The notes below the pieces were generated by a model. It saw only the letters and a list, made by a program, of their open reading frames with translations, was not told the DNA's origin and ran no database searches. 64,000 bases of DNA from Fluviicola sp. (GTDB taxonomy: Bacteria > Bacteroidota > Bacteroidia > Flavobacteriales_D > Crocinitomicaceae): the NCBI GenBank assembly GCA_017983675.1, contig JAGOAZ010000011.1, forward strand, positions 1 through 64,000. Direction: 5' to 3'. How positions within the stretch are numbered: position 1 is the stretch's first letter; every line of letters begins with the position of its first letter. Made by a program: the position numbers and the translations under genes. This document shows, piece after piece, positions 1 to 64,000 of the stretch.

Positions 1-372
1 CGAATCAATTGGTTGAACTACCCTTCTGAAATTCCTTATATTTTTATTCGCTTAGATGCAACAGCCAAAGAAGCGCGCTTTATGATTGATATTCAACCAA
101 AAGACGATGGCATACGCGCAATCATTTGGGAACAATTATATGAATTGAAAGTTGTGTTCGAATCTGAAATGGGAACGAATGGTCAATGGCTTGAAAACGA
201 ATCAAGTCAACAAGTTCCCTCGTTTAACCGTATTGTATGGGAACTCGAAGATGTCAACTTCTTTCAAGAAAACGACAAACAACAAATCTTTGATTTCTTC
301 GAAGACCGTTTGGTAAAATTTGATAATTTTTACCAAGAATTCAAGGATATCCTCATTCATTTAGCTTCGTAA
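1..372 (+). CDS. DUF4268 domain protein, 3' part of gene
   Basis: The reading frame is open from the first base of the window, so the gene begins upstream and only its last 123 codons are here. The first ATG-like codon inside (TTG at 13) is not a believable start. The visible part reads like the DUF4268 family: an RINWLNYP stretch, an alternating beta-rich half (FIRLDA, FMIDIQP), then a helix-rich C-terminal half with IVWELEDVNFF and a closing acidic helix. The biochemical function of the family is not established. A T9SS cargo gene follows 24 bases downstream on the same strand. Family assignment is from recall of the motif pattern; the missing N-terminus limits certainty. Confidence 0.75.
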   Translation, partial: RINWLNYPSEIPYIFIRLDATAKEARFMIDIQPKDDGIRAIIWEQLYELKVVFESEMGTNGQWLENESSQQVPSFNRIVWELEDVNFFQENDKQQIFDFFEDRLVKFDNFYQEFKDILIHLAS

Positions 373-396
373 GCGATTAGTTGTTATTTTTACAGT

Positions 397-1200
397 ATGA
401 ATAAATCAATTTTAATAGCAGGTTTTTTAATTGTTGCGCGCTTTTCATATGGCCAAACACCAATTCTAAACGAAGATTTTAGTAATGGTATTCCTTCAAC
501 GTGGAGTATTTCAATTCAAGATACAAATACGGTAAATCCTGCTGTTGCTGCTTTTGCACCAGGTTGGATTTCATTAGTTGATCCAGAAAATTCGGCTGAT
601 ACAATTGTTGGAAGTACTTCTTATTTCTTAACAGAAAACAAAGCGAGTCGTTGGTTGATCACTCCCCCATTGACTTTGGGAGCTTATGGGAATGAAATTT
701 CGTGGAATGCACGTGTACACGATCCTAGTTTTCCAGATAGTTATATGGTGCTTGTTTCTACGACGGATAATCAACCGCAAAGTTTTACAGATACGTTGTT
801 GGTGTTGGTGGAAGAATTGGAGAATTGGACAACAAGAAGTTTGACGTTGAATGATACGAACTTATTAAATCAACAAGTTTACCTTGCTTTTGTAAATAAT
901 TCCATCAATAAATTCAAGTTGTATTTGGATGACATTCAAGTCACAGTTGAAGATGCTGCGGCAATAGATGAACTAGAAAAAATTACGTTTTCTGTTTTCC
1001 CAAATCCTTCAAGTGATGTGATTTATATTACTGGTAATAAAGCAATTCAATCGCTTTCACTTGTTTCGACAACTGGTCAATTATTGCAAACAGTTAAAAA
1101 CTCGAATAACATGCAATTGGTTGATTTTCCAGCTGGTACTTATTTCTTAGTTGTATCAACAGGAACTCAACAAGTAACAAAAAGAATTGTCAAAAAATAA
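397..1200 (+). CDS. Secreted protein with type A T9SS sorting domain and adhesin-like (choice-of-anchor J) domain
   Basis: 267 aa. Residues 1-20 are a signal peptide ending around FSYGQ. Residues about 25-185 contain NEDFSNGIPSTWS, SRWLITPPL and LYLDDIQV, the pattern of cleaved-adhesin/choice-of-anchor J beta-sandwich domains. The last ~75 residues are a type A T9SS C-terminal domain: FSVFPNPSSDVIYI, a GTYFLVV turn and a basic VTKRIVKK end. The protein is therefore expected to cross the inner membrane by Sec and be exported and anchored, or released, by T9SS after CTD removal. Its ligand is unknown. A near-consensus -10 box (TATTTTTA, 385-392) lies 4 nt before the ATG, and a bidirectional terminator follows the stop. 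Confidence 0.85.
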   Translation: MNKSILIAGFLIVARFSYGQTPILNEDFSNGIPSTWSISIQDTNTVNPAVAAFAPGWISLVDPENSADTIVGSTSYFLTENKASRWLITPPLTLGAYGNEISWNARVHDPSFPDSYMVLVSTTDNQPQSFTDTLLVLVEELENWTTRSLTLNDTNLLNQQVYLAFVNNSINKFKLYLDDIQVTVEDAAAIDELEKITFSVFPNPSSDVIYITGNKAIQSLSLVSTTGQLLQTVKNSNNMQLVDFPAGTYFLVVSTGTQQVTKRIVKK

Positions 1201-1213
1201 AAATACTTGACAC

Positions 1214-1252
1214 AAAAAAAAGGTCTGATAAACACTATCAGACCTTTTTTTT
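1214..1252. terminator. Bidirectional intrinsic terminator between the T9SS cargo gene and yajC
   Basis: A perfect 17-bp stem (1214-1230 pairs with 1236-1252) with a 5-nt loop carries an A-run on one side and a T-run on the other, so it can end transcription in both directions. It sits between two convergent genes. Confidence 0.9.
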
Positions 1253-1264
1253 GGAGTAAACTTA

Positions 1265-1522
1265 TTACGCTTCTAATGTTTCAGCAACTTGTTGTGAAAT
1301 TGCACTTTTTTCGAAACGAATTTTTGTACCTTCTGAACTAATCAATATCGTTGTATCGGTAATTTCTAATACTTTTCCGTGAACACCTCCGATAGTAATT
1401 ACTTTATCACCAGTTTGGATGTTTTTTCTGAATTCACGCAATTCTTTTTGTTTTTTCTGTTGTGGACGAATTAAAAAGAAGTAGAAAACTACAACCATTA
1501 ATCCAAGCATAATTATTTGCAT
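1265..1522 (-). CDS. yajC: Preprotein translocase accessory subunit YajC
   Basis: 85 aa, the usual size. One N-terminal membrane helix (residues about 3-19) is followed by the conserved FFLIRPQQKKQKELREF motif and a soluble domain with GDKVITIGGVHGKVLEI. YajC joins SecDF next to SecYEG in the inner membrane. It is the last gene of a minus-strand run (leucine dehydrogenase, nusB, DUF1573, yajC), 30 bases after the DUF1573 gene, and ends at the shared terminator. Confidence 0.95.
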   Translation of the reverse strand: MQIIMLGLMVVVFYFFLIRPQQKKQKELREFRKNIQTGDKVITIGGVHGKVLEITDTTILISSEGTKIRFEKSAISQQVAETLEA

Positions 1523-1552
1523 CTTGTTTGATTTATTTATTTGTAAAAATTA

Positions 1553-1945
1553 TTAGCGAATTATTGTCGCCTCAACATTAACAACTGTTAAGTTAGGCTC
1601 TGTGTTTGATAATATTCTAATTGAACGCGAGATGTGTCCTGGTGAAAATGATTCCGTATTTACTTGTGCTTCAACAAAGCCAGATTCTCCTGGAGCAATT
1701 GGATCTTTTGACCAATCAGCTACAGTACAAGAGCAAGAACCTTTCACATCAGAAAGAACTAATGCATAATCTCCCGTATTTTCAACTTTAAACTTTGCTT
1801 TGATCACTTCACCAAGTGCAACTTTTCCAGCATTAAAAACTGGATTTACTTGCATTGTTGTTTTTTTACCAATTTGCAATTCTGTCGTGTTTTCACAAGA
1901 TGAAAGCAATGCAACAGCGATAAATAATCCAAAAATCTTTTTCAT
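1553..1945 (-). CDS. DUF1573 lipoprotein
   Basis: 130 aa from the ATG at 1945; an upstream in-frame TTG at 1951 would add two residues but touches the nusB stop and is less likely. A signal peptide ends in a lipobox (ALLSSC), so the mature protein should be lipid-anchored. The rest is one DUF1573 immunoglobulin-like domain (about residues 30-125) with the typical F.V.NTGDYALVLSDVKGSCSCT core and an IAPGESG turn. The molecular role of the family is not known. The nusB-DUF1573-yajC order recurs in Bacteroidota. Confidence 0.85.
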   Translation of the reverse strand: MKKIFGLFIAVALLSSCENTTELQIGKKTTMQVNPVFNAGKVALGEVIKAKFKVENTGDYALVLSDVKGSCSCTVADWSKDPIAPGESGFVEAQVNTESFSPGHISRSIRILSNTEPNLTVVNVEATIIR

Positions 1946-1951
1946 AATCAA

Positions 1952-2902
1952 TTAATCATTCATTAAACCTCGTCCCATTTTCCCCATTTTTCCATCTTTT
2001 TCCAAACGGTCAATGGCATTATCTAAAATTCCATTGATAAATCCATGACTCTTTGGAGTAGAATAGAATTTTGAGATTTCAATATACTCATTTAAAGTAA
2101 CTTTCTTTGGGATATTTTTAAAAATCTGTAATTCAGTGATCGCCATTTTCAATAATAAAATATCCATTTTTGCGATACGATCCAATTCCCAGTTTTTTGT
2201 CAAGTCATCAATCAACACCAAATTTTCAGTATCCATTGAAACTGTTTTGCGCAATAATTGTTTGATGAATTCCTGCTCGTCCTCTTTGTCTTTGTACAAA
2301 GACATGATTTCGATCTTTTCATTTTCTTTCGCTGCCTTGATTGTTTTAATCACCATTTGACAAGCTAAATCAATATCATCTAACCAATTAATCGATTTTT
2401 CTTCAAAGAAATTGTAAATTAAATCAGAATTCGCGATTTCAGTTTTGAAAATTTCAACTGCGAAATTGATTGCTTCTTCAAAACCTGTTTGCTCGCTGTT
2501 CATGTGAGCAAAATACGTTTCGCTTTCTTTCATTACCAAGAAAATCTTGCGGAACATTTCACGATTTTCATCACCAATCCAATTAACCTTACGATCCTCT
2601 GCTGCATTACGTAATTCGTAACTATCTTGCAACATAGCAATAATTGCATTGTCAACAAAGCGTCTATTTGGATGTAAATCCTCCTCAGTTGGACGAATTT
2701 TTTTCTTGTTTTCATCAATGCGGTTTTCAGCGATTTCTTTCAATTCGCCGAAACTTAACATCAAGTACAAATACAAATCATAAATACGATCAACGGCAGT
2801 AAACAAATCGTTTTCTGTCTTTTTTAGATTGTCCTCTTCTGCTTGAAAATAAGCATAAAGTGTTTGCAATACTTTGATACGTAAATGTCTTCTATTTAGC
2901 AT
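1952..2902 (-). CDS. nusB: Transcription antitermination protein NusB, long Bacteroidota form
   Basis: 316 aa, about twice the length of E. coli NusB, as is common in Bacteroidota. The N-terminus has the NusB start pattern (RRHLRIKVLQTLYAYFQ). The classic all-helical NusB core is in the C-terminal half (about 190-300), with DRIAKMDILLLKMAITELQIF and VTLNEYIEISKFYSTPKSHGFINGILD. NusB binds boxA RNA with NusE (S10) and supports rRNA antitermination. The inserted middle (about 30-180) is charged and helical and of unknown role. The gene lies 15 bases after the leucine dehydrogenase stop. Confidence 0.93.
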   Translation of the reverse strand: MLNRRHLRIKVLQTLYAYFQAEEDNLKKTENDLFTAVDRIYDLYLYLMLSFGELKEIAENRIDENKKKIRPTEEDLHPNRRFVDNAIIAMLQDSYELRNAAEDRKVNWIGDENREMFRKIFLVMKESETYFAHMNSEQTGFEEAINFAVEIFKTEIANSDLIYNFFEEKSINWLDDIDLACQMVIKTIKAAKENEKIEIMSLYKDKEDEQEFIKQLLRKTVSMDTENLVLIDDLTKNWELDRIAKMDILLLKMAITELQIFKNIPKKVTLNEYIEISKFYSTPKSHGFINGILDNAIDRLEKDGKMGKMGRGLMND

Positions 2903-2917
2903 TTTAATTGTTGTGTT

Positions 2918-4015
2918 TTAAAGTGGTAATTTAATATTACCTATTGATTGAATGCGCTCTTCAGCCATTCTGTTAGCAATTTGGTATGTTGGAATGTTTT
3001 CCGATTTGGAACGACTAACAATGGAAGAGATTGTTCCATAAATATCTTCCGATTTTCTCATTGCCCAATCAGCTGATAAACCTTCAACTTCCGAAAAACA
3101 ATTTATCACACCTCCTGCATTCAAAGCAAAATCTGGTGCGTAAATTATTCCTTTATCCATAACCATTTGACCATGGATTTTTTCGTTCGCCAATTGATTA
3201 TTAGCAGCACCAGCAATAATTGAACATTTCAAACGACTCATCGTTTCATCGTTAATCGTTGCTCCTAACGCACACGGGGCATAAATATCCATCGCTACAT
3301 CATAAATATCATTCAAACCAACCACATTTGCTCCGTATTGACTTGCAACTCGTTTCAATGTGTCTTCTTGGATATCAGTAACGTAAACTTTTGCTCCTTC
3401 GGCAGTAAGGTGCTTCACTAAATATTCACCAACATGTCCAACTCCTTGAACAGCAACAGTTTTACCTGCTAACGAATCAGATCCAAATTGTTGTTGCGCA
3501 CACGCTTTCATTCCCATGTACACACCAAAGGCAGTTACAGGAGATGGATCACCACTTTTACCTGGCAAACCAACAACATAATCGGTTTCCATACTTACCC
3601 AAGACATGTCAGTTGGATTGATACCAACATCTTCAGCAGTAATGTATTTTCCAGCAAGTGAATTAACAAATTTTCCAAAACGACGGAACAAAGCTTCAGA
3701 TTTCATTGATTTTGAATCACCAATGATTACCGCTTTTCCACCTCCTAAATTCAATCCTGAAATTGAATTTTTGTAGGTCATACCGCGCGACAAACGCAAC
3801 ACATCGTTTAACGCTTCCATTTCATTGTTGTACATCCACATTCTAGTTCCACCTAATGCAGGTCCTAAAACAGTGTTGTGAACAGCAATGATTGCTTTCA
3901 ATCCAGTTGCGTTGTCATTACAGAATAAAAGTTGCTCGTGGTCATAAATTCCCATTTGAGCAATTACGGGGTTTTCAGCAAGATTCATTTCCTTGCCTTC
4001 TTTTACTTCAAACAT
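2918..4015 (-). CDS. Leucine/valine (Glu/Leu/Phe/Val family) dehydrogenase
   Basis: 365 aa. It interconverts branched-chain amino acids and 2-oxo acids with NAD+, in the cytoplasm. The dimerisation and catalytic domain contains ALGGTRMW (about 54-60) and the catalytic lysine in LNLGGGKAVI (Lys94). The Rossmann domain has GVGHVG at 191-196 and ends with APDFALNAGGVI. Two starts compete: ATG 4015, which has a perfect -10 box exactly 4 nt upstream and would be leaderless, and ATG 3988 (Met10), which has an AAGGAA purine tract in front. The 4015 start fits a spacing repeated in this window. The product would feed the branched-chain oxo-acid E1 enzyme at 57 kb (inference). Confidence 0.9.
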   Translation of the reverse strand: MFEVKEGKEMNLAENPVIAQMGIYDHEQLLFCNDNATGLKAIIAVHNTVLGPALGGTRMWMYNNEMEALNDVLRLSRGMTYKNSISGLNLGGGKAVIIGDSKSMKSEALFRRFGKFVNSLAGKYITAEDVGINPTDMSWVSMETDYVVGLPGKSGDPSPVTAFGVYMGMKACAQQQFGSDSLAGKTVAVQGVGHVGEYLVKHLTAEGAKVYVTDIQEDTLKRVASQYGANVVGLNDIYDVAMDIYAPCALGATINDETMSRLKCSIIAGAANNQLANEKIHGQMVMDKGIIYAPDFALNAGGVINCFSEVEGLSADWAMRKSEDIYGTISSIVSRSKSENIPTYQIANRMAEERIQSIGNIKLPL

Positions 4016-4019
4016 ATAG

Positions 4020-4027
4020 CAAATATA
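4020..4027 (-). promoter_or_regulatory. -10 box of the leucine dehydrogenase promoter
   Basis: TATATTTG on the minus strand, a full match to TAnnTTTG, ends 4 nt before ATG 4015. With the usual distance from this box, transcription would start at or next to the A of the ATG. No clear -33 TTG is visible at 17-23 nt. Confidence 0.6.
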
Positions 4028-4108
4028 TCGTCAATTCAATACGAATGGCTAATTTTGTACTTTCATCAAACAAAGCCAAACGCGGCACAAAAATAGGAAA
4101 TTAATCGC

Positions 4109-5920
4109 ATGAAGTCTCTAAGCTATTTGAACAAATATTTTTATAAATACCGATACCGATTATTACTTGGTGTTTTGTTCATCATAATTCAAAATTATTT
4201 TCTTGCAAAAATGCCCGTTTTAATTGGCGAAACCTCTGATTATTTGACCGGTAAGAAAGGTGAAAAGCTATCTATTGACCAATTGTTTTGGATTGGAATA
4301 TCCTTAGCGGGTTTTTATGTGCTTTTCAATTTGATCAAAGGATTTTTTCTTTTTTTAACACGACAGACAATTATCATTATGTCGCGCTTGATAGAATACG
4401 ACTTAAAAAATGAAATTTTCACGAAATACCAAGAGCTCGATTACAAGTTCTATAAATCAAAAACTACAGGAGATTTAATGAACCGCATCGCAGAAGATGT
4501 GTCTCAAGTTCGCCAGTATTTAGGCCCTGGAATCATGTATACCGTCAATTTGGTCATACTCCTCCCCTTCATTACCTATCAAATGTTTGCGATTGATGTG
4601 CAATTAGCTTTGTTAACATTGATTCCATTACCTATCATGGCAATACTTATTTACTTTGTTTCAAATAAAATGAACTTATTGAGTAAAAACGTTCAAGTAG
4701 AACAATCAAATTTAAGCACGATTGGACAAGAAACATTTGCAGGAATTCGCGTTATAAAAGCCTATTTACAAGAAAAACATACGTTGAATAAATTCAATAC
4801 AAGTGCCGATAATTACCACTTAAAAACAATGCGCTTAGTAAAAGCTAACGCGTTGTTTATGCCAACAATTTCGTTATTGATTGGTTTAAGTACGTTGTTA
4901 AGTATTTACATTGGAGGTGTTTTTGCGTTGGATACAGAATTAGCAGTGCAAAATGGAACTGTTCCGGCACACAGTGTTTCACCAGGAAATATCATCACAT
5001 TGGTACTTTGTGTTTCGCAGTTAACTTGGCCATTTGCCAGTGTAGGTTGGGTAACAAGCATTATTCAACGTGCTGCAGCTTCACAAACGAGAATCAATGA
5101 ATTCTTGACTACAAAACCTGAAATAATTAATAATCCGACTACGCCATTTTCAACGTATCAATCAATGGTTTTTGAAAACGTTTCATTCAAATACTCCGAA
5201 ACAGGAAGAGAAGTCTTATCGCACATCAATTTCACCATAAAAAAAGGAAGCACATTGGGCATTGTTGGAAAAACTGGTGCTGGAAAATCAACTTTATTGC
5301 AATTAATTGTTCGACAACTCGACCCAACTTCAGGGACCGTTTACTACAACGATACCCCTATTCAACAAGCTGATTTGAGTCAATTTAGAAATCAATTAGC
5401 TGTTGTTCCTCAAGATGTGTTTTTGTTTTCTGACACTATAAAAAACAACATTGCTTTCGGTACCAAAGATCAAAACGACCTCGACAAACGCATTCATCAA
5501 GCAGCTTTAGCAGCTCATGTCTTGCATAACATTGAAGATTTCCCTAATAAATTTGAAACAGTTTTAGGAGAACGAGGAGTTAATTTAAGTGGCGGTCAAA
5601 AACAACGCGTTAGCATTGCTCGTGCATTAATACGTGAACCAAAGTTGTTATTACTCGACGATTGTTTATCGGCAGTCGATACGGAAACCGAAGAAATCAT
5701 CTTAAGAAATCTCAAAGCAGCTGCCGAACAACACGACACAACAACTGTCATTGTTAGTCACCGTATATCTAGTTTACGAAATGCTGATCGCATATTAGTT
5801 TTGGATAATGGCGCAATCATTGAAGAAGGAACGCACGAATCGCTCTTAGCTTTGAAAGGTCATTATTTTGATCTTTATGAAAAACAATTGCTGGAAGAAC
5901 CGAAAATAACGGAAGATTAA
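4109..5920 (+). CDS. ABC exporter half-transporter (fused membrane and ATPase domains)
   Basis: 603 aa. An N-terminal type I ABC exporter membrane domain with about six helices (residues ~15-325) is followed by an ABC ATPase. The ATPase has Walker A GKTGAGKST near 386, signature LSGGQKQR near 492, Walker B LLLLDD near 513 and an H-loop VSHRIS. The family exports lipids or drugs as dimers. The residue after the Walker B aspartate is Asp (LLLLDDCLSAVD), not the catalytic Glu. That substitution is known in one subunit of heterodimeric exporters such as BmrC, but no partner gene is adjacent. Substrate unknown. A TAATTTTG box near 4052 in the intergenic region is a plausible promoter. Confidence 0.9.
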   Translation: MKSLSYLNKYFYKYRYRLLLGVLFIIIQNYFLAKMPVLIGETSDYLTGKKGEKLSIDQLFWIGISLAGFYVLFNLIKGFFLFLTRQTIIIMSRLIEYDLKNEIFTKYQELDYKFYKSKTTGDLMNRIAEDVSQVRQYLGPGIMYTVNLVILLPFITYQMFAIDVQLALLTLIPLPIMAILIYFVSNKMNLLSKNVQVEQSNLSTIGQETFAGIRVIKAYLQEKHTLNKFNTSADNYHLKTMRLVKANALFMPTISLLIGLSTLLSIYIGGVFALDTELAVQNGTVPAHSVSPGNIITLVLCVSQLTWPFASVGWVTSIIQRAAASQTRINEFLTTKPEIINNPTTPFSTYQSMVFENVSFKYSETGREVLSHINFTIKKGSTLGIVGKTGAGKSTLLQLIVRQLDPTSGTVYYNDTPIQQADLSQFRNQLAVVPQDVFLFSDTIKNNIAFGTKDQNDLDKRIHQAALAAHVLHNIEDFPNKFETVLGERGVNLSGGQKQRVSIARALIREPKLLLLDDCLSAVDTETEEIILRNLKAAAEQHDTTTVIVSHRISSLRNADRILVLDNGAIIEEGTHESLLALKGHYFDLYEKQLLEEPKITED

Positions 5921-5923
5921 TTG

Positions 5924-6622
5924 TTATTTCAACAATTGAAAATGTTCGTATTTGTCTTTGATAAAGGTAATCAACTCCATGTCCGTTGCGGTTTTTAGAA
6001 AATCTAAATCGATTGACATGAAGTGAATGAAATCCTCAAATTCTTCTTCAGATAAATTTATTACATCATAAACCACATATAACTTCAAGAGCTCTTGCAA
6101 TACTTTTGTTTGCGAATCTTTGAACTCCATTTGAGCAACCAATCGTTTTGATTGTTCCGTTTTTGAAAAACGCTGATACAATGCTGTAATCGGACTTTGG
6201 AAAGCTTCTAATCCTGTTATCGTTCTAGTTTCACGCAAAGCCAATGCAGCACGCTCCTCTTTGACCTGTTGAAGCGTTTTTAAAGGTTTAACAACAACTT
6301 CATCTATCTCACGACCAATGTGATTCAATTCAAAAAAAGCAGTGTATTGACAAGTAGAATCACCTGTAATACGAAACCCAACTTTCTCAAAACCCTTAAC
6401 AGAGAGTACTATTGAATCGTTTTCATTGACATAAACCGCAAAATGACCATCTGGCTGACCAAAAACAGCTTTGTTCGTTGTAACATTTACAACAAGCATA
6501 TTAAAAAAACTACTTTTTGAAAACGGATCATTCACACGTCCTGACAACCAAACTTTTTCACATGATTGAGCAACTCCAAGCATATGTAATAAAACGAAAA
6601 CAGCAAACACGATTAACTTCAT
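5924..6622 (-). CDS. Secreted protein with carboxypeptidase-like regulatory domain
   Basis: 232 aa with a signal peptide (residues 1-18, ending LGVAQS). Residues about 25-110 look like a CarboxypepD_reg_2 beta-sandwich (LSGRVNDPFS, GHFAVYVNENDSIVLSVKGFEKV, then DEVVVKPLKT), the fold found at the N-terminus of Bacteroidota TonB receptors. The C-terminal half is helical and charged with no family I recognise. It converges with the ABC exporter with only 3 bases between stops. A TATTTTCG box sits 5 nt before the ATG. Function unknown; it probably sits in the periplasm or the outer envelope. Confidence 0.7.
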   Translation of the reverse strand: MKLIVFAVFVLLHMLGVAQSCEKVWLSGRVNDPFSKSSFFNMLVVNVTTNKAVFGQPDGHFAVYVNENDSIVLSVKGFEKVGFRITGDSTCQYTAFFELNHIGREIDEVVVKPLKTLQQVKEERAALALRETRTITGLEAFQSPITALYQRFSKTEQSKRLVAQMEFKDSQTKVLQELLKLYVVYDVINLSEEEFEDFIHFMSIDLDFLKTATDMELITFIKDKYEHFQLLK

Positions 6623-6693
6623 AGAAACGAAAATAAGACAATTAAACTGAATCGGCTGAATATTAACAGATTTTAAATGATTGCTTTTTAATC

Positions 6694-6725
6694 ACATATG
6701 TTAATTTCAATTGTTACATATGTAA
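6694..6725. promoter_or_regulatory. Paired palindromic boxes upstream of mnmA (candidate XRE operator)
   Basis: ACATATGT occurs at 6694-6701 and again at 6716-6723, exactly 22 bp apart. The second copy is the core of a perfect 12-bp palindrome, TTACATATGTAA (6714-6725). The boxes lie between the divergent genes at 6622 and 6793, about 55 bp upstream of the mnmA -10 box. Similar boxes with similar spacing occur in front of the XRE regulator gene and the small gene at 8640. Confidence 0.5.
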
Positions 6726-6780
6726 AACATTCAAAAAATATTATAATCCTAGAATTACGGATAATCTCATTTTTAGTGAT

Positions 6781-6788
6781 TAAATTTG
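6781..6788 (+). promoter_or_regulatory. -10 box of mnmA promoter
   Basis: TAAATTTG matches TAnnTTTG fully and ends 4 nt before the mnmA ATG, predicting a leaderless or nearly leaderless mRNA. No -33 TTG is obvious at the expected distance. Confidence 0.6.
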
Positions 6789-6792
6789 TCTT

Positions 6793-7971
6793 ATGAAACG
6801 AGTAGTTGTTGGTTTGTCAGGTGGAGTTGATTCGAGCGTTAGCGCTTATTTACTCAAAGAGCAAGGTTACGAGGTGATCGGTCTTTTCATGCGTAATTGG
6901 CACGACGAAAGCGTAACACTTTCCAACGATTGTCCTTGGATTGATGATTCGAACGATGCCTTGTTGATTGCAGAACAATTAAACATCCCATTTCAAGTAC
7001 TCGACTTGAGCAAAGAATACAAAGAACGTATCGTCGACTACATGTTCGATGAATACCAAGCTGGTCGCACACCAAATCCCGATGTGTTATGTAATCGTGA
7101 AATCAAATTTGACGTGTTTTTAAAGGCAGCAGAAGAATTAGGCGCCGATTTTGTAGCAACGGGACATTACTGTCAAAAAACAACAAGCGATGACGGTTTA
7201 CACCACTTAATCGCAGGTGCAGACAACAACAAAGATCAATCGTATTTTCTTTGCCAACTTTCGCAAGCTCAATTAGCAAAAGCTTTATTTCCAATTGGAC
7301 ATCTCGAAAAACCTGCAGTTCGTGCCATCGCCAAAGAAATTGGACTTGTTACAGCCGATAAAAAAGACTCACAAGGACTTTGTTTTGTAGGCAAAATAAG
7401 TCTCCCCGAATTTCTTCAACAAAAACTAGAAGTAAAACACGGTAAAGTAATAGAAGTCAATCCTATTAACAAACAATTTACTGACTACAATAACCTTGAA
7501 GTAAGCATCGAAAACTGTGAATTATTGAGCGAACCATTCGTTTATACTCCAGAAATGGGTATTGAAGTAGCCGATCATATTGGCGCTCATTATTACACAA
7601 TTGGCCAACGAAAAGGATTACATATTGGCGGACGCCCGAATCCTTCTTTTGTAATAGGAATTGACACCGTATCCAATACGGTTTATTCAGGTCAGCTTGA
7701 TGAACACCCCGGCTTAAACCGTTGGGCGTTGAAAATCAATGAAAACGAATGTCACTGGATCAATCCAACACATGAGTTAACAATTGGAGAAAGCAAGGAA
7801 TATCAAATTAAAATACGATACAGACAAGCTGCACAGACGGGATTTTTGATCCGAAAGGAATCGGGATATTACATTCTTTTCAAAGAAATACAACGTGGAA
7901 TAACACCAGGTCAGTTTGCAGCATGGTATGAAGGAACTGAGTTGATTGGCTCAGGAATTATTGCGCATTAG
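6793..7971 (+). CDS. mnmA: tRNA-specific 2-thiouridylase MnmA
   Basis: 392 aa. It adds sulfur to U34 of Lys, Glu and Gln tRNAs. The N-terminal ATP pyrophosphatase domain starts with the PP-loop [10 protein letters not shown] (residues 8-17). The two catalytic cysteines are visible in [12 protein letters not shown] (near 100) and GLCFVGK (near 196). The C-terminal half has [13 protein letters not shown] and a closing beta-barrel. Its 3' end overlaps the convergent XRE gene by 14 bp. The promoter is leaderless-type and has phased palindromes upstream, so the XRE protein may control it (inference). Confidence 0.96.
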
Positions 7972-8332
7972 GCAAAAACACATCAAACGTGAAATCAGCA
8001 TAAAAAACAATCGTTTTAATCACTTTTTTGTCAAATGCTGTATTTTCTTCGGCCTGTACTTTTACAGGCTCTTTCATCGAGCTTTTTGCTACTTCCTCTT
8101 GACCAGCTGTTAATTCAACACCCGTTGGAACATGCTTACCAGTCAATAACCACTGAGCAGAAACCCTAGGGAAAGCAGTTAACAACTTTTCAATAAACTC
8201 GAAGCTAGGCTTATTTCTTCCACTTAATACGTGACTTACATTCGAACGTTGCACTCCAATTTTATCTGCAAAAGCTCCAGCATTTAGTTTGTGTGAATCA
8301 ATCACCATCCGAATTCTATCCTTTACCTCCAT
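7958..8332 (-). CDS. XRE-family helix-turn-helix regulator
   Basis: 124 aa. Residues about 5-60 form a Cro/C1-type [23 protein letters not shown] covers the turn and recognition helix, followed by [14 protein letters not shown]. Then comes a polar linker and a short C-terminal segment, [20 protein letters not shown], found in many small Bacteroidota XRE proteins. It is likely to bind the palindromes that cover its own promoter and so autoregulate. Those palindromes recur upstream of mnmA and of the small gene at 8452-8640, suggesting a local regulon. The start is fixed by a -10 box ending 4 nt before the ATG. Confidence 0.88.
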
Positions 8333-8333
8333 G

Positions 8334-8391
8334 TTACAAATGTAAATACTAATAGTTACAATTTTAATTTCAAAGTTATTTACAAATGTAA
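8334..8391. promoter_or_regulatory. Triple palindromic operator and promoter of the XRE gene
   Basis: Two perfect copies of TTACAAATGTAA (8334-8345 and 8380-8391) flank a degenerate copy, TTACAATTTTAA (8356-8367); start-to-start distances are 22 and 24 bp, about two helical turns. On the minus strand the first copy contains the -10 box TACATTTG (8344-8337), 4 nt before the ATG, so a bound protein would block polymerase. The third copy also contains TACATTTG and could be a second -10 box. Confidence 0.6.
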
Positions 8392-8400
8392 CAAAATAAA

Positions 8401-8431
8401 AAAAGTCAACCTCATTATGAGATTGACTTTT
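8401..8431 (-). terminator. Intrinsic terminator after the small gene at 8452-8640
   Basis: AAAAGTCAA (8401-8409) pairs with TTGACTTTT, with an inner CTCA/TGAG stem and a TTA loop. Read on the minus strand it is followed by a T-rich tract (from 8400 downward). It separates the small gene from the XRE promoter. Confidence 0.75.
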
Positions 8432-8451
8432 ACAAATATTTTAAATTATCC

Positions 8452-8640
8452 TTAATTCATATGATAATTAAAGAAGATTGGCACATTATTTATTTGTGGG
8501 AGCGATGGTCCAAATGTAACCAAGTCCATTAATGTTGCCACTTCTTCAATTGACAATTGACTGTGCTGTCCAAGCTCTTTATGTCTTGCCAATTTTACTT
8601 TTGCTAGATTCACTGCGTTATTGATCATCGTTAATTCCAT
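8452..8640 (-). CDS. Small hypothetical protein (62 aa)
   Basis: No family recognised. The peptide is helical and polar in its first half (NNAVNLAKVKLARHKELGQ) and has a VTFGPSLPQINNVPIFFNYH tail. Several signs make it a real gene: a full -10 box TAGATTTG (8686-8693), paired TTACAAAAA boxes just upstream with 22-bp spacing like those of the XRE gene, and its own terminator right after the stop. The mRNA leader would be about 40 nt. It may be a partner or target of the XRE regulator (inference). Confidence 0.6.
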   Translation of the reverse strand: MELTMINNAVNLAKVKLARHKELGQHSQLSIEEVATLMDLVTFGPSLPQINNVPIFFNYHMN

Positions 8641-8685
8641 ATTAAAGGTTTTAAATAGCTCCTTGAATTAAGACCATTTACGTGA

Positions 8686-8734
8686 CAAATCTAAAAAGGT
8701 TACAAAAAAATTAAAATTTAATTACAAAAAGTAA
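8686..8734 (-). promoter_or_regulatory. Promoter and paired XRE-like boxes of the 62-aa gene
   Basis: On the minus strand TAGATTTG (8693-8686) is a full -10 match. Upstream on the plus strand, TTACAAAAAAAT begins at 8700 and TTACAAAAAGTAA at 8722, again 22 bp apart. The boxes cover the region where polymerase would contact -19 to -50, so a repressor role fits best. The first box is degenerate in its right half. Confidence 0.45.
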
Positions 8735-8795
8735 TTATTGAAAAGCATCACTTTAATTAAGAAACATAAATCAACTAGTAATTAGTTAATAACTT

Positions 8796-8966
8796 TCATT
8801 CATGTTCTACATACTTGTTAAATAATTCATGGAATATTAATCCCATCACTGTAAATGGAAAGAGCATTATCTTTTTTAATACATGAAAAGAATGTGTTTC
8901 TTTTTTCACTTCCACAACTTCCACTACCTTGTCTTCGTCCAAGGCTTTTCCGCAATAGTACCGCAT
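8796..8966 (-). CDS. Small hypothetical protein with C-terminal hydrophobic segment
   Basis: 56 aa from ATG 8966; a longer version from TTG 8999 is possible. The acidic first half (DEDKVVEVVEVKKE) is followed by a hydrophobic stretch, KKIMLFPFTVMGLIFHELF, that could sit on or in the membrane. A TAAATTTA box (one mismatch) lies 12 nt before the chosen ATG. An overlapping open frame on the plus strand looks less protein-like. No family recognised. Confidence 0.4.
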   Translation of the reverse strand: MRYYCGKALDEDKVVEVVEVKKETHSFHVLKKIMLFPFTVMGLIFHELFNKYVEHE

Positions 8967-9063
8967 ATCGTTTTGTTTTAAATTTATATCGTTCGACAAA
9001 GATTCAATCTTTCATTCATGCTTTCAACGAAATTAAGTTGGAAGATAAAAAAGAATAAAATCG

Positions 9064-9115
9064 CTTAATTTTTACTTAATAATTAAGTTTTATTCAACTT
9101 AATTCACTTAATTTG
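9064..9115 (+). promoter_or_regulatory. CTTAAT repeat cluster and -10 box before the 330-aa gene
   Basis: CTTAAT occurs at 9064, 9075, 9098 and 9107, with one inverted copy (ATTAAG) at 9082-9087: five hexamers in 49 bp. The last overlaps the putative -10 box TTAATTTG (9108-9115, one mismatch), which ends 4 nt before the ATG. This could be a regulator-binding array or an AT-rich coincidence. Confidence 0.35.
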
Positions 9116-9119
9116 TGTT

Positions 9120-10112
9120 ATGCAGTTTTCGCTTCTTCAGCCTACTCTCACAACCCTACTCGGTTCATTTTTTGATGAAACGACTACTTGTGCGTGGTTT
9201 ATTGGGAATCAGCAGTCGTATTACATTCATAACCAACGTTTAGAAAATTGCACTATTGAAGAAACAGTTGCTGTAAAAAAAATTACTAATGAATTAAAAT
9301 CAGCTGCATTTCAAGTTGCAAAAACAGCACTACTTTTCCGGAAGCGTCCCGAAATTAAAACGTCTTCTTTTCATAAAATCAACTTTTTATCGGGTGAAAG
9401 TCTACTCATCTCGACAGTATCATCTGTTGAAATAGTAGCAATTTTCGAACGAGTGCTGAAAAATCAACTTGCTGATCTTGCAAAGCGTCAACACATTCTC
9501 CATATTATCGATAACGAATCGACAAAAACGAATTCTTTGCAGCAAGAAAACGCCGCTTTACGTTTACTTAGAAAAAACGAACTTCAAGTACTTATTCATC
9601 AATGGGAGAAATCACAGCTTCCAAATCGCGTTATTGTTACACCATCTTTTTATCAGAAAATCGATTTGTTGAGCACTAATGAAGCTATTATTTATCAATT
9701 GAACACAGCTTTTGAACTCATTCAATTCTTAACTCCTGGACTGAATGAATACCAATTAACTGCCGTTTATTTTACTTCAAGTGAGAATCAACAACAAGCA
9801 AGTAATGAACGAATTAATAATTCAATAAGTCTCACCAGAAATCGTGCAGAATTGTTATTGGATAAATACGAGCAAGCAGCACAAGTTGCTTTAGACAACG
9901 CGCAAGTAATCAATGGTAAAACAATTGCTAACTTCTTACAACCCGCTGTCTCTCCACCTGCAATTACAGATGCTTTAAAGAAAAATAGAAAAGCAATCAA
10001 GGCTTTGTTGGATGAAAACCCAAGTAAATGGGGTTTGTTACGAAATTACTTGAAACCAATTAAAAATATTTCTGAGCTAAGTTCTTTGACGCTTCAAGCT
10101 GGATTTAATTAA
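9120..10112 (+). CDS. Hypothetical protein (330 aa)
   Basis: I recognise no domain. There is no signal peptide or membrane helix, so it is probably cytoplasmic. Composition is normal for the window, with mixed alpha/beta character in the first 110 residues and long helices from about 120 on (LQQENAALRLLRKNELQVLIHQW; later a stretch rich in Asn, Glu and Arg, then KKNRKAIKALLDENPSKWGLLRNYL). The gene stands alone on the plus strand between small genes and the convergent djlA-like gene, which it overlaps by 8 bp. Its promoter has a repeat cluster and a box 4 nt from the start. Confidence 0.65.
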   Translation: MQFSLLQPTLTTLLGSFFDETTTCAWFIGNQQSYYIHNQRLENCTIEETVAVKKITNELKSAAFQVAKTALLFRKRPEIKTSSFHKINFLSGESLLISTVSSVEIVAIFERVLKNQLADLAKRQHILHIIDNESTKTNSLQQENAALRLLRKNELQVLIHQWEKSQLPNRVIVTPSFYQKIDLLSTNEAIIYQLNTAFELIQFLTPGLNEYQLTAVYFTSSENQQQASNERINNSISLTRNRAELLLDKYEQAAQVALDNAQVINGKTIANFLQPAVSPPAITDALKKNRKAIKALLDENPSKWGLLRNYLKPIKNISELSSLTLQAGFN

Positions 10113-10848
10113 TCAAGTAATTATAAGCCAGTTGAATTTCGAGAAAGTGAGCTTTCATTTCAAGTTGTTTCTCAGTTGATTCTTGTTCAAATTTATCTGG
10201 ATGAACTTTGGCGGCTAATTTACGGTATGCTCGTTTGATTTCTTTTTGCGTTGCATTTTCATCAAGCTGAAGCGTTTTTAAAGCCGATTGAATAGTTAAG
10301 TGCTCATGTAAAGGAATCGCGCTCTTTTCATTTGAATGAAAATATTTAGATCTATTCGTAATTTGTTGATTTATATAAGAATAAGACACTCCTATTAAAG
10401 TTCCAAATCTGGTTATTGCAACAATTTCACGATCTATTATTCGCTTTTCTGCAAAGGAAACATCTAACAGAAATTGCATTAATTTCACACGCTCTTGTTC
10501 CGTAGACAAATGTTGTACCACCCAGCGCGCAATTGCTCGAATAGTCGCTGTTTTTCGAAGCGCTTGCGTTAATTCATACGTTGCATCTACGCTTGACTTT
10601 CCAAAGTTTCGTTTTATATACGCATGTATAAATTTCACCTTATCATCAGAATAGCGTGCGTTTTTTTTCAAGAGCCAAGCAGCTAGAAAAATATACGCCG
10701 TAGCTTTTTTATCCTCCGATCTTTCTAAACTAAAAGAAGTTGCTTCTTCATCGATGCGATAGAACTTTTGTGAATGATAGAATTTGATACTTGCTCGTAG
10801 GAATAACAACAAGATAATTGATCCAAGAAAGACAAGCAGTGCAACCAT
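10105..10848 (-). CDS. DjlA-like membrane-anchored co-chaperone with TerB and J domains
   Basis: 247 aa in the DjlA order: one N-terminal membrane helix (residues 1-18), a TerB-like helical domain (about 45-165) and a C-terminal J domain (about 188-247). The J domain carries the HPD motif in KVHPDKFEQ, needed to stimulate DnaK ATPase. It therefore probably recruits DnaK to the inner membrane. It is the last gene of the ettA-VF530-pepD-DUF3820-djlA run. The J domain lies at the very C-terminus, as in E. coli DjlA. Confidence 0.85.
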   Translation of the reverse strand: MVALLVFLGSIILLLFLRASIKFYHSQKFYRIDEEATSFSLERSEDKKATAYIFLAAWLLKKNARYSDDKVKFIHAYIKRNFGKSSVDATYELTQALRKTATIRAIARWVVQHLSTEQERVKLMQFLLDVSFAEKRIIDREIVAITRFGTLIGVSYSYINQQITNRSKYFHSNEKSAIPLHEHLTIQSALKTLQLDENATQKEIKRAYRKLAAKVHPDKFEQESTEKQLEMKAHFLEIQLAYNYLIN

Positions 10849-10859
10849 TTTATTTCAAA

Positions 10860-11084
10860 TCACCATTGATTTTTAGGAACAAGTGGTATGATCAAATGTT
10901 CTAATCCATTGAGTTTTATTTCATAAATCAATTCCATTTGTTTACCTAATTTTCCTGGAGGAAAACCGTTTTGCTTGAACCAAACGATATAATGCTCGGG
11001 TAAATGAATTAAAAAACGCCCTTGGTATTTACCGAAGGGCATTTTTGCTTCAGCAAGCTGAACTAATTCATGTTTGTTGTTCAC
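10860..11084 (-). CDS. DUF3820 family protein
   Basis: 74-75 aa. The family signature is clear: MPFGKYQGRFLIHLPEHYIVWF near the N-terminus, then GFPPGKLGKQM. The domain resembles a small helical unit found alone or in exonuclease-related proteins; its role is not established. There is no ATG. The possible starts are GTG 11084, chosen here, or TTG 11087, with an in-frame stop a few codons upstream. It starts within 9 bases of the pepD stop, so translational coupling may help initiation. Confidence 0.75.
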   Translation of the reverse strand: MNNKHELVQLAEAKMPFGKYQGRFLIHLPEHYIVWFKQNGFPPGKLGKQMELIYEIKLNGLEHLIIPLVPKNQW

Positions 11085-11092
11085 CAACGAAA

Positions 11093-12547
11093 TTATTTAA
11101 TGGGAATTGACGCCAAAGTCAACAATAAATAGTCCCAAAATTTTTGAACCGATGAGATTTGCACACATTCATCTGGAGAGTGAGCTCCTCTAATATTTGG
11201 ACCAAAAGAAATCATGTCCATTTCTGCAAAATGTTTCCCTAAGATTCCACATTCTAAACCTGCGTGACACGCTTTAATTTTTGGTTCTGCATTGAATGTT
11301 CTTTGGTACAAATCAGCCATCAAATTAAGTATTGGCGACTCCGCATTTGGTTGCCATCCTGGATATTCTCCACCTTGAACAACAGCTGCACCAATACTTT
11401 CAAATGCGCTTCTTACAGCATTTGCTATATCTGATTTTGTCGATTCAACCGAACTTCTTTGAAGCGATTGTGTGATGTATTGACCATCTTTTACGGTAAT
11501 GATAGCTAAACTTGAAGAGGCTTCCACTAAATTTTCAATGTCTGGACTCATTCGGAAAACACCATTTGGTACCGCATAAATCGATTGAATAATACGCTCA
11601 AAATCAATGTGTTTTACTGATTTGGTTGCATTGTTTATTTTTGACATTGTCCATGACATTTCTTTTTCAATGGAACGGTATTCGTTTTTCAAAATCGAAA
11701 CAAAATTGCTGTATTCTTTTTCGAAAACACCTAAATCAGCAGCTGGAAAAGCGACTTTAGTAGTTGCTTCTCTCGGAATTGCATTGCGTAAACTTCCTCC
11801 TGTGAACTCCACCAAACGAAGATCTACTTGAGCAATCAAGTGATGCATCAAACGGTTCATTAATTTATTCGCGTTACCTCTACCTAAATGAATATCCATT
11901 CCAGAGTGACCACCTAATAATCCACGTAATTGAATTTCAACAGTTTGAAAACCTTCAGGCACATCAACCATTTCAATCGCTAACGTTGTTGTTGTGTCGA
12001 TACCACCGGCACAACCAATAGATAACTCATCGTCATCTTCTGTATCTAAATTCAATAAAATTGTTCCCGAGATGTTCGTTGGATCAACGTGCATAGCACC
12101 TGTCATTCCTGTTTCTTCATCGATAGTAAACAACGCTTCGATAGCTGGGTGAGGTATATCATTCGACGCTAAAACTGCCATGATTGCTGCAACGCCAATT
12201 CCATTGTCAGCGCCTAAAGTTGTACCTTTTGCACGCACCCAATCACCATCAACAATCATTTCAATCCCTTGTTGATCGAAATCAAAAACTGTTGTTTCGT
12301 TTTTTTGATGCACCATGTCAATATGTGATTGCATCACAATCGTTTGACGGTTTTCCATCCCTGGAGTTGCAGGCTTTTTAACAATAACATTCCCAATCGC
12401 ATCATTGATTGTTTCCAATCCCAAACCACGACCAAAATCGAGCATGTATTGAATGATGCGTTCTTCTTTTTTGGAGGGTCTAGGAACAGCGTTCAATGCT
12501 GCAAAATTACTCCAAAGTCCTTGTGGGTTTAATTCTTTTACTTCCAT
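11093..12547 (-). CDS. pepD: Beta-Ala-His dipeptidase / aminoacyl-histidine dipeptidase
   Basis: 484 aa, M20 metallopeptidase family (PepD/carnosinase-like), which cuts Xaa-His and other dipeptides in the cytoplasm. Metal ligands and catalytic residues are visible in order: MQSHIDMV (His), KGTTLGADNGIG (Asp), TIDEETGMTGA (Glu pair), LNLDTEDDDE (Asp), and ACHAGLECGI plus GAHSPDE near the end. The dimerisation lid lies between about 190 and 390 and includes LRGLLGGHSGMDIHLGRGNANK. It follows the VF530 gene by 8 bases. Confidence 0.93.
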   Translation of the reverse strand: MEVKELNPQGLWSNFAALNAVPRPSKKEERIIQYMLDFGRGLGLETINDAIGNVIVKKPATPGMENRQTIVMQSHIDMVHQKNETTVFDFDQQGIEMIVDGDWVRAKGTTLGADNGIGVAAIMAVLASNDIPHPAIEALFTIDEETGMTGAMHVDPTNISGTILLNLDTEDDDELSIGCAGGIDTTTTLAIEMVDVPEGFQTVEIQLRGLLGGHSGMDIHLGRGNANKLMNRLMHHLIAQVDLRLVEFTGGSLRNAIPREATTKVAFPAADLGVFEKEYSNFVSILKNEYRSIEKEMSWTMSKINNATKSVKHIDFERIIQSIYAVPNGVFRMSPDIENLVEASSSLAIITVKDGQYITQSLQRSSVESTKSDIANAVRSAFESIGAAVVQGGEYPGWQPNAESPILNLMADLYQRTFNAEPKIKACHAGLECGILGKHFAEMDMISFGPNIRGAHSPDECVQISSVQKFWDYLLLTLASIPIK

Positions 12548-12555
12548 ATTATTTT

Positions 12556-12771
12556 TTAAGCTTTTCGCTTATTAATTATTTTATCAACGTAGAGATCCTC
12601 TACTTTTTTTCTCGCCCAGGGTGTTTTACGTAAAAAAGTTAAACTCGATTTAATACTTGGGTCACTATTGAAGCAATTAACAGGGATAAGGTATCCCAGG
12701 TGTTCAAACCCATATAAATCAACCAATTCCGTTACGATTTTCTCTAAAGTTATGCCGTGTAAAGGATCCAA
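12556..12771 (-). CDS. VF530-family DNA-binding protein (DUF2132) with TTG start
   Basis: 71 aa. The whole length matches the VF530 family: [24 protein letters not shown]-like [32 protein letters not shown]. Members are small winged or helical proteins reported to bind DNA. There is no ATG before the conserved PLHG: upstream in frame are only GTT, TTC, ACG, AAT, ATT and then a stop. TTG 12771 is the best start. The ettA stop is 10 bases upstream, so coupling to ettA translation is likely. Confidence 0.8.
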
Positions 12772-12781
12772 AACGAACGTA

Positions 12782-14464
12782 TTAATTTAATTTTCTGTAT
12801 TTAATTCGTTTTGGACCTGCATCACCCAATCGTTTGCGTTTGTTTTCCTCGTATTCAGAATATGAACCTTCGAACCAAACCACTTGAGAATCTCCCTCAA
12901 ATGCAAGAATGTGCGTACAAATTCGATCCAAGAACCATCTGTCGTGGGAAATTACTACTGCACAACCTGCAAAGTTTTCGATTCCTTCTTCCAAAGCGCG
13001 CAAGGTATTTACATCAATATCATTTGTTGGCTCATCGAGTAATAAAACGTTTGCCTCAGTCATCAACGTCATTGCTAAATGTAAACGATTTCGTTCACCA
13101 CCTGAAAGCACCCCCACTTTTTTACTTTGATCACCGCCTGCAAAATTGAATTTTGACAAATAAGCGCGTGCATTGAATTTTTGATTGCCAATTTCTATGA
13201 ATTCATTTCCACCACCAATCACTTCAAAAACAGACTTTTCTGGATCAATTGACTTATGGGTTTGGTCAACATAACCAATTTTAACCGTTTCACCAATCGA
13301 GAAATTACCTCCATCCGGCTGTAACTCATCCATGATCATTTTGAAAATTGTTGTTTTACCAGCACCATTTGGCCCAATAATACCAACGATTCCTGCAGGA
13401 GGTAATTTGAAGTTCAAATCATCGTACAACAATTTATCACCAAATGCTTTCATAACGTGTTCCGCATCGATAACATTGTTACCTAAGCGCGGTCCGTTTG
13501 GAATTGGAATTTCAAGATTGACTTCTTTGTCCTTCATTTCCTCCGACATCATTTTGTCGTAATTCTGAATACGCGCTTTGTTTTTAGCATGTCGTCCTTT
13601 TGGATTCATACGCACCCATTCCAACTCTCGCGCAAGCATTTTTTGACGTTTCGATTCCGTTTTTTCTTCTTCTTTCAAACGGTTTCCCTTTTGTTCTAAC
13701 CAAGAAGAATAGTTTCCTTTCCAAGGAATTCCCTCACCTCTATCCAATTCTAGAATCCAACCAGCAACATTATCTAAGAAATAACGGTCGTGCGTTACAG
13801 CAATTACTGTTCCTTTGTATTGTTGCAAATGTTGTTCTAACCAGTCAATTGATTCAGCATCCAAGTGATTGGTTGGCTCATCAAGTAAAAGAATATCAGG
13901 ATTTTGTAATAACAAACGACACAAAGCAACGCGTCGTTTTTCACCACCTGATAATGTTTCGATTAATTGATCATCTGGCGGACAACGTAATGCATCCATT
14001 GCGCGATCTAATTTTTGATCCAATTCCCATGCATCTAATGCATCAATTTTATCCTGAACAATACCTTGACGTGAAATGAGTTTGTCCATTTTATCCGGAT
14101 CATTCAATACTTCTTCGTCCATGAAAGCATTGTTGATATCTTCGTATTCTTTCAACACGTCAACAATTTCTTGTGCGCCTTCCATTACTACTTCTTTCAC
14201 CGTTTTCTTTGGATCCAAATCGGGTTCTTGTGGTAAATATCCAACTGAATAACCTGGAGAAAAAACCACATCACCTTGATATGATTTATCCAATCCAGCA
14301 ATGATTTTCATTACCGTTGACTTACCAGAACCGTTCAAACCAATGATACCAATTTTAGCACCATAGAAAAATGAGAGGTAAATATCTTTAATGATTTGTT
14401 TTCCTTGAGGTGTAACTTTCGAAACACCGACCATTGAAAATATGATTTTTTTATCGTCTGACAT
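12782..14464 (-). CDS. ettA: Energy-dependent translational throttle protein EttA (ABC-F)
   Basis: 560 aa, the usual EttA length. Two ABC domains have Walker [10 protein letters not shown] and GPNGAGKTT, signatures LSGGEKRR and LSGGERNR, and Walker [12 protein letters not shown] and [11 protein letters not shown], joined by a P-site tRNA-interaction linker (about 240-320) with [22 protein letters not shown]. There is no membrane domain. ABC-F proteins bind the ribosomal E site and gate early elongation according to energy state. It leads the five-gene minus-strand operon down to the djlA-like gene. Confidence 0.96.
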
Positions 14465-14482
14465 ATCTTTTTATTAATGTTT

Positions 14483-14490
14483 CAAAGTTA
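14483..14490 (-). promoter_or_regulatory. -10 box of the ettA operon
   Basis: TAACTTTG on the minus strand, full match to TAnnTTTG, 18 nt before the ATG, giving a short leader of about 14 nt. No TTG at the ideal -33 distance was found. Confidence 0.5.
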
Positions 14491-14627
14491 CGAAAGCAAA
14501 AGCAAAAAGTGGCAATAATGTAGTTGAAAATTGCATGAAAAAGGTCATTTAATCAATCATTATATCCTTTTAATCTATCAATGATGATAAAACAAAAAAC
14601 AAGAATTATATTCGTAAAAAAAACATC

Positions 14628-15257
14628 ATGCGTTCATCACTTATACTTCGCTACTGCGCATTCGTTTTACTGATGGTTTCAGTAATGGCTTGTAAAAAAG
14701 ATACTATTACTTATCAGTTAAATTGCCATGTCACAGATTTATCAGCTGCTGCTGGATTAGTTGGAGCAACTGCTACCGTGAAGATATTTTACACAGCTGG
14801 TGCAGGTCAAAACTCAGAAACCACTTACACGACAGATATTTCAGGAAATTTCAATTTAAAAATTGAACGTAAAAAAATCGATAAAATCGTTATTTCAATT
14901 TATAAAGACGGCTATTTCTCAACTTCGCGTACATTTTATCTGGATGAATTATCCGTTGAAGATCCAAATAATATCGACTTTTCAGTTTATGCAAAATCAT
15001 GGGTGAAGCTGCACTTTACAGGAGACGGAACAATCAATTATCAGTTTTTACGTGAAATTGGACTTGAAAATTGTGAAGAATGTTTTCCTAGTGGATTGCA
15101 AACAATTACGAATGTAACAGACACATCGCTTTATTACATCAATAATGGAAATACTCCGTTTCAATTATTTTGGAATCTACTCGGAACAGCCGTAAGTGGT
15201 CAAGAAAATGTCATCACAATAGCACAAGATACAACTGAAATATTGATTGCTAATTAA
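14628..15257 (+). CDS. Hypothetical lipoprotein
   Basis: 209 aa. The signal peptide ends in a lipobox (SVMAC) followed by KKD. Residues about 30-110 read as a carboxypeptidase-regulatory-like beta-sandwich (LVGATATVKIF, DISGNFNLKIE, VISIYKDGYF). The rest is beta-rich and unassigned, with a Cys-containing ENCEECFPSG loop. Probably anchored in the envelope; function unknown. Its stop codon shares the TTAA at 15254-15257 with the stop of the convergent helicase gene. A TATATTCG box lies about 13 nt upstream of the ATG. Confidence 0.75.
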   Translation: MRSSLILRYCAFVLLMVSVMACKKDTITYQLNCHVTDLSAAAGLVGATATVKIFYTAGAGQNSETTYTTDISGNFNLKIERKKIDKIVISIYKDGYFSTSRTFYLDELSVEDPNNIDFSVYAKSWVKLHFTGDGTINYQFLREIGLENCEECFPSGLQTITNVTDTSLYYINNGNTPFQLFWNLLGTAVSGQENVITIAQDTTEILIAN

Positions 15258-16768
15258 TCTTCGTCTTCAATAAATTTGCGCAATTCTTGACGCAACTGAC
15301 GGTTATATGTTTCCATCAGGTATTTAAAATAGTTCGGAGTACTTTTCGCAATACATTTTGTGTAGACTTTCAAACGATGCTCAATATGGTCTTGTAAATA
15401 TGGGATAACTTTGATTGCTTCATCAAAATCTTTGGTAACTCGAGCTATTCCTTCTGCATGATTACTCATGGATAAATCAACGGCAACTTTTCCTTTCTCA
15501 CCTTTATCTACACAATCGTAATAGACATCACGCATGGAAAAAGCATCTAAGAACGCAACATCCACAAATTGTTCCATTTGGCGTGGGAATTCAAATTCCA
15601 CTTCAAATTCAATATCATCGTCTTCAGACATGCGTGCTTCTAAGAAGCGATCTGGAAAACGGAAAGCATCTTGCCAATTGATGTAATCTTGCCACAAACC
15701 AAATCGACGTACATTATTCCCTAAGTCGATTAATTTAAATTGTGATTTGTTTGGCAATCTTCTTGAACCACGACCAATCATTTGATGGTACAAAGTCAAG
15801 GAACGAGTCGCACGATTTAATATGATTGTCTCAACAGTTGGTTCATCAAACCCAGTAGTCAAGATTCCCACAGATGTTAGAATTGCGTCTTTGGTATGTT
15901 TGAACCAATGCAATACATCTTTTCGATCTTTGTCACTAAAGGTTGAATCTAAGTGACGGATTTTATAACCTCGTTTTTTAAACGTTTCTTCAACACGTAA
16001 AGAAGTTTCAATTCCTGAATTAAAAATCAATGTTTTGTTACCTACAGCGACTTCTTCGTATGCAAACAATAATTTCTCTTGCATGAAGTAATTACCGTAA
16101 ACAACTTCTGAAGAACTTACTGTGAAATCGCCATTGGATCCAATTTTCAATCCATGCAAATTCACATCATACGTAAATGTTTCAGCATCGGATAAATAAC
16201 CACTTTCAATTAAAGACGAAATACTTTCGCCAACAATCAATTTGTTGTAATGATCGTTTAATGGCAACGCTTTATTGGAACTCAATGGTGTTGCAGTAAC
16301 ACCTAAAATATTTGCACCAGCATAATACTGGAAAATTTTTCTAAAACTATTGTAGTGTGCTTCATCGACAATTACTAAACCAATACCATCTAAGAAGTTT
16401 TCGTTTTCTTGTAAACGGTTGTTCAGTGTTTCGACCATTGCAATGAAACAAGGATAATGGTCTTCGTCAATTAAATTCTTCACCTCACTACTGATAACTT
16501 TGTTATCAATACCAATTGCTTTCAATTGCTTGGAGGTCTGAACTGACAACTCAATACGGTGTGTCAAAATCAACACTTTCTTTTCCCAACGCTTGATATA
16601 TTCTTGCGCAACTTCTGAAAAGATAACCGTTTTTCCACCACCAGTTGGCAATTGAAAAAGCAGATTGAAATCAGCTCCGTTCTTTTCCAATTCATCAATG
16701 ATAATTGTTACCGTTTTCGATTGAAAAGGATATAATTGTTTAGCTTCGAACAGTTCTGGATCAATCAT
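15254..16768 (-). CDS. Superfamily 2 DEAD/DEAH-box helicase
   Basis: 504 aa. N-terminal ResIII/DEAD core: LYPFQSKTV (Q-like), Walker A QLPTGGGKTVI, LTHRIELSVQT (Ia), DEAH box VIVDEAHYNSF and GVTATPL (III). C-terminal helicase domain: LTTGFDEPTVETIILNRATRSLTLYHQMIGRGSR (V and VI). No nuclease or methylase domain is attached and no restriction gene is nearby, so it appears to be a solitary SSL2-like helicase of unknown substrate. The last ~130 residues are acidic and helical and look family-specific. Confidence 0.88.
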   Translation of the reverse strand: MIDPELFEAKQLYPFQSKTVTIIIDELEKNGADFNLLFQLPTGGGKTVIFSEVAQEYIKRWEKKVLILTHRIELSVQTSKQLKAIGIDNKVISSEVKNLIDEDHYPCFIAMVETLNNRLQENENFLDGIGLVIVDEAHYNSFRKIFQYYAGANILGVTATPLSSNKALPLNDHYNKLIVGESISSLIESGYLSDAETFTYDVNLHGLKIGSNGDFTVSSSEVVYGNYFMQEKLLFAYEEVAVGNKTLIFNSGIETSLRVEETFKKRGYKIRHLDSTFSDKDRKDVLHWFKHTKDAILTSVGILTTGFDEPTVETIILNRATRSLTLYHQMIGRGSRRLPNKSQFKLIDLGNNVRRFGLWQDYINWQDAFRFPDRFLEARMSEDDDIEFEVEFEFPRQMEQFVDVAFLDAFSMRDVYYDCVDKGEKGKVAVDLSMSNHAEGIARVTKDFDEAIKVIPYLQDHIEHRLKVYTKCIAKSTPNYFKYLMETYNRQLRQELRKFIEDED

Positions 16769-16788
16769 TTATTATCTTAAAGGGGGTA

Positions 16789-16819
16789 CAAAAGTACTGT
16801 TCTTTTAAGGAAAAGACAA
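16789..16819 (-). promoter_or_regulatory. Promoter of the SF2 helicase gene
   Basis: On the minus strand a TTG (16819-16817) and TACTTTTG (16796-16789) are 20 nt apart, matching the Bacteroidota promoter pattern. The ATG is 20 nt beyond the -10 box. Confidence 0.6.
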
Positions 16820-16891
16820 CCTATTCACTCAAATAGTAGTAACAAACTGAATAATAATTGATTAAATCTGATTTTTTAACAGAAATAGCAA

Positions 16892-19330
16892 TTAAAAATC
16901 GAATCCGCCTCCACCACCAGTTGATGGACCACCTGATTTTTTCTCGTTGAAATCAGTTTTCCCAAACTTGTAACGAACATTGATATAGACGCGGCGCGTT
17001 TCCCATTTGAAAATCACATCTTGTTGGATTCCTGGCTGATCTACATAAAATTGGAATCCTTGCGTGTTAAAAATGTCAGAAACGCGTAAACCGATTCCCC
17101 ATTTCCCATCTTTTAATGTTTTATCGGCAGAAAAATCCATTGCTCCTCTTGGTTTTGCTCTACCTGATGGAGTTACTGATGGAGCATTGTAGCGTCCATT
17201 CACTTGTAATGTCAATGTTTTCTTCATTAAATCAACAGATGTAGTTAATTTACCCCCAAGTACAAACCCTTCACGATTCCAATTCAAAACAGTATTTGCA
17301 TCACGGTATTTGATATAATTTCCGTTTACTGAAAGCATTGCTCGCCAAATTGGCAATGGTCGGAACTGGAAGACCAATTCACCACCAGTATTGATCGAAC
17401 GATCGATATTTGCAAATGTTCCAGCAGAAGTTCCATCAGGATAATATACTTTTACTCGATTAATTACATCGTATGAAAAACGTTGGTAAGCGGACGCCGC
17501 GAGTGTTACTTTTTTGGTAGAATAGTCGAACGTTAAATCCATTGAGTGAATATATTCTGGTCGTAATTCGGGATTTCCACGACGTAAATTGTATGGATCA
17601 GCATAACTTGTAAACGGATTCAAGTTGTCTGAATTTGGGCGATTGATTCGTTTGCTATACCCAAAAGAAAATTCCTTTGTTTTGCTAACTGAATATCGAA
17701 TATATCCTGATGGAAATAAGTTGAAATAATCGTTCAAATAGGACTTGTTTTCAGAAATCAAATTAGGTTCTTGGAAACTTTTTTCAGCCCTTACTCCTAC
17801 TTGATATTTCCATTTTTTATAGGTTGAACCAATAATACCGTATGCTGAATAAATGCGTTCTGTATATGCATAATCAAAATCAGCTAATGTATCAGGTTGA
17901 AAAACTCCAGAGGTGTCTTTTTTATCGGAATTCGTGATAACCGACATATCGCGGTGAATCAATTTTAATCCACTTTCAGTTCTCCATTTTTTATTAATAA
18001 TACGCACCACATCCATCGATAAAGTGGTAATATTGTTCGTTTCGTTATTGAACAAGCGTTGATTAATTGCTGTTATTCCTTGAGGAATTGACTGATACTG
18101 ATCGTAATATCCTTGATTGGAAGCTTTCCCAAATGATTGATATGCAGCCCAATCGATTGTTCCTTTTTCATCTTTTAACTCTAATGCATAGTTCAAACCC
18201 AAATCAATGTTCTGATTATCTGAAGGATCATTCGCATTTCGATTCCACCAACCTATAGTATCTGATTCATCATTTCGGTAACGGAAATTGAATTGATCTC
18301 CGGTACGAAGTCTATCACCAAAATTACCTGAAGCATTCCAAGACAAGGTATTTCTGTCTTTCAAATACAAGTCCATTCCAATTTTAGCTGTATGTGATAT
18401 TGCTAAATCACCTCCATCTCTGCGTTGTCTCAAATAAATCGTTGAATCAGCATAATACTGACGTAAATCACTGTAATTATTTCGGTATCCATCTTTGTAA
18501 TCGTACGCATAATTTCCATACACGTTGAATTTGGTATTCCGCATGCTCAATCCAACCGAAGTATTATATGCATCACCCGTTCCAGCTGAAGCGGTTATGT
18601 TTCCATTCAATCCACGTTTGATGTTTTTCTTTAATACAATATTGATAATTCCAGAAGTTCCATCAGGATCATATTTTGCAGAAGGATTGGTAACAATTTC
18701 AATGCGGTCAATACTTCCAGCTGGAATACCTTCCAATAAACTACGACCATTACCGCCTGAAAGTGAACTTGGTTTTCCATCAATTAATATGGTTACGTTT
18801 CCATCGCCTCGTAACGATAATTTTCCGTCTTGATCTATTTCAACAGAAGGAACATTATTCAACACATCTGTCGCAGAACCTCCGGTCACAGAAATATCAT
18901 CACCTACATTGTACACTTTTTTATCGATTCCAATGGTCAATGGATTGCGTTCTTTGATAATGATTACTTCGTCGATTGACTGCTCTTTTGTAGAAAGTGA
19001 GATCGAACCTAATTTTCGAAGTGGCTTTTGAGCAGACAACTGAATGTTCGCAATAAATTTCTCACGGTATGACGGAGCAGCAACTTTGATAACAAACTTT
19101 CCAGCAGGTAATTGATCTAACACAAAAAAACCATCGAAATTCGTGAAAATAGAAGCAACCAATGAAGAGTCTATCGCATTTAACACTCTAATTGAAGCGT
19201 ATTCGATTGGCGTCCTTGTTAAAGAGTCGTATACTGTTCCATCAATCGAACCAATTTTTGATGGTGGATTTTGTTGTGCGAAAACAGTACTTGTTAATAG
19301 GAAAAAAAATATAAGGCTTAAAATGCGCAT
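16892..19330 (-). CDS. TonB-dependent receptor-like outer-membrane protein (OMP_b-brl_3 type)
   Basis: 812 aa. Signal peptide (1-18, TVFAQ), carboxypeptidase-regulatory-like domain (about 27-105), plug domain (about 120-235; GGSATDVLNNVPSVEIDQDGKLSLRGDGNVTILIDGKPS and IDRIEIVTNPSAKYDPDG), then a large beta-barrel ending in a glycine-rich tail, SGGPSTGGGGGFDF. This subgroup usually lacks a SusD partner, and none is here. Substrate unknown. The MarR gene lies just upstream on the same strand (65 bases between them), so the regulator may control the receptor (inference). Confidence 0.9.
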   Translation of the reverse strand: MRILSLIFFFLLTSTVFAQQNPPSKIGSIDGTVYDSLTRTPIEYASIRVLNAIDSSLVASIFTNFDGFFVLDQLPAGKFVIKVAAPSYREKFIANIQLSAQKPLRKLGSISLSTKEQSIDEVIIIKERNPLTIGIDKKVYNVGDDISVTGGSATDVLNNVPSVEIDQDGKLSLRGDGNVTILIDGKPSSLSGGNGRSLLEGIPAGSIDRIEIVTNPSAKYDPDGTSGIINIVLKKNIKRGLNGNITASAGTGDAYNTSVGLSMRNTKFNVYGNYAYDYKDGYRNNYSDLRQYYADSTIYLRQRRDGGDLAISHTAKIGMDLYLKDRNTLSWNASGNFGDRLRTGDQFNFRYRNDESDTIGWWNRNANDPSDNQNIDLGLNYALELKDEKGTIDWAAYQSFGKASNQGYYDQYQSIPQGITAINQRLFNNETNNITTLSMDVVRIINKKWRTESGLKLIHRDMSVITNSDKKDTSGVFQPDTLADFDYAYTERIYSAYGIIGSTYKKWKYQVGVRAEKSFQEPNLISENKSYLNDYFNLFPSGYIRYSVSKTKEFSFGYSKRINRPNSDNLNPFTSYADPYNLRRGNPELRPEYIHSMDLTFDYSTKKVTLAASAYQRFSYDVINRVKVYYPDGTSAGTFANIDRSINTGGELVFQFRPLPIWRAMLSVNGNYIKYRDANTVLNWNREGFVLGGKLTTSVDLMKKTLTLQVNGRYNAPSVTPSGRAKPRGAMDFSADKTLKDGKWGIGLRVSDIFNTQGFQFYVDQPGIQQDVIFKWETRRVYINVRYKFGKTDFNEKKSGGPSTGGGGGFDF

Positions 19331-19395
19331 GTTCGTTTTTGAATGGGATGTAAAAATAGCTAATTAATAACAGTAAGGGATGAAATAATGTGCGT

Positions 19396-19839
19396 TTAAC
19401 CACGCATTTTATCGAGTAAACCACTTAACGTTTCAGCTTCTTCTTCTGTTAAATTTTCACTTAAATCAACAAATCCTTTTCGTTCGTTATCAATTTTGGC
19501 TAATAACTCAAGTCCATCATCTGTAATTGAAACATAAACTACACGACGATCTTCATCGCATCTTACGCGTTCTATCAATCCTTTTTCGATTAATTTATCC
19601 ATCAATCGCGTTGTATTTGGAGAGCGTTCAATCATGCGGTCTTTCACAGCATTTACACTAATAACACCTTTTGCTCCGCGTAAAATGCGCAAAATATTAA
19701 ATTGAGGCATTGTCAAGTCAAATTTTGACATGTAATTATTTTGCAATAAATTGAAGTAATTCGACGTATAACGTAGGTTAACTATCGCTTTTTGGCGGGA
19801 GTTTGTAAATTTTGATTGTATGATTTGTCCGATTTCCAT
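19396..19839 (-). CDS. MarR-family transcriptional regulator
   Basis: 147 aa. Winged-helix MarR fold: TMPQFNILRILRGAKG (helix 2-3), ISVNAVKDRMIERSPNTTRLMDKLIEKGLIERV (recognition helix), then the wing CDEDRRVVYVSITDDGLELL. The ligand is unknown. The promoter holds a perfect palindrome, TTACCACGGTAA, squeezed between the -33 and -10 boxes, which fits autorepression. The -10 box ends 4 nt before the ATG. Confidence 0.92.
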   Translation of the reverse strand: MEIGQIIQSKFTNSRQKAIVNLRYTSNYFNLLQNNYMSKFDLTMPQFNILRILRGAKGVISVNAVKDRMIERSPNTTRLMDKLIEKGLIERVRCDEDRRVVYVSITDDGLELLAKIDNERKGFVDLSENLTEEEAETLSGLLDKMRG

Positions 19840-19843
19840 GGCA

Positions 19844-19873
19844 CAAAAGTAGTTACCACGGTAATATTTACAA
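19844..19873 (-). promoter_or_regulatory. marR promoter with embedded palindromic operator
   Basis: On the minus strand: TTG (19873-19871), 19-nt spacer, TACTTTTG (19851-19844), then 4 nt to the ATG. The perfect 12-bp palindrome TTACCACGGTAA (19853-19864) fills the spacer next to the -10 box. All elements match consensus. Confidence 0.7.
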
Positions 19874-19963
19874 AATTAAACTACTTTAAAAATGAAATAA
19901 AATGATTTATGGTTATAAAACGGAAGTTGATGAGATTGATTTGGGGAACAAATCGAAAACAAA

Positions 19964-20218
19964 TTAATAATGATAACGGCAGGCTACAATTGATAACGTA
20001 TCTGAATCAAAGGAATAAACAAACCGATGTTCTCCATCAATTCTCCTCGACCAAAAACCTTGTAAATCGTGTTTTAAGGGTTCTGGATTGCCAATTCCTT
20101 TGAAAGGTTCTCTTACTGTTTCTTTGATTAATTGATTGATTCTTTTGACTTTGTTTTTATCAACCGATTGCCAATAGAGATAATCGTTCCATGCAGATGA
20201 AGTCCAAGTTATTCTCAT
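19964..20218 (-). CDS. yoeB: YoeB-family toxin (ribosome-dependent mRNA endonuclease)
   Basis: 84 aa, the standard YoeB/Txe length. It has ITWTSSAWNDYLYWQ at the start, KGIGNPEPLKHDLQGFWSRRI in the middle, and the catalytic end DGEHRFVYSF...CRYHY, which supplies the Glu, Arg, His and Tyr used in mRNA cutting in the ribosomal A site. Its start overlaps the antitoxin gene by 4 bp (ATGA-type overlap), the usual arrangement. All visible catalytic residues are present, so the toxin should be active. Confidence 0.95.
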   Translation of the reverse strand: MRITWTSSAWNDYLYWQSVDKNKVKRINQLIKETVREPFKGIGNPEPLKHDLQGFWSRRIDGEHRFVYSFDSDTLSIVACRYHY

Positions 20219-20466
20219 TCTTCCAATAAATCGTGTTGTACAGTATTTTTGTTTTTTAATTCGTTGATTGAATGAATTAATACATCTCGATTCTTACCAG
20301 ATAACAAATAACTCGTTTCTTTTAGGGAATTGTATTCTTCGAGTGAAATTACAACCAAATCCTTGTTGTTTTTTCGCTTTATTATTAATTCCTCTACATC
20401 GTTAACAACACTATCTAACCATTTTTTTAGATTGACACGAAGGTCTGTATAATTAACTACTTTCAT
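20215..20466 (-). CDS. yefM: YefM/Phd-family antitoxin
   Basis: 83 aa. The N-terminal Phd/YefM DNA-binding fold starts MKVVNYTDLRVNLKKWLDSV, followed by EELIIKRKNNKDLVVISLEEYNSLKETSYLL; the polar C-terminal tail would wrap the YoeB toxin. It is first in the two-gene operon and should repress it together with YoeB. Two inverted repeats lie in its promoter. Confidence 0.93.
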   Translation of the reverse strand: MKVVNYTDLRVNLKKWLDSVVNDVEELIIKRKNNKDLVVISLEEYNSLKETSYLLSGKNRDVLIHSINELKNKNTVQHDLLEE

Positions 20467-20480
20467 TGGATCACTTTTTA

Positions 20481-20535
20481 CAAAGATAAAACTTAATTAA
20501 TAAGTTATTAAAAAAGTACTTAAATAAATACTTTT
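20481..20535 (-). promoter_or_regulatory. yefM-yoeB promoter with two inverted repeats
   Basis: The minus-strand -10 box TATCTTTG (20488-20481) lies 14 nt before the ATG. Just upstream is AACTTA-N5-TAAGTT (20490-20506), and further up AAAAGTA-N10-TACTTTT (20512-20535). Such repeats are the expected operators for autoregulation by YefM-YoeB. Confidence 0.55.
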
Positions 20536-20604
20536 AAATGATTTAATAAAACAGTCCAATAAGTCGACGCTTTATTTGACTGACACTAAATGAATTGTAA
20601 AATG

Positions 20605-23082
20605 TTAATGAAACTGAAATTTGAAATCTGCTAATTGTGGTAAAGACTCAAATGTAATTGAAATCACGTGTTTTCCTGGCAATAAATCACAAAAATTTGT
20701 ATCAAACCTCACTCCTTTTTGTGCTGAATAAATCCAGAAATCATTCAAGAAACTGTCATTTTCGATGATCAATTCCGCGCGTTTATTTTGTTCATCGGTA
20801 ATTGTTAAAGCGACTGAAACAGCTTGAAATGACTTTTCTCTTGGTTGATAATCGGTCGACAACTGTGTAAACGAATGCATTTTCTTTTCTCCAAGATGAT
20901 TTCCCCATTGAAATTGATAAACGACAGATTGATTGCTCCATTGCGCTAGTTCTAGTTCAAATAATTTTATTCTCAAACGGTCTGAAACAGTTAACTCCGA
21001 TGAAATTTGCGCCAACAACTCTCCTGATAAATCAAAAATGGAACAACTAACAGTTGAATTATACGATTCCATCACATCTGAAACAAAATAAAATGCTTGT
21101 TTATTTGTTGGTGATTGAAGCACAGCAACCGGTTCAAAACTCGCTTTCACTCGGTAATGCAAGGCCTTCCAATTGCCAAAATAATCGATGCTTGACCAAG
21201 TGGATGCCGGCCAACAATCATTGAACTGCCAATACAAGGTTCCACCACATCTTGGGTAATCCAAACGATGCGCGACAAGTGCAGATTCAACTCCTTCTGC
21301 TTGAACAAGTTGTGAATAATAAACAAAAGTTTTGAAATCGGCTGATTCACCAAAAAGCAAATCAGCATGTTTTTTCATCATGCCATTACCTACATAACTT
21401 TTTTGATGTTGTTTCATTACCGGACTTGTCAAATACCAATCTGTCGTATCTGAAAAAGTCAACAAGGTTTCGTATTCTGGAAATGATTGAAAACCAAACT
21501 CCGCATTGAAACGTCCCGATTTTTTAGCAAAATCACCCAATGGATCTTTTCCATGCCAAACGCCCCAATAATGTTGCGTACCGTGATTATATAAGGAATC
21601 TTTCCCCCAATTACTCAATGGCGAAGTATGAACATAAGGCAAGGTTGTGTATTGCGCGATTGATGCTGGTAATAAACCATGAAATAAATCAGCATATGCC
21701 TTTTCTATGATTTGTTGTTCTTTTTTTGATAAGGAATATGTCGATTGAAAACCCCAGTTTTTCCATGCAACAGCTACTTCATTGTTTCCATTTAAATAGA
21801 CAACTGAAGGATGGGAAGAAATGCGCGGAATCTGCTGATTTACTTCTTCTTGAACTGTAGCAAAAAAACCATTGTCACCTGGATACATTGCGCAAGCAAA
21901 CATAAAATCTTGCCAAACCATAATTCCTAAAGAGTCACACGCTTGAAAAAATGCTTCATCTGGATAGAGTCCTCCTCCCCATACTCGAATCATGTTGAAA
22001 TTTGATTCAGCCATTGTTTCAACAGACTTTTTAAGTTGTTGAGCAGTAATTTTAGCGGGAAAAACTTCACTTGGAATATAGTTTGCGCCTTTGCAGAAAA
22101 CCGGTCGACTGTTTATCTTAAAATAGAAAGATGTTCCCCATTGATCTTTTTCTTGTACCAATTCACTCGTTCGAATTCCAAACGTTCTATCTGCTTCGTA
22201 GATAATTGTTCCATCAATTAATTCAACAATCCAATGATCATTGTACAATGCTTGATCTCCCTCACCTAATGGCCACCACAATTTAGGTTGTTGGATAATT
22301 TCATCGCGATTTATCCAACCTTCTTTTGGAATAATTTCTTTCGTTCCAAATAATTTACTTTTCCATACTACCGGTTGATCAGTGTTTTTAATTAACTGGA
22401 TTCCAAACGATTGAATCGCTTCGTTTTTTGTTAATGTTTTCGTCTGAATATTGGTTGCTATAACGCGATTTGCTTGATAGGTAATGATTTTGACGGGCTT
22501 CCAAAAACCAATTGTATTCATACGAATTGACCAATCCCATCCAAACTGGTATTGTGGTTTGCGTGTTAAAGAAGCAACTTTTATGGTTCCAACGTCATTT
22601 GGTGCTGGATAATGAACACTTTCTTTGCTTAGCTTTTTTTTGTGATAATTAACCGGTGATTGAAAAACTACTTTCAATTGATTTAATCCCGTTTTTACTT
22701 TGTTATTGATTGCAAACCGATAAGTTACAAAAGCATTTTCGGTATGTCCAATTAATTCGTCGTTTAGATAAATTGAAGCGTACGTATCGATAGCAGGGAA
22801 TTCAATGTCGATAAGCTTGTCTTTTTGAGTTGACGTAATTGTAAATTCACTGGTGAAAACCCAATCAACAGCTTCTATCCAAAGAAACAATTCTTCATTG
22901 TTTCCAACAAACGGGTCAGGTAATTCTCCTTTGTTGATGAGTAGTTCTTGAACAGAACCTTTTTCACCCAATAATAGTAATTCATTCGTTTTAGGATGTT
23001 TCACTTTCCAAGTTAATTGTTCTTGTGCGATGCTTAAATTGAGCAAAAGCGTCATGAAAGTAAACAATAAAACTATTTTCAT
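20605..23082 (-). CDS. Beta-mannosidase (glycoside hydrolase family 2)
   Basis: 825 aa from ATG 23082, chosen because a signal peptide (MKIVLLFTFMTLLLNLSIAQ) starts there and it lies one base after the previous stop. Domain order: sugar-binding beta-sandwich, immunoglobulin-like domain, TIM barrel, C-terminal beta domains. The acid/base Glu is in YLNGNNEVAVAW (near 430) and the nucleophile Glu in FNAEFGFQSFPEY (near 525). It removes beta-1,4-mannose, for example from the Man-GlcNAc core of N-glycans, probably in the periplasm. It is tightly linked to a glycosylasparaginase gene. Confidence 0.92.
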   Translation of the reverse strand: MKIVLLFTFMTLLLNLSIAQEQLTWKVKHPKTNELLLLGEKGSVQELLINKGELPDPFVGNNEELFLWIEAVDWVFTSEFTITSTQKDKLIDIEFPAIDTYASIYLNDELIGHTENAFVTYRFAINNKVKTGLNQLKVVFQSPVNYHKKKLSKESVHYPAPNDVGTIKVASLTRKPQYQFGWDWSIRMNTIGFWKPVKIITYQANRVIATNIQTKTLTKNEAIQSFGIQLIKNTDQPVVWKSKLFGTKEIIPKEGWINRDEIIQQPKLWWPLGEGDQALYNDHWIVELIDGTIIYEADRTFGIRTSELVQEKDQWGTSFYFKINSRPVFCKGANYIPSEVFPAKITAQQLKKSVETMAESNFNMIRVWGGGLYPDEAFFQACDSLGIMVWQDFMFACAMYPGDNGFFATVQEEVNQQIPRISSHPSVVYLNGNNEVAVAWKNWGFQSTYSLSKKEQQIIEKAYADLFHGLLPASIAQYTTLPYVHTSPLSNWGKDSLYNHGTQHYWGVWHGKDPLGDFAKKSGRFNAEFGFQSFPEYETLLTFSDTTDWYLTSPVMKQHQKSYVGNGMMKKHADLLFGESADFKTFVYYSQLVQAEGVESALVAHRLDYPRCGGTLYWQFNDCWPASTWSSIDYFGNWKALHYRVKASFEPVAVLQSPTNKQAFYFVSDVMESYNSTVSCSIFDLSGELLAQISSELTVSDRLRIKLFELELAQWSNQSVVYQFQWGNHLGEKKMHSFTQLSTDYQPREKSFQAVSVALTITDEQNKRAELIIENDSFLNDFWIYSAQKGVRFDTNFCDLLPGKHVISITFESLPQLADFKFQFH

Positions 23083-23083
23083 T

Positions 23084-24079
23084 TTACCATTTTCTATCAA
23101 ATGAAGTATCAATTAATTGTTCTTCTGAAGCAGATTTAATAGCATAATTAAATCCATTAAATACTGAATAACCTCCTACATTTCCTTGCTTATCAATTGC
23201 TAAAAAGCAACATTGCAACCCACTCATATCCTTGTGTTTACGAATGATTCGTTGAACAGCTTCTTTACATGCTTCTTCAGGAGTTTTGCCGTTTCTCATT
23301 AATTCAACAACTGTGTGACTTCCAGCAATACGGATAATCGCTTCACCAAGTCCACTGGCAACTGCTCCTCCAACTTCTTGGTCGATGAATAAACCAGCAC
23401 CAATAATAGGCGAATCGCCTAATCTTCCAGGTAACTTGTATGCCCAACCAGATGTTGTACAAGCACCGCTGATTCTGCCTTTTTCATCGATTGCTAGTAA
23501 ACCAATTGTATCGTGATTCTCGTGATTGATAACAGGTTTTTTAGCTAAAGCTTCCTGTTCTTTTTTCCATTTTTCCCAATCTTTTTTCACTTCAGGTAAT
23601 GGCGTTTTTATCGTTTCAAAGTTATTTTTCAACGCATATTTTCTTGCGCCAGCACCAACTAGCATCACATGTTGCGTGTGCTCCATGACATGACGTGCAA
23701 CAGAAATCGGATGTTTGATTCCTTCCAAATATCCGACAGCTCCGCAGTGAGATTCCCAGTTCATGATACACGCATCTAATGTCACGTGACCATCAGCGTC
23801 TGGTCTTCCACCTACGCCAACTGAACGATTTGTTGCGTCAACTTCGGTAACTTTCGCACCAGCTTCAACTGCATCTAATGAATTTCCACCATTTTTCAAT
23901 ACTTCCCAAGCAGCTTTGTTTGCATCCAAACCATGCGACCAAGTTGAAATAACTTTGGGTCCACCAGTATAGTTCGTTTCTTCTTCGGGAATCGGATTTT
24001 CAGTCGAAGCAAAAACTGGATTTACGACTGTTGCAGCTAATCCAACTGCTCCTAAACGTACAAATGATCTTCTATCCAT
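23084..24079 (-). CDS. N4-(beta-N-acetylglucosaminyl)-L-asparaginase (Ntn hydrolase)
   Basis: 331 aa. It cleaves the GlcNAc-Asn bond of glycoprotein remnants. The catalytic Thr, exposed by autocleavage, is in NHDTIGLLAID (near 190); downstream GACTTSGWAYKLPGRLGDSPIIGAG is the family pattern. The N-terminus DRRSFVRLG followed by a hydrophobic stretch and VFAS looks like a Tat signal, so it may be exported folded. It sits between mltG (6 bases) and beta-mannosidase (1 base). An asparaginase/isoaspartyl peptidase role is less likely given the HDT context. Confidence 0.9.
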   Translation of the reverse strand: MDRRSFVRLGAVGLAATVVNPVFASTENPIPEEETNYTGGPKVISTWSHGLDANKAAWEVLKNGGNSLDAVEAGAKVTEVDATNRSVGVGGRPDADGHVTLDACIMNWESHCGAVGYLEGIKHPISVARHVMEHTQHVMLVGAGARKYALKNNFETIKTPLPEVKKDWEKWKKEQEALAKKPVINHENHDTIGLLAIDEKGRISGACTTSGWAYKLPGRLGDSPIIGAGLFIDQEVGGAVASGLGEAIIRIAGSHTVVELMRNGKTPEEACKEAVQRIIRKHKDMSGLQCCFLAIDKQGNVGGYSVFNGFNYAIKSASEEQLIDTSFDRKW

Positions 24080-24085
24080 CTTTTT

Positions 24086-25147
24086 TTATTGAGCTAATTC
24101 GCTTGCTAACCAATTTTGAAATTGAGTTGCATTTTTAGCATGAACACTATAATCTTTGGTGAAATTGTGTAATCCTTCGTAGTTTGCTTGCGCACACATG
24201 TACAAATAATTGTTGTTATCGCGGTTTAAAACTGCATCGACAACTCCTGTTGGGGGTAATGAAATTGGTCCCGGAGGCAAACCTGCATACAAATAAGTAT
24301 TGTACGGACAATCTTTTGTTCGGTGTTCAAACGTCAACCGTTGTACTCCTTTCAATTGATCTCCCCAACAGAATTTAAACGTTGGATCTGATTGTAATTT
24401 CATTCCAGTATTCAAACGGTTCAAATACAAGCCCGCAATAATTGGCCATTCCGAACTGTTTTTTGATTGTTCACCATAAACAATAGATGCCAAGGTAACG
24501 GCTTGTGAAGGTGATTTTAATCCAACTTTCGCTAATTTACTCATGCGATCAGCATTCCAGAACGATTTAAACTCTTCTGCCATGCGCGCAACAAATTGTT
24601 CAGCATCCGTATCGTAATACATTTTATAAGAATTAGGCAAAAACAATGCAGGAATGCTTTCAACGGTAAAATCGTATTTTTCAAGAGTTGCGCCATTCAA
24701 AATATATTGTTCCAACACTTCACTTTTCAATGCCAAACAAGCAGCAACCTTTTCACACATATCTTGAATCGTTTGACAGTTATTAAAGGTCACATCAACT
24801 TCAATTTCCGCATTCCCATTTCCAGCAGCATTGAGCGTAAAACCATTTAATAAGGCACGGCAGGATGTACCTGGTTCGATTTGATACATTCCTTTTCCAA
24901 TTTTTTCAATTGCTAATTCTTTGTATGCAGCAACAGATAAAAAGGCATCTTTATCAGTTAACAATTTTTGTATCACTAAATCTTCCGCAATTTCCTCCAG
25001 CGATTGTTGATCACTAATTACAAAACGAACAGCTTTATCATTTAACGTTGCTTCACGTCCATTAAAAAACGCCGAAATATGTTTCCATCCAAAGAAAGCA
25101 CCGACCAACAGCACAATTCCACCTACTACAATTATTTTTTTAACCAT
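24086..25147 (-). CDS. mltG: Endolytic murein transglycosylase MltG
   Basis: 353 aa. An N-terminal membrane helix (about 5-25) anchors a periplasmic YceG domain. The LysM-like subdomain is about 35-150. The catalytic region reads LASIVYGEQSKNSSEWPIIAGLYLNRL, with Glu in the position of the general acid, then MKLQSDPTFKFCWG and YNTYLYAGLPPGPISLP. It cuts nascent glycan strands and so sets their length. Its start overlaps the GNAT gene by 16 bp. Confidence 0.95.
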   Translation of the reverse strand: MVKKIIVVGGIVLLVGAFFGWKHISAFFNGREATLNDKAVRFVISDQQSLEEIAEDLVIQKLLTDKDAFLSVAAYKELAIEKIGKGMYQIEPGTSCRALLNGFTLNAAGNGNAEIEVDVTFNNCQTIQDMCEKVAACLALKSEVLEQYILNGATLEKYDFTVESIPALFLPNSYKMYYDTDAEQFVARMAEEFKSFWNADRMSKLAKVGLKSPSQAVTLASIVYGEQSKNSSEWPIIAGLYLNRLNTGMKLQSDPTFKFCWGDQLKGVQRLTFEHRTKDCPYNTYLYAGLPPGPISLPPTGVVDAVLNRDNNNYLYMCAQANYEGLHNFTKDYSVHAKNATQFQNWLASELAQ

Positions 25148-25656
25148 TTTTGAAATAATAATTCATCTATCCATTGTTGGTTTTCGAAAAACCAATTTTT
25201 TCTTCTTCCTATTTTCGTGTAACCTGCATTTAAAAACAAGTGTTCGCTTGCTTCATTATCAGCGTGAACAGAAGCATACATGTTTTCAAACGCTAAAATA
25301 GTGCGCACATAATCCTCCATTAAAACCAATGCTTCTGAAGCATACCCATGTCCCCTGTCCATTTCATCCGCAATTAATATTCCAACTGCTGTGCGCTGGT
25401 GTTTGAAATCGGCATTGTATAAATCAATGGTACCGATGGGCTTTTGAGATTGATTTTCACAAATTAAGAAACGAACTTGTCCGTGCGAACGAATGTGTTG
25501 CGCTTGATCAATGTATTCAAGCATTGCCGACATGGAATAAGGCACCTCAGTCCCGGTAACTTTCCAATGTTTTGGATTGTTTTCCCATAAAAGTAAACGC
25601 GTCGCATCTTCCTTTTCAACGGGTCTTAAATAAATGCGCTCACCTTTTAATAACAT
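25132..25656 (-). CDS. GNAT-family N-acetyltransferase (RimJ/RimL-like)
   Basis: 174 aa from ATG 25656, chosen because MLLKGERIYLRPVEKEDA is the usual start of this subfamily and an upstream extension would overlap dapF and lack similarity. Motifs: VRFLICENQSQKPIGTIDLYN, then the acetyl-CoA loop VGILIADEMDRGHGYASEAL and NMYASVHADNEASEHLFLNAGYTKIG. Substrate unknown: a ribosomal protein, an amino sugar or a spermidine-like amine are all possible. It has its own promoter in the gap behind dapF. Confidence 0.88.
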   Translation of the reverse strand: MLLKGERIYLRPVEKEDATRLLLWENNPKHWKVTGTEVPYSMSAMLEYIDQAQHIRSHGQVRFLICENQSQKPIGTIDLYNADFKHQRTAVGILIADEMDRGHGYASEALVLMEDYVRTILAFENMYASVHADNEASEHLFLNAGYTKIGRRKNWFFENQQWIDELLFQKWLKK

Positions 25657-25676
25657 GGTACTTATTATATGTGTTT

Positions 25677-25708
25677 CAAATGTACTAAAGAAAATTATAA
25701 TGTAACAA
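25677..25708 (-). promoter_or_regulatory. Promoter of the GNAT-mltG-glycosidase run
   Basis: On the minus strand TTG (25708-25706), a 21-nt spacer and TACATTTG (25684-25677). The -33 lies inside the end of dapF, so this is an internal promoter; dapF readthrough is also possible. Confidence 0.55.
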
Positions 25709-26480
25709 CACCTGTGAAAACATGTTTTGCAGGACCTATTAACCAAATATCTTCAATTTTATTTTCTGAAACCCGATTGAAGTTAACAGTTAAGTCTCCT
25801 CCTTGTGTTACAAGTGAAACAATGCTTTGTCCAATCTTGTTCGATTGAATTGCTGATGCTATCGCAGCTGCTGTAACACCAGTTCCGCAAGAAAGCGTTT
25901 CATCTTCCACGCCTCTTTCATAGGTGCGAATTGCTAATTTATTTTCTTCAATAATTTCCACTAAATTGACATTTATACCTTCTTTTTCAAATTCACTTGA
26001 ATAACGAATTGATTTACCAATTTCAATGACTGCTTGATTATTGACTTGTGTACACCATTTAATAAAATGTGGTGAGCCTGTATTCAATGTTATAGTTGCA
26101 TCTGGTCGTAAATTCCAATCTGAAACATCTGACATTTTCAATTCAATCAGTCCATTATTTTTCAGTGCTTGATGTGGCCCATCAATGGCTAAAAAAGAAA
26201 CGGCTGCTTGAGTTACTCCTAATTCATGAGCAAAAGCAACAGCACAACGCGCGCCATTTCCACAAAAGCTTTGCGAACCATCAGCATTGTAATAATCGAC
26301 TTCGAAATCGTAGCCTGTTGAAGTATTGATTTTTATCAAACCATCTGCCCCAATACCGAATTTACGGTCACACAACTGTTGAATTTGGAAAATTGCCAAC
26401 TCATCCCATTGACCATTTAAATTGTCAATCATGATAAAGTCATTTCCAGTTCCTTGGTATTTGCTAAACTTCAATTCCAT
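25695..26480 (-). CDS. dapF: Diaminopimelate epimerase
   Basis: 261 aa. It interconverts LL- and meso-diaminopimelate for lysine and peptidoglycan. Both catalytic cysteines are present: the first in FCGNGARCAVAF (near 73), the second in ETLSCGTGVTAAA (near 205). The N-terminus FSKYQGTGNDFIMIDN is the family start. It fits functionally with mltG downstream (both cell wall). A single CTACAAATGTAA box, resembling the XRE boxes, lies upstream at 26535-26546 without a phased partner. Confidence 0.95.
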   Translation of the reverse strand: MELKFSKYQGTGNDFIMIDNLNGQWDELAIFQIQQLCDRKFGIGADGLIKINTSTGYDFEVDYYNADGSQSFCGNGARCAVAFAHELGVTQAAVSFLAIDGPHQALKNNGLIELKMSDVSDWNLRPDATITLNTGSPHFIKWCTQVNNQAVIEIGKSIRYSSEFEKEGINVNLVEIIEENKLAIRTYERGVEDETLSCGTGVTAAAIASAIQSNKIGQSIVSLVTQGGDLTVNFNRVSENKIEDIWLIGPAKHVFTGVVTL

Positions 26481-26604
26481 CGAAAGTGTTGTTATCAGTA
26501 CGTATTAGCGTTTTATGCTTAACATCTTTTAACACTACAAATGTAACAAGGTTGACAAGATATCTATTATAATTGCGTTAAAATTTAGATCACAAAAAAT
26601 AATT

Positions 26605-28074
26605 ATGAAAAACACATTGAAGTATTTAGGTCTTGGATTTGCAGGTGGGATGATACCATTTGCGTTTGGTTATTTATTATCTACACACAATTACGACTCA
26701 CTTTCAGATGAAGTCATCGATGGAAATCGGCTGAATGCACACAAAACAAGTTATTCTGGTCTACCAATGAATGCAACTAGTTTTGTTGAAGCCTCTGAAA
26801 GTACCATTAATTCAGTTGTTCACGTCACAACAAAAGTTGTTAGAACACAAGTACAACGCGATCCATTTTATGAATTTTTCTATGGTCCAGGGACTGGCAA
26901 CCGTGAATTCAAACAATATGGTAGCGGATCAGGATCAGGTGTCATTGTTTCAAGTGAAGGATATATTGTGACGAACAATCACGTCATAGAAGATGCTGCA
27001 GAAATTGAAGTCATCTTAAATGATAACTCAAAATATACTGCTACTGTGATTGGAACTGACCCTTCAACAGATATTGCTGTATTGAAAATTGACGCTGCTA
27101 ATTTGAAACCAATTTCTTTGGGAAACAGCGATGATTTACACATAGGTGAATGGGTGCTTGCAGTAGGAAATCCGTTTAATTTAACATCAACCGTTACTGC
27201 GGGAATCGTAAGTGCAAAAGCACGTAACATCAATTTATTAGCTGATCGATCAAAAACAACTGCTGTTCCAATCGAATCATTTATTCAAACAGATGCTGCT
27301 GTGAATCCAGGAAATTCAGGAGGAGCTCTTGTCAACACGAAAGGTGAATTGGTTGGTATTAACACTGCTATTGCTTCGCAAACTGGGTCGTATTCGGGAT
27401 ACAGTTTTGCTGTTCCTGTCAATCTTGTAAATAAAGTAATGCGTGACTTAATTGACTTTGGAATTGTACAACGCGGTTTCTTGGGTATTCAAATAGCTGA
27501 CATCAATCAAGAATTGAAAGAGAAACATGGATTATCCTCTACAAAAGGAGTATTTATTTCAGGCGTTACCGAAGACGGAAGTGCTGAAAAAGCAGGGATA
27601 AAGAAAAACTGGATTGTTTTGAAAATCGGAAACAAAGAGGTGAATTCGGTTGCTGAATTACAAGAAGAAATTGGAAAACGTCGTCCTGGTGATAAAGTGA
27701 ACTTAACTTTGAAAAACGCTGACGGTGAGGAAGTTTTAAAAGAAATCGTTTTGCGTTCTGCTGATGGCGATACTGCTTTGAAAAGTAAAACGGAAATTTC
27801 AAAAACAACCGCTTTGGGTGCAACTTTCCGTGAATTAACAAGCAAAGAGAAAAAAGAATTGAATATTCAATTTGGTGTAAAAGTGAAAGCATTGGAACCT
27901 GGAAAATTGAAATCTGCTGGTGTACAAGAAGGAGATGTAATAACAGTTGTCAATCAAAAACCATGTGAATCGGTGGAGCAATTAACACAATTCTTGAATG
28001 CTGCAAAAGGTGGAGTTTACTTGGAATTGGTTTCTTCCAGTGGTAAAAAAGACTACATTGGATTTGGAATTTAA
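26605..28074 (+). CDS. DegP/HtrA-family periplasmic serine protease-chaperone
   Basis: 489 aa. An N-terminal hydrophobic segment (about 5-25) exports or anchors it. The trypsin-like domain has the triad His in VTNNHVIEDA (near 126), Asp in STDIAVLKID (near 156) and Ser in NPGNSGGALV (near 238). Two PDZ domains follow: GFLGIQIADI to about 385, and a degenerate second (VKVKALEPGKLKSAGVQEGDVI) to the end. It degrades or refolds damaged envelope proteins. It is transcribed alone; the 149-base gap after it holds the rpoD promoter. Confidence 0.94.
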   Translation: MKNTLKYLGLGFAGGMIPFAFGYLLSTHNYDSLSDEVIDGNRLNAHKTSYSGLPMNATSFVEASESTINSVVHVTTKVVRTQVQRDPFYEFFYGPGTGNREFKQYGSGSGSGVIVSSEGYIVTNNHVIEDAAEIEVILNDNSKYTATVIGTDPSTDIAVLKIDAANLKPISLGNSDDLHIGEWVLAVGNPFNLTSTVTAGIVSAKARNINLLADRSKTTAVPIESFIQTDAAVNPGNSGGALVNTKGELVGINTAIASQTGSYSGYSFAVPVNLVNKVMRDLIDFGIVQRGFLGIQIADINQELKEKHGLSSTKGVFISGVTEDGSAEKAGIKKNWIVLKIGNKEVNSVAELQEEIGKRRPGDKVNLTLKNADGEEVLKEIVLRSADGDTALKSKTEISKTTALGATFRELTSKEKKELNIQFGVKVKALEPGKLKSAGVQEGDVITVVNQKPCESVEQLTQFLNAAKGGVYLELVSSSGKKDYIGFGI

Positions 28075-28148
28075 TCTTAAGTGTTAAATAATTAATTAAA
28101 GGCATGGTTTTTGAGAATGAAAATTCTCGTAAAATTGTGTGGTTATTA

Positions 28149-28181
28149 TTTGGAAATCACTTGTATTTCGTCGTAACTTTG
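28149..28181 (+). promoter_or_regulatory. rpoD promoter
   Basis: TTTG (28149-28152), 21-nt spacer, TAACTTTG (28174-28181). The leader to the ATG at 28224 would be about 38 nt. Confidence 0.65.
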
Positions 28182-28223
28182 CACCCTGATTTATAAAATC
28201 AACATAAAAACGTAGTTCATTTC

Positions 28224-29090
28224 ATGAGACAACTTAAGATTACAAAATCCATTACCAACAGAGAAAGTCAATCACTTGATAAGTATTTGCAGGATATCGG
28301 TAAAGAAGAGTTAATTACAGCTGAAGAAGAGGTTGAGTTAGCACGAAAAATCAAACAAGGTGATCAACGAGCACTTGAGAAGTTAACGCGTGCGAATCTA
28401 CGTTTTGTGGTATCTGTTGCAAAACAATACCAAAATCAAGGTTTAACACTACCCGATTTAATCAATGAAGGAAACTTAGGATTAATCAAAGCAGCGCAAA
28501 AATTTGATGAAACAAGAGGTTTTAAATTTATTTCTTATGCCGTTTGGTGGATTCGTCAATCAATTTTGCAAGCACTTGCTGAACAGGCACGTATTGTTCG
28601 TTTGCCATTGAATCAAGTTGGTTCATTGAATAAAATCAACAAAGCATTTTCTCGTTTAGAGCAAGAGTTCGAACGTCCACCATCTGCTGAGGAATTAGCT
28701 GAAGCATTGGAAGTTCCAGAAGATAAAATCAAGGAAAGTTTAAATGTTTCTGGTCGTCACGTATCAATGGATGCGCCTCTTTCTTCTTCTGAAGATGGTG
28801 GAACATTGATGGATGTAATGGCAAATGCAGATTCACCAAAAGCTGACCACGCATTAATGGCCGAATCGTTGCAAAAAGAAATAGAACGATCCCTTTCAAC
28901 ATTAACAGATAAAGAACGTGAAATTATTCGTTTGTTCTTCGGAATAGGAATGAATCACGGTTTAACGCTTGAAGAGATTGGCGCTAAGTTCAATTTAACA
29001 CGAGAGCGGGTTCGACAAATAAAAGAAAAAGCAATTCGACGCTTGCGACACACATCGCGCAACAAGTTGCTGAAAGCATATTTAGGATAA
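28224..29090 (+). CDS. rpoD: Primary sigma factor RpoD/SigA
   Basis: 288 aa, the short Bacteroidota form without region 1.1. Region 1.2 starts [27 protein letters not shown]; region 2 has [39 protein letters not shown]; region 3 has [24 protein letters not shown]; region 4 ends with [30 protein letters not shown]. It directs RNA polymerase to the TTG-N19-TAnnTTTG promoters seen across the window. A strong terminator follows at once. Confidence 0.97.
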
Positions 29091-29091
29091 T

Positions 29092-29126
29092 AAAAAAGGC
29101 TGTTCGATTTTCGGGCAGCCTTTTTT
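29092..29126 (+). terminator. Intrinsic terminator after rpoD
   Basis: AAAAAAGGCTG (29092-29102) pairs with CAGCCTTTTTT (29116-29126) around a 13-nt loop, two bases after the rpoD stop. The flanking A- and T-runs would allow function in both directions. Confidence 0.9.
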
Positions 29127-29179
29127 ACTTAGTGTCTTTTGGACACAAAAAATTAATTACAATAAAAACACAACAACAA

Positions 29180-30631
29180 ATGGAAGCTGCAATGGGCTAC
29201 GAAAAAGAATTGAAATTGCACGTACAAAAAGAACGTGCTGCTGTGAAATTATCCAGTCATATTGGTGAACTACAATACGACAAAGGAATCGAATTGGTAT
29301 TATTCAGAAATCACTTAGTTGATATTACGATTTCTGAAATATTGAACTTACACGAATATGCTAAAAACGTCGTTCACAAACCGATTGACATCGAAACGAC
29401 TTCGAACTTAGCAGCCGAGATTTTGAAAATGGATTTGGCACCAGCTAAAATTGATATTGGTAAATTAGCAAGTGAATGGTTAGCTGAAAAAGATAATTTC
29501 GAATCAAAAGCTGCTTTTTTAAATTCAAAATTGGCTAATTTTTCAAAAGCATCAACTGATAGTATTCACCCACAAGATGTCGTCCTTTATGGTTTTGGAC
29601 GAATCGGTCGTTTGGCTGCTCGTGAATTAATCAAACAAGCTGGAAAAGGTCAACAATTACGTTTACGTGCTATTGTAACAAGAGGTGCTACGGATAAAGA
29701 TATTATCAAACGTGCAGCATTATTACGTTCTGATTCAGTTCATGGTGCTTTCAAAGGTTCTGTCGTAGAAGACTTAGCAAACAAATCGTTAATTATCAAC
29801 GGTCAAATCGTTCGCATGATCGATGCAAGCAATCCAGAAGACATTGATTATACGCAATACGGAATTGACAATGCGTTAATTATCGATAATACAGGTGTAT
29901 TCACAAATCGTGAAGCATTGATGCGTCACAAACAATCAAAAGGAGTTAGCAAAGTATTATTAACAGCTCCAGGAAAAGAAATTCCAAATGTTGTGTATGG
30001 AATTAATCAAGGTGAATTGAATTTAGAAGAAGAAACAATTTTTTCAGCTGCATCTTGTACAACTAATGCCATATCTCCTATTTTAAAAGTAATCAATGAT
30101 GCTTACGGAGTTGTAAAAGGTCATATTGAAACAGTACACGCTTACACAAATGACCAAAACTTATTGGATAACATGCACAAATCATCTCGAAGAGGTCGTT
30201 CTGCTGCAATCAACATGGTTATTACATCAACTGGTGCCGGCGCTGCAGTAACAAAAGTTATTCCAGATTTGAAAGATAAATTAACAGCGAATGCGGTTCG
30301 TGTACCTACTCCAAATGGTTCATTGGCAATCCTTTCATTGGAATTGAAAAATGGAACATCAATAGAAGACATCAATAACGTAGTGCGAAAAGCATCGTTA
30401 GAAGGAGAATTAGTCAACCAAATTTTCTATTCGTACGATCCTGAATTAGTTTCAAGTGATATTATTGGCAATACGTGTTGTTCGGTATATGATTCACATG
30501 CAACTATTGTTTCTCAAGACGGTAAAAACGTTGTGTTATATACATGGTATGACAATGAATTTGGTTATACGAAACAAGTTATCCGACTTGCAAAACACAT
30601 AACTAAAGTTAGAAGAACGATTTACTATTAA
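29180..30631 (+). CDS. Glyceraldehyde-3-phosphate dehydrogenase, long form
   Basis: 483 aa from ATG 29180; a GTG at 29132 would add 16 residues without support. The C-terminal ~340 residues are a full GAPDH: GFGRIGRLAARELI (NAD binding), SAASCTTNAISP with the catalytic Cys near 293, and WYDNEFGYTKQVI at the end. The N-terminal ~135 residues are an all-helical extension (YDKGIELVLFRNHLVDITISEILNLHEYA; LDLAPAK-like MDLAPAKIDIGKLA) absent from classic GAPDH. Long forms occur in Bacteroidota; the extension's role is unknown. It may serve gluconeogenesis or another cofactor preference (inference). Confidence 0.9.
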   Translation: MEAAMGYEKELKLHVQKERAAVKLSSHIGELQYDKGIELVLFRNHLVDITISEILNLHEYAKNVVHKPIDIETTSNLAAEILKMDLAPAKIDIGKLASEWLAEKDNFESKAAFLNSKLANFSKASTDSIHPQDVVLYGFGRIGRLAARELIKQAGKGQQLRLRAIVTRGATDKDIIKRAALLRSDSVHGAFKGSVVEDLANKSLIINGQIVRMIDASNPEDIDYTQYGIDNALIIDNTGVFTNREALMRHKQSKGVSKVLLTAPGKEIPNVVYGINQGELNLEEETIFSAASCTTNAISPILKVINDAYGVVKGHIETVHAYTNDQNLLDNMHKSSRRGRSAAINMVITSTGAGAAVTKVIPDLKDKLTANAVRVPTPNGSLAILSLELKNGTSIEDINNVVRKASLEGELVNQIFYSYDPELVSSDIIGNTCCSVYDSHATIVSQDGKNVVLYTWYDNEFGYTKQVIRLAKHITKVRRTIYY

Positions 30632-30648
30632 TCGCAAAACAACACCCC

Positions 30649-30687
30649 AAAAGGCCCTGGATTATTTTTAGTTCAGGGCTTTTTTTT
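30649..30687 (+). terminator. Intrinsic terminator after the GAPDH gene
   Basis: AAAAGGCCCTG (30649-30659) pairs with CAGGGCTTTT, with one bulged G, and is followed by a run of T up to 30687. Confidence 0.85.
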
Positions 30688-30705
30688 ATAATTTATTATT
30701 TCTTA

Positions 30706-30735
30706 TTGCAACATTGTTTCATTATTGTATATTTG
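30706..30735 (+). promoter_or_regulatory. Promoter of the TonB-dependent receptor gene
   Basis: TTG (30706-30708), 19-nt spacer, TATATTTG (30728-30735): an ideal match. The ATG chosen at 30754 lies 18 nt beyond the -10 box. Confidence 0.75.
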
Positions 30736-30753
30736 CAACTAAATTGCATTAGT

Positions 30754-32994
30754 ATGAAATTCATCTTGTTTACGCTGTTTGGCTTAATTTTTATTCAAAC
30801 AAAAGCTCAGACGCTAAGTGGTGTCGTTAAAAATGAAGAAACAAACCTTGTCATTGAAGGTGCTTTAATTAAACTTCCAGAACTAGGGATTTCAATTACT
30901 ACTAATAAACTGGGGGAATTTGAAATAACAAATAAACTGCCTTCTTCGGTATTCATATTAATTGAACACAAAGGATTTGATCCATATACGAAACAAATCA
31001 ATTTACCACTTTCAACCCCCATTCTACTTTCCTTGACTCCTTGTCACATAGAAATAGATGAAATACACATCGTAAGCTCAAGAGGAGTATTACAAAAAGA
31101 GTCCGTGACCTATATTGAAAACAAAAGGATTGCTGATTTAAATACCATTCAATCATCCAATTTAGGTGAAGCGATATCCAAAATACCCGGAGTTGCTATT
31201 TCATCAACTGGAAATGGAATAAGCAAACCAGTAATCAGAGGATTAAGTGGTACACGAATTATTACCTTACTCAATGGCATTCGGGTTGAAAATCAACAAT
31301 GGGGAAGCGACCATGGAATGGGAATAACTGCTTTGGGTATTGGAAGTGTTGAGTTAATCAAAGGTCCTGCAAGTTTGTTTTATGGCTCTGATGCATTAGG
31401 TGGTGTTTTATATTTTGTTGACGAGACTTATACTTCTAATGGAAATACGCAACTACAAATCGGCTCTTCATTTGAAACAAACAGTAATTTATCACAAGCA
31501 ACAATTGGTCTTAAAACAGCAAAAAACAAAATGCGGTTGAACGTGTTTTCTGGTTATAATTCAGCAGCTGATTTCAAGCTACCAAATTCAAATTACCTTA
31601 TTAATTCACGTTATCAAGATCAACTTGCAAAAATGAGTCTTGGGTATTCAAAAGGGAAATGGGTAAGTAATTTGCGTTATAATTATTTGAACTCTTATGT
31701 TGGAATTCCTGGAGAAACAACTGATTCGATTGTTACACCTACTAGTTTTCAAAGTTCAGAATCTTTTCGGAAAATTCAAATGCCCTATCAACACATAACA
31801 AACCACATAATTTCATTAGAAAATAAATGGATTCTAAAAAAAGGTCGTGAGATTGGAACTGTAATTGGAAATACAACAAATTCACTTAACGAACACGAAG
31901 ACAATGATCAATTAGCTAATTTATCCATGCAATTAAACTCATTTGTGTATTCGTTTAGATACAAACACACGTTCAATGAATTTATAAAAATAACAGCAGG
32001 CTTTCAAGGAATGCTTCAGCACAATCGAAATGCCGAAACAGCTGAGGAAAGGCTGATACCAAATGCAAATACCGTTGATAATGGTTTGTACGCAGTCTTT
32101 GATGGTAAATTTGGAAAATATTTGTTACAAGCAGGCCTTCGAACCGATATTCGTTCAATAAGTACAATCAATGATAGCAGCTCATTTTCGAAGAAATTTA
32201 ATAGCTTCACTTATTCAACTGGTTTATTACGCACCTTTAAAAACGCAAAATTGCGCTTGAATTTTTCAACTGGATTTCGTGCTCCACACACCTCTGAACT
32301 TTTAGCAAATGGCGCACACGAAGGAGCTTTGCGTTATGAAATTGGTGCAACAAGTTTGAAAACTGAAAACGCTTCTCAAATTGATGTCTCCTATGAAATT
32401 GCAAACGAACATCTTTCACTTATTATCAACCCCTTTTTCAATGGATTAACTAATTACATTTATTTAGCACCAATCGATTCAGTGATTGAAAACAGACCCG
32501 TTTTTGTCTACTCACAAACCAATAAAGTTGCGTTATACGGTGGTGAAATTAGTGCACACATTCACCCGCATCAATTGCATGGACTTCATTTAGAAACAAG
32601 TTATTCGTATGTGAGAGGCGAGCTGCATTCGGGAACGTCATTACCATTTATACCTCAATCGCGCCTTATTTCACTTTTAAAATTCCCAATTATTAACACG
32701 CAAAAATGGAAAGGGATCTGTGCAATACAACACGATTTTTATTTTAAACAAGCGCACATATCCACATTCGAAACACCAACAAATGCTTATAATTTAGTAA
32801 ATGCTTCATTTACATTAAAATATGGGAAAGATGAACAAATTACTTTTTCTGGTGGGATAAAAAACATTTTTAATGTTGCATATTTCAACCACCTTTCCTC
32901 ATTAAAAAACATAGGGATTCAACAACCAGGTCGCAATTATTATTTTTCCTTGCTCATTGCATTAAATTATCAAAACAAGGGCAGCAACAACTAA
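30754..32994 (+). CDS. TonB-dependent outer-membrane receptor
   Basis: 746 aa from ATG 30754, which begins the signal peptide (FILFTLFGLIFIQTKAQ); an upstream TTG start would place the ribosome before the promoter. Order: carboxypeptidase-like domain (about 20-100), plug (about 115-225; NLGEAISKIPGVAISS, PVIRGLSGTRIITLLNGIRV, GPASLFYGSDALGGV), and a 22-strand-type barrel to the end. A histidine-rich segment, EISAHIHPHQLHGLHLE, near residue 605 could bind a metal, so a metal or metal-chelate substrate is possible (inference). No SusD partner. Stops interlock with the convergent lipoprotein gene. Confidence 0.9.
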   Translation: MKFILFTLFGLIFIQTKAQTLSGVVKNEETNLVIEGALIKLPELGISITTNKLGEFEITNKLPSSVFILIEHKGFDPYTKQINLPLSTPILLSLTPCHIEIDEIHIVSSRGVLQKESVTYIENKRIADLNTIQSSNLGEAISKIPGVAISSTGNGISKPVIRGLSGTRIITLLNGIRVENQQWGSDHGMGITALGIGSVELIKGPASLFYGSDALGGVLYFVDETYTSNGNTQLQIGSSFETNSNLSQATIGLKTAKNKMRLNVFSGYNSAADFKLPNSNYLINSRYQDQLAKMSLGYSKGKWVSNLRYNYLNSYVGIPGETTDSIVTPTSFQSSESFRKIQMPYQHITNHIISLENKWILKKGREIGTVIGNTTNSLNEHEDNDQLANLSMQLNSFVYSFRYKHTFNEFIKITAGFQGMLQHNRNAETAEERLIPNANTVDNGLYAVFDGKFGKYLLQAGLRTDIRSISTINDSSSFSKKFNSFTYSTGLLRTFKNAKLRLNFSTGFRAPHTSELLANGAHEGALRYEIGATSLKTENASQIDVSYEIANEHLSLIINPFFNGLTNYIYLAPIDSVIENRPVFVYSQTNKVALYGGEISAHIHPHQLHGLHLETSYSYVRGELHSGTSLPFIPQSRLISLLKFPIINTQKWKGICAIQHDFYFKQAHISTFETPTNAYNLVNASFTLKYGKDEQITFSGGIKNIFNVAYFNHLSSLKNIGIQQPGRNYYFSLLIALNYQNKGSNN

Positions 32995-33413
32995 TTTTTT
33001 AAACGTGCATTTTTAAGACATTGGGAAACTTTGTTTTGATAAATCGCTCGTTCTTCAGGTGTTGTGTTGTCAAACGTTGTCAATTCCTTGCATTTAGAAT
33101 CGACAAAATCCCACCGATCAATTAATTTATCCTCCTGTTCAGGAGATAGTTTATTTTTAAATGCTTTATTGATGGAATCGTTTTTGATGATGCATGAACA
33201 AAAATCCCATTGTTCACCGTATTTAATTTCAATTTTTTGCTTGAGTTCTGTTCGCTCGATAAGTTGTGCTTTCTTTTTAGGAGAGCTAATTCGAACTACA
33301 TTTGGTTGATCTTTAGTAACTAATGGTCTTTTAAATGTGTTAGTAGGGTGACTTTCTGACGTACATGCTGTAACGACTAATAAAGTCAACATTAAAGTGT
33401 GTGTTATTTTCAT
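32991..33413 (-). CDS. Hypothetical lipoprotein
   Basis: 140 aa. The signal peptide ends in a lipobox (VVTAC) followed by TSES. The mature part is hydrophilic with three cysteines beyond the lipid anchor (WDFCSCIIKNDSINKAF, VDSKCKEL, VSQCLKN), which may form disulfides. I have no family name for the WDFCxCxxKND pattern. It overlaps the TonB receptor stop by 4 bp in a convergent arrangement. Confidence 0.65.
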   Translation of the reverse strand: MKITHTLMLTLLVVTACTSESHPTNTFKRPLVTKDQPNVVRISSPKKKAQLIERTELKQKIEIKYGEQWDFCSCIIKNDSINKAFKNKLSPEQEDKLIDRWDFVDSKCKELTTFDNTTPEERAIYQNKVSQCLKNARLKN

Positions 33414-33531
33414 TTCAATGGTAAAAGTATTAGTAATTTATAACTTCCTAAAGTAATTTCTTTATTACATGAAAATTACAGCTTGATGAAAAAGCATAAA
33501 TGAGATATGAATGAATATTCAACTAAAACGA

Positions 33532-34179
33532 TTAAAATATCATATTATTCTTATCCAATATTTTTTTGATTTCTACACCCATTGAATCGATAAATTCAGC
33601 TTTCACATTACGCGGTATTCCTTCGTCAATGACCTCACAATGTTTGTAATCGTATTTGCCATTTTTCCATTGGAACAAGCAATTATAATAGATTAATGAA
33701 TTATCGATGTTATCTGGAAAACGAACAACAATATCATTATAGCCTGATTTAGAAGGACGTTGCTCAATCAAATTACCATTGAAACCATTTAATTTCACCA
33801 AAATTCCTTTCTCGCGTTGAAAAATCAATATTCTACGAAGTGGATGACCACCAACTCCAGCTTTTACCAAGAGAATAAATCCGTTTTTCAATGGGATATT
33901 CTTCGCTAAAGGAAAAAATCGGAAAAATTTAGGACTACAAGCTGGATTATCTTCGTCCGTATCGTTGGGAGCATTGACATTACAGATTTTCAACTCTTTC
34001 AATAACGAAGCTTCTGTTGCAGAAGAAAATTGATTCGCGTTAAAATCGGTACTAATCGTATTATCGACTGTTTTCACTGGATTTCTTCCAATTTTTATTT
34101 CCCCATCTGTTTGTTCTTCGCAGGCAATTACTAAAAACAAAAAGGTGCTCAAATAAAATAGTTGTTTCAAATTTTTCAT
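33532..34179 (-). CDS. Hypothetical lipoprotein
   Basis: 215 aa. Signal peptide with lipobox LVIAC followed by EEQTDGE. The rest is beta-rich (FFRFFPLAKNIPLKNGFILLVKAGVGGHPLRRILIFQREKGILVKL), with a DNIDNSLIYYNCLFQWKNGKYDYKHCEVID segment near the C-terminus. Two such cysteines may pair. No family recognised. It lies 6 bases after the HMG-CoA lyase gene, so it is probably the last gene of the pyrD-lyase run. Confidence 0.7.
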   Translation of the reverse strand: MKNLKQLFYLSTFLFLVIACEEQTDGEIKIGRNPVKTVDNTISTDFNANQFSSATEASLLKELKICNVNAPNDTDEDNPACSPKFFRFFPLAKNIPLKNGFILLVKAGVGGHPLRRILIFQREKGILVKLNGFNGNLIEQRPSKSGYNDIVVRFPDNIDNSLIYYNCLFQWKNGKYDYKHCEVIDEGIPRNVKAEFIDSMGVEIKKILDKNNMIF

Positions 34180-34185
34180 ACGAAT

Positions 34186-35037
34186 TTAATAATGAAATAA
34201 TTGCTCAGCGGTTACAAGTGAATGTGAAAATGCCGTTTTATCTAATCCTGTTTCAATAGATTGATCTTGAAACCAATCGATCATTTTTTCTGTTGGCATA
34301 TTACCAGTTAATTTATCAGCGGCCATTGGACATCCTCCAAATCCCTTGATTGCTCCTTCAAAAAAAGTACAACCTCCGTTATAAGCGGCGGCAGTCAGTT
34401 GTTGCGCATGTTCAGGAATGGTATGTAAATGCGCACTGACTTCAATCGAAGGAAATGCAGGCACGATTGTTTTGAAAACAGACTCAACCAATGGAGGTGT
34501 TGCCGCTCCAATTGTGTCGGATAATGAAATACGATGTACGGGAAATAAATTTGTCAAACGCAATGTCCATTCCGCTAACATGTCCGGTGACCAAGAATCG
34601 CCATATGGATTACCGAAGCCCATCGACAAATAAAGTACTAATTGTTTGTTTTGCTTTGCACAAATAGTCGCTATTGATTCAACACGGTGCAAAGATTCTT
34701 CAATTGTAGCATTCGTGTTTCTCTTTTGAAATGTTTCAGAAATGGAGAAAGGATATCCCAAATAAGTTATTTGCTCAAAATCTCCAGCCTGCTCTGCTCC
34801 TCTTTCGTTTGCTACGATTGCTAACAATTTCGTTTTGTTTACAATCAATTGTTCAACAACAGCTGCTGTATCAGCTAATTGTGGAATAGCTTTTGGTGAA
34901 ACAAAACTTCCAAAATCCAAGGTGTCAAAACCACATTTTAATAAGCCATTGAGGTAATTTACTTTTGTTTCAGTAGGAATAAATTCCGTTATACCTTGCA
35001 TAGCATCACGTGGACATTCTGTTATTTGAACTTTCAT
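34186..35037 (-). CDS. Hydroxymethylglutaryl-CoA lyase-like enzyme
   Basis: 283 aa, HMGL/DRE-TIM family. The usual reaction is HMG-CoA to acetyl-CoA and acetoacetate, the last step of leucine breakdown. The barrel starts [19 protein letters not shown], where the usual glycine-rich ECPRDGLQ signature is altered to ECPRDAMQG. Other motifs: [23 protein letters not shown] and the active-site loop [20 protein letters not shown] with its catalytic Cys. Overlaps pyrD by 4 bp. Leucine dehydrogenase and the branched-chain E1 enzyme of the same pathway are elsewhere in the window. Confidence 0.87.
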
Positions 35038-36089
35038 GATCTTGCGCTTATTTGTGATTTACGTTCTTTTAGTAGCGCTTTATTAATTTGTTTGACCAAT
35101 TGAGGACCTTCGTAAATAAAACCAGTGTAGATCTGAACCAATACAGCACCCGCTTTGATTTTCTCTAAAGCATCAGAAGCGCTGTGTATTCCACCAACAC
35201 CGATTATAGGAAAAGCATTCTTGGATTTTGAACTCAAATAAGCGATCACTTCCGTTGAACGTAAACGAACAGGCTTACCAGAAAGTCCTCCAGCACCTAT
35301 TTCATCAATACGTGCGTCAGGTGTTTGAAGATTTTCCCGAGAAATAGTCGTATTTGTAGCGATGACTCCAGCAATTTTAGTTGTAGCAACTATTTCAATG
35401 ATGTCATCTAATTGTTCATCTGTTAAATCGGGAGCAATCTTTAAAAAAATCGGTTTTGCAGAATGAATTTCAGATCGTTTATCCATCAACGCTTGAAGCA
35501 AATCGGTCAATGGCTTTTTATCTTGTAAGGCTCTTAAATTAGGGGTGTTTGGTGAAGAAACATTGACAACAAAATAATCGACATGCTGTTCCAACGCCAA
35601 GTAACACTTCAAATAATCTGATTCAGCTTCTTCGTTAGGAGTGACTTTATTTTTTCCAATATTTCCTCCAATAATACAAGATGGTTGCATTTTCTTTAAG
35701 CGTTCAACGATTACTTCTGCCCCGTCGTTATTGAATCCCATTCGATTGATTATTCCTTCATCGGCAATTAATCGAAACAAACGCAGTTTTGGATTTCCAT
35801 CTTGTCCAACAGGTGTTACTGTTCCAATTTCCACAAAACCAAAACCACATGCAGCCAATTCATTGATTGCTAAGGCATTTTTATCAAACCCTGCAGCTAA
35901 ACCTACCGGATTAGGGAATGTAATTCCTGCAACAGTTGTTTGCAAAATTGGATCGTTCAATTGAAAACGTTTCTTCCAAAAAAAACGAACAAAAGGAACT
36001 TTCAACCAAAATTTCAATAATGAAAATGTAAAATAATGCGCTTTTTCAGGATCGAAACGGAAAAGAATACTTTTGATGAAAGAATACAT
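35034..36089 (-). CDS. pyrD: Dihydroorotate dehydrogenase (quinone), class 2
   Basis: 351 aa from ATG 36089; a longer frame to 36134 runs into the terminator hairpin and is rejected. The membrane-associated N-terminal helix ([24 protein letters not shown]) is typical of class 2. FMN and catalytic motifs: [54 protein letters not shown] (catalytic Ser) and [20 protein letters not shown]. It passes electrons to menaquinone in pyrimidine synthesis. Confidence 0.96.
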
Positions 36090-36115
36090 GTTTTTTTTCT
36101 CAAAGGTATAAACAC

Positions 36116-36150
36116 AAAACGAGGTAATCAACATGGACTACCTCGTTTTT
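36116..36150 (-). terminator. Intrinsic terminator between the DUF6089 gene and pyrD
   Basis: AAAACGAGGTA (36116-36126) pairs with TACCTCGTTTTT (36139-36150). Read on the minus strand it ends the DUF6089 transcript; the A-run on the other side gives T after the hairpin. Confidence 0.85.
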
Positions 36151-36169
36151 ATTAATTATTTGTAGAAAT

Positions 36170-37111
36170 TTAGAATTTAGAACGCAATTTCGCTTGTTTG
36201 TAACGTAAACGTTTTGTGCCAACCTGTTTAAATGTGATGTTCTTTGTTAGGGTAAAATTCACATAAATAAGACCATCTAATTGCTTATCTCCTCGTTGTG
36301 AACCAGGCTCAAACCATGATGGTGTCATAGCTGGATTTGACAAAGCAGCAGATTCTGGTCCAACTTGAGCAAGTAAAATTGCGGGATCATAATACTTACC
36401 ATGAACATCATCAATATAATCTGAAAACGTTTTGATGTAAGAAATTTCAATACCGATTCGCCAATAACGTGTAATCCCCATGCGCATACCAATTCCCATT
36501 GGGATAGTTGCTGTTATACGTTTGTAAGGAGTTGCACCACCAGGTAAACCTTGTCCTTCTGTCTTTAAATCGTGTAAATTATACCATTCACCATTATATT
36601 GTGCTTGCGGATTAAATAATAAAACGCCTACACCTGAAAAAAGATAAAGCTGTTCATTTCGTTCACGAAAACCTTTTAATCCTGGTATTTTATAGCGTCT
36701 ACCAAATTTTTCATTTGCTAATATGATGTATTCAAAACGTTGTGATACATTTAAAATTGGAGATCGGAAATGTAAGTTACGGTTAAATCGAATTGGTTCA
36801 TTTGTTTTCGCATCACTACCTTTGATCATTCCAAAATTCATGATACTGGTTGTTGAAAAATACGGATGAAAACGGTATCGAAAACCTATTGATCCTCCGA
36901 AACTAGATGATTTAAAATCGTAATCTTTTGGACTAAAATCTGTTCCAATTTGGTCAGCTCCACCCAAATCACCTAAAAAACCTGTCGTACCAAAACCAAA
37001 CACAAGTTCTTTTTTATTCATCGACCAATTACGTTGGGTGTTGAAATATTGCCCAAATAGATGTGGAACTGAAATAAATAGTAGAAGTACTGCTACGAGC
37101 GTTTTTATCAT
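36170..37111 (-). CDS. DUF6089 outer-membrane beta-barrel protein
   Basis: 313 aa with a signal peptide (1-20, SVPHLFGQ). The mature protein is a chain of amphipathic strands typical of small beta-barrels: ELVFGFGTTGFLGDLGGADQIG, GGSIGFRYRFHPYFS, ITATIPMGIGMRMGITRYWRIGIEISYIKTFSDYIDDVHGKYYDP, and an unusually basic C-terminal tail (KRLRYKQAKLRSKF). The pattern fits the DUF6089/PorT-like group in Bacteroidota. Function unknown. Confidence 0.8.
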   Translation of the reverse strand: MIKTLVAVLLLFISVPHLFGQYFNTQRNWSMNKKELVFGFGTTGFLGDLGGADQIGTDFSPKDYDFKSSSFGGSIGFRYRFHPYFSTTSIMNFGMIKGSDAKTNEPIRFNRNLHFRSPILNVSQRFEYIILANEKFGRRYKIPGLKGFRERNEQLYLFSGVGVLLFNPQAQYNGEWYNLHDLKTEGQGLPGGATPYKRITATIPMGIGMRMGITRYWRIGIEISYIKTFSDYIDDVHGKYYDPAILLAQVGPESAALSNPAMTPSWFEPGSQRGDKQLDGLIYVNFTLTKNITFKQVGTKRLRYKQAKLRSKF

Positions 37112-37216
37112 CTTTTTTTTGTTTTGTTGGTAGTAAATCCGATGCTAAATTACTTTTTTTATTTGATGTAAACAAAAAAAACACTGTGATTTATACAAAC
37201 TTAACTGTTGAAAAGA

Positions 37217-37250
37217 TAAAAAAATAGGCTCACCAATATTGTGAGCCTAT
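37217..37250 (-). terminator. Intrinsic terminator after the ECF-like sigma factor gene
   Basis: A 10-bp perfect stem (37224-37233 with 37241-37250), 7-nt loop, and on the minus strand a following T-run from 37223 downward. Confidence 0.85.
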
Positions 37251-37271
37251 CAAAAGTTATTGCGATTTTTT

Positions 37272-37856
37272 CTATGCTGCATTTTTAGTAGATAAGAAAC
37301 AACTTCTCAATTTTTCTAAAGCACGAAACGTTTTTACTTTCGCGTTATTTTCGGTTAAACCTAATTGCTCCCCTATTTCTTTGAAACTCAATTGCTCGAA
37401 AAAACGCAATTCTATTAATTGTAACTGCTCAGCTTTCAAAAATTGCAAGGCAGCTAACAAGCGTTTACGGTTAACTTCTTGCTCGTCAGAATCAGAAAAC
37501 ATTTCTTCAAAACCAGCTAATTGAATGGTTTCAATTTGAACTGTATGCTTGAATTTGTCATCTCTAAATTGTTGATACAATTCGCTTTTAGCAATGCGGT
37601 ATAACCATGAGCCGAATGGAACACCACGAAATTCATATTGATGAATCTTGTTGATTGCTTTGATAAAAACTTGAGAAACTAAATCATGAGCGATTTCTTG
37701 ATCGGCTACACGTTGCTTCAAATACCTTAAAATTGGCGTGTAATACTTTCTGTAAAGTGGTTCAAACTTTTTTGGGTCTAACTTCGCCTGAGTTACCCAC
37801 TGCAATTCTTCACGGAGCGCATCCGGAGTTTGATGGAAATAAGCACTAACTGACAT
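37272..37856 (-). CDS. RNA polymerase sigma-70 family (ECF-like) sigma factor
   Basis: 194 aa. Region 2: FEPLYRKYYTPILRYLKQRVADQEIAHDLVSQVFIKAINKIHQYEFRGVPFGSWLYRIAKSELYQQFRD. Region 4: LQLIELRFFEQLSFKEIGEQLGLTENNAKVKTFRALEKLR. No regions 1 or 3, as in ECF factors. No anti-sigma gene is adjacent, which is unusual for ECF groups that sense envelope stress. The upstream gap holds a single TGTTACAAATGC box similar to the XRE boxes. The leader region lacks an obvious TAnnTTTG box. Confidence 0.9.
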   Translation of the reverse strand: MSVSAYFHQTPDALREELQWVTQAKLDPKKFEPLYRKYYTPILRYLKQRVADQEIAHDLVSQVFIKAINKIHQYEFRGVPFGSWLYRIAKSELYQQFRDDKFKHTVQIETIQLAGFEEMFSDSDEQEVNRKRLLAALQFLKAEQLQLIELRFFEQLSFKEIGEQLGLTENNAKVKTFRALEKLRSCFLSTKNAA

Positions 37857-37998
37857 GGTTTTAATTTTTGGGTTTGCATTTGTAACATGGGGTTTATTCT
37901 AGAACGCAATTTATTTAAAAATATTGTTTCATCGAACATTTTTAACATTTCAATGAACATTTATTTTTTCATCCCCAAATATTCTCGTGCAATTTCTA

Positions 37999-38952
37999 CT
38001 AGTAAAACCCTTGTTTTTCCTGAAAAACAGTATCTGTAAGTGTCTGTAAAAAAAGTTCCAATGCTTGCTCCTCTTTTTTTGATAGTTGGTGTTTTTTTAT
38101 CTTTTTCGATTGATTTTCGTGATTATTCCCTCCAGCGATGTAATGTTTAACGACGCTTTTCAAATCTGGAAAACGTCCATCATGCATGTATGGAGCTGTA
38201 ATACCACAATTTCGCAAACTTGGTATTTTGAACTTTGCTATTTCCGATTGCTGACCTGTAATTCTGCTTCTTCCCATGTCAGCTTTCGCATTTATAGCCA
38301 AACCATTGTGTTCAAAATGATTTGTTGTAAAATTAGGAGCAGGATGACATGCAATACAATTTAATTCCCCTTTGAACAGCTCCCAACCTCTTTTTTCTTC
38401 GGGAGTAAAAACGGATTTTTTTCCTGTAATATATAAATCGAACTTACTTCCGCTATGACTTAACGTGCGTTCAAAAGCTGCAATAGCACGTGTCAAAACA
38501 TATGCATCAATTGGTCTACCATAAGCTTTCTGCGCTAAAAATGCATAGTTAGAATTTTTTTTCAACCGTTGAATTACTTGTTTCAATGAGGCGTTCAGTT
38601 CATTTCGATCCAAAAGAGGTGCTAAAACTTGTCGTTCTAAAGTTGGAAGTCCTCCATCTGCATGAAAAAACCTTTGATTTTTTACTGAAATAATGGATGG
38701 CGTATTTCGAAATGCTTTTCTCCCAAAAACACCGGATGAAAATGCAACAGTATCAGCAAACGCATGATTTGGTTGATGACAACTCGCACAGGAAATAGTT
38801 TTGTTTGCAGATAAATTTGTATCAAAAAACAATAGTCGTCCCAATGATTCACGTGCAATAAGTGATTCTGTTTCAATAAAAGCACGGGTATCTTTCGAGC
38901 TTCTTGAACAAGAAATCAGCACGACTAATATCCCTAAAACATAGAATTTCAT
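37999..38952 (-). CDS. Di-haem cytochrome c peroxidase-like lipoprotein
   Basis: 317 aa from ATG 38952, chosen because the signal peptide and lipobox (LVVLISC) start there; the open frame continues 49 codons upstream without support. Two haem-binding motifs are visible: ISCASCHQPNHAF (CxxCH, near 65) and LNCIACHPAPNF (CxxCH, near 213). LGRLLFFDTNLSANKTISC and MHDGRFPDLKSVVKHYIAGGN are typical of the CCP/MauG family. It would reduce hydrogen peroxide, or oxidise another substrate, in the periplasm. Confidence 0.9.
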   Translation of the reverse strand: MKFYVLGILVVLISCSRSSKDTRAFIETESLIARESLGRLLFFDTNLSANKTISCASCHQPNHAFADTVAFSSGVFGRKAFRNTPSIISVKNQRFFHADGGLPTLERQVLAPLLDRNELNASLKQVIQRLKKNSNYAFLAQKAYGRPIDAYVLTRAIAAFERTLSHSGSKFDLYITGKKSVFTPEEKRGWELFKGELNCIACHPAPNFTTNHFEHNGLAINAKADMGRSRITGQQSEIAKFKIPSLRNCGITAPYMHDGRFPDLKSVVKHYIAGGNNHENQSKKIKKHQLSKKEEQALELFLQTLTDTVFQEKQGFY

Positions 38953-39027
38953 TACAGCTAAATTGTAAATCATCAATGAAAGTAACAATAAAGCCTGAAA
39001 TTGTAAAAGAATTTGCATTTTTGTTGC

Positions 39028-40068
39028 ATGAATAAATTGGTACAGCATTTTTTTCTTCTTTCGGTGATTGCTTTTGTAAGTTTTCGAGCTTTTGGACAAA
39101 AAGACACGATTTTACCTTATGAATTATACGACGATAAATTAGTATTGTACACTGATTTGGGATTCAATTCAGCACCTAGTTCCATCAACTATCCGTTCAA
39201 TTCAACAGTTGAAAAATTAAAACTACGCAATAATTACAATGCCTTATTGGGTTTAGGTTTTTCATACAAATGGCTTTCTTTTCGCTTTAGTCTTGCTATA
39301 CCTGGTGCTAGTCGTGCAAAATCACGTTACGGAACTTCGAATTATTACAACTTAGGTTTTGATTTCAGTTTGAAACGCTTTTTTTTCGATATCGATTTTC
39401 AAGGAAACCAAGGTTACGCTTTTAAAAATGCCTACAAATGGAATGATAGTTTGAATAAATTAAAACCAAATATTATTCGAGAAGATTTGAACACTTTCAG
39501 TTTTTCATTGAATACCTGGCATTTTTTTAATGACCGCTTTAAAATGCAACCTTTTCGTGGTTCAACAGGCGCATACACGAAAGACATTCAATCATTTTAT
39601 TTGAAATACACTTTCAATATCTACAGTATTTATTCAAATGAAAAAGCCATTATTCCTTATCAATTAATCGACAGTACAAATTCAAAGACAGGCACGTCTG
39701 CTGTTGGTGCAGTTGATTTAGGTGTCTTACCTGGTTTTGCATACGTCAAACGATTCAATGACTTTCAGATTGGAGCTATGGGAGGATTTGGAGTTGTGTT
39801 GCAAAGTAAATTGTACAAATACGATGAAAATTTGAGGAATTTTATTGGTTTAGCTCCGCGCTATGATCTGAAATTAATTGCCGGCTATAACAAACCAAAA
39901 TATTATGTTATGCTTGTTACCGATTTTGACAACAAATCAATACGCTTTAATGATTTAATTTTTAGACAAACTTATTATTCATTAAGGCTTGTAGGCGGAA
40001 TTCGTTTGGGAATTGACCGTGATAAAATAAAACTACGCCGTATTAAAATTTTCGGTCAAGAACTTTGA
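39028..40068 (+). CDS. DUF4421 outer-membrane protein
   Basis: 346 aa from ATG 39028. Signal peptide (FFLLSVIAFVSFRAFGQ). The mature protein is beta-rich with LVLYTDLGFNSAPSSINY, LGLGFSYKWLSFRFSLAIPG and GTSNYYNLGFDFSLKRFFFDIDFQGNQG, the DUF4421 pattern. It should be an outer-membrane barrel of unknown role. CATTTTTG (39016-39023, one mismatch to the -10 consensus) ends 4 nt before this ATG, supporting the start and a leaderless mRNA. Its 3' end overlaps the convergent 40043-40486 gene by 26 bp. Confidence 0.82.
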   Translation: MNKLVQHFFLLSVIAFVSFRAFGQKDTILPYELYDDKLVLYTDLGFNSAPSSINYPFNSTVEKLKLRNNYNALLGLGFSYKWLSFRFSLAIPGASRAKSRYGTSNYYNLGFDFSLKRFFFDIDFQGNQGYAFKNAYKWNDSLNKLKPNIIREDLNTFSFSLNTWHFFNDRFKMQPFRGSTGAYTKDIQSFYLKYTFNIYSIYSNEKAIIPYQLIDSTNSKTGTSAVGAVDLGVLPGFAYVKRFNDFQIGAMGGFGVVLQSKLYKYDENLRNFIGLAPRYDLKLIAGYNKPKYYVMLVTDFDNKSIRFNDLIFRQTYYSLRLVGGIRLGIDRDKIKLRRIKIFGQEL

Positions 40069-40486
40069 TGCGCCAATTTGTTCTCAAATCTCCTAAGGAG
40101 TGAACTAACGGTTGGTAAAAATAAGCATCTGGATAATTTTTTAATTCGGAAAAATGAACCAACTTCAATCCATTAGTGCTTTCCACTAAAAAATTCATGC
40201 GATTAAAAAAATCTATTCCGAATTGTTCACCTAATGACTTTATAAAGCGAACGGAAGCATCAATTGAACAACCTGAAGCACCATAAACACTTTCGTCAAC
40301 AGCTAAAACAACATGAAAATCACCAACAAGTTCAGCACTTGCTTTCAATTTGGTGCCATGAGCAGCCCATTCATTGATAAAATCAGTCAACTTTTGTGTA
40401 ATGGTGATTTTTTCAGCGCTTGTAAACGCTCTATCACTTTGGTACAACCAAACCTTAGCTGTTGCAGGAACATCGTTTAAAATCAT
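40043..40486 (-). CDS. Conserved Bacteroidota protein of unknown function
   Basis: 147 aa. I recognise the pattern ATAKVWLYQSDRAFTSAE... SVYGASGCSIDASVRFIKSLG... FNRMNFLV from Bacteroidota genomes, where it is sometimes labelled an ABC transporter ATPase. That label is not supported: there is no Walker A, signature or Walker B motif. It is cytoplasmic, compact alpha/beta, with one Cys in GASGCSID. Its ATG shares one base with the stop of the CCG-domain gene, so it is the last gene of the Fe-S operon and may be coupled to it. Confidence 0.75.
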   Translation of the reverse strand: MILNDVPATAKVWLYQSDRAFTSAEKITITQKLTDFINEWAAHGTKLKASAELVGDFHVVLAVDESVYGASGCSIDASVRFIKSLGEQFGIDFFNRMNFLVESTNGLKLVHFSELKNYPDAYFYQPLVHSLGDLRTNWRIKVLDRKF

Positions 40487-41277
40487 TATAAATCGGCAGC
40501 GTTAGCTATTAATTCAGCAACATCTAATACTTGTATTTCGTTTTCTTTGTTGAAATTCTTCAAGCCATCTGTCATCATTGTATTGCAAAATGGACAGCCT
40601 GTTGCAATAACATCAGCATTTGTAGCTAATGCGTCTTCTGTACGTTCAATATTGATTTCTTTGTTCCCTTTTTCTGCTTCTTTGAACATTTGAGCACCAC
40701 CTGCTCCACAACACAAACCGTTTGTTTTGCAGCGCTTCATTTCAACTAATTCAGCATCTAATTTTTCAATAAGTGCTCGCGGCGCTTCGTACACATCGTT
40801 TGCACGTCCCAAATAACATGGATCGTGGAAAGTGATTTTCTTTCCTTTAAATGTTTCACCATTTTCTAGCGCTAATTTCCCTTGGTTGATTAACTCTTGA
40901 ATTAATTGGGTATGATGAATCACTTCGTAATTTCCTCCTAACTCAGGATATTCGTTTTTCAAGGTATTAAAGCAATGCGGACAAGCAGTTACAATTTTCT
41001 TGATTTCGTAAGCATCCAACACTTGAATATTCATCATTGCTTGCATTTGAAATGTAAATTCATTTCCTGCACGCTTTGCTGGATCGCCTGAACAAGACTC
41101 TTCTGCACCAAGTACAGCAAAATTAACCGCACATTTATTCAAAATTTTTACAACAGCTTTTGTTATTTTTTTTGAACGGTCATCAAAACTACCAGAGCAT
41201 CCTACCCAAAATAGAATATCTGGAGTTTCACCTTTTGCCATCATTTCGGCCATTGTTGGTACATGTAACTGACTCAT
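40486..41277 (-). CDS. (Fe-S)-binding CCG-domain protein (HdrB/GlpC-like)
   Basis: 263 aa from ATG 41277, which lies 4 bases after the HAD stop; a longer frame would overlap it. Two CCG repeats carry the cysteines: VGCSGSFDD, EESCSGDPAK and TACPHCFNT in the first half; HDPCYLGRAN, GLCCGAGGAQMF and GCPFCNTMM in the second. In HdrB and related proteins these bind non-cubane 4Fe-4S clusters and handle electron transfer or disulfide reduction. With the membrane Fe-S protein in the same operon it could form an HdrDE-like quinone-linked complex (inference). Confidence 0.9.
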   Translation of the reverse strand: MSQLHVPTMAEMMAKGETPDILFWVGCSGSFDDRSKKITKAVVKILNKCAVNFAVLGAEESCSGDPAKRAGNEFTFQMQAMMNIQVLDAYEIKKIVTACPHCFNTLKNEYPELGGNYEVIHHTQLIQELINQGKLALENGETFKGKKITFHDPCYLGRANDVYEAPRALIEKLDAELVEMKRCKTNGLCCGAGGAQMFKEAEKGNKEINIERTEDALATNADVIATGCPFCNTMMTDGLKNFNKENEIQVLDVAELIANAADL

Positions 41278-41281
41278 AATG

Positions 41282-41722
41282 TTATTTTTCGAATACTTGA
41301 ATATTTGCGTTCGTATCAACTAAATTAGTGAATTTTCCTTCAAAACGCGTTGCTCTAACAATGTGATTATCTATCCAATGATAATTTCCACCTCTAGGTT
41401 TCCCCATTAATAACGCATGATAGTTGAAACCATTTTCATTCAACCAAGTTGTAGTAACCTCGCGGTGTTCTTCCACTCTAGATGTGAAAAAAGTGATGAT
41501 GTGTCCTTCGTTAAACCAATTATTAATCGTTTCAAGTGCATCTGGATACAGTGCAGCTGTTGCCATTCTTTCTGGTTCTTCGTTTGGAATATCATCACAG
41601 ATAGTTCCATCGATATCAATTAAATAATTTTTTACGTGATCAGGTAACTTTGGGGAAAGCACTTGACCATTTTCAACAACTTGAATTAAGTTTGTTTCAT
41701 TTTTCATACCTTGGTTTTTCAT
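41282..41722 (-). CDS. HAD-superfamily protein of the Fe-S operon
   Basis: 146 aa. It contains the HAD motif I YLIDIDGTICDD, motif II FFTSRVEEH, and NYHWIDNHIVRATRFEGKF. A GKPRGGNYHW loop follows LMG. It is too short for a cap domain, so it would act on a large or exposed substrate. Bacteroidota homologues have been labelled phosphoheptose isomerase, but no SIS domain is present. It lies between two Fe-S protein genes with 4-5-base gaps, so it is cotranscribed. Substrate unknown. Confidence 0.8.
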   Translation of the reverse strand: MKNQGMKNETNLIQVVENGQVLSPKLPDHVKNYLIDIDGTICDDIPNEEPERMATAALYPDALETINNWFNEGHIITFFTSRVEEHREVTTTWLNENGFNYHALLMGKPRGGNYHWIDNHIVRATRFEGKFTNLVDTNANIQVFEK

Positions 41723-41727
41723 TTGTT

Positions 41728-43041
41728 TTAATCTTCATGAATCCAGTTTCCTCTATCTGATTGAGCAAACTGCCAAGGGGCACCATTGTTTTCGATATTT
41801 GTTAGCATTCCAGCTAATTCGCTTGGAACTTTTGATTCTTCCATCACTAAATAACGACGTAAGTCGATAATGATTGAAAGTGGATCAATATTTACTGGAC
41901 ATTCTTGTACACATGCGTTACACGAAGTACATGCCCAAATTTCTTCTTCTGAAATATAGTCGCCTAATAATGACTTGTTATCATCATAATCAGCGCCATT
42001 TTTACGTTTTGCATCACCTAATTCAACCATGCGATCTCTGGTATCCATCATGATTTTACGAGGCGATAATTTTTTACCTGTTAAGTTAGCTGGACAAGAT
42101 GACGTACAACGACCACATTCGGTACAGGTATATGCATCCATCAAATTCTTCCAAGTTAAGTCTGTTATATCTTTCGCTCCAAAACGTTGTGGCACCTCAT
42201 CAGTAGCAGGTTGAGCAGCAAACGGATCAGCAGTTGGATCCATCATTAATTTTACTTCGTTGGTAACTGATTCCATGTTTGTAAACTTTCCTTTTTTCTC
42301 CAAATTAGAATAATACGTATTTGGGAAAGCCAATAAAATATGGAAATGTTTGGAATAAGGAAGGTAATTCAAGAACGCTAGTACCATGGCGAAATGTCCC
42401 CACCAACCAATTTGTTCTAAGCTATGTAAGGTGTGAAGTGACAATCCATCAAATAAAACTGGACCTAACCAAGATGAAATAGCGAAATTGTAGGAAGCAT
42501 GTCCTTCTGCAAGGTGAGCTACTTCATCCGCTCCATTCATGGTGAAGATGCACGAAACCAACACAATTTCCATGATCAAAATTAGATTCGCATCTTTTTT
42601 TGGCCATCCTGCTAATTCCTTCATGTTTAATCGAGGTAACTTCAATAAATTTCTTCGAGCTAAGAAAGCAACAGTCGCTATGAAAGCTAACAAAGACAAC
42701 ACTTCGATAAAGGAAATCATGAACGTATAGAATCCTCCTAATGCTTCAGCAAACGTTCGGTGTCCGTTAGTGATGCCATCCGTGATAATTTCTATCAATT
42801 CAATTTGAGTAATCACAAAAGCAGCATACAATGCTAAGTGCAACAAAGCTGGAACAGGACGCGTAAACATTTTCTTTTGACCCAAAGCAACCAAAGCCAT
42901 TGTTTTCCAACGCTCCGATTTTTTATCAGATCGATCAAGTTGGCGACCAAGAAGTATGTTTGAAATGATTTTTCGGATATTCCAAAAAAAGAATCCGAAA
43001 CCTGCTAAAAATAAAATGCTAAAAACTAAAATTGAAATCAT
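41728..43041 (-). CDS. Membrane 4Fe-4S protein (HdrDE/DsrK-like)
   Basis: 437 aa. The N-terminal part has about five membrane helices (residues 1-250) of the NarI/HdrE kind, with histidines that could hold haem (LHLALYAAFVI, SLHTLHSLEQIGWWGHFAMV). The C-terminal soluble part has two ferredoxin-like motifs, CTECGRCTSSCPAN (near 313) and CTSCNACVQECPVN (near 375). It would move electrons between the quinone pool and a partner, probably the adjacent CCG-domain protein. The start has no upstream alternative; 9 bases separate it from the MCE gene. Confidence 0.9.
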   Translation of the reverse strand: MISILVFSILFLAGFGFFFWNIRKIISNILLGRQLDRSDKKSERWKTMALVALGQKKMFTRPVPALLHLALYAAFVITQIELIEIITDGITNGHRTFAEALGGFYTFMISFIEVLSLLAFIATVAFLARRNLLKLPRLNMKELAGWPKKDANLILIMEIVLVSCIFTMNGADEVAHLAEGHASYNFAISSWLGPVLFDGLSLHTLHSLEQIGWWGHFAMVLAFLNYLPYSKHFHILLAFPNTYYSNLEKKGKFTNMESVTNEVKLMMDPTADPFAAQPATDEVPQRFGAKDITDLTWKNLMDAYTCTECGRCTSSCPANLTGKKLSPRKIMMDTRDRMVELGDAKRKNGADYDDNKSLLGDYISEEEIWACTSCNACVQECPVNIDPLSIIIDLRRYLVMEESKVPSELAGMLTNIENNGAPWQFAQSDRGNWIHED

Positions 43042-43050
43042 ACTTTTTGA

Positions 43051-44088
43051 TTAATCAGGAATAGTATCCAATAATTTACGTAATTTTTTCTCGTCTTTTC
43101 CACTAATTGGAACACCTTTTATTTTCCCTCCAAAGACAGAAACGTGAATGTATCTTTCAGGATGAACTTCGATGTCGTCGACTAATTCTTGTAATTCTTT
43201 GTTTGTTTTTACCAATTCGTTGAAGAGTTGGTCATCTTTCAATAATTTTCCTATGGTACCTTTTCCGCTATTTACTTCTTCCAAGGTCATATTGAGTTTT
43301 TTAATCGTCATTTGTGCATCCAAAATCACTGATTTGTAATCAACAGTTACTAGATCATCAGTAATCTTCTTGGCGTTACCAAGAATACCCGCTATTTTAT
43401 CATTACTTGCTTTTAAATTACCAGTAATGCTTTCAAGATTGGTGAAAATTCTTCCCATTTTTACACGTTCAGAAGCAACCAATGTTTCCAATTCAACAGC
43501 TACATTACCAAAACGGTGAATAGCAATTTTAACTTCTTGCATCGATTGTTGAATTTGAGAAGTAGCGGTCGTATCCCAAAATCCTTTTAATGAATTAACT
43601 GTTTTATCAACTGTACTCATTAAACCTTGTAATTTTTGGGTAATCGGATCGGCATAAGCCTTTACTTGCGACATGATATCTTGCGCTACAGTACCGTAAA
43701 TGATATCATTTGGAGCATAAAATCCTTGACTTGGCATTGGATTTAACGTCAACAACAAACCTTTGTTGAACAAATCAAACGAACCAATTTCAAGTTTTGA
43801 ACCTTTCGGAATTTTAAAATTATTTTCGCTGATATTAAATGCCACTTTTACCATTGATGCTGAATCACCTTTCGGATTGTATTCAACAGATAAAACTTTC
43901 CCAACAATTACTCCGTTGACATAAACAGAAGTGGCAGGACCTAAACCTCCTGAATTAGGAAAATAGGCAATATACTGATCGTCACCTCCTAAGAATGAAT
44001 TTCCTTTTAAAAAATTAACTCCCGCTACCAATAATCCGATGGATAAAACGGCAATAATTCCTGCTTTTAATTCTTTTGAAATTTTCAA
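43051..44088 (-). CDS. MCE/MlaD-family protein
   Basis: 345 aa. One N-terminal membrane helix (about 8-25), then the MCE domain (about 35-115: DDQYIAYFPNSGGLGPATSVYVNGVIVGKVLSVEYNP), then a long helical region with repeated coiled-coil character (150-320). MCE proteins form hexamers that carry lipids between inner and outer membrane. No MlaE/MlaF permease genes are nearby. The gene follows the amidase by 6 bases. Confidence 0.92.
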   Translation of the reverse strand: MKISKELKAGIIAVLSIGLLVAGVNFLKGNSFLGGDDQYIAYFPNSGGLGPATSVYVNGVIVGKVLSVEYNPKGDSASMVKVAFNISENNFKIPKGSKLEIGSFDLFNKGLLLTLNPMPSQGFYAPNDIIYGTVAQDIMSQVKAYADPITQKLQGLMSTVDKTVNSLKGFWDTTATSQIQQSMQEVKIAIHRFGNVAVELETLVASERVKMGRIFTNLESITGNLKASNDKIAGILGNAKKITDDLVTVDYKSVILDAQMTIKKLNMTLEEVNSGKGTIGKLLKDDQLFNELVKTNKELQELVDDIEVHPERYIHVSVFGGKIKGVPISGKDEKKLRKLLDTIPD

Positions 44089-44094
44089 AACTGT

Positions 44095-45234
44095 TTAATT
44101 TTCTGCTAATTTAATAGCTTTTTCTAAATTGATACGCTCTCCATTCTGAAAAGCTACAACAAAAGCGTTTGGAAAGCCTTTTTGACGCAATTCATTTTTG
44201 TACACGTTTGCACCTTTAAAATCGTTTTCAAACTGTCCACATGTATATTTGAAAAAACCATCTTGTTGGTATTCCATCACTTCCAACCCTTTGAAACGAG
44301 CAGCATTACTAGCTAATTTCACTTCAGAGGTTTCAATTTGTACCCGAAAGGTAACAAGATCTTTCTTCGTTTCAACAGTTGTCGTTGTATTTTGTTTAGG
44401 TGCCTCCTCCACTTCTTCCACAGTTGGCTTCGTAGTAACAACAGAAACACCCTCTAAATCATTTTTGTATTTTTCGAAAGCTGTAAACATTGCGTTCGCC
44501 ATTCGTGTTTGCCCATCAGCATCGCCTAAAAATTTTTCTTCTCCAGGATTGGTTAAAAAACCCGTTTCAATCAAGACACTTGGCATTGTCGTTTTGTACA
44601 AAACTAGAAAACCTGCTTGTTTCACTCCTCTATCGTATCTTCCTAACTTTTTGAATTCTTGTTGTAATTTACTTGCAAACAAAATAGATTGATCTAAATA
44701 GACAGCTAATTGAAGTTGACGCGCAATAATAGCGTCTGGAGACAAGTCAAAATCTTTGTACTTTTCCCCTTTATCAGCTTCTAAGTATATCGTACTGTTC
44801 TCTCTGTCCGCAATTTTTGCTTGCGATTCCGTTCGATGTAATCCCAAAACATACGTCTCTGTTCCAAAAGCAGCTGGCGATGCTGAGTTAGCATGAATAC
44901 ATATAAACAAATCTGCTTTCGCACGATTAGCAATTTTTGCGCGCTCATCTAACTCTACAAAAACATCTTTATCACGGGTATAAATAACTTTGATTCCAGG
45001 ATATTTTGCTTTGATTGCATTTCCCAGTTTTAATGCCATGGATAAGCATACTGATTTTTCGTTTGCAGCAGCACCATGACAACCCGGATCTTTACCACCA
45101 TGTCCAGCATCAATCACAACTGTTTTTATTGCAGAAATTGCCGTGTCTAACTTTTCGTTGTTCGGTTTAAACGCAAAAATGACAAATGGCAAACAAGCTA
45201 AAAACAATTTAATTACTGGCTTTTTATTTTTCAT
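44095..45234 (-). CDS. N-acetylmuramoyl-L-alanine amidase (Amidase_3)
   Basis: 379 aa from ATG 45234. An ATG at 45258 is only 1 nt after a -10-like box (TAATTTTA) and so is less likely. The zinc amidase domain (about 40-265) has VVIDAGHGGKDPGCHG (His), EKSVC..., SADL-like ADLFICIHANSA (His) and VLIETGFLTNP (catalytic Glu). The C-terminal region (about 300-379) has VTFRVQIETSEVKL and FKYTCGQFENDFKGAN, which resembles a SPOR-like glycan-binding repeat. It cuts stem peptides off peptidoglycan, for instance at cell separation. Confidence 0.93.
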   Translation of the reverse strand: MKNKKPVIKLFLACLPFVIFAFKPNNEKLDTAISAIKTVVIDAGHGGKDPGCHGAAANEKSVCLSMALKLGNAIKAKYPGIKVIYTRDKDVFVELDERAKIANRAKADLFICIHANSASPAAFGTETYVLGLHRTESQAKIADRENSTIYLEADKGEKYKDFDLSPDAIIARQLQLAVYLDQSILFASKLQQEFKKLGRYDRGVKQAGFLVLYKTTMPSVLIETGFLTNPGEEKFLGDADGQTRMANAMFTAFEKYKNDLEGVSVVTTKPTVEEVEEAPKQNTTTTVETKKDLVTFRVQIETSEVKLASNAARFKGLEVMEYQQDGFFKYTCGQFENDFKGANVYKNELRQKGFPNAFVVAFQNGERINLEKAIKLAEN

Positions 45235-45402
45235 ATCCGTCTGGTACTTTTTCAGCATATAAAATTACAAGTCGTAAGGATGACTAATCGCGTTATTTAA
45301 AAAACTTATTTATGTTGTAATGTTAATAACACATACCGCGCCAAAAAAGAATGAAAAAAGTGAAAGAACGTTACACAATTTAGACGTCCGAAAGTAATTT
45401 CG

Positions 45403-45410
45403 TAGCTTTG
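45403..45410 (+). promoter_or_regulatory. -10 box of the lptD-like gene
   Basis: TAGCTTTG, full match to TAnnTTTG, 17 nt before the GTG start. The distance gives a leader of about 13 nt. No clear TTG at -33. Confidence 0.55.
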
Positions 45411-45427
45411 CAAACGTTATAGAACTA

Positions 45428-47968
45428 GTGAGAATATTAAAACTACATATTTCAATCTCAAAATTTGTATTCAACCCTGTTGTTTTACTATTCTTTTTGC
45501 TTCTTATTGGTTGTTTTAATTCGCTATTTGGTCAAGATACAATTTCCAAAAAAAGAGTCGTACTCAACAAAAGTGATTTCACTTCTCTCGTAAAATACAA
45601 TGCAGCCGATTCCATTTACTCGGATTTTGACGCACAACAACTTCATTTGTACGGAAAAGCGTTTTTATCCTACGAAGGGATTTCAATGAATGCAGGTTAC
45701 ATCCTAGTTGATTTTGGGAAAAACGAAGTGCTTGCAACCTATTCAAAAGACACAACAACATTCAAAGAGGGCAAACCGACGTTTGTTGAAAATGGCGATA
45801 CCATGCGAGCTGGAAGCATTCGCTATAATTTTCAAACGAAAAAAGGATACATTCAAGAGCTTGCATTGAAGCAACAAGAGTATTATTTATCCATGGAGAC
45901 CGCAAAACGGCAAGCAAATGAGGAAATCCATTTTATACAAGGAAAATTCACTACTTGTAGCTTGGAAGAACCACATTATCATTTTCAATTATCGAAAGCG
46001 ATTTTAGTTCCAGAAAAACGAATTGTCACTGGACCAATGAATTTATGGGTATTAGGAGTTCCTACTCCATTAGGTTTGCCTTTTTCAATATTACCCCAGC
46101 AAAAACCATCCATAAAGCCAAATGGTGTTCTAATGCCTCAAGTTTCCATTATTTCAATTTATGGAATGGGTGTTCAAGATTTAGGTTTTTACCAACCAAT
46201 CAATGAAAAAATTCAAACAACATTGTATGGAACGTTTTATTCGCGTGGAACTTTTGGCTTTCGTAATAAAACAGATTACAATGTCCGTTACAAATTCAAA
46301 GGTGGTATCGATTTAGGATATACGCGTTTTCGACTTGGTTGGCCAAACAAATCCCCAATCAATGCATTTGTTGTAAAATGGAATCATACACAAGATGCGA
46401 AAGCTAATCCTAATTGGACATTTAATGCAAGTGTTAATTTTAATTCTCGTAGCACAAACAAAGCAACGCTAAATCTTCAAAATACGGAACAATATTTCGA
46501 AAACAATTTATTTTCTGATATTCGCTTGGGGCGTAAATTTGGTGCGAAACCATTTTCTGCAGACCTCAAATTAAGTATGCGGCAAAATTCAGTCAGTAAA
46601 TTAATCGATTTAACTGCACCGGTACTTAATTTCCAAACAACATCGCGTATATTTCCATTCAAATCAATTAATAAAATAATTGGTATGACATATGCTGGTG
46701 AATTTCAGTCGCGTTCTTCCTTCAAAGACAGTTACTTATCGAACAAAGAATTTGATAGCATTGCGCAGCAATTTCGAACAGGAGCTAATCATCGTATCAA
46801 CATGCAAGCAACTTTTAGTTTGTTGAATGGTGCAATACGTTTTAGTCCGAGCGCAAATTATAATCAAACGTATAACTTCCAAAGTATCGTAAAATCAGTT
46901 GATGCAAGCAATAAACTTCAAGTCGACACGCTTAATAGTGGCGGATTGGAGCATGTGTTTAATTCTTCCGCTTCCATAACGAGTACCTTGTATTCGTATT
47001 ATCGCTTTATTGGCAAACGAAAAACGGTACTTCGTCATGTGATGACACCAACAATTTCAATTAATTATTCACCAGCTATTCAATTAGGAATTGCCAATTA
47101 CACTGATACTGCTGGAAATGTATTCAACTATTCGCGTTTTGAAAGAAGTATCTATTCATCAGGAATTGGTTCATCAAATGGTCGTATTTCAATTGGCATC
47201 AATAATTCACTTGAATTAAAACAAAAAAGTAGCAAGGACACCATTACTGGATTTAAAAAAACACGCATCATAGACAACTTGTACATAAGTACTGATTACG
47301 ATATTTTCAAAGACACCATGAATTGGAACGATGTCGCTTTTAGAATGGTTATCAATCCTATTGAAACGTTTAATATCACTATTAACGGAGCACATTCATT
47401 GTACGCTTGGAATACAACTACTGGAGTTTCTAACGCACTGTATGCTTTTGAAACGAACCAAGGAATCGGTCGATTAAAGTCTGGTTCCATTTCTACATCG
47501 TGGACCTTTACTGCGAAAAAAAATCGGGAACAATTGAAAAACAGCAGTAGCAATGCTTTGAATACTTGGAACCCTAATTATCAACAATGGATTAACTCCC
47601 CTACACAACTTATACTCTTCGATATTCCATGGAAAATTAGTGTCGAACATATTTTTTCGCTTGCGAGCAACTTTAATCAGACAACTTTTGCAAGCAAAAA
47701 TTATTTACCTACAAACACGCTTCGTTTGTCGGGAGATTTTTCATTTACTGAAAACTGGAAGGTTGCTTCCAACCTGTTACTTGACTTAGAAAGTGGAAAA
47801 ATCACCAATTTCAATATCAATATGTTCCGTAATATTCACTGTTGGAATGTAAGTTTTAATTGGACGCCAATCGGTACCAACAAAAATTTCGTAATTAGTT
47901 TGAGAGGAACGGCAGCGGCATTACAGAATGTCAATTTAAACATTCGTCGACCACCGGTTGTTTTTTAA
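45428..47968 (+). CDS. lptD: LptD-like outer-membrane LPS assembly protein
   Basis: 846 aa. Starts with GTG: no ATG is near, and the signal-anchor stretch (SKFVFNPVVLLFFLLLIGCFNSLFGQ) begins right after it. The N-terminal OstA/LptA-like part (about 60-215) has YNFQTKKGYIQELALKQQEYYLSMETAK, FTTCSLEEPHYHFQLSKAILVPEKRIVTGP, then a large beta-barrel up to the end. It inserts LPS into the outer leaflet together with LptE. The four cysteines of E. coli LptD are not conserved in the same places, as is common in this phylum. Confidence 0.85.
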   Translation: MRILKLHISISKFVFNPVVLLFFLLLIGCFNSLFGQDTISKKRVVLNKSDFTSLVKYNAADSIYSDFDAQQLHLYGKAFLSYEGISMNAGYILVDFGKNEVLATYSKDTTTFKEGKPTFVENGDTMRAGSIRYNFQTKKGYIQELALKQQEYYLSMETAKRQANEEIHFIQGKFTTCSLEEPHYHFQLSKAILVPEKRIVTGPMNLWVLGVPTPLGLPFSILPQQKPSIKPNGVLMPQVSIISIYGMGVQDLGFYQPINEKIQTTLYGTFYSRGTFGFRNKTDYNVRYKFKGGIDLGYTRFRLGWPNKSPINAFVVKWNHTQDAKANPNWTFNASVNFNSRSTNKATLNLQNTEQYFENNLFSDIRLGRKFGAKPFSADLKLSMRQNSVSKLIDLTAPVLNFQTTSRIFPFKSINKIIGMTYAGEFQSRSSFKDSYLSNKEFDSIAQQFRTGANHRINMQATFSLLNGAIRFSPSANYNQTYNFQSIVKSVDASNKLQVDTLNSGGLEHVFNSSASITSTLYSYYRFIGKRKTVLRHVMTPTISINYSPAIQLGIANYTDTAGNVFNYSRFERSIYSSGIGSSNGRISIGINNSLELKQKSSKDTITGFKKTRIIDNLYISTDYDIFKDTMNWNDVAFRMVINPIETFNITINGAHSLYAWNTTTGVSNALYAFETNQGIGRLKSGSISTSWTFTAKKNREQLKNSSSNALNTWNPNYQQWINSPTQLILFDIPWKISVEHIFSLASNFNQTTFASKNYLPTNTLRLSGDFSFTENWKVASNLLLDLESGKITNFNINMFRNIHCWNVSFNWTPIGTNKNFVISLRGTAAALQNVNLNIRRPPVVF

Positions 47969-47979
47969 TCTTTTGTGCA

Positions 47980-48555
47980 GTGATTCCATTAACGATAGAT
48001 ACACAACGAACTCCTCAAAAAGGCGATTTATTACTTTCAGAGCCTTTTTTAGACGATGATCATTTTTCAAGAGCAGTAATTTTATTGTGTGAAACAAACA
48101 AAGACGGTGCCTTTGGATTGATTCTGAACCAAACACTCGATTTAAGTTTACTCGAATTCATGCAAAACATTGGAAAATTCAATTCGATTGTTGGTATTGG
48201 AGGTCCAGTTGATCAGCAGCAATTATTCTTTGTCCACGCTTTTTCTGATTTAACAGGTAGTATTTTAATTACTGAAAACTTTTATTTAGGCGGTGATTTT
48301 CAAGAATTAGTCGAAAAAGTTGAAACAGGAGTTTACCCTTCTGAAGAAGTGCGCTTTTTTATCGGTTATACAGGCTGGGATGAAGGGCAATTACAAGCAG
48401 AAATCGAAGAAAAAACATGGATTGTCACGAAACCTCCAGTCGATTTCTCAGTTTATAACACAAAAGACGAACATCTTTGGGAAATACTATTAAAAAGTAT
48501 GGGAGGAAAATACAAGCAAATGGCTAGTTTCCCTATTAATCCAAATGAAAATTAA
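47980..48555 (+). CDS. YqgE/AlgH-family protein
   Basis: 191 aa. Matches the whole YqgE fold: KGDLLLSEPFLDDDHFSRAVILLCETNKDGAFGLILNQ, GGPVDQQQLFFVH and RFFIGYTGWDEGQLQAEIEEKTWIV. Its molecular role is not settled. Start is GTG 47980; TTTTG ending 4 nt before it fits the leaderless spacing seen elsewhere. It begins 11 bases after lptD. Confidence 0.9.
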   Translation: MIPLTIDTQRTPQKGDLLLSEPFLDDDHFSRAVILLCETNKDGAFGLILNQTLDLSLLEFMQNIGKFNSIVGIGGPVDQQQLFFVHAFSDLTGSILITENFYLGGDFQELVEKVETGVYPSEEVRFFIGYTGWDEGQLQAEIEEKTWIVTKPPVDFSVYNTKDEHLWEILLKSMGGKYKQMASFPINPNEN

Positions 48556-48606
48556 ATCGTCACTTTTTTCTTTTAATCACGAAGTTTTAATTACGTGTTT
48601 TTCAAC

Positions 48607-48614
48607 TATTTTTG
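48607..48614 (+). promoter_or_regulatory. -10 box of rarA
   Basis: TATTTTTG, full consensus, 13 nt before the ATG, giving a leader of about 9 nt. Confidence 0.5.
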
Positions 48615-48627
48615 TTTAAAATAAAAC

Positions 48628-49902
48628 ATGGCAATTCCTTTAGCAGAACGTATGCGTCCCAAGCAGCTTTCCGATTATATCGGACAAGCACACTTGTTAC
48701 ATGAAAATGGTTCGCTTCGCAAAGCATTAAATGCTGGAATATTACCATCCATGATTTTTTGGGGACCTCCTGGAGTTGGCAAAACAACACTTGCTAACTT
48801 ATTAGCAGGACATTTAAATCGTCCTTTTTATACGTTATCGGCTATTTCTTCTGGCGTAAAGGATGTCCGTGATATCATTCAAAAAGTAGAACAACAAGGA
48901 ATGTTCCAACAAAGCGGAGCTGTTTTATTCATTGATGAGATCCATCGTTTTTCTAAATCACAGCAAGATTCATTGCTTGGAGCGGTTGAAAAAGGAACAA
49001 TTACCTTAATTGGAGCAACAACAGAAAACCCATCTTTTGAAGTAATCTCTGCACTCTTGTCACGTTGCCAAGTTTACACCTTGGAAAGTCATTCCGTTGC
49101 TGATTTGGATTTGTTATTAAGCAAAGCAATTGCTGTTGATAGCGACTTATCAAAACGACAAATCGAATTAAAAGAGACCAAAGCTTTAATGGCAGTTGCG
49201 GGTGGTGATGCACGCAAGATGCTTAACTTATTCGAAATGATTGTTGGAACATTTCCTTCCAACGAAACTGCAGTTATTACTGATCAATTAGTCTTCGAAT
49301 TAGCGCAACAACGTGTGCGCTACGACAAAGATGGCGAACAACATTACGATATTATTTCAGCATTCATCAAATCCATTCGTGGAAGCGATTCTGACGCTGC
49401 AGTTTATTGGCTAGCACGCATGATAGAAGGCGGAGAAGATCCGAAATTTATTGCGCGACGCTTATTGATTTCAGCTGCAGAAGATATTGGATTAGCAAAT
49501 CCAACAGCTTTAATCATGGCAAATACCACTTTTCAAGCGATCCAAACTATTGGTTGGCCAGAAGCTCGTATAATTTTGTCAGAATGTACCATCTATTTAG
49601 CCACTTCACCAAAAGGTAACGCGGCCTATTTAGCAATTGATGAAGCGCTTGCAGAAGTGCGTCAGTCAACAGATTTACCTATTCCATTGCATTTACGGAA
49701 TTCGCCAACTAAATTGATGAAAGATTTGGGTTATGGTGAGAATTATCAATATGCGCACCAATTCCCTGGTAATTTTGTAGTACAACAATATTTACCTGAT
49801 GAGCTAAAAGACCGCAGTTTTTTTCATCCAGGAAGTAGTAAACGTGAACAAGAAATTGCCCAACAAATAGCATCACTTTGGCCAACAAAAACAATTAAAT
49901 GA
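48628..49902 (+). CDS. rarA: Replication-associated recombination protein A (RarA/MgsA)
   Basis: 424 aa. AAA+ clamp-loader-like ATPase: PLAERMRPKQLSDYIGQ, Walker A WGPPGVGKTTL (near 48), Walker B VLFIDEIHRFSK, sensor 1 GATTENPSF, arginine finger region SALLSRCQVY, then the MgsA C-terminal tetramerisation domain (KFIARRLLISAAEDIGLANPTAL). It acts at stalled replication forks. The last 4 bases overlap the acyltransferase start. Confidence 0.96.
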   Translation: MAIPLAERMRPKQLSDYIGQAHLLHENGSLRKALNAGILPSMIFWGPPGVGKTTLANLLAGHLNRPFYTLSAISSGVKDVRDIIQKVEQQGMFQQSGAVLFIDEIHRFSKSQQDSLLGAVEKGTITLIGATTENPSFEVISALLSRCQVYTLESHSVADLDLLLSKAIAVDSDLSKRQIELKETKALMAVAGGDARKMLNLFEMIVGTFPSNETAVITDQLVFELAQQRVRYDKDGEQHYDIISAFIKSIRGSDSDAAVYWLARMIEGGEDPKFIARRLLISAAEDIGLANPTALIMANTTFQAIQTIGWPEARIILSECTIYLATSPKGNAAYLAIDEALAEVRQSTDLPIPLHLRNSPTKLMKDLGYGENYQYAHQFPGNFVVQQYLPDELKDRSFFHPGSSKREQEIAQQIASLWPTKTIK

Positions 49903-50828
49903 ACGCAATAATTTACTATTTGTTTGTTTATCCGCTTTCAAAGTTGCCGCTTTGGTTGACTTATCGTTTTGCTGATTTCTTTTATGTTTTACTCATTACC
50001 ATTCTTCCCTATCGCAAAAAAGTAATTTCTGAAAACTTGAAACGCTGTTTTCCGAATTTAACGGAAAAAGAACGTAATAAGATACGCCGGCAATTCTATT
50101 TTTCTTTTGCCAACATGCTTGTCGAAGGAGTGAAAAATTTAGGAATTTCAGAAAACGAACTCAGAAAACGATTTGTGATTAAAAATCCAGAAGTAATGAG
50201 TGATTTATATGCAGAAAACAAGAGTGTTTTATTGGTTTCAGCTCACTATTTGAATTGGGAATGGATGATTACAGGAATGAACTTGTATTTCCCGCAACAA
50301 GCAGTTGGAATTGGCATGCCATTAAGCAGTGGCTTTTGGGATAAAAAAATCAATGCGCTTCGTTCTCGTTTTGGGATGAAAATCATTCATTCAAAAATAG
50401 TCAACAGTTCATTTGAAGCTTTTCAGCAAGATAAATTGAGCACCGCTACACTTGTTTTAGCCGATCAAAGTCCCGGTGATACTGCAAAAAGCTACTGGAT
50501 GAATTTTCTAGATCAACAAACAGCAATTGCCTTTGGGACGGAATTTCTTGCCAATAAATATAATCAAGCGGTTGTTTTTTATTTACCAAAACAACGCAAA
50601 CGTGGTTATTACGAAGTAACATTGGAATTAATCACAAAAAATCCTGAAACACTTCAATGGGGAGAATTAACGGAAGCGCACGTGTCAAAATTAGCCGAAC
50701 ATTTATTAGTAAATCCTGCACCATGGTTATGGTCACACAAACGCTGGAAAAGAACAGAACCAACTGATTTTGAACTATTAAAAAATAATCAACGTGAAAA
50801 ATTTAATACTGCTTTTCGTTCTAACTAA
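49899..50828 (+). CDS. LpxL/HtrB-like lysophospholipid (lipid A) acyltransferase
   Basis: 309 aa. An N-terminal membrane helix (about 5-30), then the acyltransferase core with VLLVSAHYLNWEWMITG, where His and Glu form the HX4E catalytic pair (near 109-114), VLADQSPG and WMNFLDQQTAIAFGTEFLA. It adds a secondary acyl chain to lipid A or a related lipid at the inner membrane. The start overlaps rarA in an ATGA, so it is cotranscribed. Genes for LPS transport (lptD) lie just upstream. Confidence 0.92.
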   Translation: MNAIIYYLFVYPLSKLPLWLTYRFADFFYVLLITILPYRKKVISENLKRCFPNLTEKERNKIRRQFYFSFANMLVEGVKNLGISENELRKRFVIKNPEVMSDLYAENKSVLLVSAHYLNWEWMITGMNLYFPQQAVGIGMPLSSGFWDKKINALRSRFGMKIIHSKIVNSSFEAFQQDKLSTATLVLADQSPGDTAKSYWMNFLDQQTAIAFGTEFLANKYNQAVVFYLPKQRKRGYYEVTLELITKNPETLQWGELTEAHVSKLAEHLLVNPAPWLWSHKRWKRTEPTDFELLKNNQREKFNTAFRSN

Positions 50829-51795
50829 CTGTTCAGTATCTTTTGCGCAATTATTTTTTGATCAAAAAGATACGTTGCGCTTTACAGCTGATTCTTCTTA
50901 TGCACGTGTAATTATTCGTTTCAACAATGAATTAGTTTTCGGCACATCTAAAACAGGTGTTATTAGCTACAATGAACGAACAAAAAAAACAACCACACTC
51001 ATACAAAAAAATAGTGCTGGTGAATTTCGTGATCTAGCAGTAAAAGACGATGAATTGTATGCAATGGTTTCTGGTGATGATGGAATTGTTTTAAACTATT
51101 CGAAGAATAAATCACAGCTGCTATTTCAAAAAAACGGATTATTTCTTGACGATATTCTCTTATCAAAAAATAAGTTGTATTTACTTGGAGATCCAATAAA
51201 TGGCCATTTTTTTATTACTGAAATCGCGTTGAAAAACGAAGGAAAAGATAGTGTTATTCAGCTTTCAAATGAACTCGAAGAAGCATGTTATGCTGCAAGT
51301 GGAACTACCGCATGTAGCGTGAATAAGAACTATTGTTTTGTTTCTGGCGGATTAACATCGGCTCGATTTCATCAAGTTAATTGGCAAACAAAGAAGTTTT
51401 TAAGTACAAACCTTCCTATGACGAAGGGACTTGGAGCTGGACCATTTTCACTTTATTTTCAAACGCCATTGAATGGTGTTATTGTTGGTGGGAATTATCT
51501 TGCCCCTTCTTCTAAAACAGGAACAGCTTGTTACACCAATGATGGTGGAAAAACATGGAATACAAGTGAAACGAATGGTTATCGTTCCTGTGTGACAGGC
51601 AATGAAGAATTACTCTTTGCTTGCGGCACAAACGGAATTGATTATTCATCAGATAATGGAAAGTCGTGGCATTCATTTGACACAGGTAATTTTTGTGCTT
51701 TGCTACTAGAAGACAACAAACTTTATGCAACTACTAACAAAGGCTATTGTATTGTTTATCAGTTAAAAACGTTTCAATTAATCAATCAAAACTAA
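50794..51795 (+). CDS. Secreted beta-propeller (BNR/YCF48-like) protein
   Basis: 333 aa, starting at GTG 50794 inside the end of the acyltransferase gene (35-bp overlap). Signal peptide (KNLILLFVLTNCSVSFAQ). Repeats of about 45 residues carry Asp-box/BNR motifs, CYTNDGGKTWNTS and DYSSDNGKSWHSF, typical of sialidase-like or photosystem-II-stability-factor-like propellers. Cysteines near the C-terminus could form disulfides. Function unknown; a binding or scaffolding role in the envelope is plausible. Confidence 0.78.
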   Translation: MKNLILLFVLTNCSVSFAQLFFDQKDTLRFTADSSYARVIIRFNNELVFGTSKTGVISYNERTKKTTTLIQKNSAGEFRDLAVKDDELYAMVSGDDGIVLNYSKNKSQLLFQKNGLFLDDILLSKNKLYLLGDPINGHFFITEIALKNEGKDSVIQLSNELEEACYAASGTTACSVNKNYCFVSGGLTSARFHQVNWQTKKFLSTNLPMTKGLGAGPFSLYFQTPLNGVIVGGNYLAPSSKTGTACYTNDGGKTWNTSETNGYRSCVTGNEELLFACGTNGIDYSSDNGKSWHSFDTGNFCALLLEDNKLYATTNKGYCIVYQLKTFQLINQN

Positions 51796-51796
51796 G

Positions 51797-52801
51797 ATGG
51801 CTTTTGGAATAACATACCACCATTGTTCGGATGATTTGATTGCAGCAATTGAACAATTAATCAACGATTGGAAATCGAATAAAAACGATTTTGAAAGTTT
51901 TACGAGTGGTTCAACTGGTCAACCAAAACGCATCATTCATTCGCGAGATCAAATCAGTGCATCAGCAAAACGCACCAATGAATATTTCAATTTAACGAAT
52001 GAAAGCAAGGTGTTACTCTGTCTTTCACCGAAAACAATTGGTGGAAAAATGGTCATCATTCGTGCCTTAGTTGGCGATTATGCTGTTACGTGTGTCGCAG
52101 CGCAAAAAAATCCCTTTTCAGCACTTCCCAATTCAGTACATTTTGATTTCGCGTCACTTGTTCCTTACCAACTATCAACAATTCTATCCAGTGACCCAAG
52201 ACAATTATCACGGATTAAAACAATATTAATTGGTGGCGCAGCATTATCTCAACAATTAGAAAAACAATGTGCTGAATTGCATCCGTATTGTTTTATCGGT
52301 TATGGAATGACCGAAACAGTTTCACACATTGCTTTGCGGAAATTAAACGAACCTTACTACACTCTTTTACCGGGAGTAAGATTGAATTATAAATCTAACC
52401 AAACAACAATAACAGACTCAAAACTATCAATTTACGATTTAAAGATAACTGATGTATTACACGTAATCAACGATTCCGAATTTGAATGGATGGGAAGAGC
52501 TGATTTTGTAATCAATTCAGCGGGAATTAAAATTCATCCCGAGCAATTAGAAGCCATTATTTCAACATTTATTGCTACTCCATTTATTATTTCTAGTGTT
52601 CCTGATCAATTTTTAGGAGAACGATGTGTCCTGTTGAGTGAAGTTGAAATTTCAACTGAGCTATTTGAGAAAATTCAAGCTGCATGTGAAGGGAAATTTG
52701 GAAATTACTCCAAACCTACAGCAATTTTCATTGTTAAAATCTCGATGTTAAGCAATGGAAAAATCGATCGATATTCAACACAACAATCACTCATCCATTA
52801 A
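51797..52801 (+). CDS. menE: Short MenE-like acyl-CoA ligase (AMP-binding family)
   Basis: 334 aa, shorter than standard MenE (about 450-490), as known for compact Bacteroidota forms. Adenylation motifs: FTSGSTGQPKRI (A3, near 38), YGMTETVSHIAL (A5), GRADFVINSAGIKIHPEQLEAII (A8) and MLSNGKIDRYS with the acylating Lys (A10). It would make o-succinylbenzoyl-CoA for menaquinone, the electron carrier used by PyrD. No other men genes are in the window, so the function is inferred from sequence alone. Confidence 0.85.
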   Translation: MAFGITYHHCSDDLIAAIEQLINDWKSNKNDFESFTSGSTGQPKRIIHSRDQISASAKRTNEYFNLTNESKVLLCLSPKTIGGKMVIIRALVGDYAVTCVAAQKNPFSALPNSVHFDFASLVPYQLSTILSSDPRQLSRIKTILIGGAALSQQLEKQCAELHPYCFIGYGMTETVSHIALRKLNEPYYTLLPGVRLNYKSNQTTITDSKLSIYDLKITDVLHVINDSEFEWMGRADFVINSAGIKIHPEQLEAIISTFIATPFIISSVPDQFLGERCVLLSEVEISTELFEKIQAACEGKFGNYSKPTAIFIVKISMLSNGKIDRYSTQQSLIH

Positions 52802-53671
52802 ATGACTAACAGTGCCTGTTATCGATTATTGGGATTGCCAGATGGAGCATCTGAAGCTTTGATAAAAAAGCAATTTAAAAAATTAGCGTTGCGCTATCAT
52901 CCAGATAGAAATCCAGATCCTTCCGCTCACGAACATTTCATAGCGATTTCAAATGCTGTTGATCAATTGCTTACAGCAAAAAAAAATCCTTCGATTGAAG
53001 CAAAACAGCGCAAACAATCTTCCAATCAACAAAGCAATCAGAAAAAAAACCGAGAAGCACAGGAACAACGCATAAAAGCTGCAAAAGAACGATTTGAATA
53101 CCAACGCCGCTTCGATGAATTGGAACAAGAACGCTATTTTAAATCGTTGACAACAGGAAGAAAATGGCAATTATACAAATTGATAACCTTACTAAGTTTC
53201 TCGTTGTCATTTGTTCTTTTACTCGATTTAATTTTACCACATCATCAGGAAAAGGATAAGATGGTAGCTTTTTACCCAAAAGCTGTTGTTGGTCTAAAAT
53301 ATGATTATGTTTACGAAATCTCTTTTTTGAAAAACAAGACGTTATTTGCACAACGCTTTTTTGAAAATTGGCAACTTAGTGAATCACCTGTTATTATTGA
53401 AAAATCACGCTTATTTCACACACCAACTTCGTTTCACGAATTGAAATCAAATCCTACAACACAAGCCTATTTCGATTTTAATCTCGCTGTTTTTGGAATA
53501 CCGTTAATGATACTTTTTCTCGTTCCGCTTATCCCCTATTTTTTTCAACGAAAAACGGTTTACTTCACGTTTTTATACCACATTTCATTTTGGCTCATTG
53601 GACCATTGGGAATAATTTTATTGGGAACAGGTGATCGTTTGAGTCATTTATTGACCTTGGGATTTGCATGA
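52802..53671 (+). CDS. J-domain protein with C-terminal membrane helices
   Basis: 289 aa. The J domain is at the N-terminus (residues 1-65: CYRLLGLPDGASEALIKKQFKKLALRYHPDRNPDPSAHEHF) with an intact HPD. A charged coiled-coil region (75-125; NRRE-like, KKNREAQEQRIKAAKERFEYQRRFDELEQ) follows. Then there are three or so membrane helices (about 127-150, 225-245, 255-280), a soluble insert between the first two, and a short tail. It would recruit DnaK to the membrane. Starts directly after the menE stop. Confidence 0.85.
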   Translation: MTNSACYRLLGLPDGASEALIKKQFKKLALRYHPDRNPDPSAHEHFIAISNAVDQLLTAKKNPSIEAKQRKQSSNQQSNQKKNREAQEQRIKAAKERFEYQRRFDELEQERYFKSLTTGRKWQLYKLITLLSFSLSFVLLLDLILPHHQEKDKMVAFYPKAVVGLKYDYVYEISFLKNKTLFAQRFFENWQLSESPVIIEKSRLFHTPTSFHELKSNPTTQAYFDFNLAVFGIPLMILFLVPLIPYFFQRKTVYFTFLYHISFWLIGPLGIILLGTGDRLSHLLTLGFA

Positions 53672-53673
53672 AT

Positions 53674-54126
53674 CTATTTCTTCATTGCTCTATCCATGTC
53701 ACGTTTGTCATCTTTCTCTTTCAAATCGTGACGTTTATCATGTAATTTCTTTCCGACAGCTGTAAACATTTCCACCTTCAACCAACCTTTATCAGACAGG
53801 TACAACTTAGTTGGAATAATGGTATTCCCTTTAATCTTCATCCATTTCTCCAAGCGCTTGATCTCTTTTTTATTCAACAATAATTTGCGATCAGACTTGG
53901 GTTGATGGTTGTAAAAAGAACCGTTTTCATAGGGAGAAACAGTCATGTTACGAATAAAAACCTGGGCATTATCAACAATACAATAGGCTTCAACTATCGA
54001 TGCTTTTCCAGCGCGAATACTTTTAATTTCTGTACCAGACAAAACAATTCCAGCAACAAACTCTTCCTCTAAATGATATTCGAATTTTGCTTTCTTATTG
54101 CGTATGTTTACTTCGTTTTTAGCCAT
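53674..54126 (-). CDS. smpB: SsrA-binding protein SmpB
   Basis: 150 aa. The conserved core KAKFEYHLEEEFVAGIVLSGTEIKSIRAGKASIVEAY and the C-terminal tail HDKRHDLKEKDDKRDMDRAMKK, which enters the mRNA channel during trans-translation. It overlaps the DUF6962 gene by 8 bp. The tmRNA gene is not in this window. Confidence 0.96.
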   Translation of the reverse strand: MAKNEVNIRNKKAKFEYHLEEEFVAGIVLSGTEIKSIRAGKASIVEAYCIVDNAQVFIRNMTVSPYENGSFYNHQPKSDRKLLLNKKEIKRLEKWMKIKGNTIIPTKLYLSDKGWLKVEMFTAVGKKLHDKRHDLKEKDDKRDMDRAMKK

Positions 54127-54778
54127 TACTTCTCAACGCATTTCTTTTGCCCCATCGTTGCAAGGTACTATAAAAAAAGAAGATTCCCAACAAGATGATT
54201 AAATGACTTAAATCGTCTTTATTTAACCAAAGGTGAACATTGATTTTGAATAAAAAAACAAATGCAGCAGGCAACATTAGGATAACTCCGAAGGTCATCC
54301 ACTTCAATTCTTCTGCACCTCTTTTAACTATTTTATGCGCATAAAAACCAGTATAAACAATGTACGTAACGATTGCATCAATTGCAACAAATACAAATTT
54401 GAGCGTAAAAAGAGCTAAAAGAAACAATATCAAACTTTTAATGACAACAAGATAAACGCCAATTTTACTTTTTTTCGAATAGTTATCGAAATGAAACATC
54501 CCTAATCCGGCCATGATATTCGAAATAGAACCAAACAACCAACTTGGAATTTTACCATATATCCCGAAATAATGAAATAGCCCATGGCCAAACATTCCAA
54601 AAAAAGTTGAAATTCCAAAAAATAAAAAGAAGCGTTTCCAGTAAAAATTAGCTGTATCATTCCAATCTTTCAATTGAATGAAAGCAAACACACAAAAAAA
54701 AGCAATCATGCCATTAGTGATGATTGCCATAGGTTCTTGCAATTCTAAGCCAAATAAGGAAAATTTGATAATATTCAC
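54119..54778 (-). CDS. DUF6962 family membrane protein
   Basis: 219 aa, starting with GTG 54778. About seven membrane helices fill the length, with a FFGMFGHGLFHYFGIYGKIPSW segment containing two histidines and an Asn-rich FHFDNYSKKSK loop. The pattern matches DUF6962 (family name from recall). Function unknown; haem or metal binding by the histidines is possible. The GTG is fixed by an ideal promoter: TTG, 19-nt spacer, TATTTTTG ending 4 nt upstream. Overlaps smpB by 8 bp. Confidence 0.72.
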   Translation of the reverse strand: MNIIKFSLFGLELQEPMAIITNGMIAFFCVFAFIQLKDWNDTANFYWKRFFLFFGISTFFGMFGHGLFHYFGIYGKIPSWLFGSISNIMAGLGMFHFDNYSKKSKIGVYLVVIKSLILFLLALFTLKFVFVAIDAIVTYIVYTGFYAHKIVKRGAEELKWMTFGVILMLPAAFVFLFKINVHLWLNKDDLSHLIILLGIFFFYSTLQRWGKRNALRSNG

Positions 54779-54782
54779 GGTG

Positions 54783-54812
54783 CAAAAATAATAGGCATTT
54801 AGAGATAAACAA
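54783..54812 (-). promoter_or_regulatory. Promoter of the DUF6962-smpB operon
   Basis: On the minus strand TTG (54812-54810), 19-nt spacer, TATTTTTG (54790-54783), then 4 nt (CACC) to the GTG. All elements match consensus, the clearest leaderless case in the window. Confidence 0.75.
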
Positions 54813-54836
54813 TAGTAATTGATAGAACTCTTTGAT

Positions 54837-54844
54837 TATTTTTG
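54837..54844 (+). promoter_or_regulatory. -10 box of recR
   Basis: TATTTTTG, full consensus, 5 nt before the recR ATG. A TTG sits at 54820-54822, 14 nt away, shorter than ideal. Confidence 0.55.
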
Positions 54845-54849
54845 TTGGA

Positions 54850-55455
54850 ATGAATATTCCGTCGAAATATCTTGAAGAAGCTGTCGATCAATTTAGCTCG
54901 TTACCAAGTATTGGTAAACGAACCTCTTTGCGACTAGTATTGAATTTATTGAAACGCCCAGCTGATGAACTCGAGCGATTTGCAGAGATTATTCAGCACT
55001 TAAAAGACAATGTCAAAACATGTCATGCTTGCGGAAACATTTCTGATACAGATGAATGTTCAATCTGCGCAAATCCTGCTCGAAATCACCAACTCATTTG
55101 TGTCGTAGAAGATATTCGCGACGTAATGGCGATTGAAAGCACAGGAACGTATGCTGGTTTATACCACGTTTTGGGTGGAATCATTTCACCAATGGAAGGA
55201 ATTGGTCCAAGTGATCTTTTTATTGAACCGTTGATAGAAAAATGTGAAAGCGGTGCTGTTTCAGAAATTATTCTTGCACTAAGTCCGACAATGGAAGGTG
55301 ATACAACCAACTTTTACATTTACAAAAAGTGCCAACATACTGGCGTAACAATTTCAACACTATCCCGCGGAATATCTGTTGGATCTGAAATTCAATATGC
55401 AGATGAATTAACTTTGTCAAAGTCCATTCAACAACGAACTATTTTCTCAGCGTAA
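54850..55455 (+). CDS. recR: Recombination protein RecR
   Basis: 201 aa from ATG 54850, where MNIPSKYLEEAVDQFSSLPSIGKRTSLRL is the family start; a TTG at 54832 lies inside the promoter. Helix-hairpin-helix (LPSIGKRTSLRLVL), a four-cysteine zinc finger (CHACGNISDTDECSIC), then a Toprim domain (LICVVEDIRDVMAIES, EIILALSPTMEGDTT). Loads RecA with RecFO. Only the SDR follows. Confidence 0.96.
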   Translation: MNIPSKYLEEAVDQFSSLPSIGKRTSLRLVLNLLKRPADELERFAEIIQHLKDNVKTCHACGNISDTDECSICANPARNHQLICVVEDIRDVMAIESTGTYAGLYHVLGGIISPMEGIGPSDLFIEPLIEKCESGAVSEIILALSPTMEGDTTNFYIYKKCQHTGVTISTLSRGISVGSEIQYADELTLSKSIQQRTIFSA

Positions 55456-55497
55456 CTTAACTTGAAAACAAATTAACCAGTTTTTTGTTATGAAAGA

Positions 55498-56226
55498 ATG
55501 AGAAACATTTTAATAACAGGTGCCAACAGAGGAATCGGCAAAGCACTTGCTATCGCTTTTGGACAGAATGGTGACAAAGTAATCATTACCGCACGAAAAG
55601 CTGCTGCTGGAAATGAAACGCTCAACGAACTCTTGCAATTAGGTATTGATGCGCATTTTTATAAAATGGATGTCGCCATCGAAGAACAAATTAACGAAGT
55701 TGCTACAGCAATTACAGCTGCTTTCGGACATATTGATATACTTATTAATAATGCTGGAATGATGAGTGAAGAAGAAGCATGGATTGGTAATTCAACACTC
55801 CATGTATCTGACAAAGCTTTTACAAAAACAATGGTGACCAATTTTATGGGTCCATGGAAAGTTGCGAAGGCATTTATTCCACTTTTAGAAAAAAGTTCTG
55901 CAGGACAACTATTAAACATCAGTGCAAAAATAGCCTCACTCACTTTGGGTACTGATAAAAAAAGTCCCACCTTTCAATCCAAACCCTTTGCATACAATGT
56001 TAGTAAAGGTGCGTTGAATCAATTGACCGCTCATTTAGCTCATGCTTTACGCAGACAAAAAATAAAAGTATTGTCTATTTATCCAGGATGGGTAAAAACT
56101 GATATGGGAGGCGCAGCTGCTCTTTTCACTCCTAAAGAAGCTGCTGAGCGAATTATTTCAGTATCAAATAATAATGAATTTTTATCGGGATCATTTGTTG
56201 ATTTTGATCACGAATTACCTTGGTAA
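55498..56226 (+). CDS. Short-chain dehydrogenase/reductase (classical SDR)
   Basis: 242 aa. NADP(H)-binding TGANRGIGKALA (residues 7-18), NNAGMM, the catalytic Ser in LLNISAKIASL and the YxxxK pair in FAYNVSKGALN (near 163-167). The RK-rich TARKAA after the second strand hints at NADPH preference. Substrate unknown. An ATG eight bases upstream is out of frame and hits a stop at once. Confidence 0.9.
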   Translation: MRNILITGANRGIGKALAIAFGQNGDKVIITARKAAAGNETLNELLQLGIDAHFYKMDVAIEEQINEVATAITAAFGHIDILINNAGMMSEEEAWIGNSTLHVSDKAFTKTMVTNFMGPWKVAKAFIPLLEKSSAGQLLNISAKIASLTLGTDKKSPTFQSKPFAYNVSKGALNQLTAHLAHALRRQKIKVLSIYPGWVKTDMGGAAALFTPKEAAERIISVSNNNEFLSGSFVDFDHELPW

Positions 56227-56289
56227 GCTATTTTTTTAAATTATTTTGTATCAACGTTAAAAAATTAGTTATCTTCGGAGCAAATAACG

Positions 56290-56302
56290 ACCGTTTAACG
56301 GT
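56290..56302 (+). promoter_or_regulatory. Short hairpin in the leader of the RRM protein gene
   Basis: ACCGTT-T-AACGGT is a perfect inverted repeat about 27 nt before the ATG. A TATCTTCG box (one mismatch) lies upstream near 56270, so the repeat should be transcribed; because the loop is only one base, it may act as DNA rather than an RNA hairpin. Confidence 0.3.
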
Positions 56303-56328
56303 ATAAAAATTGAGTTTTTTCACACAAC

Positions 56329-56916
56329 ATGACAAGTATTTTTGTTGCAAAATTAGATTTCAACACAACTGAAGAAGAGTTGAAATCCCTTTTTGAAGAA
56401 CACGGAAAAGTTAACCGTGTTACTATTGCTAAAGACCGCGAAACAGGAAAACCACGTGGATTTGCATTTGTTGAAATGCCAAACGAAGCGGAAGCTGATG
56501 CAGCGATTGATGCACTTGATGAAAGTTCAGTAAACGGACGAACAATTGCTGTTAAAAAAGCAGATGACCGTGGTAAATCAGGAGACCGTCCAGAAAGAGG
56601 ACCACGACAAGATCGACCGAGAGATGACAATCGTTCTACAAGTGATTTCAAACGACCTGACGAACGCGTTTCACGACCTATTATTGCTCCAGAAGACGTT
56701 TTGCCATTAAAACCAGAACGCAAAAAAGAAAAAGAAGTCTTCCCGAAAAAGGCGCTTGTTAAACAAGATGCTCCCAAAAAACCAAAAATGGAAGCTTATA
56801 AAAAAAGTGGTAAAAACAACCGTTTCTTTGATGAGGACGATGAAGAAGATTTAGATTGGGAGTTAAACAACCGAAGAAATTCTTCTGGTTGGGACGATGA
56901 CGATGAAGAAGAATAA
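56329..56916 (+). CDS. RRM-type RNA-binding protein
   Basis: 195 aa. One RNA recognition motif fills residues 1-80: RNP2 IFVAKL and RNP1 PRGFAFVEM, with aromatic Phe residues in place for RNA stacking. The rest is low-complexity and highly charged: an Arg/Asp-rich stretch (RPERGPRQDRPRDD), a Lys-rich part and an acidic C-terminus with DEDDEEDLDWEL and WDDDDEEE. Small RRM proteins like this are common in Bacteroidota and have been proposed as post-transcriptional regulators. Followed by a terminator. Confidence 0.92.
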   Translation: MTSIFVAKLDFNTTEEELKSLFEEHGKVNRVTIAKDRETGKPRGFAFVEMPNEAEADAAIDALDESSVNGRTIAVKKADDRGKSGDRPERGPRQDRPRDDNRSTSDFKRPDERVSRPIIAPEDVLPLKPERKKEKEVFPKKALVKQDAPKKPKMEAYKKSGKNNRFFDEDDEEDLDWELNNRRNSSGWDDDDEEE

Positions 56917-56935
56917 TATCCTAATAGATTGATAG

Positions 56936-56960
56936 AAAGCGCTTTTATAGCGCTTTTTTT
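56936..56960 (+). terminator. Intrinsic terminator after the RRM gene
   Basis: AAAGCGCT (56936-56943) pairs with AGCGCTTT (from 56949) around a 5-nt loop and is followed by a T-run to 56960. Confidence 0.88.
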
Positions 56961-57019
56961 ATTTTCATTAACTTCCATTTTGAAAATAGTAAACGCCCTT
57001 TTTTTTCAGCAAGTTTCAT

Positions 57020-57027
57020 TATATTTG
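57020..57027 (+). promoter_or_regulatory. -10 box of the E1 alpha/beta gene
   Basis: TATATTTG, full consensus, 23 nt before the ATG. Confidence 0.55.
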
Positions 57028-57050
57028 TACTTCATTATTGAAAACAAAAT

Positions 57051-59495
57051 ATGGCAGCAAAAACACCCCAGAACACAGCAGAGAACCTCGACTTTCAATC
57101 GTTTAAAACAGCTGTATTAAACGACTATCGTTTGGCTTGTATTTCAAGAGAAACATCACTTCTTGGAAGAAAAGAAGTGTTGACTGGTAAAGCGAAATTT
57201 GGGATTTTTGGTGACGGAAAAGAATTGGCACAATTAGCACTTGCAAAGCAATTCAAAAACGGTGATTTTCGTTCTGGCTATTACCGTGATCAAACTTTAA
57301 TGATGGCAATTGATCAATTGTCTGTTCGTCAATATTTTGCTGGATTGTATGCACACACTGACATTGAAGTTGAACCACTTTCAGGTGGTCGTCAAATGGG
57401 TGGCCATTTTTCTACGCGTAATTTGGATGAAAATGGCAATTGGAAAGATTTAACAAAACAGAAAAATTCATCTGCTGACATCTCTCCTACTGCTGGTCAA
57501 ATGCCCCGTTTATTAGGATTAGCACAAGCATCTAAAATATACCGCAATCATCCAACGTTGACTGATTTAGAAGCATTTAAAAAGTTTTCAACCAACGGAA
57601 ATGAAGTTGCGTTTGGTACTATTGGTGATGCTTCCACTTCTGAAGGTCCGTTCTGGGAAACCATGAATGCAGCTGGAGTACTTCAAGTCCCAATGGTTAT
57701 GTCTGTTTGGGATGATGGTTACGGTATTTCAGTTCCACGTGAATTCCAAACGATTAAAGGAAGTATTTCTGATGCTTTAAGCGGTTTTCAACGCACAGCT
57801 GATAAAAAAGGGTTTGAAATTTTTGTTACCAAAGGGTGGGATTATGCACATTTGTGTGAAACCTATGAAAAAGCGGTACAATTAGCACGTGAAGAACATA
57901 TTCCTGTATTGGTTCACGTAAAAGAGGTGAATCAACCGCAAGGACATTCAACTTCTGGATCTCATGAGCGCTACAAATCTGCCGATCGATTAACATGGGA
58001 ATCGGAATTCGATTGCATCAATAAATTCAAAGAATGGATTTTAGCTTTCGCTATTGATGGTGAAATTATAGCTACTGAAGAAGAACTCGGAACAATTGCA
58101 CAAGAAGCAAAATCGCACGTGAATGAGGAGAAAAAAGCAGCTTGGTCCGATTTTACCGCATTCTTAAAAGCAGACATCGATGCTGTTTTACCGCTATTAA
58201 ATGCTGTTGCTGAAACAAGTAGTAACGGTGCTTTCATTCGCAAAGAAATAGCTGATTTAACTCAAATTAAAGATCCTATTCGCAAAGAAATCTTTCATAC
58301 AGTTCGAAAAATAATGCGCATTACTCGTGGGGAAAATTCGCCTGCAAAAAATGCGCTTGCAAGCTGGCTTTCAAATGAAACGGCAAAAAACTACGATCGC
58401 TACAGTGAATATTTGCATTCGCAATCGGAGCAAGCTGCAACGAATGTAACGGCTGTTCCACCAACATACGAATCAACACCAACACTAGAAGATGGACGAA
58501 TCATTCTTCGTGAAAATTTCCGTCATATTTTTGAAACACGTCCTGAAACATTAATCTTTGGAGAAGATGCAGGTAAAATTGGTGGTGTCAATCAATCATT
58601 AGAAGGTTTGCAAGAACAATTTGGTGAGTTGCGCGTTGCAGATGTTGGTATTCGTGAATGCACCATTATCGGTCAAGGTATTGGTATGGCAATGAGAGGG
58701 TTACGCCCAATCGCTGAAATACAATATTTAGACTATTTATTGTATGCTATTCAAATCATGTCTGACGATTTAGCAACCGTTCAATACCGAACAAAAGGCG
58801 GACAAAAAGCGCCATTAATTGTTTCAACACGCGGACATCGATTAGAAGGGATTTGGCACAGTGGTTCACCAATGGGAATGATTGTCAACTCATTGCGTGG
58901 TATTCATGTTTGTGTCCCTAGAAACATGACAAAAGCAGCAGGTTTTTACAATACATTATTAGCTGGTGATGAACCTGCAGTAGTAATTGAACCATTAAAC
59001 GGTTACCGTACGAAAGAACCAATGCCAACAAATATTGGCCATTTTACAACTCCTTTGGGAATTCCTGAAGTTGTTGCAACAGGAAGTGATATTACACTTG
59101 TCTCATATGGTTCAACTTTTAATTTGTGTGAACAAGCGCTATCAACAATTGCTGAATTAGGTATTTCTGTCGAATTAATCGATGCGCAAACGTTACTTCC
59201 TTTCGATACGACACATAGCATTGCTCAATCATTAGAAAAAACAAATCGTTTATTAATCGTAGACGAAGATGTAAGTTCAGGTGCTTCGGCATTTATGTTG
59301 GATCAAATTTTGGTAAAACAAGGTGCGTACAAATATTTAGATGCAGCTCCGGTTACGATAAGCGCAAAAGACCACCGCCCAGCTTATGGAACGGATGGTG
59401 ATTACTTCTCAAAACCAAGTATTGACGATATTGTAGAGGCTGTTTATGCAATTATGAACGAGTCTGATCCTTCAAGTTTCCCTGCAATTTATTAA
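57051..59495 (+). CDS. 2-oxo acid (branched-chain) dehydrogenase E1, alpha-beta fusion
   Basis: 814 aa. The E1 alpha part (about 20-330) has the thiamine diphosphate signature GDASTSEGPFWETMNAAGVLQVPMV and VKEVNQPQGHSTSGSHERYKS. The E1 beta part (about 480-810) has LIFGEDAGKIGGVNQSLEGLQEQFGELRVADVGIRECTIIGQGIGMAMRGLRPIAEIQYLDY and VDEDVSSGASAFMLDQIL. The two subunits are fused, as in known Bacteroidota enzymes. It decarboxylates a 2-oxo acid, probably branched-chain, and transfers the acyl to E2 (not in window). Confidence 0.92.
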   Translation: MAAKTPQNTAENLDFQSFKTAVLNDYRLACISRETSLLGRKEVLTGKAKFGIFGDGKELAQLALAKQFKNGDFRSGYYRDQTLMMAIDQLSVRQYFAGLYAHTDIEVEPLSGGRQMGGHFSTRNLDENGNWKDLTKQKNSSADISPTAGQMPRLLGLAQASKIYRNHPTLTDLEAFKKFSTNGNEVAFGTIGDASTSEGPFWETMNAAGVLQVPMVMSVWDDGYGISVPREFQTIKGSISDALSGFQRTADKKGFEIFVTKGWDYAHLCETYEKAVQLAREEHIPVLVHVKEVNQPQGHSTSGSHERYKSADRLTWESEFDCINKFKEWILAFAIDGEIIATEEELGTIAQEAKSHVNEEKKAAWSDFTAFLKADIDAVLPLLNAVAETSSNGAFIRKEIADLTQIKDPIRKEIFHTVRKIMRITRGENSPAKNALASWLSNETAKNYDRYSEYLHSQSEQAATNVTAVPPTYESTPTLEDGRIILRENFRHIFETRPETLIFGEDAGKIGGVNQSLEGLQEQFGELRVADVGIRECTIIGQGIGMAMRGLRPIAEIQYLDYLLYAIQIMSDDLATVQYRTKGGQKAPLIVSTRGHRLEGIWHSGSPMGMIVNSLRGIHVCVPRNMTKAAGFYNTLLAGDEPAVVIEPLNGYRTKEPMPTNIGHFTTPLGIPEVVATGSDITLVSYGSTFNLCEQALSTIAELGISVELIDAQTLLPFDTTHSIAQSLEKTNRLLIVDEDVSSGASAFMLDQILVKQGAYKYLDAAPVTISAKDHRPAYGTDGDYFSKPSIDDIVEAVYAIMNESDPSSFPAIY

Positions 59496-59496
59496 G

Positions 59497-60141
59497 ATGA
59501 CCAAAAAGGAAAAGGCGAAGTATGTGATCGAACAATTGGAATTATTGTATCCTGAAACGCCGGTTCCATTAGATCATTTTGATGCGTATTCCTTGTTGAT
59601 TTCTGTTTTGCTTTCCGCACAATGCACAGATGAACGTGTCAATAAAATCACTCCTCTCCTTTTTGCAAAAGCAAAAACGCCAGCAGAAATGATTCAATTA
59701 ACTGTAGAAGAAATTCGAGCGATTATTAAACCTTGTGGCTTATCTCCTAGAAAATCACAAGCAATCTACGATTTGTCGCACATGATAATCGATTTACACG
59801 ACGGAAAAGTTCCCGAATCGTTTGAAGCATTAGAAGCAATGCCAGGTGTTGGTCATAAAACAGCTTCAGTTGTGATGTCTCAAGCTTTTGGTGTGCCTGC
59901 ATTTCCAGTTGATACGCACATTCACCGTTTAATGATTCGCTGGGGATTGACTTCCGGAAAAAATGTGGAAGAAACGGAACGCGATGCGAAAAAACTCTTT
60001 CCAAGAGAATTATGGAACAAGTTGCACCTACAAATTATCTTTTATGGGCGCAGCCACTCACCTGCTCGCTCACCCAAGAAAGATGTTGACTACATCACTT
60101 CAACAATTGGAACTAAAAAAGCACTATTAGAACTCAAGTAA
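59497..60141 (+). CDS. nth: Endonuclease III homologue lacking the Fe-S cluster cysteines
   Basis: 214 aa. Catalytic features of Nth are intact: helix-hairpin-helix MPGVGHKTASVVMS with the catalytic Lys and VDTHIHRL with the catalytic Asp, plus LLSAQCTDERVNKITP near the start. But the C-terminal loop that normally carries the Cys-X6-Cys-X2-Cys-X5-Cys cluster reads GRSHSPARSPKKDVDYITS, with no cysteine. It should still remove oxidised pyrimidines from DNA. Starts one base after the E1 stop. Confidence 0.88.
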   Translation: MTKKEKAKYVIEQLELLYPETPVPLDHFDAYSLLISVLLSAQCTDERVNKITPLLFAKAKTPAEMIQLTVEEIRAIIKPCGLSPRKSQAIYDLSHMIIDLHDGKVPESFEALEAMPGVGHKTASVVMSQAFGVPAFPVDTHIHRLMIRWGLTSGKNVEETERDAKKLFPRELWNKLHLQIIFYGRSHSPARSPKKDVDYITSTIGTKKALLELK

Positions 60142-60142
60142 T

Positions 60143-60493
60143 ATGAATGAAGCATTGTTTTTTGGTTTGTTAACTGGGGGGATCTTTTTATTTACTGGAT
60201 TTTTTCTTTTCATTTTCCCACCGAAAAACATCAATGGATTATATGGTTATCGTTCGTCTTTTTCCATGAAAAGCCAAGAAATTTGGGATTACGCACAAAA
60301 ACATGCAGGCAAACAAATGATGAAAGCAGGGCTCATCCTATTTATTTTTGGAGGTTTGTTTTATTTGGTATCAATTCCAAGTGAATTAGCAGTGATTTTT
60401 GAATTAATCGCTTTGTTATTGGTTGTCATTTTAATGCTTTATTTTATTGATAAGCAATTAAGAAAACAATTCCCAATCGATCCCACCAATTAA
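60143..60493 (+). CDS. SdpI-family membrane protein
   Basis: 116 aa. Three membrane helices (about 5-27, 60-82, 85-107) and the family hallmark LYGYRSSFSMKSQEIWDYAQKHAGK between the first two. SdpI gives immunity to a killing factor in Bacillus; the role of family members in Bacteroidota is unknown. One base separates it from nth, and its stop interlocks with that of the MFS gene. Confidence 0.82.
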   Translation: MNEALFFGLLTGGIFLFTGFFLFIFPPKNINGLYGYRSSFSMKSQEIWDYAQKHAGKQMMKAGLILFIFGGLFYLVSIPSELAVIFELIALLLVVILMLYFIDKQLRKQFPIDPTN

Positions 60494-61746
60494 TCTTCTT
60501 CCAAATAATCCAAATCTATTCCGTGCGTTTCTTTGATTGTCAAGGTTGAATAAATACCAATTGCAAACGCAATTAAACCGATGATTCCAGCAGCCATCAA
60601 TACAGTAATATTCATTGCTTTCAATTGATTAAATCCAAACGTCATCAAGATTACGGTTCCACGCACCATATTCGGTATTGTCGTAGCAGCTGTTGAACGC
60701 AAGTTTGTTCCAAATTGTTCGGCTCCAACCGTCACGAACATCGCCCAATAACCTGTTCCAAAACCAAACCACAAACACATCGCATAATAAGCAAATGCAG
60801 TCGATACAACACCCATTAACAAAATAATCACAGGAACTAAAGTGAAAAGCATCATGTAAACAATTGCTTGTTTCCGTGATTTCAACCAATAACTTAACAG
60901 ACCACTAAACAAATCGCCAAACGAAATTCCAATGTACCCCCACATGATTGCATCACCTGCTTTGATTCCTCCAGGAATGTGCAATGCCTCACCAAATTGA
61001 TTGCCAAAAACAGCTAAAATCCCAATACAAAACCATGTTGGTATACCTATTCCGATACATTTCATGTAGCGCTTGAATCGCTTCCAATTACTGAATAAAG
61101 CAAGGAAATTGCCACGTTTCACACCTTGTTGTTTGACTTGGTGAAACATTCCCGATTCCAATACACCTACCCGCAGTAACAACAAGCACAAGCCCATTGC
61201 TCCACCAATGAAATAAGCAATCGACCAATCTCCAGAAAGTTTCACCGTGAAATTTGCTACTACTGCTCCAGAAAGTCCAAAACCTGCTACGATTGATGTT
61301 CCTAAACCTCGCAAATCTTTTGGTAAAACCTCTGCTACTAATGTAATTCCGGCACCTAATTCTCCTGCAAGTCCGACGCCTGCAATGAAACGCAATAAAA
61401 TATAACTCGTTGTAAGCGTTTCCTTATCTTTTGGAAAAAACGGTAAAAAACCACACGCTATATTTGCCATGGAATACAAAATAATGGAACCAAACAAAAC
61501 AGTTAAACGACCTTTTTTATCACCCAAAACACCCCAAAGAATTCCACCAACCAATAAACCAGCCATTTGCCAATTCAAAATGAGGTTTCCAACGGTATCT
61601 ACTTCAATTTTAGAAAAACCCAATGCCAACAAACTTGGTTCTCGTACAATGCCAAATAATAACAAGTCGTAGATATCTACAAAATAACCCAATGCAGCCA
61701 CAATGACTGGAAAAGAAAGTAATGCGCTGTATTTTCGTGCGTTCAT
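60490..61746 (-). CDS. MFS transporter
   Basis: 418 aa with twelve predicted membrane helices. The MFS signature is present between helices 2 and 3 (GVLGDKKGRLTVLFGSI, a G-x3-D-x-x-G-R pattern) and GVGLAGELGAGITLVAEVLPKDLRGLGTSIVAGFG between helices 4 and 6, similar to sugar/metabolite:H+ symporters. Substrate unknown. Stop codons overlap by 4 bp with the convergent SdpI-like gene. Confidence 0.9.
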   Translation of the reverse strand: MNARKYSALLSFPVIVAALGYFVDIYDLLLFGIVREPSLLALGFSKIEVDTVGNLILNWQMAGLLVGGILWGVLGDKKGRLTVLFGSIILYSMANIACGFLPFFPKDKETLTTSYILLRFIAGVGLAGELGAGITLVAEVLPKDLRGLGTSIVAGFGLSGAVVANFTVKLSGDWSIAYFIGGAMGLCLLLLRVGVLESGMFHQVKQQGVKRGNFLALFSNWKRFKRYMKCIGIGIPTWFCIGILAVFGNQFGEALHIPGGIKAGDAIMWGYIGISFGDLFSGLLSYWLKSRKQAIVYMMLFTLVPVIILLMGVVSTAFAYYAMCLWFGFGTGYWAMFVTVGAEQFGTNLRSTAATTIPNMVRGTVILMTFGFNQLKAMNITVLMAAGIIGLIAFAIGIYSTLTIKETHGIDLDYLEED

Positions 61747-61878
61747 GTTTCGTAATAAGTGAACCGAATGTAAGCAGAATTTTTATTTTTCATCAAAAAA
61801 GAAAATCGAACACAAAAAAAATTGAAAAGGAAAATAAGTAAATCGCGTTCATAAATTTCAGTATAATTGTTCCTTTCC

Positions 61879-61912
61879 TTTGTCTCAGTCTCGATTAATT
61901 TCGGTAAAATTG
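61879..61912 (+). promoter_or_regulatory. ribD promoter
   Basis: TTTG (61879-61882), 22-nt spacer, TAAAATTG (61905-61912, one mismatch to TAnnTTTG), then 4 nt to the ATG. Predicts a leaderless mRNA; no FMN riboswitch is present in this short region. Confidence 0.6.
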
Positions 61913-61916
61913 TATC

Positions 61917-62951
61917 ATGAATACTGATGAGAAATACATGCTTCGCGCACTGCAATTAGCTGCTCTTGGTGGTGTTTCTGTCGCACCCAATCCGATGGTT
62001 GGTTGTGTCATCGTTTACAACGACCAAATTATTGGCGAAGGTTACCACAAAAAATACGGTGAAGCGCACGCAGAAGTAAATGCAGTTGATTCTGTTGCAG
62101 ATAAATCGTTGTTAGCACAAGCAACTATTTATGTTACGCTTGAACCATGTGCGCATCATGGAAAAACACCGCCTTGTGCCAATTTAATTGTCAAACACCA
62201 ATTTAAAAAAGCGGTCATTGCAACGGTCGATCCATTTTCATTGGTAGCTGGAAAAGGAATCGAACTACTCAAACAAGCTGGAATTGAAACAGTTGTCGGT
62301 GTCAAAGAAAAGGAAGCGCAAGCATTGAACAAACGCTTTTTCACCTTTCATCAAAAAAAACGTCCGTTCGTTATTTTGAAATGGGCACAAACGCTTGATG
62401 GATTCATCGATGCGCCTCGCCAACATGAAACTCCTGAAATTCGCTGGATTTCAGATCCGCGAACACAGATCATAACGCATCAATGGCGGTCAGAAGAACA
62501 AGCTATTTTAGTGGGTTGGAAAACAATTCAAAACGATAACCCTTCACTGACAACAAGAGTTTTCCATGGACAAGATCCTATCCGAATTATTATTGACAAA
62601 GCGTTAAACGCACCAACAAATGCGGCAGTTTTCAACGATGGCAAGCGAACAATTGTTTTTAATTCCTTGAAAACAGAAACAACCAATGCTGTATCGTACA
62701 TACAACTGAGCGATTTCAACTTAGAAAACATCTTTGAAACTTGTGTTTCATTGGGAATCGCTTCCATCATTATTGAAGGTGGAAAACATACGATTGAATC
62801 GTTTATTGCAGCAAACTATTGGGACGAAGCGCGGATAATTCATGGAAATTCTTATTTCCACAATGGATTAACCGCTCCTATATTGGAGAAAGCTTGTACA
62901 ACAATAAAAACATTCGGTCCCGATAACATACATTATTACTTCAACTCATGA
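61917..62951 (+). CDS. ribD: Riboflavin biosynthesis protein RibD (deaminase/reductase)
   Basis: 344 aa. The N-terminal deaminase (about 1-140) has the zinc site HAEVNAV and EPCAHHGKTPPC. The C-terminal reductase (about 150-344) has KWAQTLDGFIDAPRQHETPEIRWIS, VGWKTIQNDNPSLTTR and IIIEGGKHTIESFI. It carries out steps two and three of riboflavin synthesis. Transcribed together with the EamA gene (4-bp ATGA overlap). Confidence 0.95.
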   Translation: MNTDEKYMLRALQLAALGGVSVAPNPMVGCVIVYNDQIIGEGYHKKYGEAHAEVNAVDSVADKSLLAQATIYVTLEPCAHHGKTPPCANLIVKHQFKKAVIATVDPFSLVAGKGIELLKQAGIETVVGVKEKEAQALNKRFFTFHQKKRPFVILKWAQTLDGFIDAPRQHETPEIRWISDPRTQIITHQWRSEEQAILVGWKTIQNDNPSLTTRVFHGQDPIRIIIDKALNAPTNAAVFNDGKRTIVFNSLKTETTNAVSYIQLSDFNLENIFETCVSLGIASIIIEGGKHTIESFIAANYWDEARIIHGNSYFHNGLTAPILEKACTTIKTFGPDNIHYYFNS

Positions 62952-63808
62952 TTCAATTAATTGGCACCATTTGCTGTTCGTCCATATTATTTTTGATTTT
63001 TCGTTTATTCCCGAAATACAAGATTGATACCGCTCAAGCTATCGTTTTTAACTACTTTACCGCTTTTGCTTGTGGTGCGATCATCAGCAAAACAACTCCT
63101 TCACTTGGCGGCTTAATTGAAGCCAACTTATTGAATTGGATCCTTTTATGTGGCGCACTATTTATTTCCATTTTCATCGCTATGGGCATCAGTTCGCAAA
63201 AAAACGGCATGGGAAAAACATCTGTCGCTGTGAAAATGTCCTTAGCTCTTAGTGCAATGGCCTTTGTTTTTTTGTACCAAGAAAGTGTTACACTTCTGAA
63301 GATTGGCGGTTTGATCTTAGCATTGGTAGGCGTTTTGTTGATTACACGCGATAAAAACGAAATCGAATCGACTGGAAATAATAGTTGGTTATTGGTACTT
63401 ATCTTTTTTGGAAGTGCTGGTTTGGATGTTACGTTAAATGTCATCAAACAACAAATTGCAAAGGGTTATCCCGATGAATTATTTACCGCTTTTGGTTTCT
63501 TAGCAGCAGGATTAATTGGTATTTTCTGGTTAATTATTCAACTGCTTCGCAAAAAAGAACAGTTCAAATGGCGCAATGTGTTGGCAGGAATCTTACTTGG
63601 AATTCCCAATTATTTCTCGATCTTCTTTTTAGTGCAAGCATACGAAAAAACAAGTTGGTCAGACTCAACGGTCTTAGCCATCATGAATAGCTCCATTGTT
63701 GCTGTAGCGGCAATTATCGGAATGTTCATTTTTAAAGAAAGCAAACAGTTACAAAAAATAATAGGATTGATTGTCGTGATTTTGGCAATCATTGGTTTAA
63801 CATTTTAA
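62948..63808 (+). CDS. EamA/DMT-family permease
   Basis: 286 aa with about ten membrane helices in two EamA repeats (1-140 and 145-286). Typical pieces are MSLALSAMAFVFLYQESVTLLKIGGLILALVGVLLITR at the end of repeat 1 and SIVAVAAIIGMFIFKESKQLQKIIGLIVVILAIIGLTF at the end of repeat 2. Substrate unknown; coupling to ribD makes a link to riboflavin or its precursors possible but unproven. One Cys-rich patch in the first helix. Confidence 0.85.
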   Translation: MIQLIGTICCSSILFLIFRLFPKYKIDTAQAIVFNYFTAFACGAIISKTTPSLGGLIEANLLNWILLCGALFISIFIAMGISSQKNGMGKTSVAVKMSLALSAMAFVFLYQESVTLLKIGGLILALVGVLLITRDKNEIESTGNNSWLLVLIFFGSAGLDVTLNVIKQQIAKGYPDELFTAFGFLAAGLIGIFWLIIQLLRKKEQFKWRNVLAGILLGIPNYFSIFFLVQAYEKTSWSDSTVLAIMNSSIVAVAAIIGMFIFKESKQLQKIIGLIVVILAIIGLTF

Positions 63809-63818
63809 TGCGAAAAAG

Positions 63819-64000
63819 ATGAAAATTTACCCAATAGAAACAGGATTGTTTAAGTTAGATGGTGGTGCTATGTTTGGTGTTGTTCCAAAAACATTGTGGC
63901 AAAAAACAAATCCTGCGGACGATAACAACCTATGTACGTGGTCTATGCGTTGTTTGCTCATCGAAGATGGCAATCGCTTGATATTGATTGATACAGGAAT
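63819..64000 (+). CDS. MBL-fold metallo-hydrolase, 5' part of gene
   Basis: The first 60 codons are in the window; the gene runs off the end. The start reads MKIYPIETGLFKLDGGAMFGVVPKTLW, and the last visible residues LILIDTG are the beta-strand and turn that precede the metal-binding HxHxDH motif in this fold. Substrate unknown (quorum-lactonase-like or glyoxalase-like members both share this start). It lies 10 bases after the EamA gene. Confidence 0.8.
   Translation, partial: MKIYPIETGLFKLDGGAMFGVVPKTLWQKTNPADDNNLCTWSMRCLLIEDGNRLILIDTG

Follow-up and report, generated by a model that had tools for sequence, protein, structure and literature searches.

A small protein family with a fixed C-terminal asparagine and an apparently ECF-type promoter in Fluviicola and its relatives

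The 62-aa reading frame p62, located in the 64,000-nucleotide stretch of Fluviicola DNA analysed here (the window, from a genome of 2.85 Mb in 35 contigs), is very probably a real protein gene that has its own promoter and stands outside any module with the adjacent XRE-type regulator. Judging from our searches it belongs to a small-protein family absent from the libraries searched, and its unusual feature, in the homologues compared, is a fixed C-terminal asparagine with no recognisable modifying enzyme encoded nearby. The original prediction had combined p62, a second very small gene of 56 aa (p56), the XRE gene and a 330-aa gene (p330) into a single regulated module. Both small reading frames are present, p56 beginning with ATG, and the conservation of p62 is far above chance. 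The pattern of conservation splits the cluster into three: p62, the XRE gene, and p56 together with p330. What stands of the proposed module is a possible pairing of p56 with p330; p62 and XRE are separate, and on the comparative evidence neither the XRE gene nor the p56/p330 pair belongs to the system of p62, next to which they lie. The three minus-strand genes are transcribed in the order p56, p62, XRE (Table 1). The 3' end of the XRE gene overlaps the 3' end of the convergent mnmA, whose product we take from its sequence to be the tRNA 2-thiouridylase, and p330 is divergent from p56.

Table 1. Features of the p62 locus, with positions in the window
Feature	Position	Strand	Basis
p62, 62-aa small protein	8452-8640	minus	ORF, homologue search, selection, predicted model
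Apparent ECF-type promoter of p62, TGTAAC-N16-CGTA, ending 38 nt 5' of the ATG	8679-8704	minus	motif counts
TAGATTTG, predicted earlier as a full -10 box, not conserved	8686-8693	minus	motif count
p62 terminator, 14-pair stem followed by a T-run	8401-8431	minus	hairpin search
XRE-type HTH regulator, 124 aa, separate unit	7958-8332	minus	HTH_3 (PF01381), 32 bits, above the Pfam cut-off of 23
Probable XRE operator TTACAAATGTAA, adjoining the XRE start codon	8334-8345		motif
Second probable XRE operator TTACAAATGTAA	8380-8391		motif
Probable XRE operator TTACATATGTAA, in the divergent region of mnmA and the 232-aa gene	6714-6725		motif
mnmA, convergent neighbour of p62	6793-7971	plus	synteny
p56, 56 aa, fast-evolving, with a hydrophobic segment at the C-terminus	8796-8966	minus	ORF, tblastn, pN/pS
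p330, 330 aa, with coiled coil and C-terminal HTH-like domain, paired divergently with p56	9120-10112	plus	predicted model

The conservation of p62 in relatives, proposed as a tblastn-type check of the gene, was found to be family-wide. A single-sequence search recovered matches of 61-77% identity from each of the other 13 genomes sampled in the genus, and three named records (two Fluviicola MAGs and one Flavobacteriales MAG) contain p62 proteins that are 74-77% identical. A profile search covered 249 genomes of the order and gave a match in 90, all of them in the same family, which is presumably the Crocinitomicaceae. Among the genomes listed, 90 of 91 members of this family possess p62, and the profile search gave no match in G158, a same-family genome that is 99% complete. 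The remaining 158 genomes of the order gave no match in this search, on the assumption that the listed misses are sorted by kinship. A phylum-wide draw yielded p62 in 2 of 395 genomes, both of the same family, the share of that family in the draw not being given. The gene is thus an old one, and each genome that has it has one strong copy. Our set comprises 98 homologues including that of the window, with L160 in place of L074 (both from genome G034); left out were the match in G033 (59% complete, E 0.6), a second weak match in G245 with an internal stop (E 3.8e-4) and second weak matches in G002, G015 and G035.

Within the genus the median dN/dS of p62 is 0.12 and the largest value 0.38 (68 of 91 pairs unsaturated), from which we conclude that p62 is under purifying selection. 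The members have the common core A.LxxHxxxGxxSxLSIxEVAxLMD. Nothing significant was found in Pfam (window protein and 34 members), NCBIfam (window protein) or PHROGs (34 members), individual members of the alignment giving weak Pfam or PHROG matches with a best E of 0.022, and the p62 profile had no significant match among PDB sequences. The PADLOC models likewise matched none of p62, p56 and p330 at E 0.01; the XRE protein gave six weak matches over its HTH part. Since a tblastn of the window p62 against phages and plasmids (E limit 0.1) gave no match, we see no indication that the gene came from a mobile element or a phage. A literature search of open-licence papers found no description of this small protein among the titles and opening abstract lines listed. 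Identity with DUF4476 (PF14771) was considered and rejected, as profile comparison (hhalign) gave a probability of only 27%: the likeness is weak and limited to 30 columns around the S.LSI.EVA.LMD of p62, 6 of 34 members matched the domain (best E 0.042) without reaching the Pfam cut-off, and the window's own genome is without a DUF4476 match at E 0.001.

The last residue before the stop codon is Asn in 98 of 98 homologues. AAT encodes it in 74 homologues and AAC in 24, and the stop codon is TAA in 70, TAG in 20 and TGA in 8. On a tree of MnmA that comprises 89 loci, those with absent or short MnmA being omitted, the terminal Asn undergoes no change, against 16 switches between AAT and AAC and 23 changes of the stop codon; the remaining 24 end positions change 18-47 times each, part of these changes being indels as the positions were counted from the end and unaligned. 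Proteins encoded nearby rarely end in Asn (MnmA 3 of 91, XRE 4 of 46, the 232-aa protein 5 of 52, p75 0 of 28, p330 1 of 20). We conclude from the fixed residue, together with its variable codon and stop codon and the rarity of terminal Asn in the neighbours, that the constraint acts on the end of the protein itself.

The promoter of p62 is likewise conserved, in a form other than the one first proposed. The string TAGATTTG, earlier described as a full -10 box, is present, and its pattern TAnnTTTG is not conserved: it precedes p62 in 9 of 97 loci against 11% in shuffled sequences, and was rejected as the conserved promoter because its frequency is at shuffle level. Of 97 loci, 80 have the bipartite motif T[GA][ATC]AAC-N15-18-CGTA 5' of p62 (TG[AT]AAC in 76; shuffles 0.3%), a count that is not independent, since the motif was seen by eye in some loci and then counted on all. 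One of the 98 loci has too little upstream sequence and is omitted from the promoter counts. The independent tests are the controls and the spacing scan. The motif is found in 0 of 97 loci on the opposite strand, 0 of 46 loci 5' of XRE and 0 of 88 loci 5' of mnmA, and a scan of spacings from 8 to 26 returned 16 in 30 loci, 17 in 50 and no other. A relaxed form is present in 92 of 97 loci. Bipartite promoters with a CGT box are the form used by ECF sigma factors. With its conservation, its two parts, its fixed spacing and its CGT box the p62 element has the features expected of a promoter in an ECF regulon, and it seems to be of ECF type, T[GA][ATC]AAC-N16/17-CGTA.

A site of the same type precedes mraZ, which was found in 44 of 45 genomes. 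Thirty mraZ loci were examined, 27 of them from the same family, and 22 of these 27 have a p62-type site with CGT[AT] 5' of mraZ (shuffles 0.3%), at a distance of 73-77 nt from the ATG in every case; the strict form CGTA occurs in 10 of the 27, many others having CGTT. Among the three loci of other families one has the site (L219). In the window's own genome it lies at C12:211796-211822 (L193, L212). The division and cell wall cluster begins with mraZ, and the promoter type that this gene has in common with p62 suggests that in the family of p62 an ECF sigma factor governs the cluster. The literature search (listed titles and opening abstract lines of open-licence papers) found no report of an ECF promoter before mraZ in Bacteroidota, and mraZ is not mentioned in the accessible part of PMC12596196.

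In genome-wide scans the motif was no more frequent than its backward control, with 28 against 34 sites in the window's own genome, 14 against 57 in G005 and 12 against 29 in G018; such a scan would not reveal a regulon of few genes. The tighter pattern TGWAACC-N15/16-CGTA has 6 places in the own genome against 13 for its backward control; one is that of p62 and one precedes mraZ. As the motif is rarer than its backward control, either the regulon is small or the pattern is too loose. Among intergenic sites compared by eye, those of p62 and of a gene that we take from its sequence to be PorP/SprF-like recur in G000 and G005, and those of p62 and mraZ in G000 and G018. A site that falls within a long ORF is common to all three genomes (L256, L231, L272), a recurrence that we put down to coding conservation. 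No p62-type site was found at sigma-factor genes of the own genome in the 15 loci examined (of 19 matches), and G018 had one loose site (L299) in the 14 readable of 15 loci (of 26 matches), all counted from start codons chosen crudely by script, some of which are doubtful. As a separate observation, the 26-mer TGAAACGTTTTTAAATAGAGTCCGTA is identical at C2:12037, C29:82 and C33:139688 of the own genome, two of these places being near contig ends, and is probably a repeated element.

CGT-box ECF promoters are known from Flavobacterium psychrophilum, in which, according to the accessible part of the source, they drive T9SS genes (PMC9723704). As far as the accessible parts of the two sources go, the closest promoter systems are F. 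psychrophilum SM6 (ECF-sigma) and the SigP regulon of Porphyromonas gingivalis (PMC9723704, PMC4800418). A point of likeness is the p62-type site of the PorP/SprF-like gene in G000 and G005. They differ from the present case in that the conserved targets here are p62 and mraZ, and the SigP motif, in the printed form accessible to us, looks unlike that of p62.

The surroundings of p62 are stable on one side. The commonest neighbours within about 4 kb are mnmA (91 of 98 loci), the 232-aa gene (52) and XRE (46), and mnmA is convergent 3' of p62 in 90 of 98 loci. In the other eight, some of which are stretches that end at contig ends, mnmA is unseen in the stretch in seven and farther off in one. 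Because p62 is kept without a nearby mnmA in long contigs as well (e.g., L069 and L098), mnmA is a stable neighbour and not a proven partner. The terminator attributed to p62 from the window was recovered as a 14-pair stem, and a terminator-like hairpin 3' of p62 is present in 38 of 46 loci that have XRE, compared to 17% in shuffled sequences. This hairpin between the two genes indicates that p62 is probably transcribed alone.

That p62 is a peptide controlled by, or controlling, the adjacent XRE regulator, as first proposed, is in our view distinctly unlikely. In 46 of 98 loci XRE shares the strand of p62 and lies 3' of it, and the half-site TTTGTAAC lies 5' of p62 in 23 of these 46, both of which would fit such control. 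However, the two are not conserved jointly: p62 stands beside mnmA in 44 loci without XRE as well as in the 46 with it, and it retains the same promoter where XRE is absent (site present in 42 of 52 such loci and in 38 of 45 with XRE). The half-site also occurs in 11 of 52 loci without XRE and overlaps the -35 element of the ECF-type promoter, and the hairpin described above separates the genes. The full operator TTACANNTGTAA (at most one mismatch) is not enriched 5' of p62 (3 of 46 loci with XRE, 1 of 52 without). On the grounds of both operators and distribution we reject control of p62 by XRE.

The same operator occurs 5' of XRE in 43 of 46 loci (shuffles 2.7%), and 5' of mnmA in 28 of 43 loci with XRE and in 0 of 44 without it; inside mnmA, as a control, it was found in 2 of 46 and 0 of 45, respectively. 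In the window, where the TTACANNTGTAA palindromes lie within 6625-6792 and 8333-8451, there are three exact sites (Table 1). With one mismatch allowed the window has 8 matches against a chance mean of 5.2, which is not above chance, so that the argument rests on the place of the operators and on their phyletic pattern. We read XRE, from its operators before XRE and mnmA, as an autoregulator that probably also controls the divergent promoter of mnmA and the 232-aa gene. No report of an XRE regulator of mnmA was found in the listed titles and opening abstract lines of the open-licence papers searched, and the operator map proposes such a regulator over mnmA and hence tRNA thiolation. The arrangement resembles XRE/Cro-CI regulators with small partner peptides in that an HTH_3 regulator lies beside a small gene, but it differs in that operators and phyletic pattern tie XRE to itself and mnmA, not to p62.

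The gene p56 has a different history from p62. Its product ends, as predicted, in a membrane-like hydrophobic segment, KKIMLFPFTVMGLIFHELF, and an in-frame TTG at 8999 would extend it to 67 aa. The expectation of relatives in the same order was borne out in part: relatives are recognisable only in L044, L045 and L047, all at the same place and all with an MRYY.G start and one hydrophobic segment, and two of the three have weak tblastn scores (E 0.10 and 0.19). Constraint on p56 is weak (pN/pS 0.31-0.86 in six pairs). In other genera its place is taken by a longer protein of 131-178 aa (15 loci, BLAST clusters), by an 86-aa protein in L121 and by a 91-aa protein in L132, the latter two assigned by eye. 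A hydrophobic segment is common to the main group of longer proteins and the p56 group taken together with L121 (hhalign 80%, 25 columns), a likeness that is only suggestive because the segment is short and hydrophobic.

All 21 loci with a p330 homologue have a gene for a small basic or membrane protein at the place of p56, recognised by BLAST clustering in 15 and by place and eye in six (four p56, L121, L132), and in all 21 this gene is head to head with p330. The 77 loci without p330 have no such gene by clustering, 13 of them having also been inspected by eye. p330 with its small gene is thereby noted as a second candidate regulatory pair. The model of p330 is poor overall (pTM 0.36) and displays a coiled coil and, at the C-terminal end, a helical domain predicted with confidence. 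The p330 profile bears a weak resemblance to winged helices of the DtxR type (E 0.03), p330 has no Pfam family, and Foldseek gave no match of the model below E 0.57. Since the C-terminal region is HTH-like, p56 and p330 could be the peptide and its controller that the original prediction had in mind. The protein encoded at 10105-10848, beyond p330, scores 47.5 bits for a DnaJ domain at its C-terminus (cut-off 27.8) and contains a TerB-like part that, at 23 bits, falls slightly short of the cut-off of 24.4.

The AlphaFold model of p62, based on an alignment of 98 rows, has helices at residues 3-26 and 31-43 and a low-confidence tail; its confidence is moderate (mean pLDDT 70, pTM 0.48), and Foldseek found nothing significant (best E 2.4). 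Our leading proposal, which falls somewhat short of probable, is that p62 is a small helical adaptor or regulator in an envelope or division programme that docks via its free C-terminal Asn. Expressed in dependence on an ECF factor alongside envelope and division genes, p62 would act in the cytoplasm as a small adaptor or regulator, and its helical hairpin and flexible hydrophobic tail would dock onto a conserved partner with a pocket that reads the side chain and the carboxylate of the terminal Asn. Docking by the C-terminus is what we infer from conservation, and the genes around p62 point to no particular partner. Small lineage-specific proteins in sigma-factor regulons are already a known kind.

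Short class II anti-sigma factors wrap their sigma factor, and p62 might similarly be a small anti-sigma factor or feedback regulator of its own ECF factor, with two helices wrapping sigma. The family-wide ECF-type promoter and the two-helix model of fitting size are consistent with this. Known short anti-sigma genes, however, usually adjoin their sigma gene, and no ECF gene was recognised by eye among the 30 listed neighbour clusters of p62, which moreover has neither a sequence nor a fold match; we consider this reading unlikely. A different role, in which the p62 frame encodes no working protein and serves as a leader peptide or arises as a by-product of some RNA element, would suit a short gene with its own terminator, but it conflicts with the dN/dS of 0.12 and with an Asn that is fixed while its codon and the stop codon vary. 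No XRE was detected between p62 and the convergent mnmA in 44 loci, of which 42 have a tblastn match of mnmA that reaches to 75 nt or less from the p62 stop, leaving a leader no room for a gene to act on. For want of XRE and of room before mnmA in these loci we reject the leader peptide, which is extremely unlikely.

The fixed terminal Asn itself invites a third comparison, with the microcin C precursors (MccA) and with Pup: p62 would be a tag or precursor that undergoes chemical activation at its C-terminal Asn. Pup resembles p62 in its small size and flexible tail. MccA precursors, according to the accessible part of PMC6495379, all end in Asn, and a second group of them has 17-56 aa; the likeness to p62 is that of a small ribosomal product with an invariant C-terminal Asn. 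In contrast to MccA, no recurrent neighbour of the MccB adenylyltransferase type was recognised; a crude pattern for an E1-type GxGGxG(S/E)-like motif matched 0 of 935 neighbour ORFs, and besides mnmA only the 232-aa gene neighbours p62 in more than half of the loci. The presence of p62 in nearly every sampled genome of the family is also unlike an antibiotic cluster, and its core is predicted to be helical. A Pup-like conjugation by the known ligase was rejected, as no Pup ligase (PF03136) was found in the 30 genomes searched, 19 of which belong to the same family, and the Corynebacterium control did give a match. The precursor or tag reading is therefore very unlikely. Its variant, that p62 is a modifier or RiPP-like product made by default, the Asn of which a distantly encoded enzyme would activate and attach to a target or nucleotide as part of an envelope or division programme, we regard as highly improbable; if true, this would amount to a C-terminal-Asn chemistry that is new and, though analogous to that of Pup and MccA, unrelated to it.

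With the adaptor or regulator as the leading proposal, p62 offers three testable handles: its fixed last residue, its conserved promoter of apparently ECF type, and the promoter type that it has in common with mraZ. A near-universal, family-specific protein without a database family is a good candidate for biology of this lineage that annotation has missed.
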